A model generated the notes under the pieces. It ran no database searches and was not told the DNA's origin. It was given only the letters and a program-made list of their open reading frames with translations. The translations under genes and the position numbers were made by a program. A stretch of 43,313 bases of DNA from Thermoguttaceae bacterium (GTDB lineage Bacteria; Planctomycetota; Planctomycetia; Pirellulales; Thermoguttaceae), in assembly GCA_025062105.1 (NCBI GenBank), contig JANXAQ010000022.1, positions 1-43,313 of the forward strand, given 5' to 3'. The stretch's first letter is position 1. Every line of letters starts with the position of its first letter. Below are positions 1 through 43,313 of the stretch, piece after piece.

Positions 1-272
1 CGACACACCGCATCCAAAATCGCTCGGGTAGAAATCCGCTCATGAATATGCAGCGAGACTAAGTCCACCTCAAAACTGGTTCGCTCCGCCTTGCCCGCCC
101 AAACAAGCTGCGGATCCAAATGCGGGTCATAAGCGTACCGATTAGTCTGCCGCTTGGGCTGCTCATAGGTAGGAGCAATACCGGCAGGCGGATTGTTCTT
201 GCGACGCTCCTGCTGGTGCCGAAAGTCCTCCACCCCAGCTTGCTTTGGGTTCGATTGTTTTCTTCGAGCCAT
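1..272 (-). CDS. Site-specific DNA-methyltransferase, N-terminal part (runs off window)
   Basis: The minus-strand frame opens with ATG at 272 and stays open to the window edge, giving 90 residues of an incomplete protein. GGGAGA lies about 7 bases upstream of the ATG. The basic start (MARRKQSNPKQ) leads into NRYAYDPHLDPQLVWAGKAE and then SFEVDLVSLHIHERIS. The DPHLDPQLVWAGK block is characteristic of the N-terminus of adenine-specific, type III Mod-like DNA methyltransferases. The catalytic motifs would lie beyond the window edge, so activity cannot be judged here. No restriction partner is visible on this side, and the gene's 5' flank is a repeat-filled non-coding region. The family call rests on recognising this N-terminal block. 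Confidence 0.7.
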   Translation of the reverse strand, partial: MARRKQSNPKQAGVEDFRHQQERRKNNPPAGIAPTYEQPKRQTNRYAYDPHLDPQLVWAGKAERTSFEVDLVSLHIHERISTRAILDAVC

Positions 273-558
273 ATCTGCTTCTCCCAACGGGCCAGGGAAG
301 GTCTGATTCTAGCCCCACCTGCTAGGCTTCCGCCTCAGCCGACCGCAAAACAACTCGGCTAAAATCCCTCCCTTGGCATATAAAACAAATCGCAATCTCT
401 CCATGATTCTGATTTTCCAAGCTCCTGAGCTTTAAGGCTAGAGGGAGATAGCCGACCGCAAAACCCAAGAGGACTAAAAAACACCTATCCCGCTTACTCG
501 TAATATAAACACCCCCCTACCACGATCAAGCATGGGGAAAATTTTTCGGAAATTTTTT

Positions 559-667
559 GGCTCTGTTGAAAGGTTGTGCGCAGTCTGGCGAGGTTTTGCT
601 CATCCTGGTCGGTTTTGCTTCCGTTTTGTGGGTTAGGCCTCCGAGCGGAAAAGGTTTCCCCAAAGCC
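559..667 (+). mobile_element. Family D MITE-like element
   Basis: About 109 bp, starting GGCTCTGTTGAAAGGTTG and ending in the near inverse, TTTCCCCAAAGCC. The interior (GGTCGGTTTTGCTTCCG, then GGCCTCCGAGCGGAAA) recurs in the copies near 8962, 17531, 17691, 23486 and 29321. It holds no ORF. Confidence 0.7.
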
Positions 668-683
668 AAATTTTTCTAAAAAC

Positions 684-877
684 GGAACCTCTGCATAATT
701 CAAAGGCGATATTTTGATACCATTTTGGATGTCCTTCCTCTAACACAACTTATAGAGCCGGAGCATTGCTAGTACCCAATAGATAAATAGATAGAGGTGT
801 CCAGGTAGGATAACCGACCAGCAAAAAATCAAAGGTCCATAAAGTTCACGATATGTTCAGGATTTTGCAGAGGTTCC
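684..877. mobile_element. Family C MITE-like element
   Basis: About 194 bp between GGAACCTCTGCATAATTC and the inverse TTTTGCAGAGGTTCC. The interior (AGTACCCAATAGATA, AGGATAACCGACC) matches the other family C copies. No clear target duplication is visible at this copy. Confidence 0.75.
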
Positions 878-1434
878 CCCTCGTTTTCCCCAAACTGCCC
901 AGCACTGAGGCCGCTTAGCGAAAACCCATGAAAATACCAAAATCCTATTGGAAACACTAAAATCCTAAAACTCAGGCCCCCTCTCAAAGAGCACTTCCGG
1001 CAACCCGGGCAAACACCTCCAAGAGCCTCCCGGATGCCTGCTAGGGTGCCCGCCAGACAGCTCCTGCCAACACTGGCTTGGATCCAACACTGGCTTGGAT
1101 TTATAGAGTAAAATTGTAATGGCTTCTCTTGAACGCAGCAGGCTTTTCTGCAAAGTGCTTCCGCAAAGATCGTATCACTAGTAATTATCAAAGGCTACTT
1201 GGGAATTATCCGGGAGGGATTCCTCCAGTAGGGCAATCTTCCTGCTAAGAAACCGGCCAGAAGCACCTATCGGAAAACACAATATCTTGTGGATAGAAAA
1301 CATGTTACACGACTAATTGTGCTTTCCGATTGAAAGTGCCCCGAAACTAAAGTTCGGCATCCGAGACACCAGAAAATACTTCGGGTAATTCGAGAAACTG
1401 CGGCTGCCTAACGGCGCCAACAGCCAGATATTGC
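878..1434. other. Non-coding stretch with a 17-bp tandem duplication
   Basis: No convincing gene was found. The only structure seen is a perfect direct tandem repeat of 17 bp (CCAACACTGGCTTGGAT) at 1067-1083 and 1084-1100. The short reading frames here lack ribosome binding sites and recognisable domains. Confidence 0.6.
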
Positions 1435-1439
1435 CTTAA

Positions 1440-1589
1440 CTGGACTTTTGCCTTTTTTTTAGCCTTTTGTCGAAAGAAGAAAGCCCTAACTGCTTGGAAT
1501 GACTAGAGTTAGGCAATTGGATCAACAAAAGGAAGGGGCGCCGTAACTCCTGAGCAGAAAAGAAGTTAGGAAATTTGGCAAAAGTCTAG
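1440..1589. mobile_element. Family A MITE-like element (degenerate ends)
   Basis: Starts CTGGACTTTTGCC and ends GGCAAAAGTCTAG. The inner CTAACT/AGTTAG arms of the family are present. The flanks are CTTAA and CTAGG, which do not match, so the duplication has decayed. It is followed at once by a family B copy. Confidence 0.75.
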
Positions 1590-1594
1590 CTAGG

Positions 1595-1751
1595 GGGCTG
1601 TCCTAAAATGGGGATTGGGCTGGCTTCCCATGGGTTTTGGCCGACCGGCTCCTATCCGCCAGACTCCTTAAAAACAGGCATTTTGGGGATTCTGGGACAT
1701 TAAGGAAGGAAAACTCCTTTCATCATAAGAAAATGCTTTTTCGAACAGCCT
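1595..1751. mobile_element. Family B MITE-like element
   Basis: Runs from GGGCTGTCCTAAAATGGG to TTTTTCGAACAGCCT, about 157 bp. The interior has the family words TTTTGGCCGACCGGCTCC, CTCCTTAAAAACAGG and CTCCTTTCATCAT. It lies exactly between two family A copies, with CTAGG on the left and CTTAG on the right. Confidence 0.8.
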
Positions 1752-1756
1752 CTTAG

Positions 1757-1897
1757 CTCGAGTTTTGCCAATTTTGGGCTTCTGCCGAAATGGGAAAGTT
1801 CCAACTGCCTGGAATTATTGGAAATTGTGTGAACAAAAGGAGGGTTTGTTGTAACCCCTGGAGACAAAATAAGTTAAGGAAAATGGCAAAAGTCGAG
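1757..1897. mobile_element. Family A MITE-like element
   Basis: Ends are CTCGAGTTTTGCCA and TGGCAAAAGTCGAG, about 141 bp. The left flank is CTTAG, shared with the border of the preceding B element, and the right flank is TTAAG. Confidence 0.85.
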
Positions 1898-1902
1898 TTA
1901 AG

Positions 1903-2401
1903 GAGGCAGGCCGGCAAATTCCTCCCCATTTGTAGGGGGAGCATGTACCGGCAATAGGCAGGCCAGCTGCAGGAACCTTTGTAACCAAGCTAGAAGGCAG
2001 AAGCCAAATGGCCAAGAGATGGATGACGGAAGGTGGAGAGTCGCAGGGGGAGAAGACATAAGGGAAAAGGCTGAAAAGGGAAAGCTGAACTGCGGATGCA
2101 GAAAGTGGATGGCAAAAAGCGGAAGGCAGAAGGCGGATAACCGAACACGGATAACTGGAAGAAGCTGGCTGAAAATGATGGCTGAGGATAGTTGGCCGAA
2201 GATACCGGGCCGAAGATACCGGCCGAAAACCGTCCCTGCCGCTGAACTGTCCGTCTGCTTTCTGCCTCTTTCAGCCACTGACTCTGGAGGTATGCCCCTC
2301 AACTCACCCGCCCACCAAAAGAGAAAACAGAGAAAAAGCTCTGTTTACCCACTGCCCTGAACACCTAAGAACCTGCTAGTGGCACAGGCCCCGAGGTGAG
2401 C
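1903..2401. other. Non-coding, purine-rich on the plus strand
   Basis: Between about 2020 and 2230 the plus strand is strongly purine-rich with loosely repeated GGCGGA/GCAGAA words. It includes a short tandem GAAGATACCGGGCC/GAAGATACCGGCC near 2200. The open frames across it translate to biased sequence with no domain. No gene is called. Confidence 0.5.
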
Positions 2402-3124
2402 ATGGCAGCAATAGCAGCAGGACCATTGCAGCGAATTGCTCAAATTGTAGGGGAGCTATTAGATGGCTTCACAGAGATCGAAGTGTGCTTAGAGAATTTC
2501 TTGGCGGATTGGCAGAAACAGTTCGAGGAGTTTAGCTCCCCTCAAAACGGGGGCCAGTGGAACACCTCTGCCGCCGCTGCGGGGGAAACCATTGGCCCAC
2601 CTAAACCCCCGGCATCCACCAGCCCAGCCAGCAACACACCCCAATCGCTCCCCCTGCAATGCCTTGTCCGGCCCGGCTCCGCAGCCGGTGGGATCGAAAG
2701 CGAAAGTCTTCAGGGATTGGCCGAGTGCCTTCGGCGGGACGATTCCCTGCAAGGCTCAGCAAGTAACCTGTTGGTCATGTATCTGATCCGACAGCTCGAG
2801 CGGCTTGAGCAGCAACGAGAGGAACTTCAAACCCACTGCAGCCAACTAGAAGTTCGCTTGGCAGAAAAAAATCAGCAAATAGCCCAATTAACCCATCAGC
2901 TGGAACAAAACCATCGCCAATTGCTCCAATACCAGCAACATTGCATCGAACAGGTGCAACTTTTTAAACCTTTATGGGATTCGCTGCTTAGCGCGATTAC
3001 GGACCTGCCTTGTGATGCTCAAAGGATTCCGGCAACGGAGCAACCGATGGAATCCCCGCCTAGCCACAGCCAACAGATTCTCCCATTAGCTTCGCTGCGC
3101 GATAGAAAGGCCTCGATTGGCTAA
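2402..3124 (+). CDS. Hypothetical coiled-coil protein
   Basis: This 240-residue protein has no recognised family. The start chosen is ATG 2402, with GAGGTGA just upstream at short spacing; an in-frame GTG at 2396 would add two residues but lies inside that motif. Residues 1-40 look helical (VGELLDGFTEIEVCLENFLA). Residues 50-100 are Pro/Ser/Ala-rich and probably disordered. Residues 125-190 form a long Gln/Glu/Leu coiled coil (RQLERLEQQREELQTHCSQL and onward). There is no signal peptide or membrane segment. It stands alone, with repeat-filled non-coding DNA on both sides. A structural or scaffold role is possible, but nothing in the sequence names a function. Confidence 0.65.
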   Translation: MAAIAAGPLQRIAQIVGELLDGFTEIEVCLENFLADWQKQFEEFSSPQNGGQWNTSAAAAGETIGPPKPPASTSPASNTPQSLPLQCLVRPGSAAGGIESESLQGLAECLRRDDSLQGSASNLLVMYLIRQLERLEQQREELQTHCSQLEVRLAEKNQQIAQLTHQLEQNHRQLLQYQQHCIEQVQLFKPLWDSLLSAITDLPCDAQRIPATEQPMESPPSHSQQILPLASLRDRKASIG

Positions 3125-3125
3125 T

Positions 3126-3473
3126 CGTACCGGCTCCAAGGAGCTGACCTCTAAAGGGAGCAAATGGAACGGCAAGACCGGCTTCAATTCGCCCCCATGG
3201 GAAAGCCGCCTCTGGGGTGGGCCGCCGCGGCTTGCTCTGCCCGGAGCAAGAAAATAGCCGCCGGTCCAATGGTGAAAAAACAGGACCTTGACGCCCGAGT
3301 CCTCGGCTTCCTATATTAAAGGATGCTCTCCCAGTTCAGCATGAAAGGCGTTCCGGCCCAAAAGAAGGGAGGCGACGAGGGTTGTATTTTCCCCGCCGCA
3401 CCGCGCCAGCTTTTCATCTGCCCATCCATAGGATGAAAACCGTTTCCCGAAATAGGGGGATTTTTGGGGTTGT
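3126..3473. other. Non-coding stretch
   Basis: This lies between the coiled-coil gene and a family A copy. No domain-bearing frame, RNA or terminator was recognised. Confidence 0.5.
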
Positions 3474-3478
3474 TTAAA

Positions 3479-3625
3479 CTCGACTTTTGCCATTTTTGCG
3501 TTTGCGGGGAAAAGTAATGTTCTAACTCTTGGCAACTTCGGCACGTAGGAAATGATGGGAATAAAGAGAAATTTCGCCCGAACTACTGGAAACAAAAGCA
3601 GATAGGCAAAATGGCAAAAGTCGAG
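3479..3625. mobile_element. Family A MITE-like element
   Basis: Ends CTCGACTTTTGCCATTTTTG and AAAATGGCAAAAGTCGAG, about 147 bp. Flanks are TTAAA (3474-3478) and CTAAA (3626-3630), a 5-bp duplication with one change. Confidence 0.85.
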
Positions 3626-3630
3626 CTAAA

Positions 3631-4293
3631 ATCCTTTCGCCTCAGCCTCCAGAAGTCGTTTGGCCGCCTAGCTGGAATAGTCCGGCCTGGCCGCAGGCCG
3701 GGTCTATGGGATCCTCATCAAGGCAAGCAGACGGATCCGATCGGCCACCTGCAGTGGCAATAGACAGCAGAGAAGAAAGAAGATTGGTTTTCGGGACACT
3801 TCCGCCCAAAGAAGGACCTATCTGTGCATTCGCGTGAATAGGCCCTGGGCTGATCTGTGGAAAATAGAGGGCCAGATACTCTAATTGTTCCCCCAATGCT
3901 TCCTTTGAGAGGAAAAAACAGAGGAATTGTTTCGTACAGATGCTGTGCGTTGCCCACAAACCAAGCCTTGGAGTCTGCGGAGTTGCTTGGCGAAACCAAA
4001 GCTTCTCAGTAGCGGATAGAAGGCTTCCAAGAGGCTAGATGGGGCCGAATCTTTATTGATTTGCCGGAAGTGATGCCAGTTTTAGCATCCTTTTGCCGAT
4101 GGAAGTAACTGGCTGGTTTTCGAGGTAACCAGGACCTTATTGTTCCCGAGCAAGCGGTAATACATAGCGACCCACTGAAAACTCATTTTGACCGAATCGT
4201 CTTTCAAATGAGGCTGCTTGCGCTGGGATGACAGGCAGCTTCCCAGGGCGGAGGAGGAAGCTGAATTTTTACGTTGCCGGGAGCCGACCGCAG
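3631..4293. other. Non-coding stretch upstream of the Sua5-phosphatase gene
   Basis: No gene was recognised. Minus-strand frames near 3642-3999 and 4082-4303 lack ribosome binding sites and family features. The promoter of the 4294 gene should lie at the right end, but no confident -35/-10 pair was identified. Confidence 0.45.
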
Positions 4294-5418
4294 ATGCCAG
4301 CACGAGTCATTGATGTTCGCCAGGTTGAAGATCTTCGGGATGTGGTGCACCAGGCGGTGGAGGTGTTGACGGGGGGCCAATTGGTGGCTTTCCCTACCGA
4401 GACCGTTTATGTGGTAGCTGCGCGAGCCTTAGAGCCCAGGGCAGTTCGTCGGCTTTTGGAGCTGAAAGGCAGGCCAGAAGAGCATCCGTTGACGCTTGCT
4501 TTATATAGTGCGGCCCAGGCCCGCGATTATGTGCCGGATATGAGTCGGTTGGCCCAACGGTTGGCCCGACGATGTTGGCCTGGGCCGGTTACTTTGGTCC
4601 TGCCGGATTCCCATCCGGAGGGGTTAAGTCGCCGGTTGCCTCCGGAGGTGCAAAAAGCGGTTTCCGCGCAGGGGAGATTAGGACTTCGGGTACCTGGACA
4701 CCCGTTGATCATGGAGGTGTTGCGGATGATGGCAGGCCCGTTGGTCCTTAGCAGTGCGAAGCGGACCGGCCAACCGCATGCCCGCACCGCACAGGAAGTC
4801 ATCAAGCAGTTTGGGGAGGAGGTGGCATTGATTTTAGACGACGGCCCTACTCGATTCGGACAACCGTCCGCCGTGGTGCAGGTGGAAGGTTGCCAATATC
4901 GGATCCTTCGGCCTGGTGTAGTGCCCGCAGAGGCGATAAAGCGGTTGGCCAGCCTCCTGATTCTATTTGTTTGTACAGGTAACACCTGTCGAAGCCCCAT
5001 GGCCGAAGCCTTGGCCCGGAAGATGCTCGCCGATCGCCTTGGCTGCCCAATAGACCAACTGGAGGAGGCCGGTGTCATGGTCAGCTCCGCCGGGATTGCG
5101 GCTGTGCTGGGTGCCCAAGCTAGCCCCGAAGCTATCGAGGTCATGCAGTCCTATGGCATTGAGCTAAAAGACCATGAAACCCAACCGGTCAACGAGACCT
5201 TAATCCGCCATGCGGATTATATATTCACGATGACCCATAGTCATCGGCAGGCGATCGTGGACCAATGGCCCGAAGCGGCCGAACGTACCCTGCTGCTATC
5301 GCCCGAGGGGATCGACATTGCCGATCCGATTGGCGGCTCCGTAGAGCGCTATCGACGCTGCGCCCAGCAAATCCACCGGGCCCTTGCGGTTCGGCTCCAG
5401 GAGGTGGAATTGCCATGA
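4294..5418 (+). CDS. Sua5/YciO/YrdC domain fused to low-molecular-weight protein-tyrosine phosphatase
   Basis: The protein has 374 residues. The ATG at 4294 (MPARVIDVRQ) follows a GGGAG. The frame also opens at ATG 4228, but its 22 extra residues look non-coding. Residues about 20-210 are a YrdC/Sua5 domain (VAFPTETVY, LKGRPEEHPL, LSSAK, STGRFGQPSAVV-like dimer region), the family that makes threonylcarbamoyl-AMP for tRNA t6A. Residues about 222-370 are a low-molecular-weight phosphatase with P-loop CTGNTCRS (Cys227, Arg233) and the late DPIGG carrying the likely acid Asp344. Both active sites look intact. The stop overlaps the rpiB start (ATGA at 5415), so the two are one operon. The usual Sua5 C-terminal domain is replaced by the phosphatase. 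The phosphatase's substrate is unknown. Confidence 0.88.
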   Translation: MPARVIDVRQVEDLRDVVHQAVEVLTGGQLVAFPTETVYVVAARALEPRAVRRLLELKGRPEEHPLTLALYSAAQARDYVPDMSRLAQRLARRCWPGPVTLVLPDSHPEGLSRRLPPEVQKAVSAQGRLGLRVPGHPLIMEVLRMMAGPLVLSSAKRTGQPHARTAQEVIKQFGEEVALILDDGPTRFGQPSAVVQVEGCQYRILRPGVVPAEAIKRLASLLILFVCTGNTCRSPMAEALARKMLADRLGCPIDQLEEAGVMVSSAGIAAVLGAQASPEAIEVMQSYGIELKDHETQPVNETLIRHADYIFTMTHSHRQAIVDQWPEAAERTLLLSPEGIDIADPIGGSVERYRRCAQQIHRALAVRLQEVELP

Positions 5419-5897
5419 AAATAGCGGTCGGCAGTGATCATCGGGGCTTTGAAATCCGCGGCAAAATCATCCAGCTGCTTCAGCGCCTGGGCCATGAGGT
5501 GGAAGATCACGGCTGTTTTAGCCCCGCACCGTGCGATTATCCCGATATTGCCGCTCGGGTTGCTTCGCGCATCAGCCGAGGTGAGGTGGATCGTGGCATC
5601 CTGATCTGCGGAACAGGAATAGGAATGTGTATCGCTGCAAATAAATTTCCTGGTGTACGTGCTGCCCCCTGTCATGATGATTTCACCGCCGAAATGAGCC
5701 GTCGGCATAACGACAGTAATATTCTCTGCCTGTCCGCCGACCTGCTGGGCGAACGGCTGATCGACCGGATGATCGAAATCTGGCTGAACACGCCCTTTGA
5801 CGGAGGCCGACACGCCCGCCGAATCCAGAAAATCCTCCAACTCGAACAAAACCAGATCCATCGGCCTTGCCCGGAACAACCAAAACCAAGCGAATAA
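5415..5897 (+). CDS. rpiB: Ribose-5-phosphate isomerase B
   Basis: The protein has 160 residues and interconverts ribose-5-phosphate and ribulose-5-phosphate in the non-oxidative pentose phosphate pathway. The RpiB/LacAB signature is clear: MKIAVGSDHRGFEIR at the start, the catalytic-cysteine loop ICGTGIGM (Cys65, Thr67), and RHNDSNIL around His98. A GGAGGT ends about 10 bases before the ATG, inside the upstream gene. The ATG overlaps that gene's stop, which suggests translational coupling. Length matches the family, with a short polar tail. LacA/LacB-type galactose-6-phosphate isomerases share the fold, but a single stand-alone copy favours RpiB. Confidence 0.93.
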   Translation: MKIAVGSDHRGFEIRGKIIQLLQRLGHEVEDHGCFSPAPCDYPDIAARVASRISRGEVDRGILICGTGIGMCIAANKFPGVRAAPCHDDFTAEMSRRHNDSNILCLSADLLGERLIDRMIEIWLNTPFDGGRHARRIQKILQLEQNQIHRPCPEQPKPSE

Positions 5898-6009
5898 GCC
5901 ATGAACAGCCAGCCGCCTGTCCCTTTACCTACCGCCCTCTAGGCTTTGAAAACCCCTGCATCAGGCAATGGGGATATTTTTATACCATTCAAGCTACCTC
6001 CTCTCTAAG

Positions 6010-6157
6010 CTCGACTTTTGCCATTTTTAGCTTCTTCCTGGAGGAGAAAAGTTTTAACTTCTTGTAACTATTGGACTTAGGAAATTGGGTGGACAAAAGG
6101 AGCTTTCGCCGTAACTCCTGGAAGCAAAAGCAGTTAGAAACAATGGCAAAAGTCGAG
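6010..6157. mobile_element. Family A MITE-like element with 5-bp target duplication CTAAG
   Basis: Ends CTCGACTTTTGCCA and TGGCAAAAGTCGAG. Flanks are CTAAG at 6005-6009 and CTAAG at 6158-6162, a perfect direct repeat. First member of a four-element chain. Confidence 0.9.
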
Positions 6158-6162
6158 CTAAG

Positions 6163-6316
6163 AGGTTGTCTGAAAAAGGAGGTAACCGACCTCCCCTTTC
6201 CAACGGCCGGTGAAGGCTCTGGGGAGCCAATGGACTCCAATCCTGGGTTGTAGTTCCTCCTAGTAGTGGAAACAACTTGACAGCTAAGTGAGCCAATCTC
6301 TCTTTTCAGACAGTCT
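6163..6316. mobile_element. Family B-like element with unrelated interior (B')
   Basis: Ends AGGTTGTCTGAAAA and TTTTCAGACAGTCT match family B ends with conservative changes, and the length (154 bp) fits. The interior lacks the family B words and reads as different sequence. Flanked by perfect CTAAG on both sides (6158-6162 and 6317-6321). Confidence 0.8.
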
Positions 6317-6321
6317 CTAAG

Positions 6322-6456
6322 CTCGACTGTTGCCATTTGGGCCGCTTGTTGAAAGAAAAAAACCTAACTTTCTGGATTGCTGGAGTTAGGACGTTCTGTG
6401 GACGAAAGGAAAGTCGCCCTAACTCCTGAACTAAAAAGAAGTTAGGAAAGGTCAAC
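6322..6456. mobile_element. Family A element with a small deletion in its right end
   Basis: Starts CTCGACTGTTGCCA. The right end reads AGGAAAGGTCAAC and lacks the GGCAAAA expected there, giving 135 bp instead of 148. Left flank CTAAG, right flank CTAAC. Confidence 0.8.
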
Positions 6457-6461
6457 CTAAC

Positions 6462-6615
6462 AGGCTGCCTGACATCGGCATTTGACCGGTTTCCCATAGC
6501 TTTTGGCCGACCGACCCTACCCTCCAGCCTCCTTAAAAACAGAGATTTTGAAGATCCTGGGAAATTGAGAAATGAAACCTCCTTTCATCATAGAAAATAC
6601 TTTTTAGCACAACCT
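6462..6615. mobile_element. Family B element with 5-bp target duplication CTAAC
   Basis: Begins AGGCTGCCTGACATCGG and ends TTTTTAGCACAACCT. Flanks are CTAAC at 6457-6461 and CTAAC at 6616-6620. The interior TTTTGGCCGACCG and CTCCTTTCATCAT words are present. Confidence 0.85.
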
Positions 6616-6696
6616 CTAACCCACTTTATGAGGTTCCCAGGATGACTAGCAGGCAACAGCCAATCGGTGTTCGGCCAGCAGAAATACATTACTAGA

Positions 6697-6882
6697 AGAA
6701 GCTCTGCATAATTCATACAGGATATTTTTATACCATTTGGTGATCCTCTGCCTTACAACATATCGGGATGCTCGCATTTGGTAGCACCCAAGGATAGTAG
6801 ACGTGCAAAGTAGGCCAACCCCACGGCGAGAAAATCAAAACTCCACAAAGTTCTCTACCTATTCCGGATTTTCCAAAGTTCC
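6697..6882. mobile_element. Family C MITE-like element (degenerate)
   Basis: Runs from GAAGCTCTGCATAATTC to TTTTCCAAAGTTCC. The interior shares TAGCACCCAAGGATAGTAG and the order of blocks with the 684 copy. Confidence 0.65.
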
Positions 6883-6976
6883 CCCGATTTTGTTACAACC
6901 TCTTGAGGAACAATGATAAAGCAAGACTTTCTGGCAGCTCGAACTACCGAGGGGCGGGGACCGACAAGGAAGGACG

Positions 6977-8449
6977 CTATTGGAAGATCATACCGGCATA
7001 GCCGACCACGCGTCGGCTGTCTCGGCCCAGTTCGGCCTCGGCACTGGTAGCATAGGCTACAAGCTGGGCCGATTGCAATAGCCCGAGCCGACGCAGCGTC
7101 TCCAGCACCAACACGGCCGGTCGCATCCCGCACATGGCGATGTGGTTTTCTACACAGGTCCGATACAAACGTTCTGTATCCTTGGCTTCCAAAGCATCCA
7201 GAGCAAGGCGATCCAAGCGCCGTGTCTGAGCATCGCCAGCCAGTTCTTCATGGTGCATGTCACTGGAGATGATCAGCAGCGGGAGTTCCGGCAGGCTTTG
7301 GAGGAAGCGGGCCAACTGGTCAGCAAACTGCCGAAGCTCCGCCCATTTGCCGCCCAAAATCGCTACCCCAACCACCCGCATCTGGGGAGCTAGACGGGCT
7401 AAGAAGGGTAACAGCACTTCAATGGCATGTTCATACTGATGGCTGGTAGGATCCAGTTGCCAACCGTCGATAGCCTCGGCCAACTGGCCTGCCAGTTGCC
7501 GATCCGAAGCCACCCCTCCGCCGGGCAAAATCCAGATGTCATGTGGGGCCACGGCCCAACGAGCCAAACCTGGGGTATGGGCCGGACAAAACACAATGGC
7601 CCGCTCCGGAAAATCCACCTGCCGCAGGACCGTTCCAGCCACTCGGCCACTAAACATCCAACCGGCATGGGGCACCAAAATCGCTGAACACCGTTTCGGC
7701 TCGGCAGGCGGCCCAGCCAATAAGACGTCCAATTCCCGCTGGATTTCCGCCGGACTGGCCGGATAAAATCGCCCCGCCTGCACCGGATGGCGAACCGAAA
7801 GCGGAAACGGCCCAGAAATCGCATATCCCTCAAACCGAAGCACCGTGGTCTGAGGCTCCTTCCAGGCATCCGGCGGCAGATGGGCTTTCAGACAGGTTTG
7901 TTCCAGAAATTGCTGGGCGTCCAGATGGTGTTCCACGGCTACACTTGGCAAAAGCAATCCCCGGGCTTCGCCCCGGATGACTTGCAGGCCATGCCGACCG
8001 ATCTCAAAACCTCGGCACCGCTCCTCCCCTTGACCAGCTACAGGTTCCAAATTCCATAGTAACCAAACATCCATGTGCAAGCGATCGAGCTCCTCCGGTT
8101 CGATCGGTGGGAATCGGGGATCATCTTTGGCGGCCCGATGGGCTGCCTGTTGAACCGCTTCGGCCAGCAGACAATCCCCACCCAAATACCCGCAGCAAGA
8201 GCGCAATTGTTTGGCACGTTTCAGGCTGACAAAGGAACCAAAGACCGGTTTGCCGGCAATTTCGGGCAGCCGATCGGCCAACGGCGGCATCGGCCAACCA
8301 CAAACCGAAGCCGCCACCTGCCAGGCGGCCGCCTCAAACAACGCCTGCTTTTCGGCTTCCGATAACTCCGGACGTTCCGGTACGATCGGCTGCCAGCCGG
8401 TCGGTTCCTCTGACCCTCTACCCAACCTATCTTCCCTCGAAGCCCCCAT
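6977..8449 (-). CDS. AMMECR1-MEMO fusion, AmmeMemoRadiSam system proteins A and B
   Basis: The protein has 490 residues, starting at ATG 8449 with TAGGAGG 7 bases upstream. Residues about 28-210 are an AMMECR1 domain (FGSFVSLKRAKQLRSCCGYL; later RFPPIEPEELDRLHMDVWLL). Residues about 220-490 are a MEMO domain (VRHPVQAGRFYPASPAEI, LVPHAGWMFSGRVAG, HQYEHAIEVLLPFL, IISSDMHHE). MEMO is related to class III extradiol dioxygenases; its conserved His residues are present. The two domains occur as one polypeptide or as neighbours with a radical SAM enzyme in the AmmeMemoRadiSam set, whose biochemical product is not established. That partner lies upstream on the same strand at 9235-10344, but 785 bp of mostly repeat DNA now separates them. 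Confidence 0.9.
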   Translation of the reverse strand: MGASREDRLGRGSEEPTGWQPIVPERPELSEAEKQALFEAAAWQVAASVCGWPMPPLADRLPEIAGKPVFGSFVSLKRAKQLRSCCGYLGGDCLLAEAVQQAAHRAAKDDPRFPPIEPEELDRLHMDVWLLWNLEPVAGQGEERCRGFEIGRHGLQVIRGEARGLLLPSVAVEHHLDAQQFLEQTCLKAHLPPDAWKEPQTTVLRFEGYAISGPFPLSVRHPVQAGRFYPASPAEIQRELDVLLAGPPAEPKRCSAILVPHAGWMFSGRVAGTVLRQVDFPERAIVFCPAHTPGLARWAVAPHDIWILPGGGVASDRQLAGQLAEAIDGWQLDPTSHQYEHAIEVLLPFLARLAPQMRVVGVAILGGKWAELRQFADQLARFLQSLPELPLLIISSDMHHEELAGDAQTRRLDRLALDALEAKDTERLYRTCVENHIAMCGMRPAVLVLETLRRLGLLQSAQLVAYATSAEAELGRDSRRVVGYAGMIFQ

Positions 8450-8567
8450 GATCTAGCCTCCTAAGACTTCTGGCAATATTTCTCCCGAAAAGAGGCAGCC
8501 GTCTCTTGTCCTGCACACAAAAGCAACGTTCTTACTCCTGCCGACAATTCCTACAGAGTTGGCTAAG

Positions 8568-8713
8568 GTTGACTGCTGTCCTCGTCCCGAATGGCTTTTG
8601 AATCCAGGAATTCCAACGAACCCTTTTTCAGATCACTCCATTTGTTCCCCAATAACGCCAGGCCTGGCGAACTTTCTCCCCTCGGCAAGAGAGCAACAAT
8701 GGCACAAGTCCAG
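8568..8713. mobile_element. Family A element, strongly degenerate
   Basis: Left end GTTGACTGCTGTCC after CTAAG; right end ATGGCACAAGTCCAG before TTAGT. The interior keeps AATCCAGGAATTCCAACGAA, matching the family's TTCCAGGAGTTACAACGAA block. Confidence 0.55.
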
Positions 8714-8778
8714 TTAGTAGCTTCTACCCAAAACGTCTGCCCTTTTGAAAGAGGAAAGCGGCCTGAGCGTTTTCTGAG

Positions 8779-8934
8779 AGTATGTCCTGACATTGGGATT
8801 GGGGCGGTTTCCAATGAGTTTTGGCCGACCGGCTGCTACCCTCCAGACTTCTTAAAAACAGGGATGTTGGAGATTCTGGCGCATTGAGGAAGGAAACCTC
8901 CTTTCATCATATAAGATACTTTTTCGGACAGCCT
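8779..8934. mobile_element. Family B MITE-like element
   Basis: Runs from AGTATGTCCTGACATTGGG to TTTTTCGGACAGCCT, 156 bp, with the standard family B interior. Flanks are CTGAG and GTGAA, a poor match. Confidence 0.8.
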
Positions 8935-8961
8935 GTGAAGAGTTGCATTTTGTTAGAAGGT

Positions 8962-9070
8962 GGCTCTGTGGAAAGGTTGTCTGCCGTCTGGAAAGGTTTT
9001 GACTCTGCTGGTCGGTTTTGCTTCCGTTTTGACGGGTTTAGGCCTCCTACCGGAAACGGTTGCAACAGAG
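8962..9070 (+). mobile_element. Family D MITE-like element
   Basis: Runs from GGCTCTGTGGAAAGGTTG to GGTTGCAACAGAGT, with interior GGTCGGTTTTGCTTCCG and GGCCTCCTACCGGAAA. A short CATTTTGTTAGAAG just before it, at about 8946-8959, looks like the end of a family E element. Confidence 0.75.
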
Positions 9071-9076
9071 TCTTAG

Positions 9077-9224
9077 CTCGACTTTTGCCAATTTGGGCTT
9101 TATGCCGAAATAGGAAAGTTCTAACTCCTTGAAACTATTGGACTTAGGAAATTGGGTGAATAAAAGGGTGGGTCGTCGTAACTCCTGGAGACAAAAGTAG
9201 TTAAGAAAAATGGCAAAAGTCGAG
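9077..9224. mobile_element. Family A element with 5-bp target duplication CTTAG
   Basis: Ends CTCGACTTTTGCCA and TGGCAAAAGTCGAG, 148 bp. Flanks are CTTAG at 9072-9076 and CTTAG at 9225-9229. The right flank ends 5 bp from the stop codon of the radical SAM gene. Confidence 0.9.
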
Positions 9225-9234
9225 CTTAGAAGGT

Positions 9235-10344
9235 CTAAATCTCTACCGGTTGCCGACGGCCGCCCCAATCGCCTGGCTTGGGACCAAATCGGCCGGCAAT
9301 CCGTCGGCCACAGTGCCGACAACATCCGTCTTCTAAAGCCCAATGGGTGATTTCGTAGCCATCCCGGCCAATGACCATCTGACCACACTGGGGACAATAA
9401 GTGCTCTGCCGCTGGGGATCATAGACGTTGCCGGTGTAAACATAATGGAGGCCCACCTGGCGGGCAATCTCGTAGGCCATGTTCAAGGTGCTTACCGGTG
9501 TGGGCGGCCGATCCAGCAGACGAAAATCCGGATGGAACGCTGTAAAATGTACCGGCACCTCTGGCCCCAGTTCCTTCAAAATCCATTGGCACATCTGCTG
9601 GATTTCTGCTGGGTTGTCGTTGGCATCCGGAATCAGCAGATTAGTAATTTCCACCCAAACCTGAGTTTCCCTAACCAAATACCGGAGTGTATCCAGGACC
9701 GGCTGAAGATGGCCAGATGTATAGTTCCAGTAGAAATCTTCCGTAAACCCTTTCAGATCCACATTGGCAGCATCCATCCACTGGAAAAAGTCGGCCCGGG
9801 CAACCTCGCTAATATATCCGTTGGTAACCGCCACCGTCTGAATGCCCTGTTGGTGGCAGGCCTTGGCCGTGTCGATCGCATATTCAGCCCAAATGATCGG
9901 TTCGTTATACGTGAACGAAACACTATGGCACCCGTAGCGTTTGGCCGTCTTGGCAATCTGCTCCGGTAGGGCCTCCTGGCAGAGGCTATCCACCTGCCGG
10001 GCTTTGCTAATCGACCAATTCTGACAAAACCTGCAACCCAAGTTACACCCGGCCGTACCAAAAGAAAGCGAAGAACTACCTGGATAAAAATGATTCAGCG
10101 GTTTTTTCTCGATCGGATCAATGCAAAAGCCAGAACTTCGGCCATAGGTGGTGGTTACCAATTGGCCGTCTTTGTGTTGTCGCACAAAACAAAATCCCCT
10201 GGTCCCTGGTTCCAGGATACAATGCCGGGGACACAAATCACAAACAATACGGCGGCCGTCTTCATGCTGGTGCCACCAGCCAGCCGGTTTGATTCCCTCC
10301 GGACTCACCAGCCCTTCCGGCGGCTGCCGGACAACCCCACCCAT
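9235..10344 (-). CDS. amrS: AmmeMemoRadiSam system radical SAM enzyme
   Basis: The protein has 369 residues. ATG 10344 was chosen because GGGAGGAGG lies 5 bases upstream; a longer frame opens at 10380 without such a site. The radical SAM signature is C100-N-L-G-C104-R-F-C107. An N-terminal CDLCPRHC (Cys35, 38, 42) precedes it, as in this PflA-like family. Conserved blocks include SFTYNEP, NVDLKGF and VHFTAFHPDF. A C-terminal zinc-ribbon-like CPQC...CRHC follows, after residue 320. The enzyme is expected to cleave S-adenosylmethionine with a [4Fe-4S] cluster. It is encoded upstream of the AMMECR1-MEMO fusion on the same strand, which supports the system call. The stop codon abuts a family A insertion. 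Confidence 0.93.
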   Translation of the reverse strand: MGGVVRQPPEGLVSPEGIKPAGWWHQHEDGRRIVCDLCPRHCILEPGTRGFCFVRQHKDGQLVTTTYGRSSGFCIDPIEKKPLNHFYPGSSSLSFGTAGCNLGCRFCQNWSISKARQVDSLCQEALPEQIAKTAKRYGCHSVSFTYNEPIIWAEYAIDTAKACHQQGIQTVAVTNGYISEVARADFFQWMDAANVDLKGFTEDFYWNYTSGHLQPVLDTLRYLVRETQVWVEITNLLIPDANDNPAEIQQMCQWILKELGPEVPVHFTAFHPDFRLLDRPPTPVSTLNMAYEIARQVGLHYVYTGNVYDPQRQSTYCPQCGQMVIGRDGYEITHWALEDGCCRHCGRRIAGRFGPKPGDWGGRRQPVEI

Positions 10345-10439
10345 CAAAACCTCCTCCCAAAGAAAGCCCAAACAGCACAATACCCATCTGCCCTTTCACC
10401 GAAATCATCCAGTCACATTCCACTCAAGTAAATAAACCA

Positions 10440-10625
10440 CCCGCTGCCTCCCATACTAAGAGGCTGACATTGCCAAAGACAATACGCCTTTGACACCCAA
10501 GACCGAAGCCAAAATGCAAACGACGAAACATGTTTTAAAAAACAAACTAGACTAGAATTGTGGACTGCTCCTCTACGCTCTGCTCTCTAGCCTCGTCTGG
10601 GTGGAGGTTCGCTCATCCTCCGGTT
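10440..10625. other. Non-coding stretch upstream of the radical SAM gene
   Basis: It should carry the promoter for the minus-strand radical SAM gene. No confident promoter pair or hairpin was identified. Confidence 0.4.
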
Positions 10626-10630
10626 CTCAG

Positions 10631-10777
10631 CTCCACTTGTGCTATTTTTCCTAACGTCGTTTCACCCCAACAGTTACAGGGGATCTTCCTTCTGTTCATG
10701 TAATTTCCTAATTCCAATAACCCCAGGAAATTAGAGGGGTTCTCCTTCCCCAGAAGGCCCAAAATAGCAACGCCAAG
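10631..10777. mobile_element. Family A element, degenerate
   Basis: Left end CTCCACTTGTGCTATTTTTC; right end AAAATAGCAACGCCAAG. The middle (GTTACAGGGGATCTTCC, TTTCCTAATTCCAATAACC) aligns with the family A interior. Left flank CTCAG, right flank CTTTA. Confidence 0.6.
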
Positions 10778-10782
10778 CTTTA

Positions 10783-10940
10783 GAAAGTCTCCCTGAAATT
10801 AGAAATGTTGAGCTTTCCTGATAGATTTTGGACAGATCAATCCTCCCATCGACGATCTTAAGAAAAACACGATCTTAATAAAAATTAGGATGTTGGGGTA
10901 TTCTAGAAGTACAAGAAAGTAACCGGTTTTTTCTAGGGCA
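10783..10940. mobile_element. Probable degenerate family B element
   Basis: Begins AAAGTCTCCCTGAAATTAG and shares GCTTTCCTGATAGATTTT with the degenerate copy at 32877. The right end is not clearly recognisable, so the end coordinate is approximate. Confidence 0.4.
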
Positions 10941-11550
10941 ATGCCGTTTCGGGGCAACCTTTCTTAGCGTCCGGCCAGAGGAGGAACTTAGTCCTGTTCA
11001 TTCAGCTGAACCGTTCCATAAACTGAAGGTTGTAAGGCCGGCCGATGAACTTTCTTGGTTTTCCCACTCTCGGCCCAGAGCAGCCTCCTAACACCGGCTG
11101 TTTTATGTATTGTATGCTTTGGATTGTCTGCTGCCAATTGGAGGCTTAGAACCGGGTGGCTGCAGCCATTCTATGGGTGAATTAGGCAAAATAGAATCCG
11201 TAAGCCAAACAAACCGACGCCCCGAAAATCCAGCCTTGCACAGCACCTACCTCCTATATCGCGGATATGAAGAGCCAAACTCTTCTACAGAAAGTTATAG
11301 CCATGGCTGTGGAATCCGGGGGTTCTTGGTCCTGCAGATGCCGATAGAGGCAGTTGGCGGAAACTATGGCCTAGCTATCTTTCCCAGTTGCTCCACGGGC
11401 CACAACACATTAGCTCCACCTTCGAAACCCTCGGATGGGTGGGTAAACCAGTACGGGGGCCATGTGTTTTGATAAGCAGGCCAGGAGCAATAATAGGTTA
11501 AAAAGGCCACCTTTTGCCGATTTCCAAGCAGGTAGCGCTCCCATAGGTTT
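10941..11550. other. Non-coding stretch holding a sequence shared with 40834-40930
   Basis: At about 11157-11258 the sequence aligns by eye with about 40834-40930 (shared TTGCACAGCACCTACC / TTTGCACAGAACCTACC, with CCCAAACAA and CCCCGAAA before it). Nothing else was recognised. A 120-residue plus-strand frame at 11110-11472 has no domain or ribosome binding site. Confidence 0.5.
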
Positions 11551-11933
11551 GGAACTTTTGCAAAATCCTGAACATATCGCGGGCTATATGAACTTTTAAT
11601 TCTATAGCGGAATCTCTGCAAAATCCTGAGCATATAGTGAACTATGCGAATATTGGATACCCTAGCCGTTCGGTTGTCATCCTTGTTATACCTACTACCT
11701 ATTGGGTGCTGCAATGCCAGAAACTCTATATGGTATGCTAAGGGAGGACAAGACAAAATCGTATTAAAAAGTCCCCTTTGAATTATGCAGAGGTTCCTAA
11801 CCGTTTGATTCTCCTGCCCGAATACCTACTATCGATTCGGTACTAGCAATGCGAGCAACTCTATATATTGGCTCAGAGGGGCTGAAGACCAAAGTGGTAT
11901 AAAAACATCTCGTTCGAGTTATGCAGAGATTCC
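11551..11933. mobile_element. Family C element split by a second family C element
   Basis: The outer copy's left part is 11551-11608 (GGAACTTTTGCAAAATCC to TTCTATAGC). Its right part is 11798-11933 (TAACCGTTTGATTC to TTATGCAGAGATTCC). Together they give one normal-length C element, interrupted by the complete C copy at 11609-11797. Confidence 0.8.
11609..11797. mobile_element. Family C element nested in another family C element
   Basis: Runs from GGAATCTCTGCAAAATCC to AATTATGCAGAGGTTCC, 189 bp. The flanks TAGC and TAAC fit a 4-bp target duplication with one later change. Confidence 0.8.
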
Positions 11934-11954
11934 TTTTTTATTTTCGAAGCCTTT

Positions 11955-12030
11955 GGCTCTGTGGAATCCTTTCCCGGACGGAGGCCGAAGCCCAACCAAA
12001 AGCTGCATACAACCGGCTGAGAGGAAACCG
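11955..12030 (-). mobile_element. Partial family D element
   Basis: GGCTCTGTGGAATCCTTTCC followed by GGACGGAGGCCGAAGCCCAA matches one half of family D in minus orientation. The other end is not recognisable. Confidence 0.5.
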
Positions 12031-12318
12031 GCCTGTTTAGAATTTATGTAGAATCATACACATAAAGTGGCCTTTGTGGATTTTCGAATCGATAGGGGTT
12101 GGCCTGCCTCATTCAACGACTTACTATATGTGGCTGCGGGCACGGCAGGTAGCCTACAGGAAGTAGGTGTTTGGATGGGTCAGCCCAAGCCTACCGAAGC
12201 AAAAGTGTATAAAATTCGCTATGTCTTTATGAGGATGTAGAGGTTTCAAGAGGTCCCAGAAATTGGCAGAAGTCAAAAAACGGCAACTTCCAATCCAGCG
12301 CATCAACGGAGGACTTCC

Positions 12319-14985
12319 GTGTGGCGAACAAAATATTATATCGTCGTGGGCACGAGTGCTTTGGTGATTTTGGGTGTGCTTTGGGCAGTCTGGTGGTGGG
12401 GCAGCCAACAGTCTGAAACGGTGCTTCAGCGTCAGCAAGCTCTGGAACGGCTACCTGCGTGGAACGAAAAGCCGTTTAGCCCGGCCGATGGCGCTTGGTT
12501 GACCCTGACGCCACCGGCGTTTGTGTGGCTGCCGGTACCAGAACCATCGGGTCCGTACCTGCTGGAGGTCTCCCGGACCGAAGATTTTTCCGATCTGCAG
12601 CCGCTTGTAGATCTGCAGCCGCTTGTAGATCTGCAGCGGCCGAGGGAGGCTGCCCAAAGGGAAGTTTTGGGACCAGCCGCCTCAGCAGCTTTCAGACCAT
12701 CTACCAGCACAGAACCAACACCAGCAGGGAATCCAAGTGGCAAACCAGCCGGCAATGGGAGGCTAGAACCAGCCGACAGCAAGGCCTCGGCAGTAGCTTC
12801 CCACAGAATTGAAGAAGCTCCCCAGAAGGAGGTTTTCCCGTTAGATACCGGCTGGAGGGTGGAAGTACCCATCAGCGTCTATGTGCCGACCCGGCCGTTG
12901 GCCGAGGGCAGATGGTTTTGGCGGGTGGGCCTTCGGAGTGCGAATGGTCAGATTACTTGGTCCCGCACCCGACAATTTATTGTGGCCTCCAATGCCAAGC
13001 GGTGGCCTTTGCCAGATGTTAGGCAATTTCGGGATCGGATTCCTAGGAATCGGCCTCGGCTTTTGTTTTCGCCGGAAATGATTACCAAGCTCCGCGCCAC
13101 GGTGCCCTACACGATGGAAGACCAATACGAGCGTCTTTGGGCCGAGGCGGAACGGGCTGTAGGGGAACCGTTGCCGGAAGAACCTCCGCCGCTGGAAACG
13201 TTCGGTCCTGATCGAGACGCCCAGTTTGCTAAGATCTTCCGGGCTACCCGACCGCCCATGGACGCTATGGAAACTTGTGCCTTAGCCTATTTATTGACTG
13301 GCCAGCGGCGATTCGGCCTGGAAGCCAAACGCCGGATCCTGCACTTTTTCGGCTGGGACCCGGAGGGTTCGACCTCCCTGGAGCACAACCCGGAACCGGC
13401 CATGTGGATGATGCAACGTGGTGTACGGGCCTATGACTGGACTTATGATCTGTTCAGCCCACAAGAGCAACGTCAGGTGGAAGGGGTCATCCATCGCCGA
13501 GCAGAGCAGTTTTACAGACGGCTTCGTAGTTTGCCGTTTGAAAGCCGACCTTTTCATAGCCATGCTGCCCGGGATTTAGCCTTTTTGGGGGAAGCGTCGT
13601 TAGCTTTTTTCCACGAATGGCCAGAGGCACCGGATTGGCTCCACTATGTGCTTGTACTTTTTTGGTCGGTCTATCCGGCCTGGGCGGCAGAAGACGGCGG
13701 CTGGAACGAAGGACCTACGTATTGGACCGCCTACATGAATTTTGCTTTACATTTTGCCGTAGCCCTTTACAATGCTACCGGCGCTAACCTGCTGGAAAAA
13801 CCCTTCTTTCAAAATACGGTCTATTACAAGCTATATGCCAATCCGCCCTATGCTCGGCATAGCCCGTTCGGCGATGGACACGAATATCCGCCGGGATCGG
13901 ATTGTGCGGATGTGATGGAGGCCTTTGCCGCTTTGCTCCGAAATGGATATGCCCGCTGGTATGCACAGCAAATTCGTATAGGCCCGGGCCGGGGACCATT
14001 GGCATTTTTGCTCTATGATCCGCAGTTACCTCCCAGGCCTCCGTCCGACCTACCTCTGGCCCGGTATTTTCCTGGCGTCGGCTTGGTAGCCATGCATACC
14101 CAACTGGCCGACCCGAAAGAAAACATCTATTTACTGTTTCGTTCCAGTCCGTTAGGTTCCATCAGCCATGCCCATGCGGACCAAAACGCTTTTGTGATCG
14201 AGGCATTCGGCCAGGCCCTGGCTATTGCCTCCGGCTATTACCCGTATTTTAATTCCCCTCATCACCACCAGTGGACCCGACAGACAAAGGCGGCCAATAG
14301 TATCACCTTGGAAGGCGCCCAGGGGCAGACGGCCCGCTCAATTGCCGGCGCTGGCCGGATACTAGCCTTCGCCACTACAGCCCAGTACGACTACGCCCTG
14401 GGCGACGCCTCGACAGCCTACGGCAAAAAGCTTCAACGGTTTTATCGGCATATACTGCATGTGCGGCCAGGAGTCTTCGTGATCATCGATGAGCTGACTG
14501 CACCGAAACCTGTGCAATTTGAATGGTGGCTGCATAGCTTAGAAAAAATGCAGATTTGGCCGGAAAAACAAAAAGTGCTTCTCCGCCGAGCCGATGTCCA
14601 GATGGAGGTAAGCTTCTTAGCCCCCCAGGGGTTAGACTTTCGGCAGACCAATCAGTTCAGCCCACCGCCGGAAAATAAAGCTCCGAATCAATGGCACCTA
14701 AGCGTCTGCAATCGGCTCAAAGGAAAAGAGGTCTATTTTTTCACGGTTTTACGGCCATTTCGCCAAGGCCATAGCCTACCGCCGTTGGAACCCCGCAGGG
14801 AAGGCAGTTTGATAGGGGTGGCTTGGACCCAAATGGGCATCCAACACGAAGTCCTCTACGATCCCAAGACCGTCCGACGCCCGGATCTGGGCCAGCTCCC
14901 TTCGGGCTGTCGGCTCGTAGCCCTCCAACGAACAAATGACCATGCCACCGTCTGGATCCCACCCTGCTGGCAGGAGAATCCTTGA
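12319..14985 (+). CDS. Membrane-anchored DUF4962/heparinase II/III-family protein
   Basis: The protein has 888 residues, starting at GTG 12319 with GGAGG about 7 bases upstream. One N-terminal membrane segment or uncleaved signal (residues 5-27, IVVGTSALVILGVLWAVWWW) suggests an envelope-anchored extracytoplasmic enzyme. Residues 50-230 resemble the Fn3-like DUF4962 region. Residues about 250-600 are an all-helical alginate-lyase/heparinase-type toroid (NRPRLLFSPEMI, DLAFLGEASLAF, DGGWNEGPTYW). Residues about 600-880 are the heparinase II/III C-terminal beta domain with SHAHADQNAF (His617, His619, Asp621). The family cleaves uronate-containing polysaccharides by elimination; the actual substrate is unknown. 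An in-frame 18-bp tandem repeat (12592-12639) gives a tripled DLQ-PLV motif, probably recent slippage. There is no operon partner. Confidence 0.85.
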   Translation: MWRTKYYIVVGTSALVILGVLWAVWWWGSQQSETVLQRQQALERLPAWNEKPFSPADGAWLTLTPPAFVWLPVPEPSGPYLLEVSRTEDFSDLQPLVDLQPLVDLQRPREAAQREVLGPAASAAFRPSTSTEPTPAGNPSGKPAGNGRLEPADSKASAVASHRIEEAPQKEVFPLDTGWRVEVPISVYVPTRPLAEGRWFWRVGLRSANGQITWSRTRQFIVASNAKRWPLPDVRQFRDRIPRNRPRLLFSPEMITKLRATVPYTMEDQYERLWAEAERAVGEPLPEEPPPLETFGPDRDAQFAKIFRATRPPMDAMETCALAYLLTGQRRFGLEAKRRILHFFGWDPEGSTSLEHNPEPAMWMMQRGVRAYDWTYDLFSPQEQRQVEGVIHRRAEQFYRRLRSLPFESRPFHSHAARDLAFLGEASLAFFHEWPEAPDWLHYVLVLFWSVYPAWAAEDGGWNEGPTYWTAYMNFALHFAVALYNATGANLLEKPFFQNTVYYKLYANPPYARHSPFGDGHEYPPGSDCADVMEAFAALLRNGYARWYAQQIRIGPGRGPLAFLLYDPQLPPRPPSDLPLARYFPGVGLVAMHTQLADPKENIYLLFRSSPLGSISHAHADQNAFVIEAFGQALAIASGYYPYFNSPHHHQWTRQTKAANSITLEGAQGQTARSIAGAGRILAFATTAQYDYALGDASTAYGKKLQRFYRHILHVRPGVFVIIDELTAPKPVQFEWWLHSLEKMQIWPEKQKVLLRRADVQMEVSFLAPQGLDFRQTNQFSPPPENKAPNQWHLSVCNRLKGKEVYFFTVLRPFRQGHSLPPLEPRREGSLIGVAWTQMGIQHEVLYDPKTVRRPDLGQLPSGCRLVALQRTNDHATVWIPPCWQENP
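12592..12639 (+). repeat. In-frame 18-bp tandem repeat
   Basis: GATCTGCAGCCGCTTGTA occurs twice (12592-12609, 12610-12627), then a partial third GATCTGCAGCGG. It lies in the N-terminal linker of the heparinase-family gene and keeps the frame. Confidence 0.9.
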
Positions 14986-15151
14986 ACAGTCAGAACCTAT
15001 CCCAAAGTGTATTTTCCAGCTTGCCAGCACAGCTTTGGATGGCAGCTCCAAAGTCCCACACCCTGTTTTTACCCAGTGTCCCCTGATGGCTGCCCACCCT
15101 CAAAACCCCTTTCGGAAACCCCTTAAAGGTCGTTGTAGGACCGTCTCTTGG

Positions 15152-15299
15152 CTCGACTTTTGCCAATTTTGGTCTTCTGCCGAAATGGGAAAGTTCTAAC
15201 TCCTTGAAATTATCGAACTTAGGAAATTGTGTAAACAAAAGGAGGGTTTCCTGCAACCTCTGGTGTCAAAACCACTTAGGAAAAATGGCAAAAGTCGAG
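15152..15299. mobile_element. Family A MITE-like element
   Basis: Ends CTCGACTTTTGCCA and TGGCAAAAGTCGAG, 148 bp. Flanks are CTTGG (left) and CTAAG (right), so the duplication has decayed or the left border was rearranged. A family B copy follows directly. Confidence 0.88.
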
Positions 15300-15304
15300 C
15301 TAAG

Positions 15305-15460
15305 AGGCTGTCCTAAAATGAGGATTTGGCTGGTTTCCCATGGGTTGTGGCCGACCGGCTCCTATCCTCCAGACTCCTTAAAAACAGGAATTTTGTGGAT
15401 TCGGGGGAATTGAGGAAGGAAACCTCCTTTCATCATAGAAAATGCTTTTTCGGAGAGCCT
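15305..15460. mobile_element. Family B MITE-like element
   Basis: Runs from AGGCTGTCCTAAAATGAGG to TTTTTCGGAGAGCCT, 156 bp, with the full family B interior. Left flank CTAAG (shared with the preceding A copy), right flank CTTAG. Confidence 0.88.
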
Positions 15461-15680
15461 CTTAGATTTGTTGGAGCTTAGGCTTACGCTCCCTGGGCAA
15501 CTTCCCACCCTTTAGCCCCAAGCTCAAATTGCCAGAATCTCCTGGGCATCAGCGAGCTGGAGGTTGCCATTTTCTCTGAGGAGCCTTCGTTCCCGTGGTT
15601 CCGACGAAACTTCCTCTTGGTTGACTCAGTTTCGTCACTCCGCTTGCTTGCGGGAATTCCAACGAAACCTTCTTCGTTCA

Positions 15681-15859
15681 GGAACCTCTGCATAATTCAA
15701 AGAGGACTTTTTAATACGATTTTGTCTTGCCCTCCCTAGCACAACATATAGGGTTTCTGGCATCACAGCACCCAATAGGTAGTAGATATAACAAGGAGGA
15801 CAACCGAACGGCTAGGGTATTAAATATTCACTATATGTTCAGGATTTTGCAGAGGTTCC
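15681..15859. mobile_element. Family C element with 4-bp target duplication TTCA
   Basis: Runs from GGAACCTCTGCATAATTC to TTTTGCAGAGGTTCC, 179 bp. Flanks are TTCA at 15677-15680 and TTCA at 15860-15863. Confidence 0.88.
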
Positions 15860-15863
15860 TTCA

Positions 15864-16359
15864 CATAATTTCCCAAAACCCATAGGTCCCCAGTTCGGCC
15901 GTTCTCCTCCCAGGGTGAAACCAAAGATGGCAAAAATCGAAGTTACAATTTGTTATTATGGACGTTGAAATTACCAAATAAACCCCTCTGCCTGCTAGAG
16001 AACGTATTTTTTCACCTTTTATCCCAGAGACGCAGTTTAATTCGTTATTCAAAAGCTCAACTCAAGAAATAATCCGGACCTCTCCCTTGTCCCCCGGCTA
16101 TACCCAGGCGAAAGGCCTGTTTTCCAAATACCAAATAGGGGTACTAGCCCTACCAAAAAAAATGGGATATATTCAAAAAGTTTTCAGCTTCTATAAAAAT
16201 CACCTTTCCTTCCTAACCCCCGTTTGATGTAGGCTGGATATGAGGTTCTTCCAGACAGCAGAGTGTTTGGGCTCGTAGGGAAGAGCCCTTTCTCCAAAGA
16301 AGTGGTTTACAGGGAAATCCGGTTTCCTGCTAAGTTGGTCCCTTTTTGAAAGGAGATGG
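15864..16359. other. Non-coding stretch upstream of the PEK-rich lipoprotein gene
   Basis: No gene was recognised. A 21-bp word at 16033-16053 (containing TTTAATTCGTTATTCAAA) is repeated exactly at 36032-36052. A lone GATGGCAAAAATCGAAGTTA near 15935 may be a family A end. Confidence 0.5.
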
Positions 16360-17073
16360 ATGATGAGGAAGGTCAGCTTATGGTGGCTCTCCATGATTGT
16401 GTTGGGGCTATTTTTGATCGGCTGCGGAGAAAAGCCCCGGCCTAAATCCACACCCCAGAAAGAAAAGCCAAAACAAGAAACGGTAACCCCCACGGTGCCG
16501 CAACAGGAAAAGGAAAAGGAGACGCCGAAAGAAGAACCTCCTACTCCTAAACTGCCTGAGATTACCCCTCCGGCGGAGATCCCCAAAGAGGAAAAACCCG
16601 AAGAAAAGCCCAAAGAGGTAACTTCCCCGGAAACACCCAAGATAGAATTGCCCACTAAGCTACCAGAAGAACCCAAAGTCGAAATGCCTCCGGAACAACC
16701 CAAAGAAAAGCCAGAGGAAGAACAACCTAAAGAGGAAGAACAACCTAAAGAAGAACAACCTAAAGAAGTAATGCCTAAAGAGGAGAAGCCCAAGGAAGAA
16801 CCCAAACAAGAAACACCCAAAGAGCAGCCAACTGAAAAAGTCGAACAACCCAAACAAGAAACACCCAAAGAGCAACCGACTGAAAAAGTCGAACAACCCA
16901 AACAAGAAATTCCTCCAGCCGAAAAGCCCGAAATGAAACAAGAAAAACCGGCCGAGGAAAAAACAGAAAAGCCGAAAGAGGAAACCCCAGAGGAAAAACC
17001 TGGAGAGAAATCAGAAAAACCGGGAGAATCTAAGGAGACGGCTAAAAATCCTTTCGAACTGGAAAAGCAGTAG
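16360..17073 (+). CDS. Lipoprotein with Pro/Glu/Lys-rich repeat region
   Basis: The protein has 237 residues. AAGGAGATGG precedes two consecutive ATGs, 16360 and 16363; the second has the better spacing. Residues 1-22 are a lipoprotein signal peptide with lipobox L-I-G-C (Cys22), so the protein should be lipid-anchored at the envelope. The rest is almost entirely Pro, Glu and Lys, with PKEE, PKQE and EKP units. One 16-residue unit (QPKQETPKEQPTEKVE) occurs twice in tandem near residues 150-185. Such regions are extended and disordered, and may span the periplasm or bind polyanions; this is inference. The only hydrophobic segment is the signal peptide. The gene has its own terminator downstream and no operon partner. 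No catalytic domain is visible. Confidence 0.75.
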   Translation: MMRKVSLWWLSMIVLGLFLIGCGEKPRPKSTPQKEKPKQETVTPTVPQQEKEKETPKEEPPTPKLPEITPPAEIPKEEKPEEKPKEVTSPETPKIELPTKLPEEPKVEMPPEQPKEKPEEEQPKEEEQPKEEQPKEVMPKEEKPKEEPKQETPKEQPTEKVEQPKQETPKEQPTEKVEQPKQEIPPAEKPEMKQEKPAEEKTEKPKEETPEEKPGEKSEKPGESKETAKNPFELEKQ

Positions 17074-17117
17074 ACAACTATCCTCGGTATTTCCGATGAG
17101 ATGATTTTGTAAACATG

Positions 17118-17168
17118 CCCCCAATTTGGGAAAGATATCAATTCCCAAATGGGGGTTTTATTATTTTT
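17118..17168 (+). terminator. Rho-independent terminator after the PEK-rich lipoprotein gene
   Basis: The stem pairs CCCCCAATTTGGGAA with TTCCCAAATGGGGG (one bulged base) around a loop of about 9 bases, followed by TTTTATTATTTTT. It lies 45 bp past the stop codon. Confidence 0.85.
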
Positions 17169-17170
17169 AA

Positions 17171-17530
17171 CACCTTTCGGTAGGAGGTCCTGAAATAATA
17201 GCCTCGTGATTCGATAAAATGGAGAGGATAAGAAATATAGATAAAAAGTTTGCCTCCTCAGAATGTGTACTCATCGTGACACAAAAGCCGGGATGAAAAG
17301 TTTATTTTGCGACAGCAACTACTTTTGCCAGTGGGTCTTGAGACTATTTCAGGGTGGACCATGTGAAAAAGGCAATTTAGTGGTCTAGGAAAGTACCCTA
17401 AATTGTTACTGCCGGACAAGCAGAAATCCAGAATTGTTCCCGCCTATGGCTGTGCGAACCGAATCCCCACTTTCGCAGGGATGAAAAGAGAGCTTCCTCA
17501 TTCGGCTGAGGTTAGGATCTGTTGAAGTTA
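17171..17530. other. Non-coding stretch with a family F fragment
   Basis: About 17455-17515 reads CCCCACTTTCGCAGGGATGA then CTTCCTCATTCGGCTGAGG. This resembles the right end of the repeats at 29433-29586 and 37481-37600. No gene was found. Confidence 0.5.
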
Positions 17531-17641
17531 GGCTCTGTGGAAAGTTTGTCCGCTGCAGGGGGAGGTTGGGCGCAGATAGGTCCGTTTTGTTTCGGTGCGG
17601 ATGGGGTTCAGCCTCTTAGCGGAGGCGGTTCAACCATAGTC
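17531..17641 (+). mobile_element. Family D MITE-like element
   Basis: Starts GGCTCTGTGGAAAGTTTGTC. The family words GGTCCGTTTTGTTTCGG and GCCTCTTAGCGGAGGCGG are present, and it ends near GGTTCAACCATAGTCC. Confidence 0.65.
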
Positions 17642-17690
17642 CTGATGTTTTCCCACAACCAATTGTCTTAACCAGGTTTTGAGTAGGAGA

Positions 17691-17799
17691 GGCTCTGGGG
17701 AAAGGTTGTCCGCAGTGGGGGAGTTTTTGCCCATCCTGGTGGGCTTTGCTTCAGTTATGGTAGGTTTAGGCATCCGAGAGGAGACGGTTTCAATAGCCC
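17691..17799 (+). mobile_element. Family D MITE-like element
   Basis: Runs from GGCTCTGGGGAAAGGTTG to GGTTTCAATAGCCC, with interior CCATCCTGGTGGGCTTTGC. It is the second D copy within 270 bp, in the same orientation. Confidence 0.7.
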
Positions 17800-17841
17800 C
17801 AGTGGGGGGTGTAAAAATTGAGCAACGCGAAGCGAAAGCGC

Positions 17842-17936
17842 AAAAAAAAGGGGCCTCTAACGGGCCACTGCCGCAGTGACCCGATCGGGCGGCAAGGGCA
17901 AGGCAACCGCCCGACCCCCATTCCGTCAGAGGCCCC
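17842..17936 (-). ncRNA. Candidate structured RNA or orphan terminator (minus strand)
   Basis: On the minus strand a perfect 9-bp outer stem (GGGGCCTCT with AGAGGCCCC, plus-strand arms 17850-17858 and 17928-17936) extends by four more pairs after one mismatch. It encloses a hairpin with an 8-bp stem (TCGGGCGG/CCGCCCGA, 17885-17914) and another with CACTG/CAGTG plus CGGG/CCCG (17861-17883). The outer stem is followed on the minus strand by eight T (17842-17849), as in an intrinsic terminator. Just upstream, a 17-bp word ATAGACAGCTAATTAAG occurs twice with a 19-bp period (17960-17995). No gene feeds into it from the right, so it could be a small RNA gene ending in its own terminator. It matches no RNA family I can name. 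Confidence 0.45.
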
Positions 17937-17959
17937 ACGGGCCAGTCTTATCTACAAGT

Positions 17960-17995
17960 CTTAATTAGCTGTCTATGCCTTAATTAGCTGTCTAT
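17960..17995. repeat. Two 17-bp direct repeats, 19-bp period
   Basis: CTTAATTAGCTGTCTAT occurs at 17960-17976 and 17979-17995, separated by GC. The second copy runs into TTTTTT on the plus strand. The repeats could be operator half-sites or promoter parts for the minus-strand hairpin region; this is inference. Confidence 0.6.
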
Positions 17996-17996
17996 T

Positions 17997-18603
17997 TTTT
18001 ACTACCTTTCCCCTACCGTTTATCCCCTCCAATGCCCTGGGAACTGCGATTACGGGAGAGTTCCCAACAAGATGCAGCAATTTTTCTGGGGTTCTGCAGG
18101 TTTCGGTCTGTTTTCTGGAGATTACACTCAGTGCCTGGGAAAGCAATTTTCTGTAGGTCTTTGCTTTTTCCGAAAAGTTTACACTTGCATAAAGCATGCC
18201 AAAAGCTTCGTTTCCCCGAGTTGCATAGAGGCTTTTTTTCGGCGTTTTGTTAAGTCTTCGGAACCCGGTGAATGGGATTGCAAAAGATCGCCGTAAGTTC
18301 TTCTTATGGAATAGGTTAGATTTCTTCACTTTTCTTCGGGGTTGCCAGTTTTTCTCCTAGAGATCCAATAGGAGGGTAAACGAAAGAGTTTCTCGGTTAG
18401 CAGAGAGAGTCCCTCTTATTGGTGGTTCGATATACCACACCATCCGAAAGTGTGACATATTTTGCAACACTCCTAAAAAGATTTCCTAGCTTCGCTGATT
18501 CCTTCCCCCCAAAAGTAGCATTTTCTCCCTCCACCTCATAAAAGGACAGACAATTTTCTGCACATCACTTCTGAAGTCTTTTTTAACCCTACATGCTCAC
18601 CTT
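17997..18603. other. Non-coding stretch
   Basis: A 118-residue minus-strand frame (17973-18329) has a Lys/Arg-rich composition and no domain or clear ribosome binding site, so it is not called. Nothing else was recognised. Confidence 0.45.
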
Positions 18604-18608
18604 CTGAG

Positions 18609-18757
18609 CTCGACTGTTGCCATTTTCCTAACTGCTTTTGCTTCCAGGAGTTACAACGAAACTTCCTTTTGTTCACCCAATTTTCTAACTCCAATAGTTC
18701 CAAGAAATTAGAACTTTTTTTCCTCTGGGAGGAAGCTGAAAAATGGGAAAAGTGGAG
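18609..18757. mobile_element. Family A element with 5-bp target duplication CTGAG
   Basis: Ends CTCGACTGTTGCCATTTT and AAATGGGAAAAGTGGAG, 149 bp. Flanks are CTGAG at 18604-18608 and CTGAG at 18758-18762. Confidence 0.88.
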
Positions 18758-18856
18758 CTGAGAAGTCTAGGGAAGAAGTTTGGTTTGATAGCTCCAAACC
18801 TCTTGGGATGGGCTAATTGGGATGGGCTAAAAGGTTTTGGTAGTTGAAATAATGAA

Positions 18857-19045
18857 GAAACCTCTGCAAAATCCGAACATATAGGGAACTTTGTGAACCT
18901 TTGATTTTTAGCCGGTCGGTTGTCCTACCTGGATATCTCCAACTATTGGGTGCTAGCAATGCTACCAGCCCATATGGTTTTCTAGAGGAAGGACAAGCCA
19001 AAATGGTTAAAAAAACCCTTTCTGAATTATGCCCAGAGTGTTTCC
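18857..19045. mobile_element. Family C MITE-like element
   Basis: Runs from GAAACCTCTGCAAAATCC to ATTATGCCCAGAGTGTTTCC. The interior words CCGGTCGGTTGTCC and TATTGGGTGCTAGCAATGC are present. Confidence 0.75.
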
Positions 19046-19797
19046 GCCTCTTCCCGGTGCTCCTTTGAGGCACCAGTCTGCACCAGCTACCAAGGGTAGT
19101 GTGCAGAAAATTGTCCGAAAACCCATATTGCGCAATTTGCCCCCTTTTCCTTCTATTGCTTGCGGTTATATACAAGTGAAATTTCTGTGGAAGTGCCATT
19201 CGGCAAAATGGACAATATAGACAATATACATAAAAAGTTATGGCAAAGAGCAACCATTTGGCTCTAAAGACTATATTTCCCAAATTCCTCAAAATCTGCT
19301 GATCCACCGGTTCCAAAGCCCATTTGTTACCTATCCAGCCGCAGTAGGAGGCCTGGCTGGCCCCTGGGACCTCCAATATGGTGTATACCCAGGCGAGCCT
19401 TCTATTGGTGGATCCTGCTCCAAAACCTATGCTAGCAATGCCCACTTATGCATAATCTTTTCTAAACGGTTGGGGTGAGGGTGGAAGGAGGAAAACTAGG
19501 GGGGCTTTTTGTCTGCTGGAGCCGGCAAGCTTCGCTGGCTATCCTCTGCCCGGGGCATTAGTATCTACACATACCAGCTTTCTCCTCCACCATGTTATCG
19601 TCTCCACCATGTGATCGTCTTACAACCGATTGACCTCCCCATATTGCGGTTCCGAAAAGATGGTCAGATATCAATGTTGGGAGAGAGGCCACTTCAATTT
19701 ATTTTCTTAGCATTAAACGATCCCGCTTTGAGAAACCAGATTATCCCAGTTGTTGGGGGGTAGAAACTGGTTTAATAGGCCAATCAGAGGTTTAGAA
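19046..19797. other. Non-coding stretch
   Basis: Plus-strand frames at 19029-19220 and 19509-19763 have no recognised domain. A CACCATGT(T/G)ATCGTCT word is doubled near 19590-19620. GGGCATTAGTATCTACACAT near 19553 resembles GGGCATTGGTCTCTACACAT near 26741, a weak hint of another repeat family. Confidence 0.4.
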
Positions 19798-19949
19798 AAT
19801 CGAGTTTTGGCATTTTTGGGTTCGCTTTAGAAGAGCAATGCTATAACTGCTTGGAACTGTTGGCGGTAGGAAATTGGTGGGCATAGAAGGAAGCTTCATC
19901 GTAAGTACTTGAGGCAAAACAAGTTAGGGGAAAATGGGAAAAGGGGAAC
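19798..19949. mobile_element. Family A element, degenerate
   Basis: Left end ATCGAGTTTTGGCATTTTTG, right end AAAATGGGAAAAGGGGAAC. The inner GGCGGTAGGAAATTGG and AACAAGTTAGG are recognisable. Confidence 0.6.
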
Positions 19950-20135
19950 TATAAAAGGCTCCGAAAATTTTTATTTTGCTTCTGAGCCGGTTTGAACTCC
20001 GTGGCGTAAAAAGAATGGACTAGTAAAGGGGTGGGAACCGGCTAGACTAAGTAAAAGGCACCTTTATGCCGTGGTAGGTTAGGGTTTTCAAGGTAGGGGA
20101 GTCCCTCTGCTACTGGTTGGGGGAAAGGAACTCCG

Positions 20136-20972
20136 ATGCCGAACAATCCAGTCCGGATTGGCCCCTATTGGTGTGGTTTGGGCAAGCCGTTGGTGGTCAT
20201 TGCCGGGCCATGTGTGATAGAAACCGAAGCCCTGTGTCTGGAAATAGCGCACCGGCTAGCGGAACTGCAGACTCGGCTTTCCGTGCCCATGGTCTTTAAA
20301 GCTTCCTTCGACAAGGCCAATCGGACCAGCATCCATAGTTTTCGTGGTCCGGGTCTGGACAGGGGGTTAGAGATTTTGGCCAAAGTCAAACAGGCTACTG
20401 GTCTTCCGGTAACGACCGATATTCATTTACCGGAGCAAGCTAGAGCGGTAGCGGAGGTGTGCGATCTGATCCAGATTCCTGCTTTTTTATGTCGGCAGAC
20501 GGACCTATTAGTGGCGGCGGGGCAGACAGGACGGCCGGTGCATGTGAAGAAGGGGCAGTTTGTGGCACCGGCCGATATGGCTCATGTGGTGGGGAAGTTA
20601 GAGGCGGTTGGGTGTCGGGATATTTTGGTAGGGGAGCGGGGCACTTTTTTTGGCTATGGACGGTTGGTCAATGACATGCGGGCCATTGTCCAGATCCAGG
20701 CCTTGGGCGTGCCGGTGGTCTTTGATGCCACGCATAGTGTTCAGGAGCCGGGCGCTTTAGGAGGCGTTAGCGGGGGCAATCGGGCGATGGTCGAACCGTT
20801 GGCACGGGCCGCTGTGGCCGTCGGCGCCGATGCCTTGTTTTTTGAAACCCATCCAGATCCCGATCATGCTCTCAGCGATGGCCCGAACATGGTGCCTTTG
20901 GTTCAGTTGGAGCCGTTATTGCGGCGGCTTTTGTCGCTACGGGCTGTAGTGGAAAGTTTTACCCATGAATAA
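20136..20972 (+). CDS. kdsA: 3-deoxy-8-phosphooctulonate synthase (Kdo-8-phosphate synthase)
   Basis: The protein has 278 residues, the usual KdsA length. It condenses arabinose-5-phosphate with phosphoenolpyruvate to Kdo-8-phosphate, a step in making the lipopolysaccharide inner core, in the cytoplasm. Family blocks in order: [99 protein letters not shown] and [23 protein letters not shown] lies 7 bases before ATG 20136. The stop overlaps the start of the next gene by 8 bases. The residue after GP is Cys, as in metal-dependent KdsA enzymes. Confidence 0.96.
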
Positions 20973-22758
20973 ACTCAGCCAGTGGGAAACCAGGCTTCTG
21001 TTAGTGCGTACAGGAGTTTTAGGGAGGATATTTTGGATGGCTATGTGGGCCGGGGGGTTAGCCACGTTAGTAGGCTGTGGGGTCCGGCCACCATCCGGTC
21101 AAGCTCCTTCCTCCCCGCCTGGTGCAGAGTCGGTTTCTGGTATCTCCGCCGACGAACTGTTTCAGCTGGCCCTGGATAATCTGGAACATTTGGAAAAATA
21201 TCACGTCGGCCAAATGCTCCAGCAGGTTGTGGAACGTTTGAACCAATGGATTAAATTTCAGCATCGGCCTGACCACTGGCGTCCGGATCCGTTGATCAGT
21301 CGGTTACCGAAACAGTATCAGGAGCTGCCTTCGGTTCGGAAGGTAGCGGAATTGGAGTTTCCGTTAGAAGACGGCTATGTGCTCTTAGCAGCGCTTTGGA
21401 CAAGGGATTTGGCTAAGTGGATCAGTGGGCAAACACCCGACGAACTTCAGCAAGCCCAAAAACTGTTCGATTGGACGGTGCGGAACATTCAGCTTCAGCC
21501 TGCCGGCGGAGAAGGACCGGCCTATTGGCGACAATTGCCGTGGGAAACGCTCCTTTTAGGCCGCGGAAGCTCTTTGGATCGAGCCTGGGTGTTTATCCTT
21601 TTAGCCCGCCAATTGGGGATCGAAGCGTTTCTGATAGCCCTGGCGCCGATCGAGGAGCAGCAGTCAGCCGGAGAAGTACCCTGGGCGGTAGGGGTGCTTC
21701 GGGAAAACGAGATTTATGTGTTTGATCCTACACTAGGAATTCCGATTCCTGGGCCGGAGGGAGTGCAAAAAGGGGCTAAGGGTGGGCTGGAGATACTACC
21801 TGCCAGTTTGCGGCAACTGGCCGACAATCCGCTGCTGCTGCGCCGATTGGATTTAGGGCCGCAGGAGCGATATCCGGTGGCTTCGGTGGATTTAGCTCGG
21901 GCGGTGGCCTTAATTGCGGCCTTGCCAGCGGAGTTGTCGCTTCGGATGCAGATGGTGGAGAGTCGGCTGGTGGGGGGAGGGTGGATGAGTTTGAGTGTGC
22001 AGCCCTCCCAGCTGGCCGAGCGGATTAAAGCCGCTGGCGGGGTTCGAGACGTGAAATTATGGACCCGCCCCTTTACGATCGCCTGGCAGCGTCAGCAACA
22101 GGCCCAGGATAGGGAATTTGCTTTATGGCATACATCGGTCATGGCCCCGTTTTGGATCCAGCGTGCTGAGCCGCCGCCACGCCGAAGGACGCAAGATCCC
22201 CAGGAAAATCTTTCCAGTACCCAGGTAGTGCGGGAACCTATCTTGCCGTTATGGCGGGGCCGGGTTGCCCATCTGCGAGGAAATCTCTCCGGAGAGCGAG
22301 GCGCTAGCTATTTCTATCACTTAGCTCGGCCTCCGGAATCGGAACTGAATATTGCCGTAGCCGAGGGAAAAATGCCTTTGCCAGTTCGGGATCTGTTCCT
22401 GCGGGCCAAGCAGGATGCCAGTTATTGGTTGGGGCTAGTCTGTTTTGATTTAGGGGAATATCAGGCGGCGTTGGATTATTTTCAGAAGCGTTGTTTGGAA
22501 CTTTGGCCGGACGGCCCCTGGCGAAGCGGGGCCTATTACAACCTAGGCCGAACCTATGAGGCCTTAGCCCAATATGAGCAAGCCATCCGGTCCTATGAGG
22601 CCGACCCTCAGGCACCGGATCACTATGGCCGAAGGTTGCGAGCCCGATGGATAAAAGAACATTTTCTCTCCGAGACCGGATCTCCCTCATCCGTAGAAAA
22701 AAGTCCATCACCTCCCCCACTCTCGAAAGACTCCAGCAAAGCCCCTTCATCCAAATAG
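20965..22758 (+). CDS. Lipoprotein with transglutaminase-like fold and C-terminal TPR-like helices
   Basis: The protein has 597 residues. ATG 20965 lies inside the 3' end of kdsA. The signal peptide ends at lipobox L-V-G-C (Cys38), so the protein is probably lipid-anchored. Residues 155-260 resemble a transglutaminase-like domain ([14 protein letters not shown], then [20 protein letters not shown]), but the catalytic Cys position holds Ser202-Ser203, so peptide cross-linking or protease activity is unlikely. Residues about 480-560 hold at least two TPR-like helical pairs ([37 protein letters not shown]). The Ser/Pro/Lys tail is short. Overlap with kdsA suggests co-translation, but a link to lipopolysaccharide is only contextual. 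A family C element starts 3 bp after the stop. Confidence 0.75.
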
Positions 22759-22761
22759 TAT

Positions 22762-22949
22762 GCAACCTCTGCCAAATCCTGAACATAAACTGAACTACAT
22801 GAACTTTTGATGCTATATGGATTGCCCATCCCTACTGAAAGCCTTACCCTACCTAGGTTGCTAGCAGTCCGAAAACCCAATATATTGGCTAAGGCCTGAA
22901 GCGAACCAAAATGCCATAGAAATCTCTCCCCCGAATTCCCGAGACGTCC
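22762..22949. mobile_element. Family C MITE-like element (degenerate right end)
   Basis: Starts GCAACCTCTGCCAAATCC and contains TGAACTTTTGATGC and CCCAATATATTGGCTAAGG. The right end GAATTCCCGAGACGTCC is decayed. It lies immediately downstream of the lipoprotein gene. Confidence 0.65.
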
Positions 22950-22966
22950 AAATGCTTTGCACTTAG

Positions 22967-23113
22967 TTCGGCTTATGCAGTTTTCCCTAACTTGTTTTGT
23001 CAACAGGAGTTACGGCGATCCGCTCTTTTGTCCACGCAACTTCCTCAAGTCAATACTTCCAAGGAGTTAGAGCTTTTCCCCTCCGCACACAGCCAACAAT
23101 GGCAAAAGTCGAG
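22967..23113. mobile_element. Family A element with 5-bp target duplication CTTAG
   Basis: Left end TTCGGCTTATGCAG (decayed), right end TGGCAAAAGTCGAG. Flanks are CTTAG at 22962-22966 and CTTAG at 23114-23118. First member of an A-B-A chain. Confidence 0.82.
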
Positions 23114-23118
23114 CTTAG

Positions 23119-23273
23119 AGTCTGCCCTGAAATTGGAATTTGGGCGGTTTCCCATAGGTTTTGGCCGACCAGCTCCTACCCTTCAGATTCCTTTAAAACC
23201 AGGATTTTGGGATTCTGGGAAACTGAGGAAATAAACCTCCTTTCATCATAGAAAATGCTTTTTCGGACAGCCT
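23119..23273. mobile_element. Family B element flanked by CTTAG on both sides
   Basis: Runs from AGTCTGCCCTGAAATTGG to TTTTTCGGACAGCCT, 155 bp. Flanks are CTTAG at 23114-23118 and CTTAG at 23274-23278, each shared with a neighbouring A copy. Confidence 0.88.
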
Positions 23274-23278
23274 CTTAG

Positions 23279-23420
23279 CTCGACTTTTGCCAATTTCCAG
23301 AAGGCCTTCTTTGGCGGTTTTAACCTCCTGAAAATATTGGAGTTAGGGGATTTACGAAACAAAAACCCTCAAACCTAACTCCTGAAATAAAAGAGGTTAC
23401 CAACAATGGCAAAAGTCGAG
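23279..23420. mobile_element. Family A element with 5-bp target duplication CTTAG
   Basis: Ends CTCGACTTTTGCCA and TGGCAAAAGTCGAG, 142 bp. Flanks are CTTAG at 23274-23278 and CTTAG at 23421-23425. Confidence 0.9.
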
Positions 23421-23485
23421 CTTAGCAAACCGAGTCTATAAAGGGATGTTTCTTCGGCACTATTGGAGGCAAACTAAGAGTTTGT

Positions 23486-23596
23486 GACTCTGTGGAAACC
23501 GTTTCCAGTCGGAGGCCTAAACCCACCAAAACGCAAGCAAAACCGACCAGTATGGTTAAAATCTCCCCAGACTGGGGAGCACCTTCCAACAGAGCC
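23486..23596 (-). mobile_element. Family D MITE-like element, minus orientation
   Basis: GACTCTGTGGAAACCGTTTC, then CGGAGGCCTAAACCCACC, ending ACCTTCCAACAGAGCC. This is the reverse complement of the other D copies. Confidence 0.75.
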
Positions 23597-23791
23597 AGAT
23601 AGCCTCTAAGTTAGGGAAAATAGCAAAACTCCTACGTGAAGAAGAGATCTTCGTTTTTCCCCGGGTTTTCAAGCTGACAGGTTCGCCTGGGAGAATCGGG
23701 AAAAGGTATTGGGGATTTTGGAGCTTCTAGGCAATTGTCTGGGGGCAAACAGGAAAAATGCATTTTCAGCACAGTGTGGAAGGAGTTTCCT

Positions 23792-25087
23792 ATGACGGGA
23801 ACACATCGATGGGACCGACGGCAGTTTTTGAGTTATATGGGAGCGATGACCGCCTCGTCAGTAGGCGGCTTATCAGCCGGTCTGGCCAAGGCATGGCACG
23901 CCCTCCCCCAGATGAGCCAGACGGAACATTTCTGGTATCGAGTCCAGATAGCGGGGCCGTATGTCGATAGCCAGCGGGAAAACAAGGCCTTCGGCTTTAC
24001 CGAAGATGCCATCTGGGTCTCGGAAGACAATGGGCAAACCTGGCCCCATCGCCGGGCCTTCGACGATGCCCGGAATATCACCTTCAGTTGCATCCTGAAA
24101 AACGGGGTGATTCTCTTTGCTACGCAGAATCGGCTCTATCGAACCACCGACAAACTGGACCAGCTGGAGGAGATTCGGGTCAAAAACCCAGACGGCTCCG
24201 ACTACCTGCCGCACAAACCGCAAAATCCCAAGTATCCCGGCTGGTACTTTTTGAGCCTCACCGGGGTGAGCACCTGGCAGGTGGATGGCCGGGAGATGCT
24301 GGTCTGGGGCAATTACGGCAATGTCCAAGGCGGGGCCACGCCGATAAACATCTATTACTCTGCCGATGGCGGCCAAACCGTTAAAATCGCCTACGCCTTC
24401 GGACAGAACCCCTATTTTCGGGACAACGGCACTCCCACCGGTGGGCCAACCGGCACCCTCTTGGGCAATCCTGATAATAAGCTCATCTGCCGACATGTCC
24501 ATTGTGTGGCTTACAACCCCGAAGAACGGGCCTTCTACGCCTGTACCGGGGATGCCAATCGGCCAGAAGGTTTTGAGTGCCATTGGCTACGCGGTGTCTA
24601 CGACGCCTCAAAAGACCAGTGGGATTGGAAGCTGCTCGTCTCGGCTAGTCTCAATAGCCGATATAAAAGCGGCGGGATCAATTTTGTGGATGGCAAGGCC
24701 TACTGGATTAGCGACGCCAACGGGCCGCTGCCGCATGACCGCGGCATCTTCTGCTGCCGACCGGAGGACATTCCCGACACAAAAGCCCATACCCTGCTCT
24801 TCAATCCCAAATATGAATGCGCCAATATGATCATCCAGGACGGCGTGATCCTGGCCGCCCATTACGCCACGGCGTCGCCTTTTACCTGCGGTATTATCTT
24901 CTCGCCGGATATGGGCAAAACCTGGGCCGAATATGATCTCAAACAGCTGGGTAAGCGTTCACCAGTGCGTTTTAGCCGCAAAAACGCCGACGGCTGGTTC
25001 CGGGCCGATCTGCGCACCGGCTGGATCGACCGCGCTGAGGTAATCTTTATCAAACCGAAAACGTTCACCCAAAAGGCCGACTCCTAA
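23792..25087 (+). CDS. Tat-exported Asp-box (sialidase-like propeller) protein
   Basis: The protein has 431 residues. ATG 23792 was chosen because AAGGAG lies 7 bases upstream and it starts directly at a twin-arginine signal (RWDRRQFL, Arg9-Arg10); the frame extends to 23735 without support. The mature part holds Asp-box (BNR) motifs S-x-D-x-G-x-T-W: SEDNGQTW at 77-84, a variant SADGGQTV at 190-197, and SPDMGKTW at 371-378, typical of six-bladed sialidase-type propellers. Cys-containing loops occur around residues 233-265. Sialidase catalytic residues were not confirmed, so the protein may be a sugar-binding or other exported propeller. Tat export suggests folding in the cytoplasm, possibly around a cofactor or metal. 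It stands alone, between a family D and a family A element. Confidence 0.75.
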   Translation: MTGTHRWDRRQFLSYMGAMTASSVGGLSAGLAKAWHALPQMSQTEHFWYRVQIAGPYVDSQRENKAFGFTEDAIWVSEDNGQTWPHRRAFDDARNITFSCILKNGVILFATQNRLYRTTDKLDQLEEIRVKNPDGSDYLPHKPQNPKYPGWYFLSLTGVSTWQVDGREMLVWGNYGNVQGGATPINIYYSADGGQTVKIAYAFGQNPYFRDNGTPTGGPTGTLLGNPDNKLICRHVHCVAYNPEERAFYACTGDANRPEGFECHWLRGVYDASKDQWDWKLLVSASLNSRYKSGGINFVDGKAYWISDANGPLPHDRGIFCCRPEDIPDTKAHTLLFNPKYECANMIIQDGVILAAHYATASPFTCGIIFSPDMGKTWAEYDLKQLGKRSPVRFSRKNADGWFRADLRTGWIDRAEVIFIKPKTFTQKADS

Positions 25088-25179
25088 ATAGATCTATTCC
25101 GAGGGTTCTCCCTACCTGGGGCGCCACAGCAAAGGCCGGTACACTCACAAATCTAGGGTTTTTATTAAAAGGCAGTAAG

Positions 25180-25327
25180 TTCGACTTTTGCCATTTTTTG
25201 TAACTTCTTTTATTTCAGGGGCTTAGGTTTTGAGGACTGTTTGTTCAGCAAATTTCCTAACTCCAATATTTTCAAGGGGTTAGAAGAGCCAAAGGGGGCT
25301 CTACCCTGGAAAATGGCAAAAGTCGAC
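25180..25327. mobile_element. Family A element with 5-bp target duplication GTAAG
   Basis: Ends TTCGACTTTTGCCATTTTTT and AAAATGGCAAAAGTCGAC, 148 bp. Flanks are GTAAG at 25175-25179 and GTAAG at 25328-25332. Confidence 0.9.
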
Positions 25328-25424
25328 GTAAGAAGCCGCTCCATTCGGACGACTCTGCAGCAAGCTGGCCAAGAGGTTTTCTTTATAGATTCTTTTTCTG
25401 GATAGCTGAACAAGGAGTGAACCG

Positions 25425-25886
25425 ATGGGATGGTACATGACGCGGGATGGGGTTACACGCTACGGACCTTATACGGAGGAACAACTTCGGGAATTGGCCA
25501 ATGCGGGCCGACTATTGCCTACAGATATGGTTTGGCGTGAGGGGATGGACCGATGGGCGGCGGCCAGCAGTGTGCCGGGCCTGACCTTTCCCCCGCCTGC
25601 TCCGCTCATGCCGCCGCCGGCTGCCGCTAGTGGATCGGTCAGTCATGGCGGAAATCGAATCGCTGCCGGAGTATGCGGCATTCTTTTGGGATCGTTAGGT
25701 ATTCACAAATTTATCATTGGGCTTACCGGTCCCGGCATCATCATGCTGCTGGTAACCCTGCTTACCTGCGGCATTGGCGGAGTGGTCATGAGCATCATCG
25801 GGATTATTGAAGGCATCATCTATCTGAGCAAGTCGGACGAGGAGTTCTATCAGACCTATATCGTCGGCAAAAAAGGCTGGTTCTAA
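25425..25886 (+). CDS. GYF-like domain and TM2-type membrane protein
   Basis: The protein has 153 residues; AAGGAG lies 7 bases before ATG 25425. Residues 1-50 are a GYF_2-type domain (WYMTRDGVTRYGPYTEEQLR, then LLPTDMVWREGMDRW), a small fold thought to bind proline-rich peptides. A Pro/Ala linker (PPPAPLMPPPAAA) follows. Residues 75-130 form two membrane segments with the TM2 pattern (GILLGSLGIHKFIIG...ITCGIGGVV). The combination is common in planctomycetes, and a role in envelope protein interaction is only inference. The TAA stop (25884-25886) lies inside the CTAAA target duplication of a family A element, so the insertion hit exactly at the gene's end while preserving the protein. Confidence 0.85.
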   Translation: MGWYMTRDGVTRYGPYTEEQLRELANAGRLLPTDMVWREGMDRWAAASSVPGLTFPPPAPLMPPPAAASGSVSHGGNRIAAGVCGILLGSLGIHKFIIGLTGPGIIMLLVTLLTCGIGGVVMSIIGIIEGIIYLSKSDEEFYQTYIVGKKGWF

Positions 25887-25887
25887 A

Positions 25888-26035
25888 CTCGACCTTTGCC
25901 ATTTTTCCTAACTGCTTTTGCTTCCAGGAGTTACAACGAAACCTCCTTTTGTTCACCCAATTTCCTAAGTCCAATAGTTACAAGAAGTTAGAACTTTTCT
26001 CCTCCGGTAAGAAGCTAAAAATGGCAAAAGTCGCG
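25888..26035. mobile_element. Family A element inserted at a stop codon, target duplication CTAAA
   Basis: Ends CTCGACCTTTGCCATTTTTC and AAAATGGCAAAAGTCGCG, 148 bp. Flanks are CTAAA at 25883-25887 and CTAAA at 26036-26040. The left flank contains the stop codon of the GYF/TM2 gene. Confidence 0.92.
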
Positions 26036-26180
26036 CTAAAGGCCATTTTTTCATTTCTCCTGGGGGAGCCTCGTTTCGCATCTGCCCGTCCCAAGCCAAT
26101 CTCAATCCCTCTGACAGCCCACGTTGAGCTCCCTTGCCCACCAAGAGCTTCAAAAAAATAAGCTTACCTTCCCTTTATGA

Positions 26181-26630
26181 GCGGCAAGGTGCCCATGTGT
26201 TTGGGAGTTTCATTTTATTAGAGGCCAGACAGTACCACCGCCGGACACCGGCTGCTTCGGCACAAGTGCCATCCTGGGCAATTACATCCAAACCAGCGCC
26301 GGTATCCTGGAAATCGACATCCAAAGCGCCACCAGTTACGATAGGGTTTCGGTCCAGGGTAATGCCACCCTAGCTGGCCTGGTGCTGGTCGATCTTTGGG
26401 GAAGTTACAGCCCAGGCCAAGGGCAATGGTTTGATATTCTAACGGCCACCGGCACAATCAACATCACCGGTCTGAGATCGCCCGGCGCTGTATTAAGAGT
26501 GGTCGATGCCGCTGGCGGCGGCCAAATCTTGCAACTTCAGGTCCCAGAACCTAGTACCTGGGCACTGGCCGGACTAGGACTGGTATTACTCCTGCTCAGC
26601 CGACGTCTTCGCCCAGCAACTCAAAACTAA
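26181..26630 (+). pseudogene. 5'-truncated PEP-CTERM protein remnant
   Basis: The frame ending at 26630 is open back to a stop at 26178 but has no plausible start before the conserved part begins. The translation GNYIQTSAGILEIDIQSATS...VSVQGNATLAGLVLVDLW resembles the repeat-rich beta-helical C-terminal part of large exported planctomycete proteins. It ends with a PEP-CTERM sorting signal: VPEPSTWALAG, a hydrophobic stretch (LGLVLLLL) and SRRLR. Intact members are usually several hundred residues long, so the 5' part is missing. A GTG at 26382 could start an 82-residue product, but no ribosome binding site supports it. The family A insertion just upstream may mark the break. Confidence 0.7.
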
Positions 26631-26640
26631 TCAGAGGGCC

Positions 26641-26976
26641 AGCCACTTTTTGGCAGAATGGCCGCACCCTGTTATCTCTGTAAAAGCGGGGATCCAGGCT
26701 TCGCTGTGCTGGTCTTTTGCTCACCGCCTCTCCCCACCGTGGGCATTGGTCTCTACACATCGTTTCGGAGCCCCAATATGTTGGGGTAAACTGGTCTGCA
26801 AAGCCACAACCTTATGTAGAAGAAGATACCCATGCACCGTGGCACAGGCCGGCCGAGGCAATGCCGAGGCCGGGTAAGCGGGATTGTTTTGCTACGGCTG
26901 CTTCCCAAGGGAGTCTGGATTCCTGCTTGTGCAGCACTAACATCCTAGGGTCGCTACTCGGCCGAAGCAGACCTGT
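26641..26976. other. Non-coding stretch between PEP-CTERM remnant and protease gene
   Basis: A GCGGGGATCCAGGCTTC near 26687 resembles part of family F. The frame at 26717-27073 shows no domain. No terminator was recognised. Confidence 0.4.
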
Positions 26977-28527
26977 TTACCCAGTGGAGCCAGCCTGCGT
27001 AGAAGAGGCGACAGGGGCTTTGGCCGGTTGCGATTGCCCTAGCAGGGCGCCGATCCGTTCGGCCAATTGCTGAACTAAAAGGGGTTCGCCTGTCTGCAGC
27101 TTTCGACCGATTCGGCGCCCGATCAGCCAGGCACCTACTGTCAGGCTCAAGGCCAAAGGCCCGCTCAGGCCCAGGGCGGCTGCCAGCAGTTTGCCCATGG
27201 TCCAGCCTAAGGAGCCATCGGCCATTTTCTCGGCTAAAAAATCCTGCACATACGCCCGGATAGTTTCCGGCGCCGTGTGTGCTCCGGCTGCTTGGACCTT
27301 TTCGATCCGGGCCTGGATCCGTTCGGGCAGGCTGCCCAGTTCGCCAATCAACTGTTGCACTGCTTGCCGAAGCAGAGAGGATTCTGCCCGGCTCTGGTCT
27401 GCAGGGGCAGCAGACCCGACAGCAGGCGGAACCTGTGGGGAGGCCCCTCCGGGGCCGGTCGGAGAACCAGCCGAGCTGCCAGGATTCAGCCCCGGCTGGC
27501 CGGTGGGGAGTCCTTGGGCTGGCTGGCCCGGCCGGCCCTGGCTTAACAGGTCCAATATCCGGTCTAATCGAGCTTCAATCCCCTTAAGATCTGCCGATAA
27601 AATCCCCCCTTCTGCCCCTGGAGCCGGACGGGCGCCTGGATTGGCAGGGCAACGGGGCGGATCGACCGGCGCCGGATTGGTAGGGCAAGACGGCGGATGG
27701 GAGGGCGTCGGATTCGGCCTGTTATTTTTGGCGTTCCAAGGCAGTAGATACCGGCCCGTTTGTTGCAGGAAGCGATCTACCCGGCCGTTGTAGGTGCCAC
27801 TAACGGTTCGGCCATCGGTCCCCCATATGACGGCTACCAGTTCTCCTTGGGCGTTGAAGACTGGTCCGCCGCTATCGCCTTGGCGTGCTCGGCCGGTAAG
27901 CTCCAAGGTTTCCCAGCCGGCACTTAGACCCGTCCGGCTGTATCCGATCACCTGGCCCTGGTTGCACCAATATCGGCCATCCGGGCCGTAGCCGCAGCTT
28001 TGGACTGGCTCGCCCGGCTGAGGCGGCTTGGTTGCCACCGGTACTGGCTCGGCCGACGGCCGTGCAATGAGCAAAGCGGCCAAATCCGCCACAGGATCCT
28101 GATGGAGCAATCGGGCCTCATAGGTCTGTCCGTCCGGAAATACCACTGTAATTCTACCAACTCCCTCCCGAAATAGATGCTGACAGGTGATAATAAGTCC
28201 ATATTGCCCTTCTTTATCCACAAGCACTCCGGTGCCGATAGCCCGCAGGCCGCCCGGCAACGTATGGATCAACCGGCACACAGCCGGATGCACCCCGGAA
28301 GGCGCAAAAGCCTGGCTAGTAGGCTCGCCACAGCTCGCTCCGGCACAACCGACAGGGGCGACTGCTTTCGGCACCTGCAGTGCTACCGAACCTACCAGCA
28401 AATCGGTTCCTGCCGCCAAAACGGCCGGTGGCTCCCCCGCCTCCGGCAACACCGAACCGGCTGCCTTGGAACATACCCCCAGCCAGCCAATCCACAACCA
28501 CCAACAGGTCCAAAGGATACCTCGCAT
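26977..28527 (-). CDS. Exported trypsin-like serine protease with C-terminal membrane anchor
   Basis: The protein has 516 residues; AAGGAG lies about 8 bases before ATG 28527. Residues 1-24 are a signal peptide. Residues 80-270 are a trypsin-like domain with the full triad: His117 (IITCQHLF), Asp148 (DPVADLAALL) and Ser219 (RQGDSGGPVF). A Pro/Asn/Gly-rich linker (270-390) follows, then a helical region (LLRQAVQQLIGELGSLPERI) and a hydrophobic segment (about 450-470) ending in a basic stop-transfer (RRIGRKLQ). It should be anchored at the membrane with the protease outside. The permuted papain-like gene ends 14 bp upstream on the same strand, so the two are probably one operon, possibly co-secreted or peptidoglycan-related. 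The substrate is unknown. Confidence 0.85.
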   Translation of the reverse strand: MRGILWTCWWLWIGWLGVCSKAAGSVLPEAGEPPAVLAAGTDLLVGSVALQVPKAVAPVGCAGASCGEPTSQAFAPSGVHPAVCRLIHTLPGGLRAIGTGVLVDKEGQYGLIITCQHLFREGVGRITVVFPDGQTYEARLLHQDPVADLAALLIARPSAEPVPVATKPPQPGEPVQSCGYGPDGRYWCNQGQVIGYSRTGLSAGWETLELTGRARQGDSGGPVFNAQGELVAVIWGTDGRTVSGTYNGRVDRFLQQTGRYLLPWNAKNNRPNPTPSHPPSCPTNPAPVDPPRCPANPGARPAPGAEGGILSADLKGIEARLDRILDLLSQGRPGQPAQGLPTGQPGLNPGSSAGSPTGPGGASPQVPPAVGSAAPADQSRAESSLLRQAVQQLIGELGSLPERIQARIEKVQAAGAHTAPETIRAYVQDFLAEKMADGSLGWTMGKLLAAALGLSGPLALSLTVGAWLIGRRIGRKLQTGEPLLVQQLAERIGALLGQSQPAKAPVASSTQAGSTG

Positions 28528-28541
28528 ACATAGAACTCCTT

Positions 28542-29153
28542 CTAATCAGGTAGGAGGGTAAACCGATATCGGAAAAGCGGCGAGCGGGCCAAATCGCCTG
28601 GCTCGGTAAGCCGATCGGGCAGGTTCGGCACAGGATCCACCCCAGTCAGCCGATATGCCCAAACCACTGCTTGAGAACAGAACATGGGTTCTAGCGGCAG
28701 AGGTGGTTGGTCGGCTAGCACAATCGGTGGGTCTTCAGCCGGCGGCGGCAGAAGCCAACGCACCATCGGCAGATGCCGCCAGATCAGTCGCACCAGCGCC
28801 TGCCAACCGTACGGGGTGCCAGTCAGTCGACGCATTGCCCGAACTGCTAACAGGCGATCTACTTTTTGACTGCCCACCGGCTGAAGGGTATAAACGTCCC
28901 ATCGGCCCGGACATCGCCGCACCTGATGCGACAGACATACCGCCCGGCCACCTCGGCCCCAAACCATCTCCAGACACATGAGGTCCTGGTGCCACCAGGC
29001 GGCCATGGCGGCATGCACATAGAGGCTTCGGCCACCGGCGGCAATCAACCGATGCGGCCACCAACGGCCCCTGCGCAGCAACAATAGGTCGCCGCTTCGG
29101 ATCCATCGGCGAGCTTTCTGATAAGAGAGTTCGCGCAGCCGAACCGGTTCCAT
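28542..29153 (-). CDS. Permuted papain-like (YiiX/NlpC-P60-type) hydrolase
   Basis: The protein has 203 residues from ATG 29153; the frame also opens at TTG 29165, and neither start has a strong ribosome binding site. The order is that of circularly permuted NlpC/P60 enzymes: an early SGDLLLLRR strand, the His strand SLYVHAAMAAWW (His47), a middle part with GTPYGWQALVRL, and the Cys helix near the end, EPMFCSQAVVWAYRLTG (Cys159). Such proteins act as amidases or lipid-acting thiol hydrolases. There is no signal peptide, so it is cytoplasmic or exported another way. It is the first gene of a pair with the trypsin-like protease, which follows after 14 bp. The upstream region is AT-rich (TATTTATATATACC near 29178), suiting a promoter for the pair. 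Confidence 0.72.
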   Translation of the reverse strand: MEPVRLRELSYQKARRWIRSGDLLLLRRGRWWPHRLIAAGGRSLYVHAAMAAWWHQDLMCLEMVWGRGGRAVCLSHQVRRCPGRWDVYTLQPVGSQKVDRLLAVRAMRRLTGTPYGWQALVRLIWRHLPMVRWLLPPPAEDPPIVLADQPPLPLEPMFCSQAVVWAYRLTGVDPVPNLPDRLTEPGDLARSPLFRYRFTLLPD

Positions 29154-29320
29154 GGCACTACTCAACGTTAATGTGTATATTTATATATACCGGGAACAAT
29201 TCCCATTCCAAAACAATTTTTCACCGAAAACCACCCAGAGAGTATCGGCTGTTTTTCAGCCTTTATCCAAGCGAAAAGCAATCCACGTGCACCTTACCCA
29301 CGAAAGCTAAGAACAGGTCG

Positions 29321-29430
29321 TGGCTTTGCGGAAACCTTTTCCGGTCGGAGGCCCAAACCCACCCAAACTGAAGCAACACCGACCAGTATGGGCAAAACAC
29401 CCAAACTGGCGGTAACCTTTCCATAGACCC
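29321..29430 (-). mobile_element. Family D MITE-like element, minus orientation
   Basis: TGGCTTTGCGGAAACCTTTT, CGGAGGCCCAAACCCACC, AGCAACACCGACCAGTATGG, ending AACCTTTCCATAGACCC. Same order as the copy at 23486. Confidence 0.72.
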
Positions 29431-29432
29431 AC

Positions 29433-29586
29433 CGTTCAGCCAAATGAAGGAGAACTCCCCGTTTCTCAGGGAAGAACTTTTCCTTTGCCATTGGCGCGCA
29501 AGCGGGATTCCAAGATTTGTGAAATATTTTTCCTGGATCCCTGCTTACGCAGGGATGACAAGGAAGGAGTCTTCATTCGGTTGAAG
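29433..29586. repeat. Family F inverted-end repeat
   Basis: Starts TTCAGCCAAATGAAGGAG and ends AGTCTTCATTCGGTTGAA, a near inverse. It contains a palindrome-like GATCCCTGCTTACGCAGGGA. Related words occur at 17455-17515 and 37481-37600. Confidence 0.65.
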
Positions 29587-29757
29587 TATTATGAACGCTA
29601 GAAAGCCAACAGCCCCCAAAACCTTATCTCCCCTTTGGGCAGAAGCTCCGAGGAAGCTGAGGCAAAAGGTTTACATGTACTGAAGATAAGTATAGCAGTC
29701 TGGAGAGATTCTAGCAAGAGGAAAAGTGAACACATATTTCCATCATTGGATCCGAAG

Positions 29758-29911
29758 AGGCTGTCCTAAAATGAGGATTTGGCTGTTTTCCCATGGGTTT
29801 TGGCCGACCGGCTCCTATCCTTCAGACTCCTTAAAAATAGGGATTTTGGAGATCTTGGGCTTTAGGAAGGAAACCTGTTTTCATCAGAGAAAATGCTTTT
29901 TCGGACAGCCT
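29758..29911. mobile_element. Family B MITE-like element
   Basis: Runs from AGGCTGTCCTAAAATGAGG to TTTTTCGGACAGCCT, 154 bp. Flanks CGAAG and ATCAG do not match. A family A copy follows directly. Confidence 0.85.
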
Positions 29912-29916
29912 ATCAG

Positions 29917-30064
29917 CTCGACTTTTGCCATTTTTCGTAACTGCTTTTGCTTCCAGCGGTTACAACGAAACCTCCTTTTGTTCACCCAATTTCCTAAGTC
30001 CAATAGTTACAGGAAGTTAGAACTTTTCCCCTCTGGGAGGAGGCTAAAAATGGCAAAACTCCAG
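29917..30064. mobile_element. Family A MITE-like element
   Basis: Ends CTCGACTTTTGCCATTTTTC and AAAATGGCAAAACTCCAG, 148 bp. Flanks are ATCAG and CTAAG. It lies 46 bp past the stop of the minus-strand glycoside-hydrolase-like gene. Confidence 0.85.
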
Positions 30065-30115
30065 CTAAGAGGCCGCCGCTTGCTCGCAGCGGACTGGCCA
30101 AGAAATGGCAGAGGG

Positions 30116-31957
30116 TTACTCCTCCAATTGGCCTCGAATGGTAAAGACCACGCTGGTAACCTTTTTGTCGGGCAGATCGTAGTGAAGATAAACTTTTAGC
30201 CAGCGGGTTACCAGCCGGTGGTGCGTGGGCAGGGTGTCGATGGTGCCTTCGAGCACCAACCGTCGGCCATCCGGCGATAGGGCCACCGGCTCCAAAACGG
30301 TCTTTTCCAGCGGAGGCACTGATCGGTATTGAGCCATCTGTGTCTGCGCCCACCGGGAAAGCTCTCGGGCCTTTTCTGCGGTTACCAGCTTGGCATACTG
30401 AGGAGCCAGTTTTTGCCAGATGGCTTGGGCCTCTTTTTGACCTTGAATGGCTTTGGTTCTCTGAGCGTCAGTCCACTCCTTCGAGAAAACCCAACCATCG
30501 TGCCCAACCGAATAAGCCATTTCCGGATAAAACTCCACCGGCGGGAGTTCCTTGTTTTCTTTCGGTTGGGGCAGTTTTTCCGGTTCTGGCTCGGAGGACT
30601 CTTTCGGTTTAGCTTGTGTGGATATTGCTGACGGGGCCGGCGAAACCGTCGGAAGGCCGATCTCATATAGATGCACCTCATACGGGCCGAAGCGGTCCCG
30701 GAAGGTTCCCTCTCGGATCGGCAATGACCGGTTTTCCCCCAGCACCTCCGCCCTGGAAGCCCCAGCAGGCTCCCGAAGCCGAAACTCCACCTCAGCCTCG
30801 GCCGGCTGCATCCGGACAGCAAAAAGGTATAGCTTATTTTCGTACAGTCTCACGGTGTAGGCCACCGGCACCGGCCCTAACAAGCGGGCCATCTCTTCGT
30901 CCACCTGTGGCGGTTTGACCGATACTTGGACCAATTCCCGACGCTCCGGACTCCAGAGAACCGGCGCCAGTTCGTGAATTTGCCGATTCAGTTTGCCCAC
31001 GGCCTGAGCCATTTCCTGATCGGCCAAAAGAGCCGCCTCCACAAACTGGGGCTTAAACTGATGGCAGAAATAAATGATTCCCTGGGAGCCGAAGATAAGC
31101 GACATCCAGACCTCAGCTTTGACCTGCTGAGGTGTGGGTTTGACCTGTAGGTTACTGATCCGGGTTGTTTCGATGCAATTCCAGACCACTCGGTCTGGGC
31201 CGGCCCATTGGCGCAGGCGTTGAACGCCCCGGGGTACATACCATAGTTTGCCGGCCACAGCGGGTTTAGAATGAACTACTGGATAAATATCAAACGAGAC
31301 AATATCGCCACCCTGCACATACAGGGGATAATCTTCCGGGTGATTGGTGCGCACCCCTCGGCCATGCCAGCCGTCCCATGCCACCGCCTGCCCCAGATTC
31401 AGAAGGACCGGTCGGCTGGGGTCCCGGCGGTGCATTTCTTGGTAGCGTTGGATGACCGTTTCTGGCGGCACCGGCGGGCCGTAACCTTTGCCACCCGGCA
31501 GCTCCTGGGCATTGTCCGGCTCGTCCTGCTGAAGCCAGCCGACAAAAAGTTTTTCATCTAGATGGGCTAGAGCGTATTCGTTCTGATCGCAGATAACTGG
31601 CATCTGGTGTCGGCGGAGCTCGGCCAACTGCTGCTCGGTTGGTCCCTTCCAAAGCCCGACATACAGGGTAACGCCGATCTCCTTATATTTTCCGGCGTTT
31701 CGAGGATCCTGAAGCCAAACAGCAATGGGAAACTGAGTGGGGTTTTGGAAGGGGCCGTTCGGCCAGCGGCGCTGGAGCTGCTGAAAACTTGCTGGCGGGG
31801 AAGCAGCCTGACAAACCGGCCACCTTTCTGCTGCCAAGAGCCAAAAAACGTTCCCGATTAAAAGGCCCCATGCAAAAAGCGGGAACCTGTTTCTAAAAGA
31901 GCTGTTGCATTTGGTGTGCTGAGTGGTGGATGGGCTGGGGATTCGAGACCGGTTCAT
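30116..31957 (-). CDS. Exported glycoside-hydrolase-like (TIM-barrel) protein
   Basis: The protein has 613 residues; AAGGAGG lies 6 bases before ATG 31957. An N-terminal signal segment (about residues 27-52, FAWGLLIGNVFWLLAAERW) implies export. Residues 55-330 look like a beta/alpha barrel of the beta-galactosidase/GH42-like type: FPIAVWLQDPRNAGKYKEIG, VTLYVGLWKG, FVGWLQQDEPDNA (acidic loop), VSFDIYPV and VWMSLIFGSQGIIYF. A beta domain (350-440) and a Pro/Glu/Lys linker (KESSEPEPEKLPQPKENKE) follow. The last 150 residues are a domain I do not recognise. The exact family and catalytic Glu pair are not certain, so substrate is left open. It is monocistronic, with the family E tandem and a YjbQ gene upstream. 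Confidence 0.68.
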   Translation of the reverse strand: MNRSRIPSPSTTQHTKCNSSFRNRFPLFAWGLLIGNVFWLLAAERWPVCQAASPPASFQQLQRRWPNGPFQNPTQFPIAVWLQDPRNAGKYKEIGVTLYVGLWKGPTEQQLAELRRHQMPVICDQNEYALAHLDEKLFVGWLQQDEPDNAQELPGGKGYGPPVPPETVIQRYQEMHRRDPSRPVLLNLGQAVAWDGWHGRGVRTNHPEDYPLYVQGGDIVSFDIYPVVHSKPAVAGKLWYVPRGVQRLRQWAGPDRVVWNCIETTRISNLQVKPTPQQVKAEVWMSLIFGSQGIIYFCHQFKPQFVEAALLADQEMAQAVGKLNRQIHELAPVLWSPERRELVQVSVKPPQVDEEMARLLGPVPVAYTVRLYENKLYLFAVRMQPAEAEVEFRLREPAGASRAEVLGENRSLPIREGTFRDRFGPYEVHLYEIGLPTVSPAPSAISTQAKPKESSEPEPEKLPQPKENKELPPVEFYPEMAYSVGHDGWVFSKEWTDAQRTKAIQGQKEAQAIWQKLAPQYAKLVTAEKARELSRWAQTQMAQYRSVPPLEKTVLEPVALSPDGRRLVLEGTIDTLPTHHRLVTRWLKVYLHYDLPDKKVTSVVFTIRGQLEE

Positions 31958-32162
31958 CGGCTGCCTCCTTAGGGAACAAAGGCTTTGGAAAAGCGGTTGT
32001 AGGTCCAGCTAGAAAGAATGGGGGGTGTTGTCCCACCGATGGCTCAGTGAACCAAGTGGCAAGACAAAAAGCAATAGGGAGTACAAAAGAACAATATCCC
32101 ATGTTCCCGGACCTGCCTGCAAACTCCGATTAGCTTAGCCGAGTAGAACTCTAGGCTGAAAG
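31958..32162. other. Non-coding promoter-side stretch of the glycoside-hydrolase-like gene
   Basis: It should contain that minus-strand gene's promoter; no confident motif was found. Short frames on both strands lack support. Confidence 0.4.
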
Positions 32163-32248
32163 CCTCTAACAAGATGAAACTCCAGAGAGCATAATGAGGC
32201 CATCTTGCCGGTCATAAAGGGGGAGGCAAGCTCATGTTGTTATAAGAG
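32163..32248. mobile_element. Family E element, copy 1 (degenerate)
   Basis: Runs from CCTCTAACAAGATGAAAC to CTCATGTTGTTATAAGAG, about 86 bp with imperfect inverted ends. A second copy follows directly. Confidence 0.65.
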
Positions 32249-32334
32249 CCTCTAACAAAATGAAAATCTAGATGGTTCTGACTGGCTACCTGCCCCCTTG
32301 GGCAATGGTTAGGAAAACTCATTTTGTTAGAAGC
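32249..32334. mobile_element. Family E element, copy 2
   Basis: Runs from CCTCTAACAAAATGA to TCATTTTGTTAGAAG, about 86 bp. The ends are clean inverted repeats. It ends about 9 bp from the stop codon of the YjbQ gene. A lone family E end also lies at about 8946-8959. Confidence 0.72.
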
Positions 32335-32343
32335 TCTAAGCTC

Positions 32344-32760
32344 TTATTCTCCGAAGACGGTAACGACAATGGTGCGCCGCCGAGGCCGAATGTCACATTC
32401 CAAATGGAAGATCTGCTGCCAGGTTCCTAGCACCAGTTGACCTTCAGCCACTGGAACAGTAATAGAAGGGCCCAGGCAAGTGGCTTGCAGGTGGCTATGG
32501 CCGTTGCCGTCATGCCAGGTCTGCTCATGGGCATACTGTCGGCTAGGTGGGATGAGCCGATCCAGAAGTTCCGGCAAGTCGTGGCAAAGACCGGGTTCAA
32601 ATTCGATCGTCCCTACTGCCCCGGTGCTACCGACATGAAACACATGGGCCAAGCCGGTCCGGATGCCAGAACGGCGGACCACCTCAGCCACCCGATCAGT
32701 CAAATCCTGTATATGTCGATGTCCTTCAGTAGAAATGGTCACATGTTCTTGATACACCAT
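32344..32760 (-). CDS. YjbQ family protein (UPF0047), secondary thiamine-phosphate synthase
   Basis: The protein has 138 residues, the normal YjbQ length. ATG 32760 (MVYQEHVTISTEGHRHI) has GGGAG about 10 bases upstream; the frame runs open to 32946, but that extension shows no family similarity. Recognisable features are GHRHIQDLTDRVAEVVRRSG, LAHVFHVGSTGAVGTIEFEP, HDGNGHSHLQATCLGPS, and the C-terminal LGTWQQIFHLECDIRPRRR. YjbQ proteins have weak thiamine-phosphate synthase activity and complement thiE mutants, but their main role is not settled. The usual HTTAG strand reads HVGSTGAV here, a modest variation. No operon partner is present, and the stop codon abuts a family E element. Confidence 0.9.
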   Translation of the reverse strand: MVYQEHVTISTEGHRHIQDLTDRVAEVVRRSGIRTGLAHVFHVGSTGAVGTIEFEPGLCHDLPELLDRLIPPSRQYAHEQTWHDGNGHSHLQATCLGPSITVPVAEGQLVLGTWQQIFHLECDIRPRRRTIVVTVFGE

Positions 32761-32876
32761 GCTTATACTACTCCCAAAGCAAGGTTTCCGAAACGTCCTA
32801 TCCGGCCGCTTAGGGGAAGCGGGAACCCAGCCATGTCTATCTGCCGGAACGGGCGGCAGCCCTTCTGCTTTTTTTA

Positions 32877-33000
32877 AGAGGCTGGTTTGAAATTGGATTT
32901 TTGAGGTTTCCTGATAGATTTTAGGCTGTGCGGGCCTTCCAGCCACGGTCCGAAAAATAGTACGGTTGCGGATTCTTGGGAATAGAGGAAGAGTTGGGCT
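32877..33000. mobile_element. Degenerate family B-like sequence
   Basis: Begins AGAGGCTGGTTTGAAATTGG and shares GTTTCCTGATAGATTTTAGG with the degenerate copy near 10800. The right border is not identifiable. Confidence 0.4.
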
Positions 33001-33255
33001 AAGTCCCTAAGCCTGATGTTTACCTTTTTCCCTAACTGTTTTTTCTTCAGAAGTTTCGATAAATTTTTATACATATCACACATTCAATTCCTATAAAACT
33101 CCTCCCAAGTTCTGGCCATATCGTGAACCTTATCAATTTTCCATTCGGTAGGCTTTAGCTGCTCCCATCCGAACACCTACGATATGTAGGGTACTAATAT
33201 TGTTAATAACCTACTGGATTGGTTCGGGCGCAGAAGGAACCAAAAAGGTGTACAA

Positions 33256-33445
33256 GAAACCTCTGCAAAATACTGAACATTTAGTCAAATCTATGGACTT
33301 TTGATTCTATAACCGTTCGGTTTTTCTCGCCGGATACCTACTCTCTATTGGGAGTTAGCCATGCTAGCCTCTCTAGATATTGGGGTTAGAGGGAGATAAA
33401 CCAGTATAGTATAAAAATATCCATTTCAAATTCTGCAAGGGTTCT
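33256..33445. mobile_element. Family C MITE-like element
   Basis: Runs from GAAACCTCTGCAAAATAC to TTCTGCAAGGGTTCT, with GATTCTATAACCGTTCGG inside. The preceding 33100-33250 has weaker family C-like words (CCATTCGGTAGGC) and may be an older copy. Confidence 0.72.
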
Positions 33446-33500
33446 GTTTCCATACTTCTAAGCAGCGAGAGCTTTCGCTGTTTGGCAGGAGGCCGGAGAT

Positions 33501-33518
33501 GGCAAAAGTTGCGTTAAG
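33501..33518. repeat. Family A right-end remnant
   Basis: GGCAAAAGTTGCG followed by TTAAG is a lone family A end. It stops 7 bp before the stop codon of the trkA gene. Confidence 0.55.
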
Positions 33519-33524
33519 GCACGA

Positions 33525-34868
33525 TCAGTCGGAAGAGAACAGTCGGATCAGCTGTTCTTCCACAGAGCGGTCGGCTAGCACCACTACGGTATCTCCCGGC
33601 TGCAGACGGTCGTCGGCGCCAGGCACCCAGCCAAACTGTTCCCGGATGACTGCTGCCACCAGGCACTGGGCCGGCAATGCGGCTTTGGCCAGCACATGGT
33701 TGGTTACCGGAGCCTTGTCCAAGACTTCGATTTCCAGTACATCGATCGGGCCGTCCGGCGTTAGCGGCAGGCGGGAGACGACCGGCCCAGTGTTCAAAAA
33801 GGCCAGCACATGCCGGGCAATGACCTGCCGGGGGCTGACGGCATGGGCAATGCCCAGTTTGCCGATCACATTGGCATAGTCGGGCCGATTGATTACTGCC
33901 AGACAGGTTTTGACCCCCAATTCGCGGGCTTCCACACAGGCCATGATATTATTTTCATCATCGCCGGTGCAGGCGGCAAATACATCCGCTTGTCCGATCC
34001 GTTCTTCCTCTAGGATTTGCCGGCGGCGGATATCCGTACAGATGATATCCACGTTCTCCAGATGCGACGACAAAAATTCACATCTAGGTTTATCCCATTC
34101 CAAGATCATTAGAGAGAAGCGTCGGCCATGCAGCAATTGGGCCAGTTGGTAACCCGTTTCGCCACCGCCGGCAATCACCACCCGCTGCTTGGGCGGCGGC
34201 TGGATAGAAAAAAGCTCTTTGACCTCGTCAATCTGCTCCAAAGCACCGATGACGGTAATATGATCGCCCACCTGCAGCCGATCTTCCGCACCGGCGATCC
34301 ATATCTGTTTTCCTCGATGGATCGAACCGATCCGCACCCCCTTGGGTAATTTCAATTCCCGGAGCGGAATCCCCATCGTAGAGCAGGGTTCGGTAAGAGC
34401 AAAGGCTTGCATCTGGACCTCGCCCCGGGCAAAATCTTCTACCAACAGCGCCCCTGGATACCGAATGGTCCGTGCCAGTTCCAAAGCAGACAGATATTCT
34501 AGGCTCAACAAACGGTCGATGCGAAAATGCCGCTGATAATCGAACGTGCTTAAATCCCGAAAGACGGGCGAATAGACTCTGGCCAGTGTTCGGCGAGCCC
34601 CCATGGCTTTCGCAAGACTGGCAGCAACAATGTTCACCTCATCCACTCCAGTTACCGCCAAACACAAATCCGCGGTGCCAACCTCCGCCTGAAAAAGCAC
34701 GCTCGATTGCGAAGCAGAGCCAGTAATCGCCCGCACATCTAACTCGTCCCGAACCCGACGGATGCAGTCCGGATCCCGATCCACTACGGTTACCTCATGC
34801 CGATGGTTGCAAAGCAACTCGGCAATCGAACTGCCCACAGTTCCTGCTCCCAACACAACCACTCTCAT
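33525..34868 (-). CDS. trkA: Trk system potassium uptake regulatory protein TrkA
   Basis: The protein has 447 residues; AGGAG lies 6 bases before ATG 34868, and the longer frame to 35006 has no support. It holds two RCK units in tandem. The first starts MRVVVLGAGTVGSSIAELL (Rossmann GAGTVG, residues 7-12), with Asp in VVDRDPD for NAD. The second starts near residue 226, RVVIAGGGETGYQLAQLL. Each is followed by a TrkA_C domain (VQMQAFALTEPCSTMG and later IDVLEIEVLDKAPVTN). TrkA binds NAD(H) or ATP and gates the TrkH/TrkG K+ channel at the inner face of the membrane. The TrkH partner is not in the window. The gene is downstream of a small membrane protein and a DUF6677 gene on the same strand, perhaps one operon. 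Confidence 0.95.
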   Translation of the reverse strand: MRVVVLGAGTVGSSIAELLCNHRHEVTVVDRDPDCIRRVRDELDVRAITGSASQSSVLFQAEVGTADLCLAVTGVDEVNIVAASLAKAMGARRTLARVYSPVFRDLSTFDYQRHFRIDRLLSLEYLSALELARTIRYPGALLVEDFARGEVQMQAFALTEPCSTMGIPLRELKLPKGVRIGSIHRGKQIWIAGAEDRLQVGDHITVIGALEQIDEVKELFSIQPPPKQRVVIAGGGETGYQLAQLLHGRRFSLMILEWDKPRCEFLSSHLENVDIICTDIRRRQILEEERIGQADVFAACTGDDENNIMACVEARELGVKTCLAVINRPDYANVIGKLGIAHAVSPRQVIARHVLAFLNTGPVVSRLPLTPDGPIDVLEIEVLDKAPVTNHVLAKAALPAQCLVAAVIREQFGWVPGADDRLQPGDTVVVLADRSVEEQLIRLFSSD

Positions 34869-34986
34869 ACGATGCTCCTTGGTAGCCGAGGCAAAGCACC
34901 GGTCTAGCCCCTCGGAAGGCAAAAAGCTCCCGCTGAGGGAGCTTCGCCGAGATGGATTCGGGCCGATCGGAGCACCATCAGGCTTT

Positions 34987-35196
34987 TCATAACCATGCCG
35001 AGACAACCGCCATGATCAGCCCCACCACCACCATCAAGCCGATAATCCACATGGCGCAGCCAAAAGCATGGCGTCCAATGGCCCTTAGGTCTTCATGGCG
35101 GGTAGCGGCATAGACTAAACTGATGACTACAATCAACGGAATGGCATATCCCAGATACATCCAGCCCAACTGAGCCAGTAGCAAGACCGGATTCAC
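34987..35196 (-). CDS. Small two-helix membrane protein
   Basis: The protein has 69 residues. The GTG at 35196 is supported by GGAGG about 9 bases upstream. Two hydrophobic helices (LGYAIPLIVVISLVYAA and MWIIGLMVVVGLIMAVVSAW) flank a short charged loop (TRHEDLRAIGRH). I do not recognise the family. It lies 22 bp downstream of the DUF6677 gene and 118 bp upstream of trkA on the same strand, so a membrane-complex role alongside the DUF6677 protein is possible. There is no evidence for a specific function. Confidence 0.7.
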   Translation of the reverse strand: MNPVLLLAQLGWMYLGYAIPLIVVISLVYAATRHEDLRAIGRHAFGCAMWIIGLMVVVGLIMAVVSAWL

Positions 35197-35218
35197 CGAT
35201 CAGGTCCTCCGCATCGAA

Positions 35219-35899
35219 TCACGACGGAGTTGGGTCAATGCCGCGGGGCTCGCCCGATCCAAAAGCCCGGGACTCCGGTGGCTCCGAACCAGCTTCCGGG
35301 GACGCTTTGGAAACAACGCCCTCTTCAGAAGGCCGATTTTCTGCTTCGGCCTCTTCTTCCCTGACTGGGCCAGCCCAGGCGTCATAAATGGCTAATATGT
35401 TCAAAAGACCAGCGATCATCGTATATAAAGTGCCCAACTCAAAATAATGATGTAACTTTTTATGCAGGTCGTCCAAGGTAGGGCGATTGGAACTGCGATC
35501 CGACGGAAGCCGAGGCGGCGCCATAAAAGAGCCCCACAACGGCTCCCTGGGCTTCTGCCCAGGGTTCTGAGCTTGCTCGCCCCTACGGAGCCAAAAGGCC
35601 TGGATGACCGCTGGCATGGCCGCTAGCCCTACCCCCGCCTGACACAGAAAATGCAATCGTTGGTCTTCCGGATGGAACGACATATAAACCACCCGCCCCC
35701 AACCGACCTCTGAGTTACCGCCCAAATAGACTCCATATACGAAAGTTCCCAAAATACATACCAAAAACAAAATCCCCTTCGCTGTTCGGCCCTGGTACAG
35801 ATGGCCTAAGCCCGGCACCAACCAGCCCAAGAAAGCCGCCAAGGCAGGATCTTTTAAATCAATCGTCTCTTGACTGTGTCCCTGGGTTTGCCCGACCAC
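35219..35899 (-). CDS. DUF6677-type membrane protein
   Basis: The protein has 226 residues from GTG 35899, which has AAGGAG about 6 bases upstream; an in-frame TTG at 35938 would add 13 residues without support. The start of the conserved part, LAAFLGWLVPGLGHLYQGRTAKGILFL, is the TM2-like opening of DUF6677 proteins, which are widespread in planctomycetes. Membrane segments are predicted near residues 23-48, 54-72 (LFLVCILGTFVYGVYLG), 90-110 and 160-180 (YTMIAGLLNILAIYDAW). The C-terminal 45 residues are acidic and Pro/Ser-rich. It opens a probable operon with the small membrane protein. Function is unknown. Confidence 0.8.
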   Translation of the reverse strand: MVGQTQGHSQETIDLKDPALAAFLGWLVPGLGHLYQGRTAKGILFLVCILGTFVYGVYLGGNSEVGWGRVVYMSFHPEDQRLHFLCQAGVGLAAMPAVIQAFWLRRGEQAQNPGQKPREPLWGSFMAPPRLPSDRSSNRPTLDDLHKKLHHYFELGTLYTMIAGLLNILAIYDAWAGPVREEEAEAENRPSEEGVVSKASPEAGSEPPESRAFGSGEPRGIDPTPS

Positions 35900-35939
35900 A
35901 TCGGACTCCTTGTTCCATCTACTCTTCACCAGGTTCAAT

Positions 35940-36370
35940 TTTGGCTATACCCCATATTCTGGAGGTTTGAATTACCAAAAAACTCCATGCTCCGGCAGAT
36001 AGCGGATTTTTCCAGCTTTCCGATGCAAAGCCAGTTTAATTCGTTATTCAAATCGCAATCGCATGGGCTTTGGTGTGCACCGGCAAAACGTGGAATGAAC
36101 CGCCAAAATCACTTGGGTGCAGTAGTACGATGATTTCCTCCTGCCCCAAAAGGAATTGCCCAGCCGCCAACTAGGCTGCCAGAGAAATAAGATACATCCT
36201 ATTTTCCCCTGCATTCGTGCGAAATGCTAGAGGGAGGAAACCCCGAGTACCAGACCGAATCTTGCTTGCGAGCTTGCAGACAGAGGCAGAAAAAAGGGGG
36301 AGAAAAAATAGAGGGCCAGGTTGTTTACTTCCTAGGCTTCTGGGGGCGAATGCCCGTTGTTCAGGTATTT
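35940..36370. other. Non-coding stretch
   Basis: Contains the 21-bp word at 36032-36052 that also occurs at 16033-16053. The frames here (36171-36426) look like shadows without domains. No terminator was seen for the minus-strand lipoprotein gene. Confidence 0.45.
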
Positions 36371-36976
36371 TCATTTCGGCACAGGGCCTGGGGAGGTTGG
36401 TTTGGAGACCACCGGCATGGGCGTAGGACCTCGAATCCGCTGGGGCACTTCCGGCAGATCAAAGTGATACTCCAGAGGCAATCCATAAATGGGTTGAGGT
36501 TTTTCCTTAGTATTCGAGGATTTTGCCGGTGGAGCGGTTTTTTGGCAAATCGGCCTGGACTTTTCACGTGGCAAAAACTCTTTCAGAGGCTTCGAAGAGA
36601 TTTTGGTTTGAGGCTTTTCTGTGGGCTTATGGTGTTGGGCAGCCGGCTGTTCCTGGGCCTTTTCCGAAAGTCTCACCCAGATGGTAGGATTTTGCCCCGG
36701 GGGCTTCTGGTCGGCAAAAGTCGACCACTTATCCTCAGAAGCCTCCGATCCCATGTTCTGCCCAGGCACCGGAACCGATCTTTTCGCAGGCACTAGATTG
36801 AACGAGCCTGTTGGTTCAGGGGATATTTGTTCAGCTATTTCTTTTGTTTCTCTTCCCTGCTCTTTGGCTTGGACGCAGCCAGAAAACAGCCCCCCAATCA
36901 TCGGGATGACCAGGGCGCCGATCAAAATCAGAGAATCACCGATCCTCATTCTCAAACCCTTCAGAAGGCGGCGCAT
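36371..36976 (-). CDS. Hypothetical Pro/Lys-rich lipoprotein
   Basis: The protein has 201 residues; GGAGG lies 6 bases before ATG 36976. Residues 1-34 are a signal peptide with a lipobox-like F-S-G-C (Cys34) after a hydrophobic run (LILIGALVIPMIGGL). The mature part is Pro/Lys/Glu-rich and probably disordered (KPTEKPQTKISSKPLKEF, EKPQPIYGLPLEYHFDLPEV, PTPMPVVSKPTSPGPVPK). No catalytic or binding domain is visible. It resembles the lipoprotein at 16360 in general design but not in sequence. It stands alone. Confidence 0.65.
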   Translation of the reverse strand: MRRLLKGLRMRIGDSLILIGALVIPMIGGLFSGCVQAKEQGRETKEIAEQISPEPTGSFNLVPAKRSVPVPGQNMGSEASEDKWSTFADQKPPGQNPTIWVRLSEKAQEQPAAQHHKPTEKPQTKISSKPLKEFLPREKSRPICQKTAPPAKSSNTKEKPQPIYGLPLEYHFDLPEVPQRIRGPTPMPVVSKPTSPGPVPK

Positions 36977-37279
36977 ATCAAACCTCCAGGAACCCTTTCT
37001 TTTTTATCATACTATGTGCTGCAAGGGTTGCAGATAGGGTGGTGGATGGCAACTCATCAGAGGGGGAAAAGAACCCCAATGTATAGTTGACCGCTGAGGG
37101 AGACCACAACTAATCGGCGCTAGCTCCGGGAAAGTGAGGGACCAATTCTCATAGCCTCTCTGCTGGCGAGGGGCCGGAAAGTAGCTGCCATCCATTCGGT
37201 TTGCCTTGGGGGATTTTCCGCTAAAGCGTGCAGAGCTTTCCAAGCCAACCATGCAGCCGATTGTCCATGCTTTGCGGTT
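36977..37279. other. Non-coding stretch upstream of the Pro/Lys-rich lipoprotein
   Basis: No gene, RNA or repeat was recognised before the family A element at 37285. The minus-strand frame at 37007-37252 has no ribosome binding site. Confidence 0.4.
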
Positions 37280-37284
37280 CTAGG

Positions 37285-37433
37285 ACTCGACTTTTCCCAT
37301 GGTTGGTCTTGCTCTGCCACAGGAATGCTTTTCCGGCTTGTAACTATTGGAGGTAGGAAATTGCCTGAACCAAGGGGAGGTTTCCTCGCCACTACAGGAA
37401 ACGAAGCAATTAGGAAAAATGGCAAAAGTCGAG
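37285..37433. mobile_element. Family A element with 5-bp target duplication CTAGG
   Basis: Ends ACTCGACTTTTCCCA and TGGCAAAAGTCGAG, 149 bp. Flanks are CTAGG at 37280-37284 and CTAGG at 37434-37438. Confidence 0.9.
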
Positions 37434-37480
37434 CTAGGGAGGTGGTTTGGACAAACCGGCTGCGTACTACTTCAGCCGAA

Positions 37481-37600
37481 CGAAGCCATCTGTCATCCCT
37501 GCGCAAGCAGGGATCCAGTTTGCGAAAGGGTTCGGCCGATCGGGATTCCCGCTTTCGCAGGAATGACAATGGAAGGCATCCTCATAACAAAAGTTAGGAG
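37481..37600. repeat. Family F repeat
   Basis: TTCAGCCGAACGAAGCC, then GTCATCCCTGCGCAAGCAGG and, inverted, CCCGCTTTCGCAGGAATGAC. The two CCYGC..GCAGG hairpins resemble widespread REP-like repeats. It ends shortly before the PQQ-propeller gene's stop. Confidence 0.6.
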
Positions 37601-37635
37601 GGCGCTTTACTCGGGTAAACTGTTACTCGGCTGCC

Positions 37636-39081
37636 TCATGGGGAAGGGGCTTTGGCTGGGTGTTTGGCGGGGCTGGCTGGGTGGGACTTAGGGCCGGCTA
37701 TGGCCAGCAGGTGGGTGTGAGTTCTTATATACATAATTCCATTAGCCACTGCCGGCGTAGCATGTGTCCCCTCTCCTAGGGGAAAGCGGGCTAAAAGCTT
37801 AAATTCGTTTTCGGCGGCCAAGACAACCATCTGCCCATCCCGGCTAATATTGTAAAGGCGGTTGCCGACCAGGATCGGCGAACTGAAGTAATCGCCGCCA
37901 AGTTTTTCCCGCCAAAGGATTTTGCCGGTGGCCGCTTCCAGGCAGGTAACGATACCACCTTTATCCGCCCAAGCAAAAAGAAGGTTTCCTCGGGCAACCG
38001 GTGTACAGACGTATGGAACTGGCAAAGGGACTTCATACAGGAGTTCTGCTTTGGTTCCGGTGGCCGGGTTACCGGGGCGAACTGCAATCATTTGTTTGCC
38101 CACTCCTCCTACTCCACAAGCACAAAACACAATATCGCCCACCACGACCGGCGAACCAACTACTCGGTATTTAAGTATCGGCAATTCCCAGAGTGGTTTA
38201 CCGGTTTGCAGGTCGATGCCGCTTGGTCCATGGGCCCAACTGACCGTAATGACTTGGGGCGGGCCTTGGCTGGGCCGATAGATGCATGGCGTTGCATAGG
38301 CGGTCTTTTCACTGCGGCGGGGGCATTGCCAGCGGACCCGGCCGCTCTGGGCCTCCAAGGCGATGATACTGCTTTGGCCGTCCTGTTCGTTGGCGGCAAT
38401 GACCAGGTCTTCGGCTACGATCGGCGAAGCGCCGAAACCATGTTCCGATTCAAACGGCCCTAGATCGGTCTGCCAAATCAACTGGCCGTCTTGGAGCCGA
38501 AGCGCTTCGACCAGATAGCGTTTCGGCTGGGCGTAGGCCCAATAAACCCGGTCCTTATCCACGGCAGGCGTAGAGGAAGCATAGCTGTTGTAGGGGTGTA
38601 GGTGATGGCGGTCGAGGGATCGGTTTTTTTGCCAGAGGATTTTACCTTGCCGAGCATCGACACACACCAGCCACAGGGTTCCGTCTTCCTGAGCGGCGGT
38701 AATCAGCAGTCGACTGCCGCAGACCACCGGCGAAGAATGACCAGAACCTGGAAGTTGGAGTTTCCACAGATAGTCTTGCTCGGTCCATTGGACGGGTAGG
38801 TGTTCGGTTTCCGCTTGGCCCTGGCCATTAGGTCCTCGAAACCGAGGCCAACAGGCTGATCCTGTGCTGTGATGGGCCAAGGGCGTTTTAGCGGATGAGG
38901 CTTGGTTGTCCGCCGATGCTAGGTTCCCGACCAATTCTCCTTCTGCCATCCAGACACGTTCAGCTGTAGTCAAAGGAGCCGGGGTTGCAAGAAGGGCTGT
39001 TTGAGTGTCCTGATTTTTCCCAGCCATCCAAGCACCCACCACCAGGTACATCAAGCAAATAGTACGAAAGGGTTGCTGCAT
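37636..39081 (-). CDS. Exported PQQ-like beta-propeller protein
   Basis: The protein has 481 residues. ATG 39081 has AAGGAG 8 bases upstream; the longer frame to 39135 is not supported. A signal segment (MQQPFRTICLMYLVVGAWMAG) implies export. The PQQ_2 repeats start with SACWPRFRGPNGQG, the usual planctomycete opening, and continue as blades marked by WxxxL and GKILWQ/GQLIWQ/GRVRWQ/GKPLWE turns (LVCVDARQGKILWQ, LEAQSGRVRWQ, LEAATGKILWRE). Catalytic PQQ residues of quinoprotein dehydrogenases are not evident, so this is probably a structural or binding propeller. It stands alone, with a family F repeat at its 3' end. Confidence 0.85.
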   Translation of the reverse strand: MQQPFRTICLMYLVVGAWMAGKNQDTQTALLATPAPLTTAERVWMAEGELVGNLASADNQASSAKTPLAHHSTGSACWPRFRGPNGQGQAETEHLPVQWTEQDYLWKLQLPGSGHSSPVVCGSRLLITAAQEDGTLWLVCVDARQGKILWQKNRSLDRHHLHPYNSYASSTPAVDKDRVYWAYAQPKRYLVEALRLQDGQLIWQTDLGPFESEHGFGASPIVAEDLVIAANEQDGQSSIIALEAQSGRVRWQCPRRSEKTAYATPCIYRPSQGPPQVITVSWAHGPSGIDLQTGKPLWELPILKYRVVGSPVVVGDIVFCACGVGGVGKQMIAVRPGNPATGTKAELLYEVPLPVPYVCTPVARGNLLFAWADKGGIVTCLEAATGKILWREKLGGDYFSSPILVGNRLYNISRDGQMVVLAAENEFKLLARFPLGEGTHATPAVANGIMYIRTHTHLLAIAGPKSHPASPAKHPAKAPSP

Positions 39082-39254
39082 TCTTTTGGCTCCTTGTTGG
39101 CAGAGCGAGGTGGGGAAGTTTGCAACCAAGCTCAATTTTTTTCATAATAGGCGGAGTTTATGGTTTTCCTTAGCCAGGGGGCCGGAAGACCGAGCCTTGG
39201 CATTTTCCCCATTGTAGCTTGAGCAAGCGGGCATTGGATAGGCAGGGAAAGCGT

Positions 39255-40241
39255 ATGGCTTATTGTGTAGTTACCGGCGGAGCGGGTTTTATTGGCAGTC
39301 ATTTGGTCGAGGCACTTCTGGAGCGAGGCAACCGGGTGTTGGCCGTCGATGATGAATCCACCGGCTCCGTGCAGAATTTATCGGCCGTTTTGGGGCATCC
39401 GCAGTTGGAGTATCTTCGGGCCAATGTGGCGGACCAGGCCGTTCTGCAGCATATCACCGCCATGGCAGAGCAGGTGTATCATTTAGCAGCGGCTGTTGGA
39501 GTAGCTCTGATTGCTGCGGATCCAGTCCGAACGATTGAAAACAATATCTTGCCCACTGCTCTTCTGCTGCGGGCGTTGGTCCGACGACACCAACAAGGCC
39601 AACCGGTTAAGTTCTTCCTGGCTAGTAGCAGTGAAGTCTATGGGAAAAATCCCAAACCCAGTTGGGCGGAAAGCGATGAAATGGTCTTTGGACCCACCAG
39701 TCGGTCCCGATGGGCGTATGGAGCATCTAAAGCAATTGATGAGTTTCTGGCCTTGGCCTGGCATCGGCAGGTGGGCTTGCCGGTGGTGATTGGCCGGTTT
39801 TTCAATGTGGTTGGTCCCCGGCAAACGGGGGCGTATGGGATGGTTTTGGCCAGGTTTGTGGAGGCCGCTTTGGCCGGCAGGCCCCTGGTGGTCCATGACG
39901 ACGGCCAGCAGATCCGCTCCTTTGTTCATGTCCACGACGTGGTTCGAGCTGTCCTGCTCTTGATGGATTCTCCTCAGGCTATCGGACGTGTCGTCAACAT
40001 CGGCAGCGATCAGCCCATCCGCATCTTGGAGTTAGCCCATCGGGTTCGGGCCGCCATTGATCCCAGCTTACCTATCCAGTTCCAATCCTATCAGCAAGCC
40101 TATGGACCAGACTTCGAAGACTGCCGACGTCGGGTGCCCGACCTGACTCTGCTCCGGCAACTGACCGGCTTCCAACCCCAATGTACTCTCGATCAGGCTA
40201 TCCACGATCTCATCGCCTGGAAACGCAAGGTCAGCTCCTAA
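39255..40241 (+). CDS. NAD-dependent nucleotide-sugar epimerase/dehydratase (extended SDR)
   Basis: The protein has 328 residues. ATG 39255 (MAYCVVTGGAGFIGSH) was chosen because the Rossmann motif TGGAGFIG (residues 7-14) follows directly; the frame opens earlier at TTG 39219. Family signatures are HLAAAVGV, SSSEVYGKNP, the catalytic Tyr155-x-x-x-Lys159 (YGASK), GRFFNVVGPRQTGAYGMV and RSFVHVHDVVRA. The spread of motifs fits UDP-glucose 4-epimerase/UDP-glucuronate decarboxylase relatives acting on nucleotide sugars for envelope polysaccharides. Exact substrate is not decided by sequence. It converges with the HIT gene, whose stop lies 48 bp away, and a decayed sugar-modification operon lies further right. 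Confidence 0.88.
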   Translation: MAYCVVTGGAGFIGSHLVEALLERGNRVLAVDDESTGSVQNLSAVLGHPQLEYLRANVADQAVLQHITAMAEQVYHLAAAVGVALIAADPVRTIENNILPTALLLRALVRRHQQGQPVKFFLASSSEVYGKNPKPSWAESDEMVFGPTSRSRWAYGASKAIDEFLALAWHRQVGLPVVIGRFFNVVGPRQTGAYGMVLARFVEAALAGRPLVVHDDGQQIRSFVHVHDVVRAVLLLMDSPQAIGRVVNIGSDQPIRILELAHRVRAAIDPSLPIQFQSYQQAYGPDFEDCRRRVPDLTLLRQLTGFQPQCTLDQAIHDLIAWKRKVSS

Positions 40242-40288
40242 TCGCCTCGCCTGCTGGTTTGCAGGTCCCTTTGGGGGGCTTGGTGGGC

Positions 40289-40627
40289 TTAGCCGGGCGG
40301 CCACCCAAACGACCGGCCTCCCAGCAGGTGAAAATGCAGGTGCATCACCTCTTGGCCAGCCTCCGGTCCACAGTTGACCACCACACGATAGCCCCCGGTC
40401 AGCCCAAGTTGTTTAGCCACCCTGGCTATGACCACAAACAGATGGCCTATCAATCCCTCGTCGGCCTCTGTCAGGTCATTGAGGGTCGGAATCTCCTTTT
40501 TCGGAATCACAATCAAATGCACCGGGGCCTGCGGATGGATGTCCTTGAAGACCATGCTCTGCTCGTCTTCATACACAATGTCTGCCGGAATCTGCCGATC
40601 GATAATCTTCTTGAACACCGTACTCAT
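40289..40627 (-). CDS. HIT family nucleotide hydrolase (Hint-type)
   Basis: The protein has 112 residues, the normal Hint length. ATG 40627 (MSTVFKKIIDRQIPADIVYE) has GGGAGG about 12 bases upstream, somewhat long; the frame to 40717 is not supported. Features are the N-terminal FKKIIDRQIPADIVYEDEQ, HPQAPVHLIVIPKK, and the histidine triad His96-Leu-His98-Phe-His100 (MHLHFHLLGG). These proteins hydrolyse nucleoside phosphoramidates and related AMP adducts in the cytoplasm. Gene and active site look intact. It is convergent with the epimerase gene. Confidence 0.93.
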   Translation of the reverse strand: MSTVFKKIIDRQIPADIVYEDEQSMVFKDIHPQAPVHLIVIPKKEIPTLNDLTEADEGLIGHLFVVIARVAKQLGLTGGYRVVVNCGPEAGQEVMHLHFHLLGGRSFGWPPG

Positions 40628-40883
40628 CTGCGGTTTGTACCTCCCAACGCCTTGAGAATTGATCTTGGTTCTATGGCTCTGTTGGCATCCACAGTAGCCA
40701 TCCGAATGGCCGCCCACGACCGGTTGTTCATTATGGTTCCTGCTGTTGTGCCCTTCAAGCCGGTCCCCACGCGGAAGTTTCCCCGCAGCGGCCTGCCTGC
40801 CGGGGCCGGCTTGAAAGTAGCAGACTTGCCGAGCGGGGGCGGCTGCAATTCTGTGGGAAAATTGGACAAACTAGACAATATAG
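40628..40883. other. Non-coding stretch with a sequence shared with 11157-11258
   Basis: Its right end (from about 40834) begins the block that is about 70 percent identical by eye to 11157-11258. The frame 40181-40960 translates without domains and crosses both intact genes in the wrong frame, so it is not called. Confidence 0.45.
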
Positions 40884-41030
40884 CCCAAACAACCCCTACC
40901 CCCGAAAGCCAACTTTGCACAGAACCTACCCATTTTACTTCCAGATATCAGGTTAGATGAAGTGGAGGTGGTCTGGACGCCAGTCTATGAAATTGTAGCC
41001 AACGCGCCCGAAGAGGCAGAAGAACAATGA
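40884..41030 (+). pseudogene. C-terminal fragment of an unidentified gene (decayed operon, gene 1)
   Basis: After a stop at 40881 the frame reads PKQPLPPKANFAQNLPILL, then DEVEVVWTPVYEIVANAPEE, ending in EAEEQ and TGA at 41028-41030. The stop overlaps an ATG (ATGA at 41027), the normal arrangement of genes in a coupled operon. The acidic, hydrophobic-alternating tail looks like a real protein end. The rest of the gene to the left is not recognisable. The family is unknown. Confidence 0.45.
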
Positions 41031-41625
41031 CCACAACCTTGGCGAACTTACTTACATGGGTACATTCCACCCAACCAACCCCCCGTGGTCATTTTGAATG
41101 CTCCTAACGAAGCAATCCGGAAGCTACAAGACCGAGGCTGGCCGCCGAATTCGTTCCTGGCAAAGTAGAGCTTTGGTCCAATCTCAAAGATGAAAAACAG
41201 AAGCAAAAGGCTATTGCGATGGAAAAGGAAGGTATTCTAAAGATACACTGGCCTACAGCAAAATCTGCTTCTGTCGTCCCTGCGAACCAAGATTATTGGT
41301 ACGCCCCATTGGAGTGCGGGCGCAAGCAATTGACACCTTGTTGGCATCATGCCAAACACCACCGATGCGGTATTAGCGTAGACGCCTTGGGTTATACTCA
41401 ATGCCCCATCGGCGGAGTCATTGATACTGTTTTGAACTTGCATAGTCGGAACCGCAAAGTAGCAGATTTGTTTGATCCGCATTGGACAGATATACATATT
41501 AAGAAATTATGCGCAGGGTACGGTTGTGGTATGCCCCCCCTGGAATACAGCAAACCACACAATGGGGTGTGTGTTTCACGCCGACTTGGCAAGCGGCTAT
41601 TAGCAAACTATTACAAGAATCATGA
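41027..41625 (+). pseudogene. Frameshifted radical-SAM-like protein (decayed operon, gene 2)
   Basis: Pieces in different frames join into one protein: start MTTTLANL at 41027; HGYIPPNQPPVVILNAPNEA with IRKLQDRGW after a shift near 41050; VPGKVELWSNLKD onward from about 41160; and PPGIQQTTQWGVCFTPTWQA with AISKLLQES* after a shift at a run of seven C near 41533. The Cys-rich block ECGRKQLTPCWHHAKHHRCG, then VDALGYTQCPIGGVIDTV, resembles the C-terminal part of radical SAM proteins found in polysaccharide clusters (inference). The stop (41623-41625) overlaps the next ATG. At least three shifts make it non-functional unless the assembly is wrong. Confidence 0.55.
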
Positions 41626-42432
41626 CACCACGTGTATTTGTAATATCATCCATTTTTTTCCTGCCCGGAAATTGTGCCTCATTTTTGTAGGCACTATCTA
41701 GAATTAGGCGTTGACAAGATTTTTTGGCAGTTGGGTTTCGGCCAGTGCAAGGATTTACAGAACCGGGCAGCCAAGAGAATATTATGCCGGATATTATTCG
41801 GGTGTGCCGAGATTATCCTAGAGAAATTTTCCCATTTCTATGGGACAAAGCAGCTACGGATTTGTACCAAGAATCACTACAAAATACATTTTGGCGAAAA
41901 CCAAGGTACAACCACAGGAATGGATCATTTATACAGACATTGACGAATTTGTATCATATCCAGTACATCTAAGAGATTCAATCGATATTATGCAAAGCAA
42001 GCAAATCTATCCCATTCCGGGGTGGTTTGTCGATCACATTACCCTGGATGGCAGTCTTCCACCAATCACGGGATTTCCGTCTATTTTTGAGCAATTTCCG
42101 TTAGGCTGTCATTTGAGTGCCAATTGGCTAAAAGCCTGCCCACGGAAAATTATGCTTTGTCGAGCGCACGTCAAAGTCAACGCTCCGCATGATACTGCTT
42201 ATGGCGTTCGCTTTGATATATGTCCAATTGGACAACCGCAAGATTATCAAGTACACCATTTCAAATGAAGCGCTGATGGAATTCCTAGATTGCAGCGTCG
42301 TATGCAAGATGCCCCCCTACAACATCCAGCATATGTCCGAGAAAGCACGTTCTTTTTGCAGGAAATTGCCAAAACTGGTAAACTTCTCGTACCACCAGAT
42401 GCTATCTATCTTGGCCCAATGAAATATCCGAC
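41622..42432 (+). pseudogene. Frameshifted family 2-type glycosyltransferase (decayed operon, gene 3)
   Basis: ATG 41622 (MTPRVFVISSIF) overlaps the previous stop. After shifts at a run of seven T (41650-41656) and near 41735, the protein continues as PEIVPHFCRHYLELGVDKIF, then NIMPDIIRVCRDYP and QEWIIYTDIDEFVSYPVHL, with the DIDEF metal-binding motif of GT2-like transferases. Further text (GWFVDHITLDGSLPP, FEQFPLGCHLSANWLKACPR) and, in another frame, QDAPLQHPAYVRESTFFLQE complete it. The right end is cut where the minus-strand ricin-like gene's stop begins (42433). It looks like a dead sugar transferase of the GT2_4 kind. Confidence 0.65.
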
Positions 42433-43313
42433 TTATGGCATCACTTGCCAAACCCATAAGTATGCTGCATCGTCGGTTAAGGGATATAAATGAATGCCAT
42501 AATTCGATTGTGTGGTGCCATCCCAAGGACGCAAATATAACCCAGTAGCTGCATGTACCAGATACACACTATTCAATCCTGCTGGCTTCAGAATCCATAA
42601 GGTGTTCTGATTTGGTTCTGCTTGCTGCGCTGCTACTGCAACTGCATTCGGCTGGCCCGGATAATCATACATGCCCAACCATAAGCCTGAATGCGTATTT
42701 TGAAATTGTACATATCCTTCCGGTGTGGCCTTGACTCGCCAATATGCACTGGGAGCGTCGGGCAGTTGTACAACGTGTTCGTGTGGATTGAGAGCAGTAG
42801 GCGTTTTGACATTGCCTCGTACACTCATTTTTAATTTGCTTTTGCGATTGATGAGCATCAGTGTGCGGTCCGCTAGCTTTTGCGCCAACGCCTTTTCAGA
42901 AGCGGTTGGTTTAACCAAAACCACACTATTTTTTAATGCGTCAAGACGGTTAGCCCATTGCTTTGCCGTTAATCCCGACACTACACCGCAATAGAGCCAT
43001 TGCTCAATCGCCTCCAACTGTTTGGCTAATTTCTCTCGCCCTTGGGCTTTCTCCGACTGAGTCCACAAGCGTTCCGCTTCTGCTAACCGATCCTCCACTG
43101 GCATGGATTCAAACGGCTCATACGTCTGCACAATCTCCCGAACAATCTCTAAACCCAGTTTGCCATCGGAAGCGTCCACCGCCAACCGCTTAGCCGCCTG
43201 CAAAGCGGCAAACCGAACCACTAAATCCGGCTCTTCACGGGCTGTTTTGAAAATGTCTTGGGCCAATTTGCTTTTGGCTTGCGGGGTTTTAGCCTTCGCC
43301 ATCGCTGCCCAAT
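42433..43313 (-). CDS. Protein with C-terminal ricin-type beta-trefoil domain (5' end outside window)
   Basis: The frame is open from the window edge to TAA at 42433-42435. A methionine at 43302 lies inside the same open frame with no ribosome binding site visible, so the true start is probably outside. The first 150 residues are helical (KLAQDIFKTAREEPDLVVRF, EDRLAEAERLWTQSEKAQGR). The last 130 residues form a beta-trefoil pattern: YWRVKATPEGYVQFQNTHSG, LWLGMYDYPGQ, NTLWILKPAGLNSVYLVHAA, GLYLRPWDG and LWVWQVMP, with QxW-like ends typical of carbohydrate-binding ricin B modules. Its 3' end overlaps the truncated glycosyltransferase remnant by read-through only. Function is unknown; sugar binding is likely. 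Confidence 0.72.
   Translation of the reverse strand, partial: WAAMAKAKTPQAKSKLAQDIFKTAREEPDLVVRFAALQAAKRLAVDASDGKLGLEIVREIVQTYEPFESMPVEDRLAEAERLWTQSEKAQGREKLAKQLEAIEQWLYCGVVSGLTAKQWANRLDALKNSVVLVKPTASEKALAQKLADRTLMLINRKSKLKMSVRGNVKTPTALNPHEHVVQLPDAPSAYWRVKATPEGYVQFQNTHSGLWLGMYDYPGQPNAVAVAAQQAEPNQNTLWILKPAGLNSVYLVHAATGLYLRPWDGTTQSNYGIHLYPLTDDAAYLWVWQVMP

Follow-up and report, generated by a model that had tools for sequence, protein, structure and literature searches.

A MITE Family That Probably Inserts at the Boundaries of a Second MITE Family in a Planctomycete Genome

Introduction

IS4321 and IS5075, which are of the IS1111/IS110 type, target the terminal repeats of Tn21-family transposons, as cited in two reports (PMC11187229, PMC5001619). 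ISPsy8, ISPpu9, ISRm22 and others insert into REP sequences (PMC1525189). In Streptococcus pneumoniae, the MITE RUP was proposed to prefer insertion sequences (ISs), and BOX, RUP and SPRITE cluster and nest (PMC3049150). As a behaviour, end-targeting is already known from IS4321/IS5075 in Tn21 ends and from ISs in REPs. Target site duplications of IS701 are 4 bp (PMC2266710). Those of ISGka1/2 are 4–9 bp, versus 4 or 5 bp in other members of the IS701 family (PMC8024623).

Here, two MITE families of one planctomycete genome, A and X, are compared with these systems. A, a putative IS701-type MITE, probably inserts preferentially at the boundaries of existing X elements, with chains of elements growing as a result.

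Structure of the Chain

The window is the whole stretch of DNA that was analysed, 43,313 bp in length. It corresponds to an entire contig (C5) of a 6.07-Mb planctomycete genome in 345 contigs. A protein encoded in the window has its nearest named relatives in Planctomycetota/Thermoguttaceae MAGs (80–81%).

An earlier note on this DNA had described a chain of four elements with 5-bp copies at the junctions. Direct reading of positions 6005–6620 agrees with it to the base: CTAAG-A1-CTAAG-B'-CTAAG-A2-CTAAC-B2-CTAAC. B', B2 and their relatives are called X here. The coordinates of B' and B2 below include the terminal bases; without these bases, the two elements correspond to 6163–6316 and 6462–6615.

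6005–6009: outer CTAAG copy, from the 5-bp duplication of A1 (direct reading and duplication length of A)
6010–6157, plus strand: A1, 148-bp MITE with the TIR CTCGACTTTTGCCATT, of the putative IS701-type family (reading and copy comparison)
6158–6162: A1/B' junction CTAAG, in which a genomic C is followed by the TAA that B' duplicated and, at 6162, by the terminal G of that element
6162–6317, plus strand: B', X-type MITE, putatively IS5-like, GAGGTTGTCTGAAAA...TTTTCAGACAGTCTC, terminal G and C included
6159–6161 and 6318–6320: TAA duplicated around B'
6317–6321: B'/A2 junction CTAAG (direct reading)
6322–6456, plus strand: A2, an older A copy, 135 bp, in the same orientation as A1, internally shortened near its right end
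6457–6461: A2/B2 junction CTAAC, in which 6461, expected to be the terminal G of B2, is now C
6461–6616, plus strand: B2, X-type MITE of a subfamily other than that of B', terminal bases included
6458–6460 and 6617–6619: TAA duplicated around B2
6616–6620: right edge of the chain, CTAAC, composed of the terminal C of B2, TAA and a genomic C

The neighbouring genes of the chain are an rpiB-like gene (named from its sequence), which ends at 5897, and a Memo/AMMECR1 gene (6977–8449, minus strand). A 39-bp direct repeat with the core GGATATTTTTATACCATT flanks the chain at 5951–5989 and 6699–6737. It resembles the interior of a third family, E, and the two repeats are possibly E fragments. A second A-X-A chain, more degenerate than the first, is seen in the window from 1439 to about 1905, with the junctions CTTAA, CTAGG, CTTAG and TTAAG.

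An empty site corresponding to the chain was sought in relatives. The rpiB-like gene is present in L161, L162, G001 and G002, but its downstream neighbour differs, so that none of them offers a direct empty site. In 24 relatives, no match to B' was found, and A was represented by diverged or rare relatives only.

Element Families

The counts cover 2.09 Mb, about a third of the MAG. The contigs were partly selected for carrying A or B' copies, so that densities are inflated; the results on spacing, order and paired sites should not arise from this selection. By TIR patterns with up to 4 mismatches, 631 copies of A (148 bp) are seen. The TIR of X is GAGGCTGTC[CT][GT][AG]AAA, its end carries AGGCTGTC, and its length is about 155 bp; 307 paired copies were found. 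X is composed of several subfamilies whose interiors are little alike. The TIR families of A and X are unrelated to each other. Paired A and X copies occupy 6.6% of this partly selected 2.09 Mb (92.8 and 45.8 kb).

Two other abundant families were used as controls. E is about 189 bp and has GGAACCTCTGCA and a 4-bp TWWA duplication; the first 1.6 Mb contains at least 207 of its copies, each about 190 bp long. W is about 113 bp, with GGCTCTGTTGAAA and a 9-bp duplication; we take its ends to resemble those of IS903. The MITE load is very high for a bacterium. The contigs C328 and C325 (L024, L025) end within A copies; the repeats thus seem to break the assembly, and chains may be under-counted.

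Candidate Autonomous Partners

The IS701 partner of A was reached by way of a second, related genus (G020), where an IS701-like ORF is found 28 bp inward of an A-type end that has CTAAG as its flank. In the contig C130, a 542-codon open frame is located between A-type ends 1611 bp apart, of which the first 19 bp are identical to A. From its likely start, the frame scores as an IS701 transposase with NF049999.1 (252 bits against the curated cut-off of 170). This copy is without a matching duplication (CTTAG and CTAAA), and its transposase has partial relatives only elsewhere in the genome. Based on the ends common to this copy with an intact transposase, and on the duplication of about 4–5 bp, A can be classified as a MITE of an IS701-family element. 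The C130 copy may be the source of the activity of A.

Decayed IS5-type copies carry the X-like ends GAGCGTGTTTGAAAA and CTNAG flanks, and pieces of their ORFs match the IS5 model NF033580. In L191, L192 and L195, the ends are similar but not identical to those of X. All X-type partner copies found are decayed. X could be considered as an IS5-like MITE, with a TNA duplication and G...C ends, and we take it to belong to the IS1031-like subgroup of the IS5 family. Pairs of A or X ends 0.7–2.2 kb apart in the sample enclose ORFs that look like host genes, with no transposase among the ORFs listed.

An apparently intact IS5-family element is present at 667–2247 of L187 (contig C56), with a 343-codon frame and the ends GGAACCTCTGAA. 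This element is likely the mover of E MITEs.

Duplication Lengths and Empty Sites

The 5-bp target duplication that the earlier note assigned to all elements of the chain is valid for A only. B-type elements duplicate TNA (3 bp), which is accompanied by their own terminal G or C. The flanks of A, for which the note had proposed a check against chance, match far above shuffled pairs: at the TIR boundary, 132 of 521 copies have matching 5-bp flanks, against 24 upon shuffling. The association is seen at all five positions, the outermost included. The correlation at the outer two positions excludes that A duplicates only 3 bp (TNA), in which case A and B would be of one kind. Duplications of 6–8 bp are a real minority (7 bp: 14 versus 0.08). 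Of two small A-like elements in another genus, one has CTAAC on both sides and the other CTAAG.

X duplicates TNA and ends in G...C. The G adjoining TNA is conserved about as well as the TIR bases (159/184), and therefore belongs to X.

Reconstructed empty sites mostly give 5 bp for A (41/68) and 3 bp for X (38/46). Some of the matches are nearby copies of A itself, and these sites thus lend support without being decisive. The clearest example is an A within another A: once joined, its flanks show 99% identity over 100 bp with a copy that is not interrupted.

The duplications of A next to X are almost exclusively 5 bp (76 of 80 scorable cases). Away from recognised elements, about a third of scorable A copies have 6–8 bp. 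There, A favours the target YTWAR, with A or G just beyond.

Spacing of A and X

In the 2.09 Mb, a spacing of exactly 5 bp between facing A and X ends occurs 231 times, while spacings of 15–60 bp hold about 1.4 cases per bin. This is far beyond chance, against which the earlier note had suggested counting chains. Like-like facing ends at 5 bp are rare in the same sequence (18 for A-A and 4 for X-X). The 5-mer at A-X junctions is mostly CTAAG or CTTAG. Chains of three and four elements occur elsewhere in the sample, consistent with the earlier claim that insertions share the junction duplications, leave a usable target and let chains grow.

A and X might merely like CTNAG, with few tolerated sites, so that earlier duplications are reused at random. 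CTNAG is indeed favoured by both families, and chains do reuse duplications. However, proportional mixing in the first 1.6 Mb predicts about 88 A-X, 89 A-A and 22 X-X junctions, against 180, 15 and 4 observed with stricter end patterns. Besides, the CTNAG flanks of A lead to a further A in only 17 of 377 cases. Such neutral reuse is quite unlikely.

E edges also attract A, but loosely: 55 cases at spacings of 4–8 bp, with duplications of 5–7 bp (L124–L240). No spacing peak was found for E-X pairs. Since A peaks with X and with E while E and X do not peak with each other, A is the common partner.

The earlier note had itself considered that A-B-A could be one long element. That A-B or A-B-A moves as a single unit could be thought from the recurrence of the A-X-A arrangement, whose two A copies tend to the same orientation (12 versus 4, p 0.08). 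Yet the left end of A adjoins X in 78 cases and the right end in 72, so the orientation of A relative to X is random. The X partners come from several dissimilar subfamilies. A alone, which has clean empty sites, and X alone have separate empty sites and their own duplication lengths. Neither a fixed orientation nor a shared outer duplication is seen, and a composite unit is extremely improbable. A-A tandems are also more often direct (10 versus 4).

Order of Insertion

A unit of one A and one X can be written as t0-A-t1-X-t2, where t0, t1 and t2 are the 5-bp junctions. In the units with one shared TNA, the last base of each junction is informative. If X was inserted into the duplication of A, t0 and t2 should have the same last base, and t1 should end in the G of X. 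If A was inserted into the edge of X, t0 and t1 should both end in the G of X, and t2 should be free. Among the informative units, the pattern G, G, non-G is seen 16 times and the opposite pattern never (p = 3e-5). The last base of t0 is G in 63 of 67 of the units with one shared TNA, against 123 of 286 A copies without A or X at 5 bp. The duplication of A thus copies the terminal G of X, which indicates that A came after X. A was the second to arrive in essentially all A-X units with one shared TNA.

The earlier note had proposed that the two families use the same target in concert. The targets overlap. A symmetric concert is not what is seen: the duplications are 5 and 3 bp, like-like junctions are rare, and A follows X.

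Preference for X Edges

Among CTNAG sites abutting an X end, A is present at 98 of 259 (38%). Of the CTNAG sites that lie up to 80 bp from an element without adjoining X, A is present at 6 of 393 (1.5%), and of the far sites, at 19 of 4612 (0.4%). CTNAG flanks 73 X copies on either side, and 55 of these copies have at least one A. A is inserted at a fixed position relative to the end of another element, far above chance.

It could be supposed that X marks harmless places, where a nearby A survives selection better. The elements are mostly intergenic, by crude gene calls. The nearby non-abutting sites, however, are a control independent of gene calls, and the odds ratio for the X edges against them is 39. 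Their low occupancy rules out such a safe harbour as the main cause, and we consider this explanation very improbable.

As A favours YTWAR followed by A or G, the sequence at the edge of X (CTNAG|AGG) is similar to a target that suits A. This resemblance explains only about a threefold effect (p 0.06), leaving roughly a tenfold preference beyond it. CTNAG followed by AGG, but without the remainder of an X end, is occupied by A at only 4 of 111 sites. With 0, 1, 2 and 3 mismatches in the X TIR, the occupancy by A is 0.55, 0.48, 0.46 and 0.34, respectively, although the identity of the sites also becomes less certain with decay.

A Possible Mechanism

The spacing, the duplication lengths, the order, the edge preference and the independent orientation are established by statistics on the sequence; from these we infer what attracts A to X ends. 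X enters (C)TNA(G) and duplicates TNA, and as it ends in G...C, every X edge reads CTNAG and then AGG. Such an edge resembles the preferred 5-bp YTWAR of A with the favoured A just beyond. A would then enter the edge, and its 5-bp duplication, including the terminal base of X, would generate CTNAG-A-CTNAG-X. The edge would be rebuilt with a fresh CTNAG farther out, where a further X or A may follow, and chains would lengthen one element at a time. The A transposase would read the sequence of the X edge itself and not an intermediate of X transposition. It can be speculated, tentatively, that this transposase acquired in evolution the ability to recognise specifically how another transposon family ends in sequence, in which case X edges would be a landing pad regenerated with each insertion.

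Alternatively, A may be caught at X edges during X transposition or repair, at nicked or gapped duplications, with finished edges not recognised. The duplication of A coincides with the TNA of X plus one base on each side, and the near absence of 6–8 bp duplications at A-X, compared with A elsewhere, would fit this as well. Against it, A has perfect transposon ends, and its duplication takes in the terminal base of X, beyond the X gap. A also inserts at isolated YTWAR sites and, less tightly spaced, at the edges of E. Finally, A1, A2 and their chain neighbours differ widely in divergence. Capture is unlikely, and insertion of A at finished X edges is the reading followed below.

The history of the chain in the window could be reconstructed with a single substitution. 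B2 would have been inserted first, into (C)TAA(C), and A2 next, at the left edge of B2, copying CTAAG. B' would have entered TAA on the left, earlier or later than A2, and A1 would have come last, at the left edge of B'. The terminal G of B2 would later have changed to C, resulting in CTAAC between A2 and B2. This history fits the identities to the nearest copies: 98% for A1, 90% for B', 83% for B2 and 81% for A2, the last being 76% identical to A1. Judging from the sequences, A1 is the youngest element of the chain. At least one X, B', must have entered beside an existing X or A, and so the order of insertion is not strictly one-way at every step.

In the open-licence literature searched, no account was found of a DDE-type MITE inserting with base precision at the edge of a second family of MITEs and copying the terminal base of that family, and none of tandem or nested bacterial MITEs with a common duplication. 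For small DDE insertion sequences, target choice is commonly summarised as a preference for a few bases. The hundreds of natural insertions in this genome place a DDE-type MITE on the boundary of another element with single-base precision and a readable order of events. If the proposed reading is true, two MITE families form a self-renewing association that makes up several percent of the DNA read. Should the enzyme read the X end, it would offer a compact and testable example of long target specificity in a DDE transposase, and would explain how bacterial MITE clusters can grow without hitting genes.

Comparison with Known Systems

The IS701 family is similar to A in the partner transposase and in the size of the duplication, which is 5 bp and sometimes 6–8 bp in A. 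The preference for the edge of another element belongs to A; no such targeting is described for the family in the literature compared. The TNA-target group of the IS5 family corresponds to X in the TNA duplication, in the matches to NF033580 and in the partner ends flanked by CTNAG.

REP-targeting ISs are comparable in that small repeats dispersed in the genome serve another element as hot spots. A REP is a short palindrome and is hit in its interior, whereas A is inserted where the end of a transposon meets the duplication. For RUP and BOX, the available part of the source reports no edge insertion at a fixed spacing, shared duplications or insertion order, unlike the case of A and X.

IS4321 and IS5075 are like A in that their point of insertion is fixed with respect to the end of another element, in which it lies. 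They depend on DEDD enzymes with RNA-guided targets, whereas A, a MITE of the DDE type, has TIRs and duplicates 5 bp. The terminal repeats, the 5-bp duplication and the IS701-type partner exclude A from IS1111/IS110, and it is only the behaviour that is alike.
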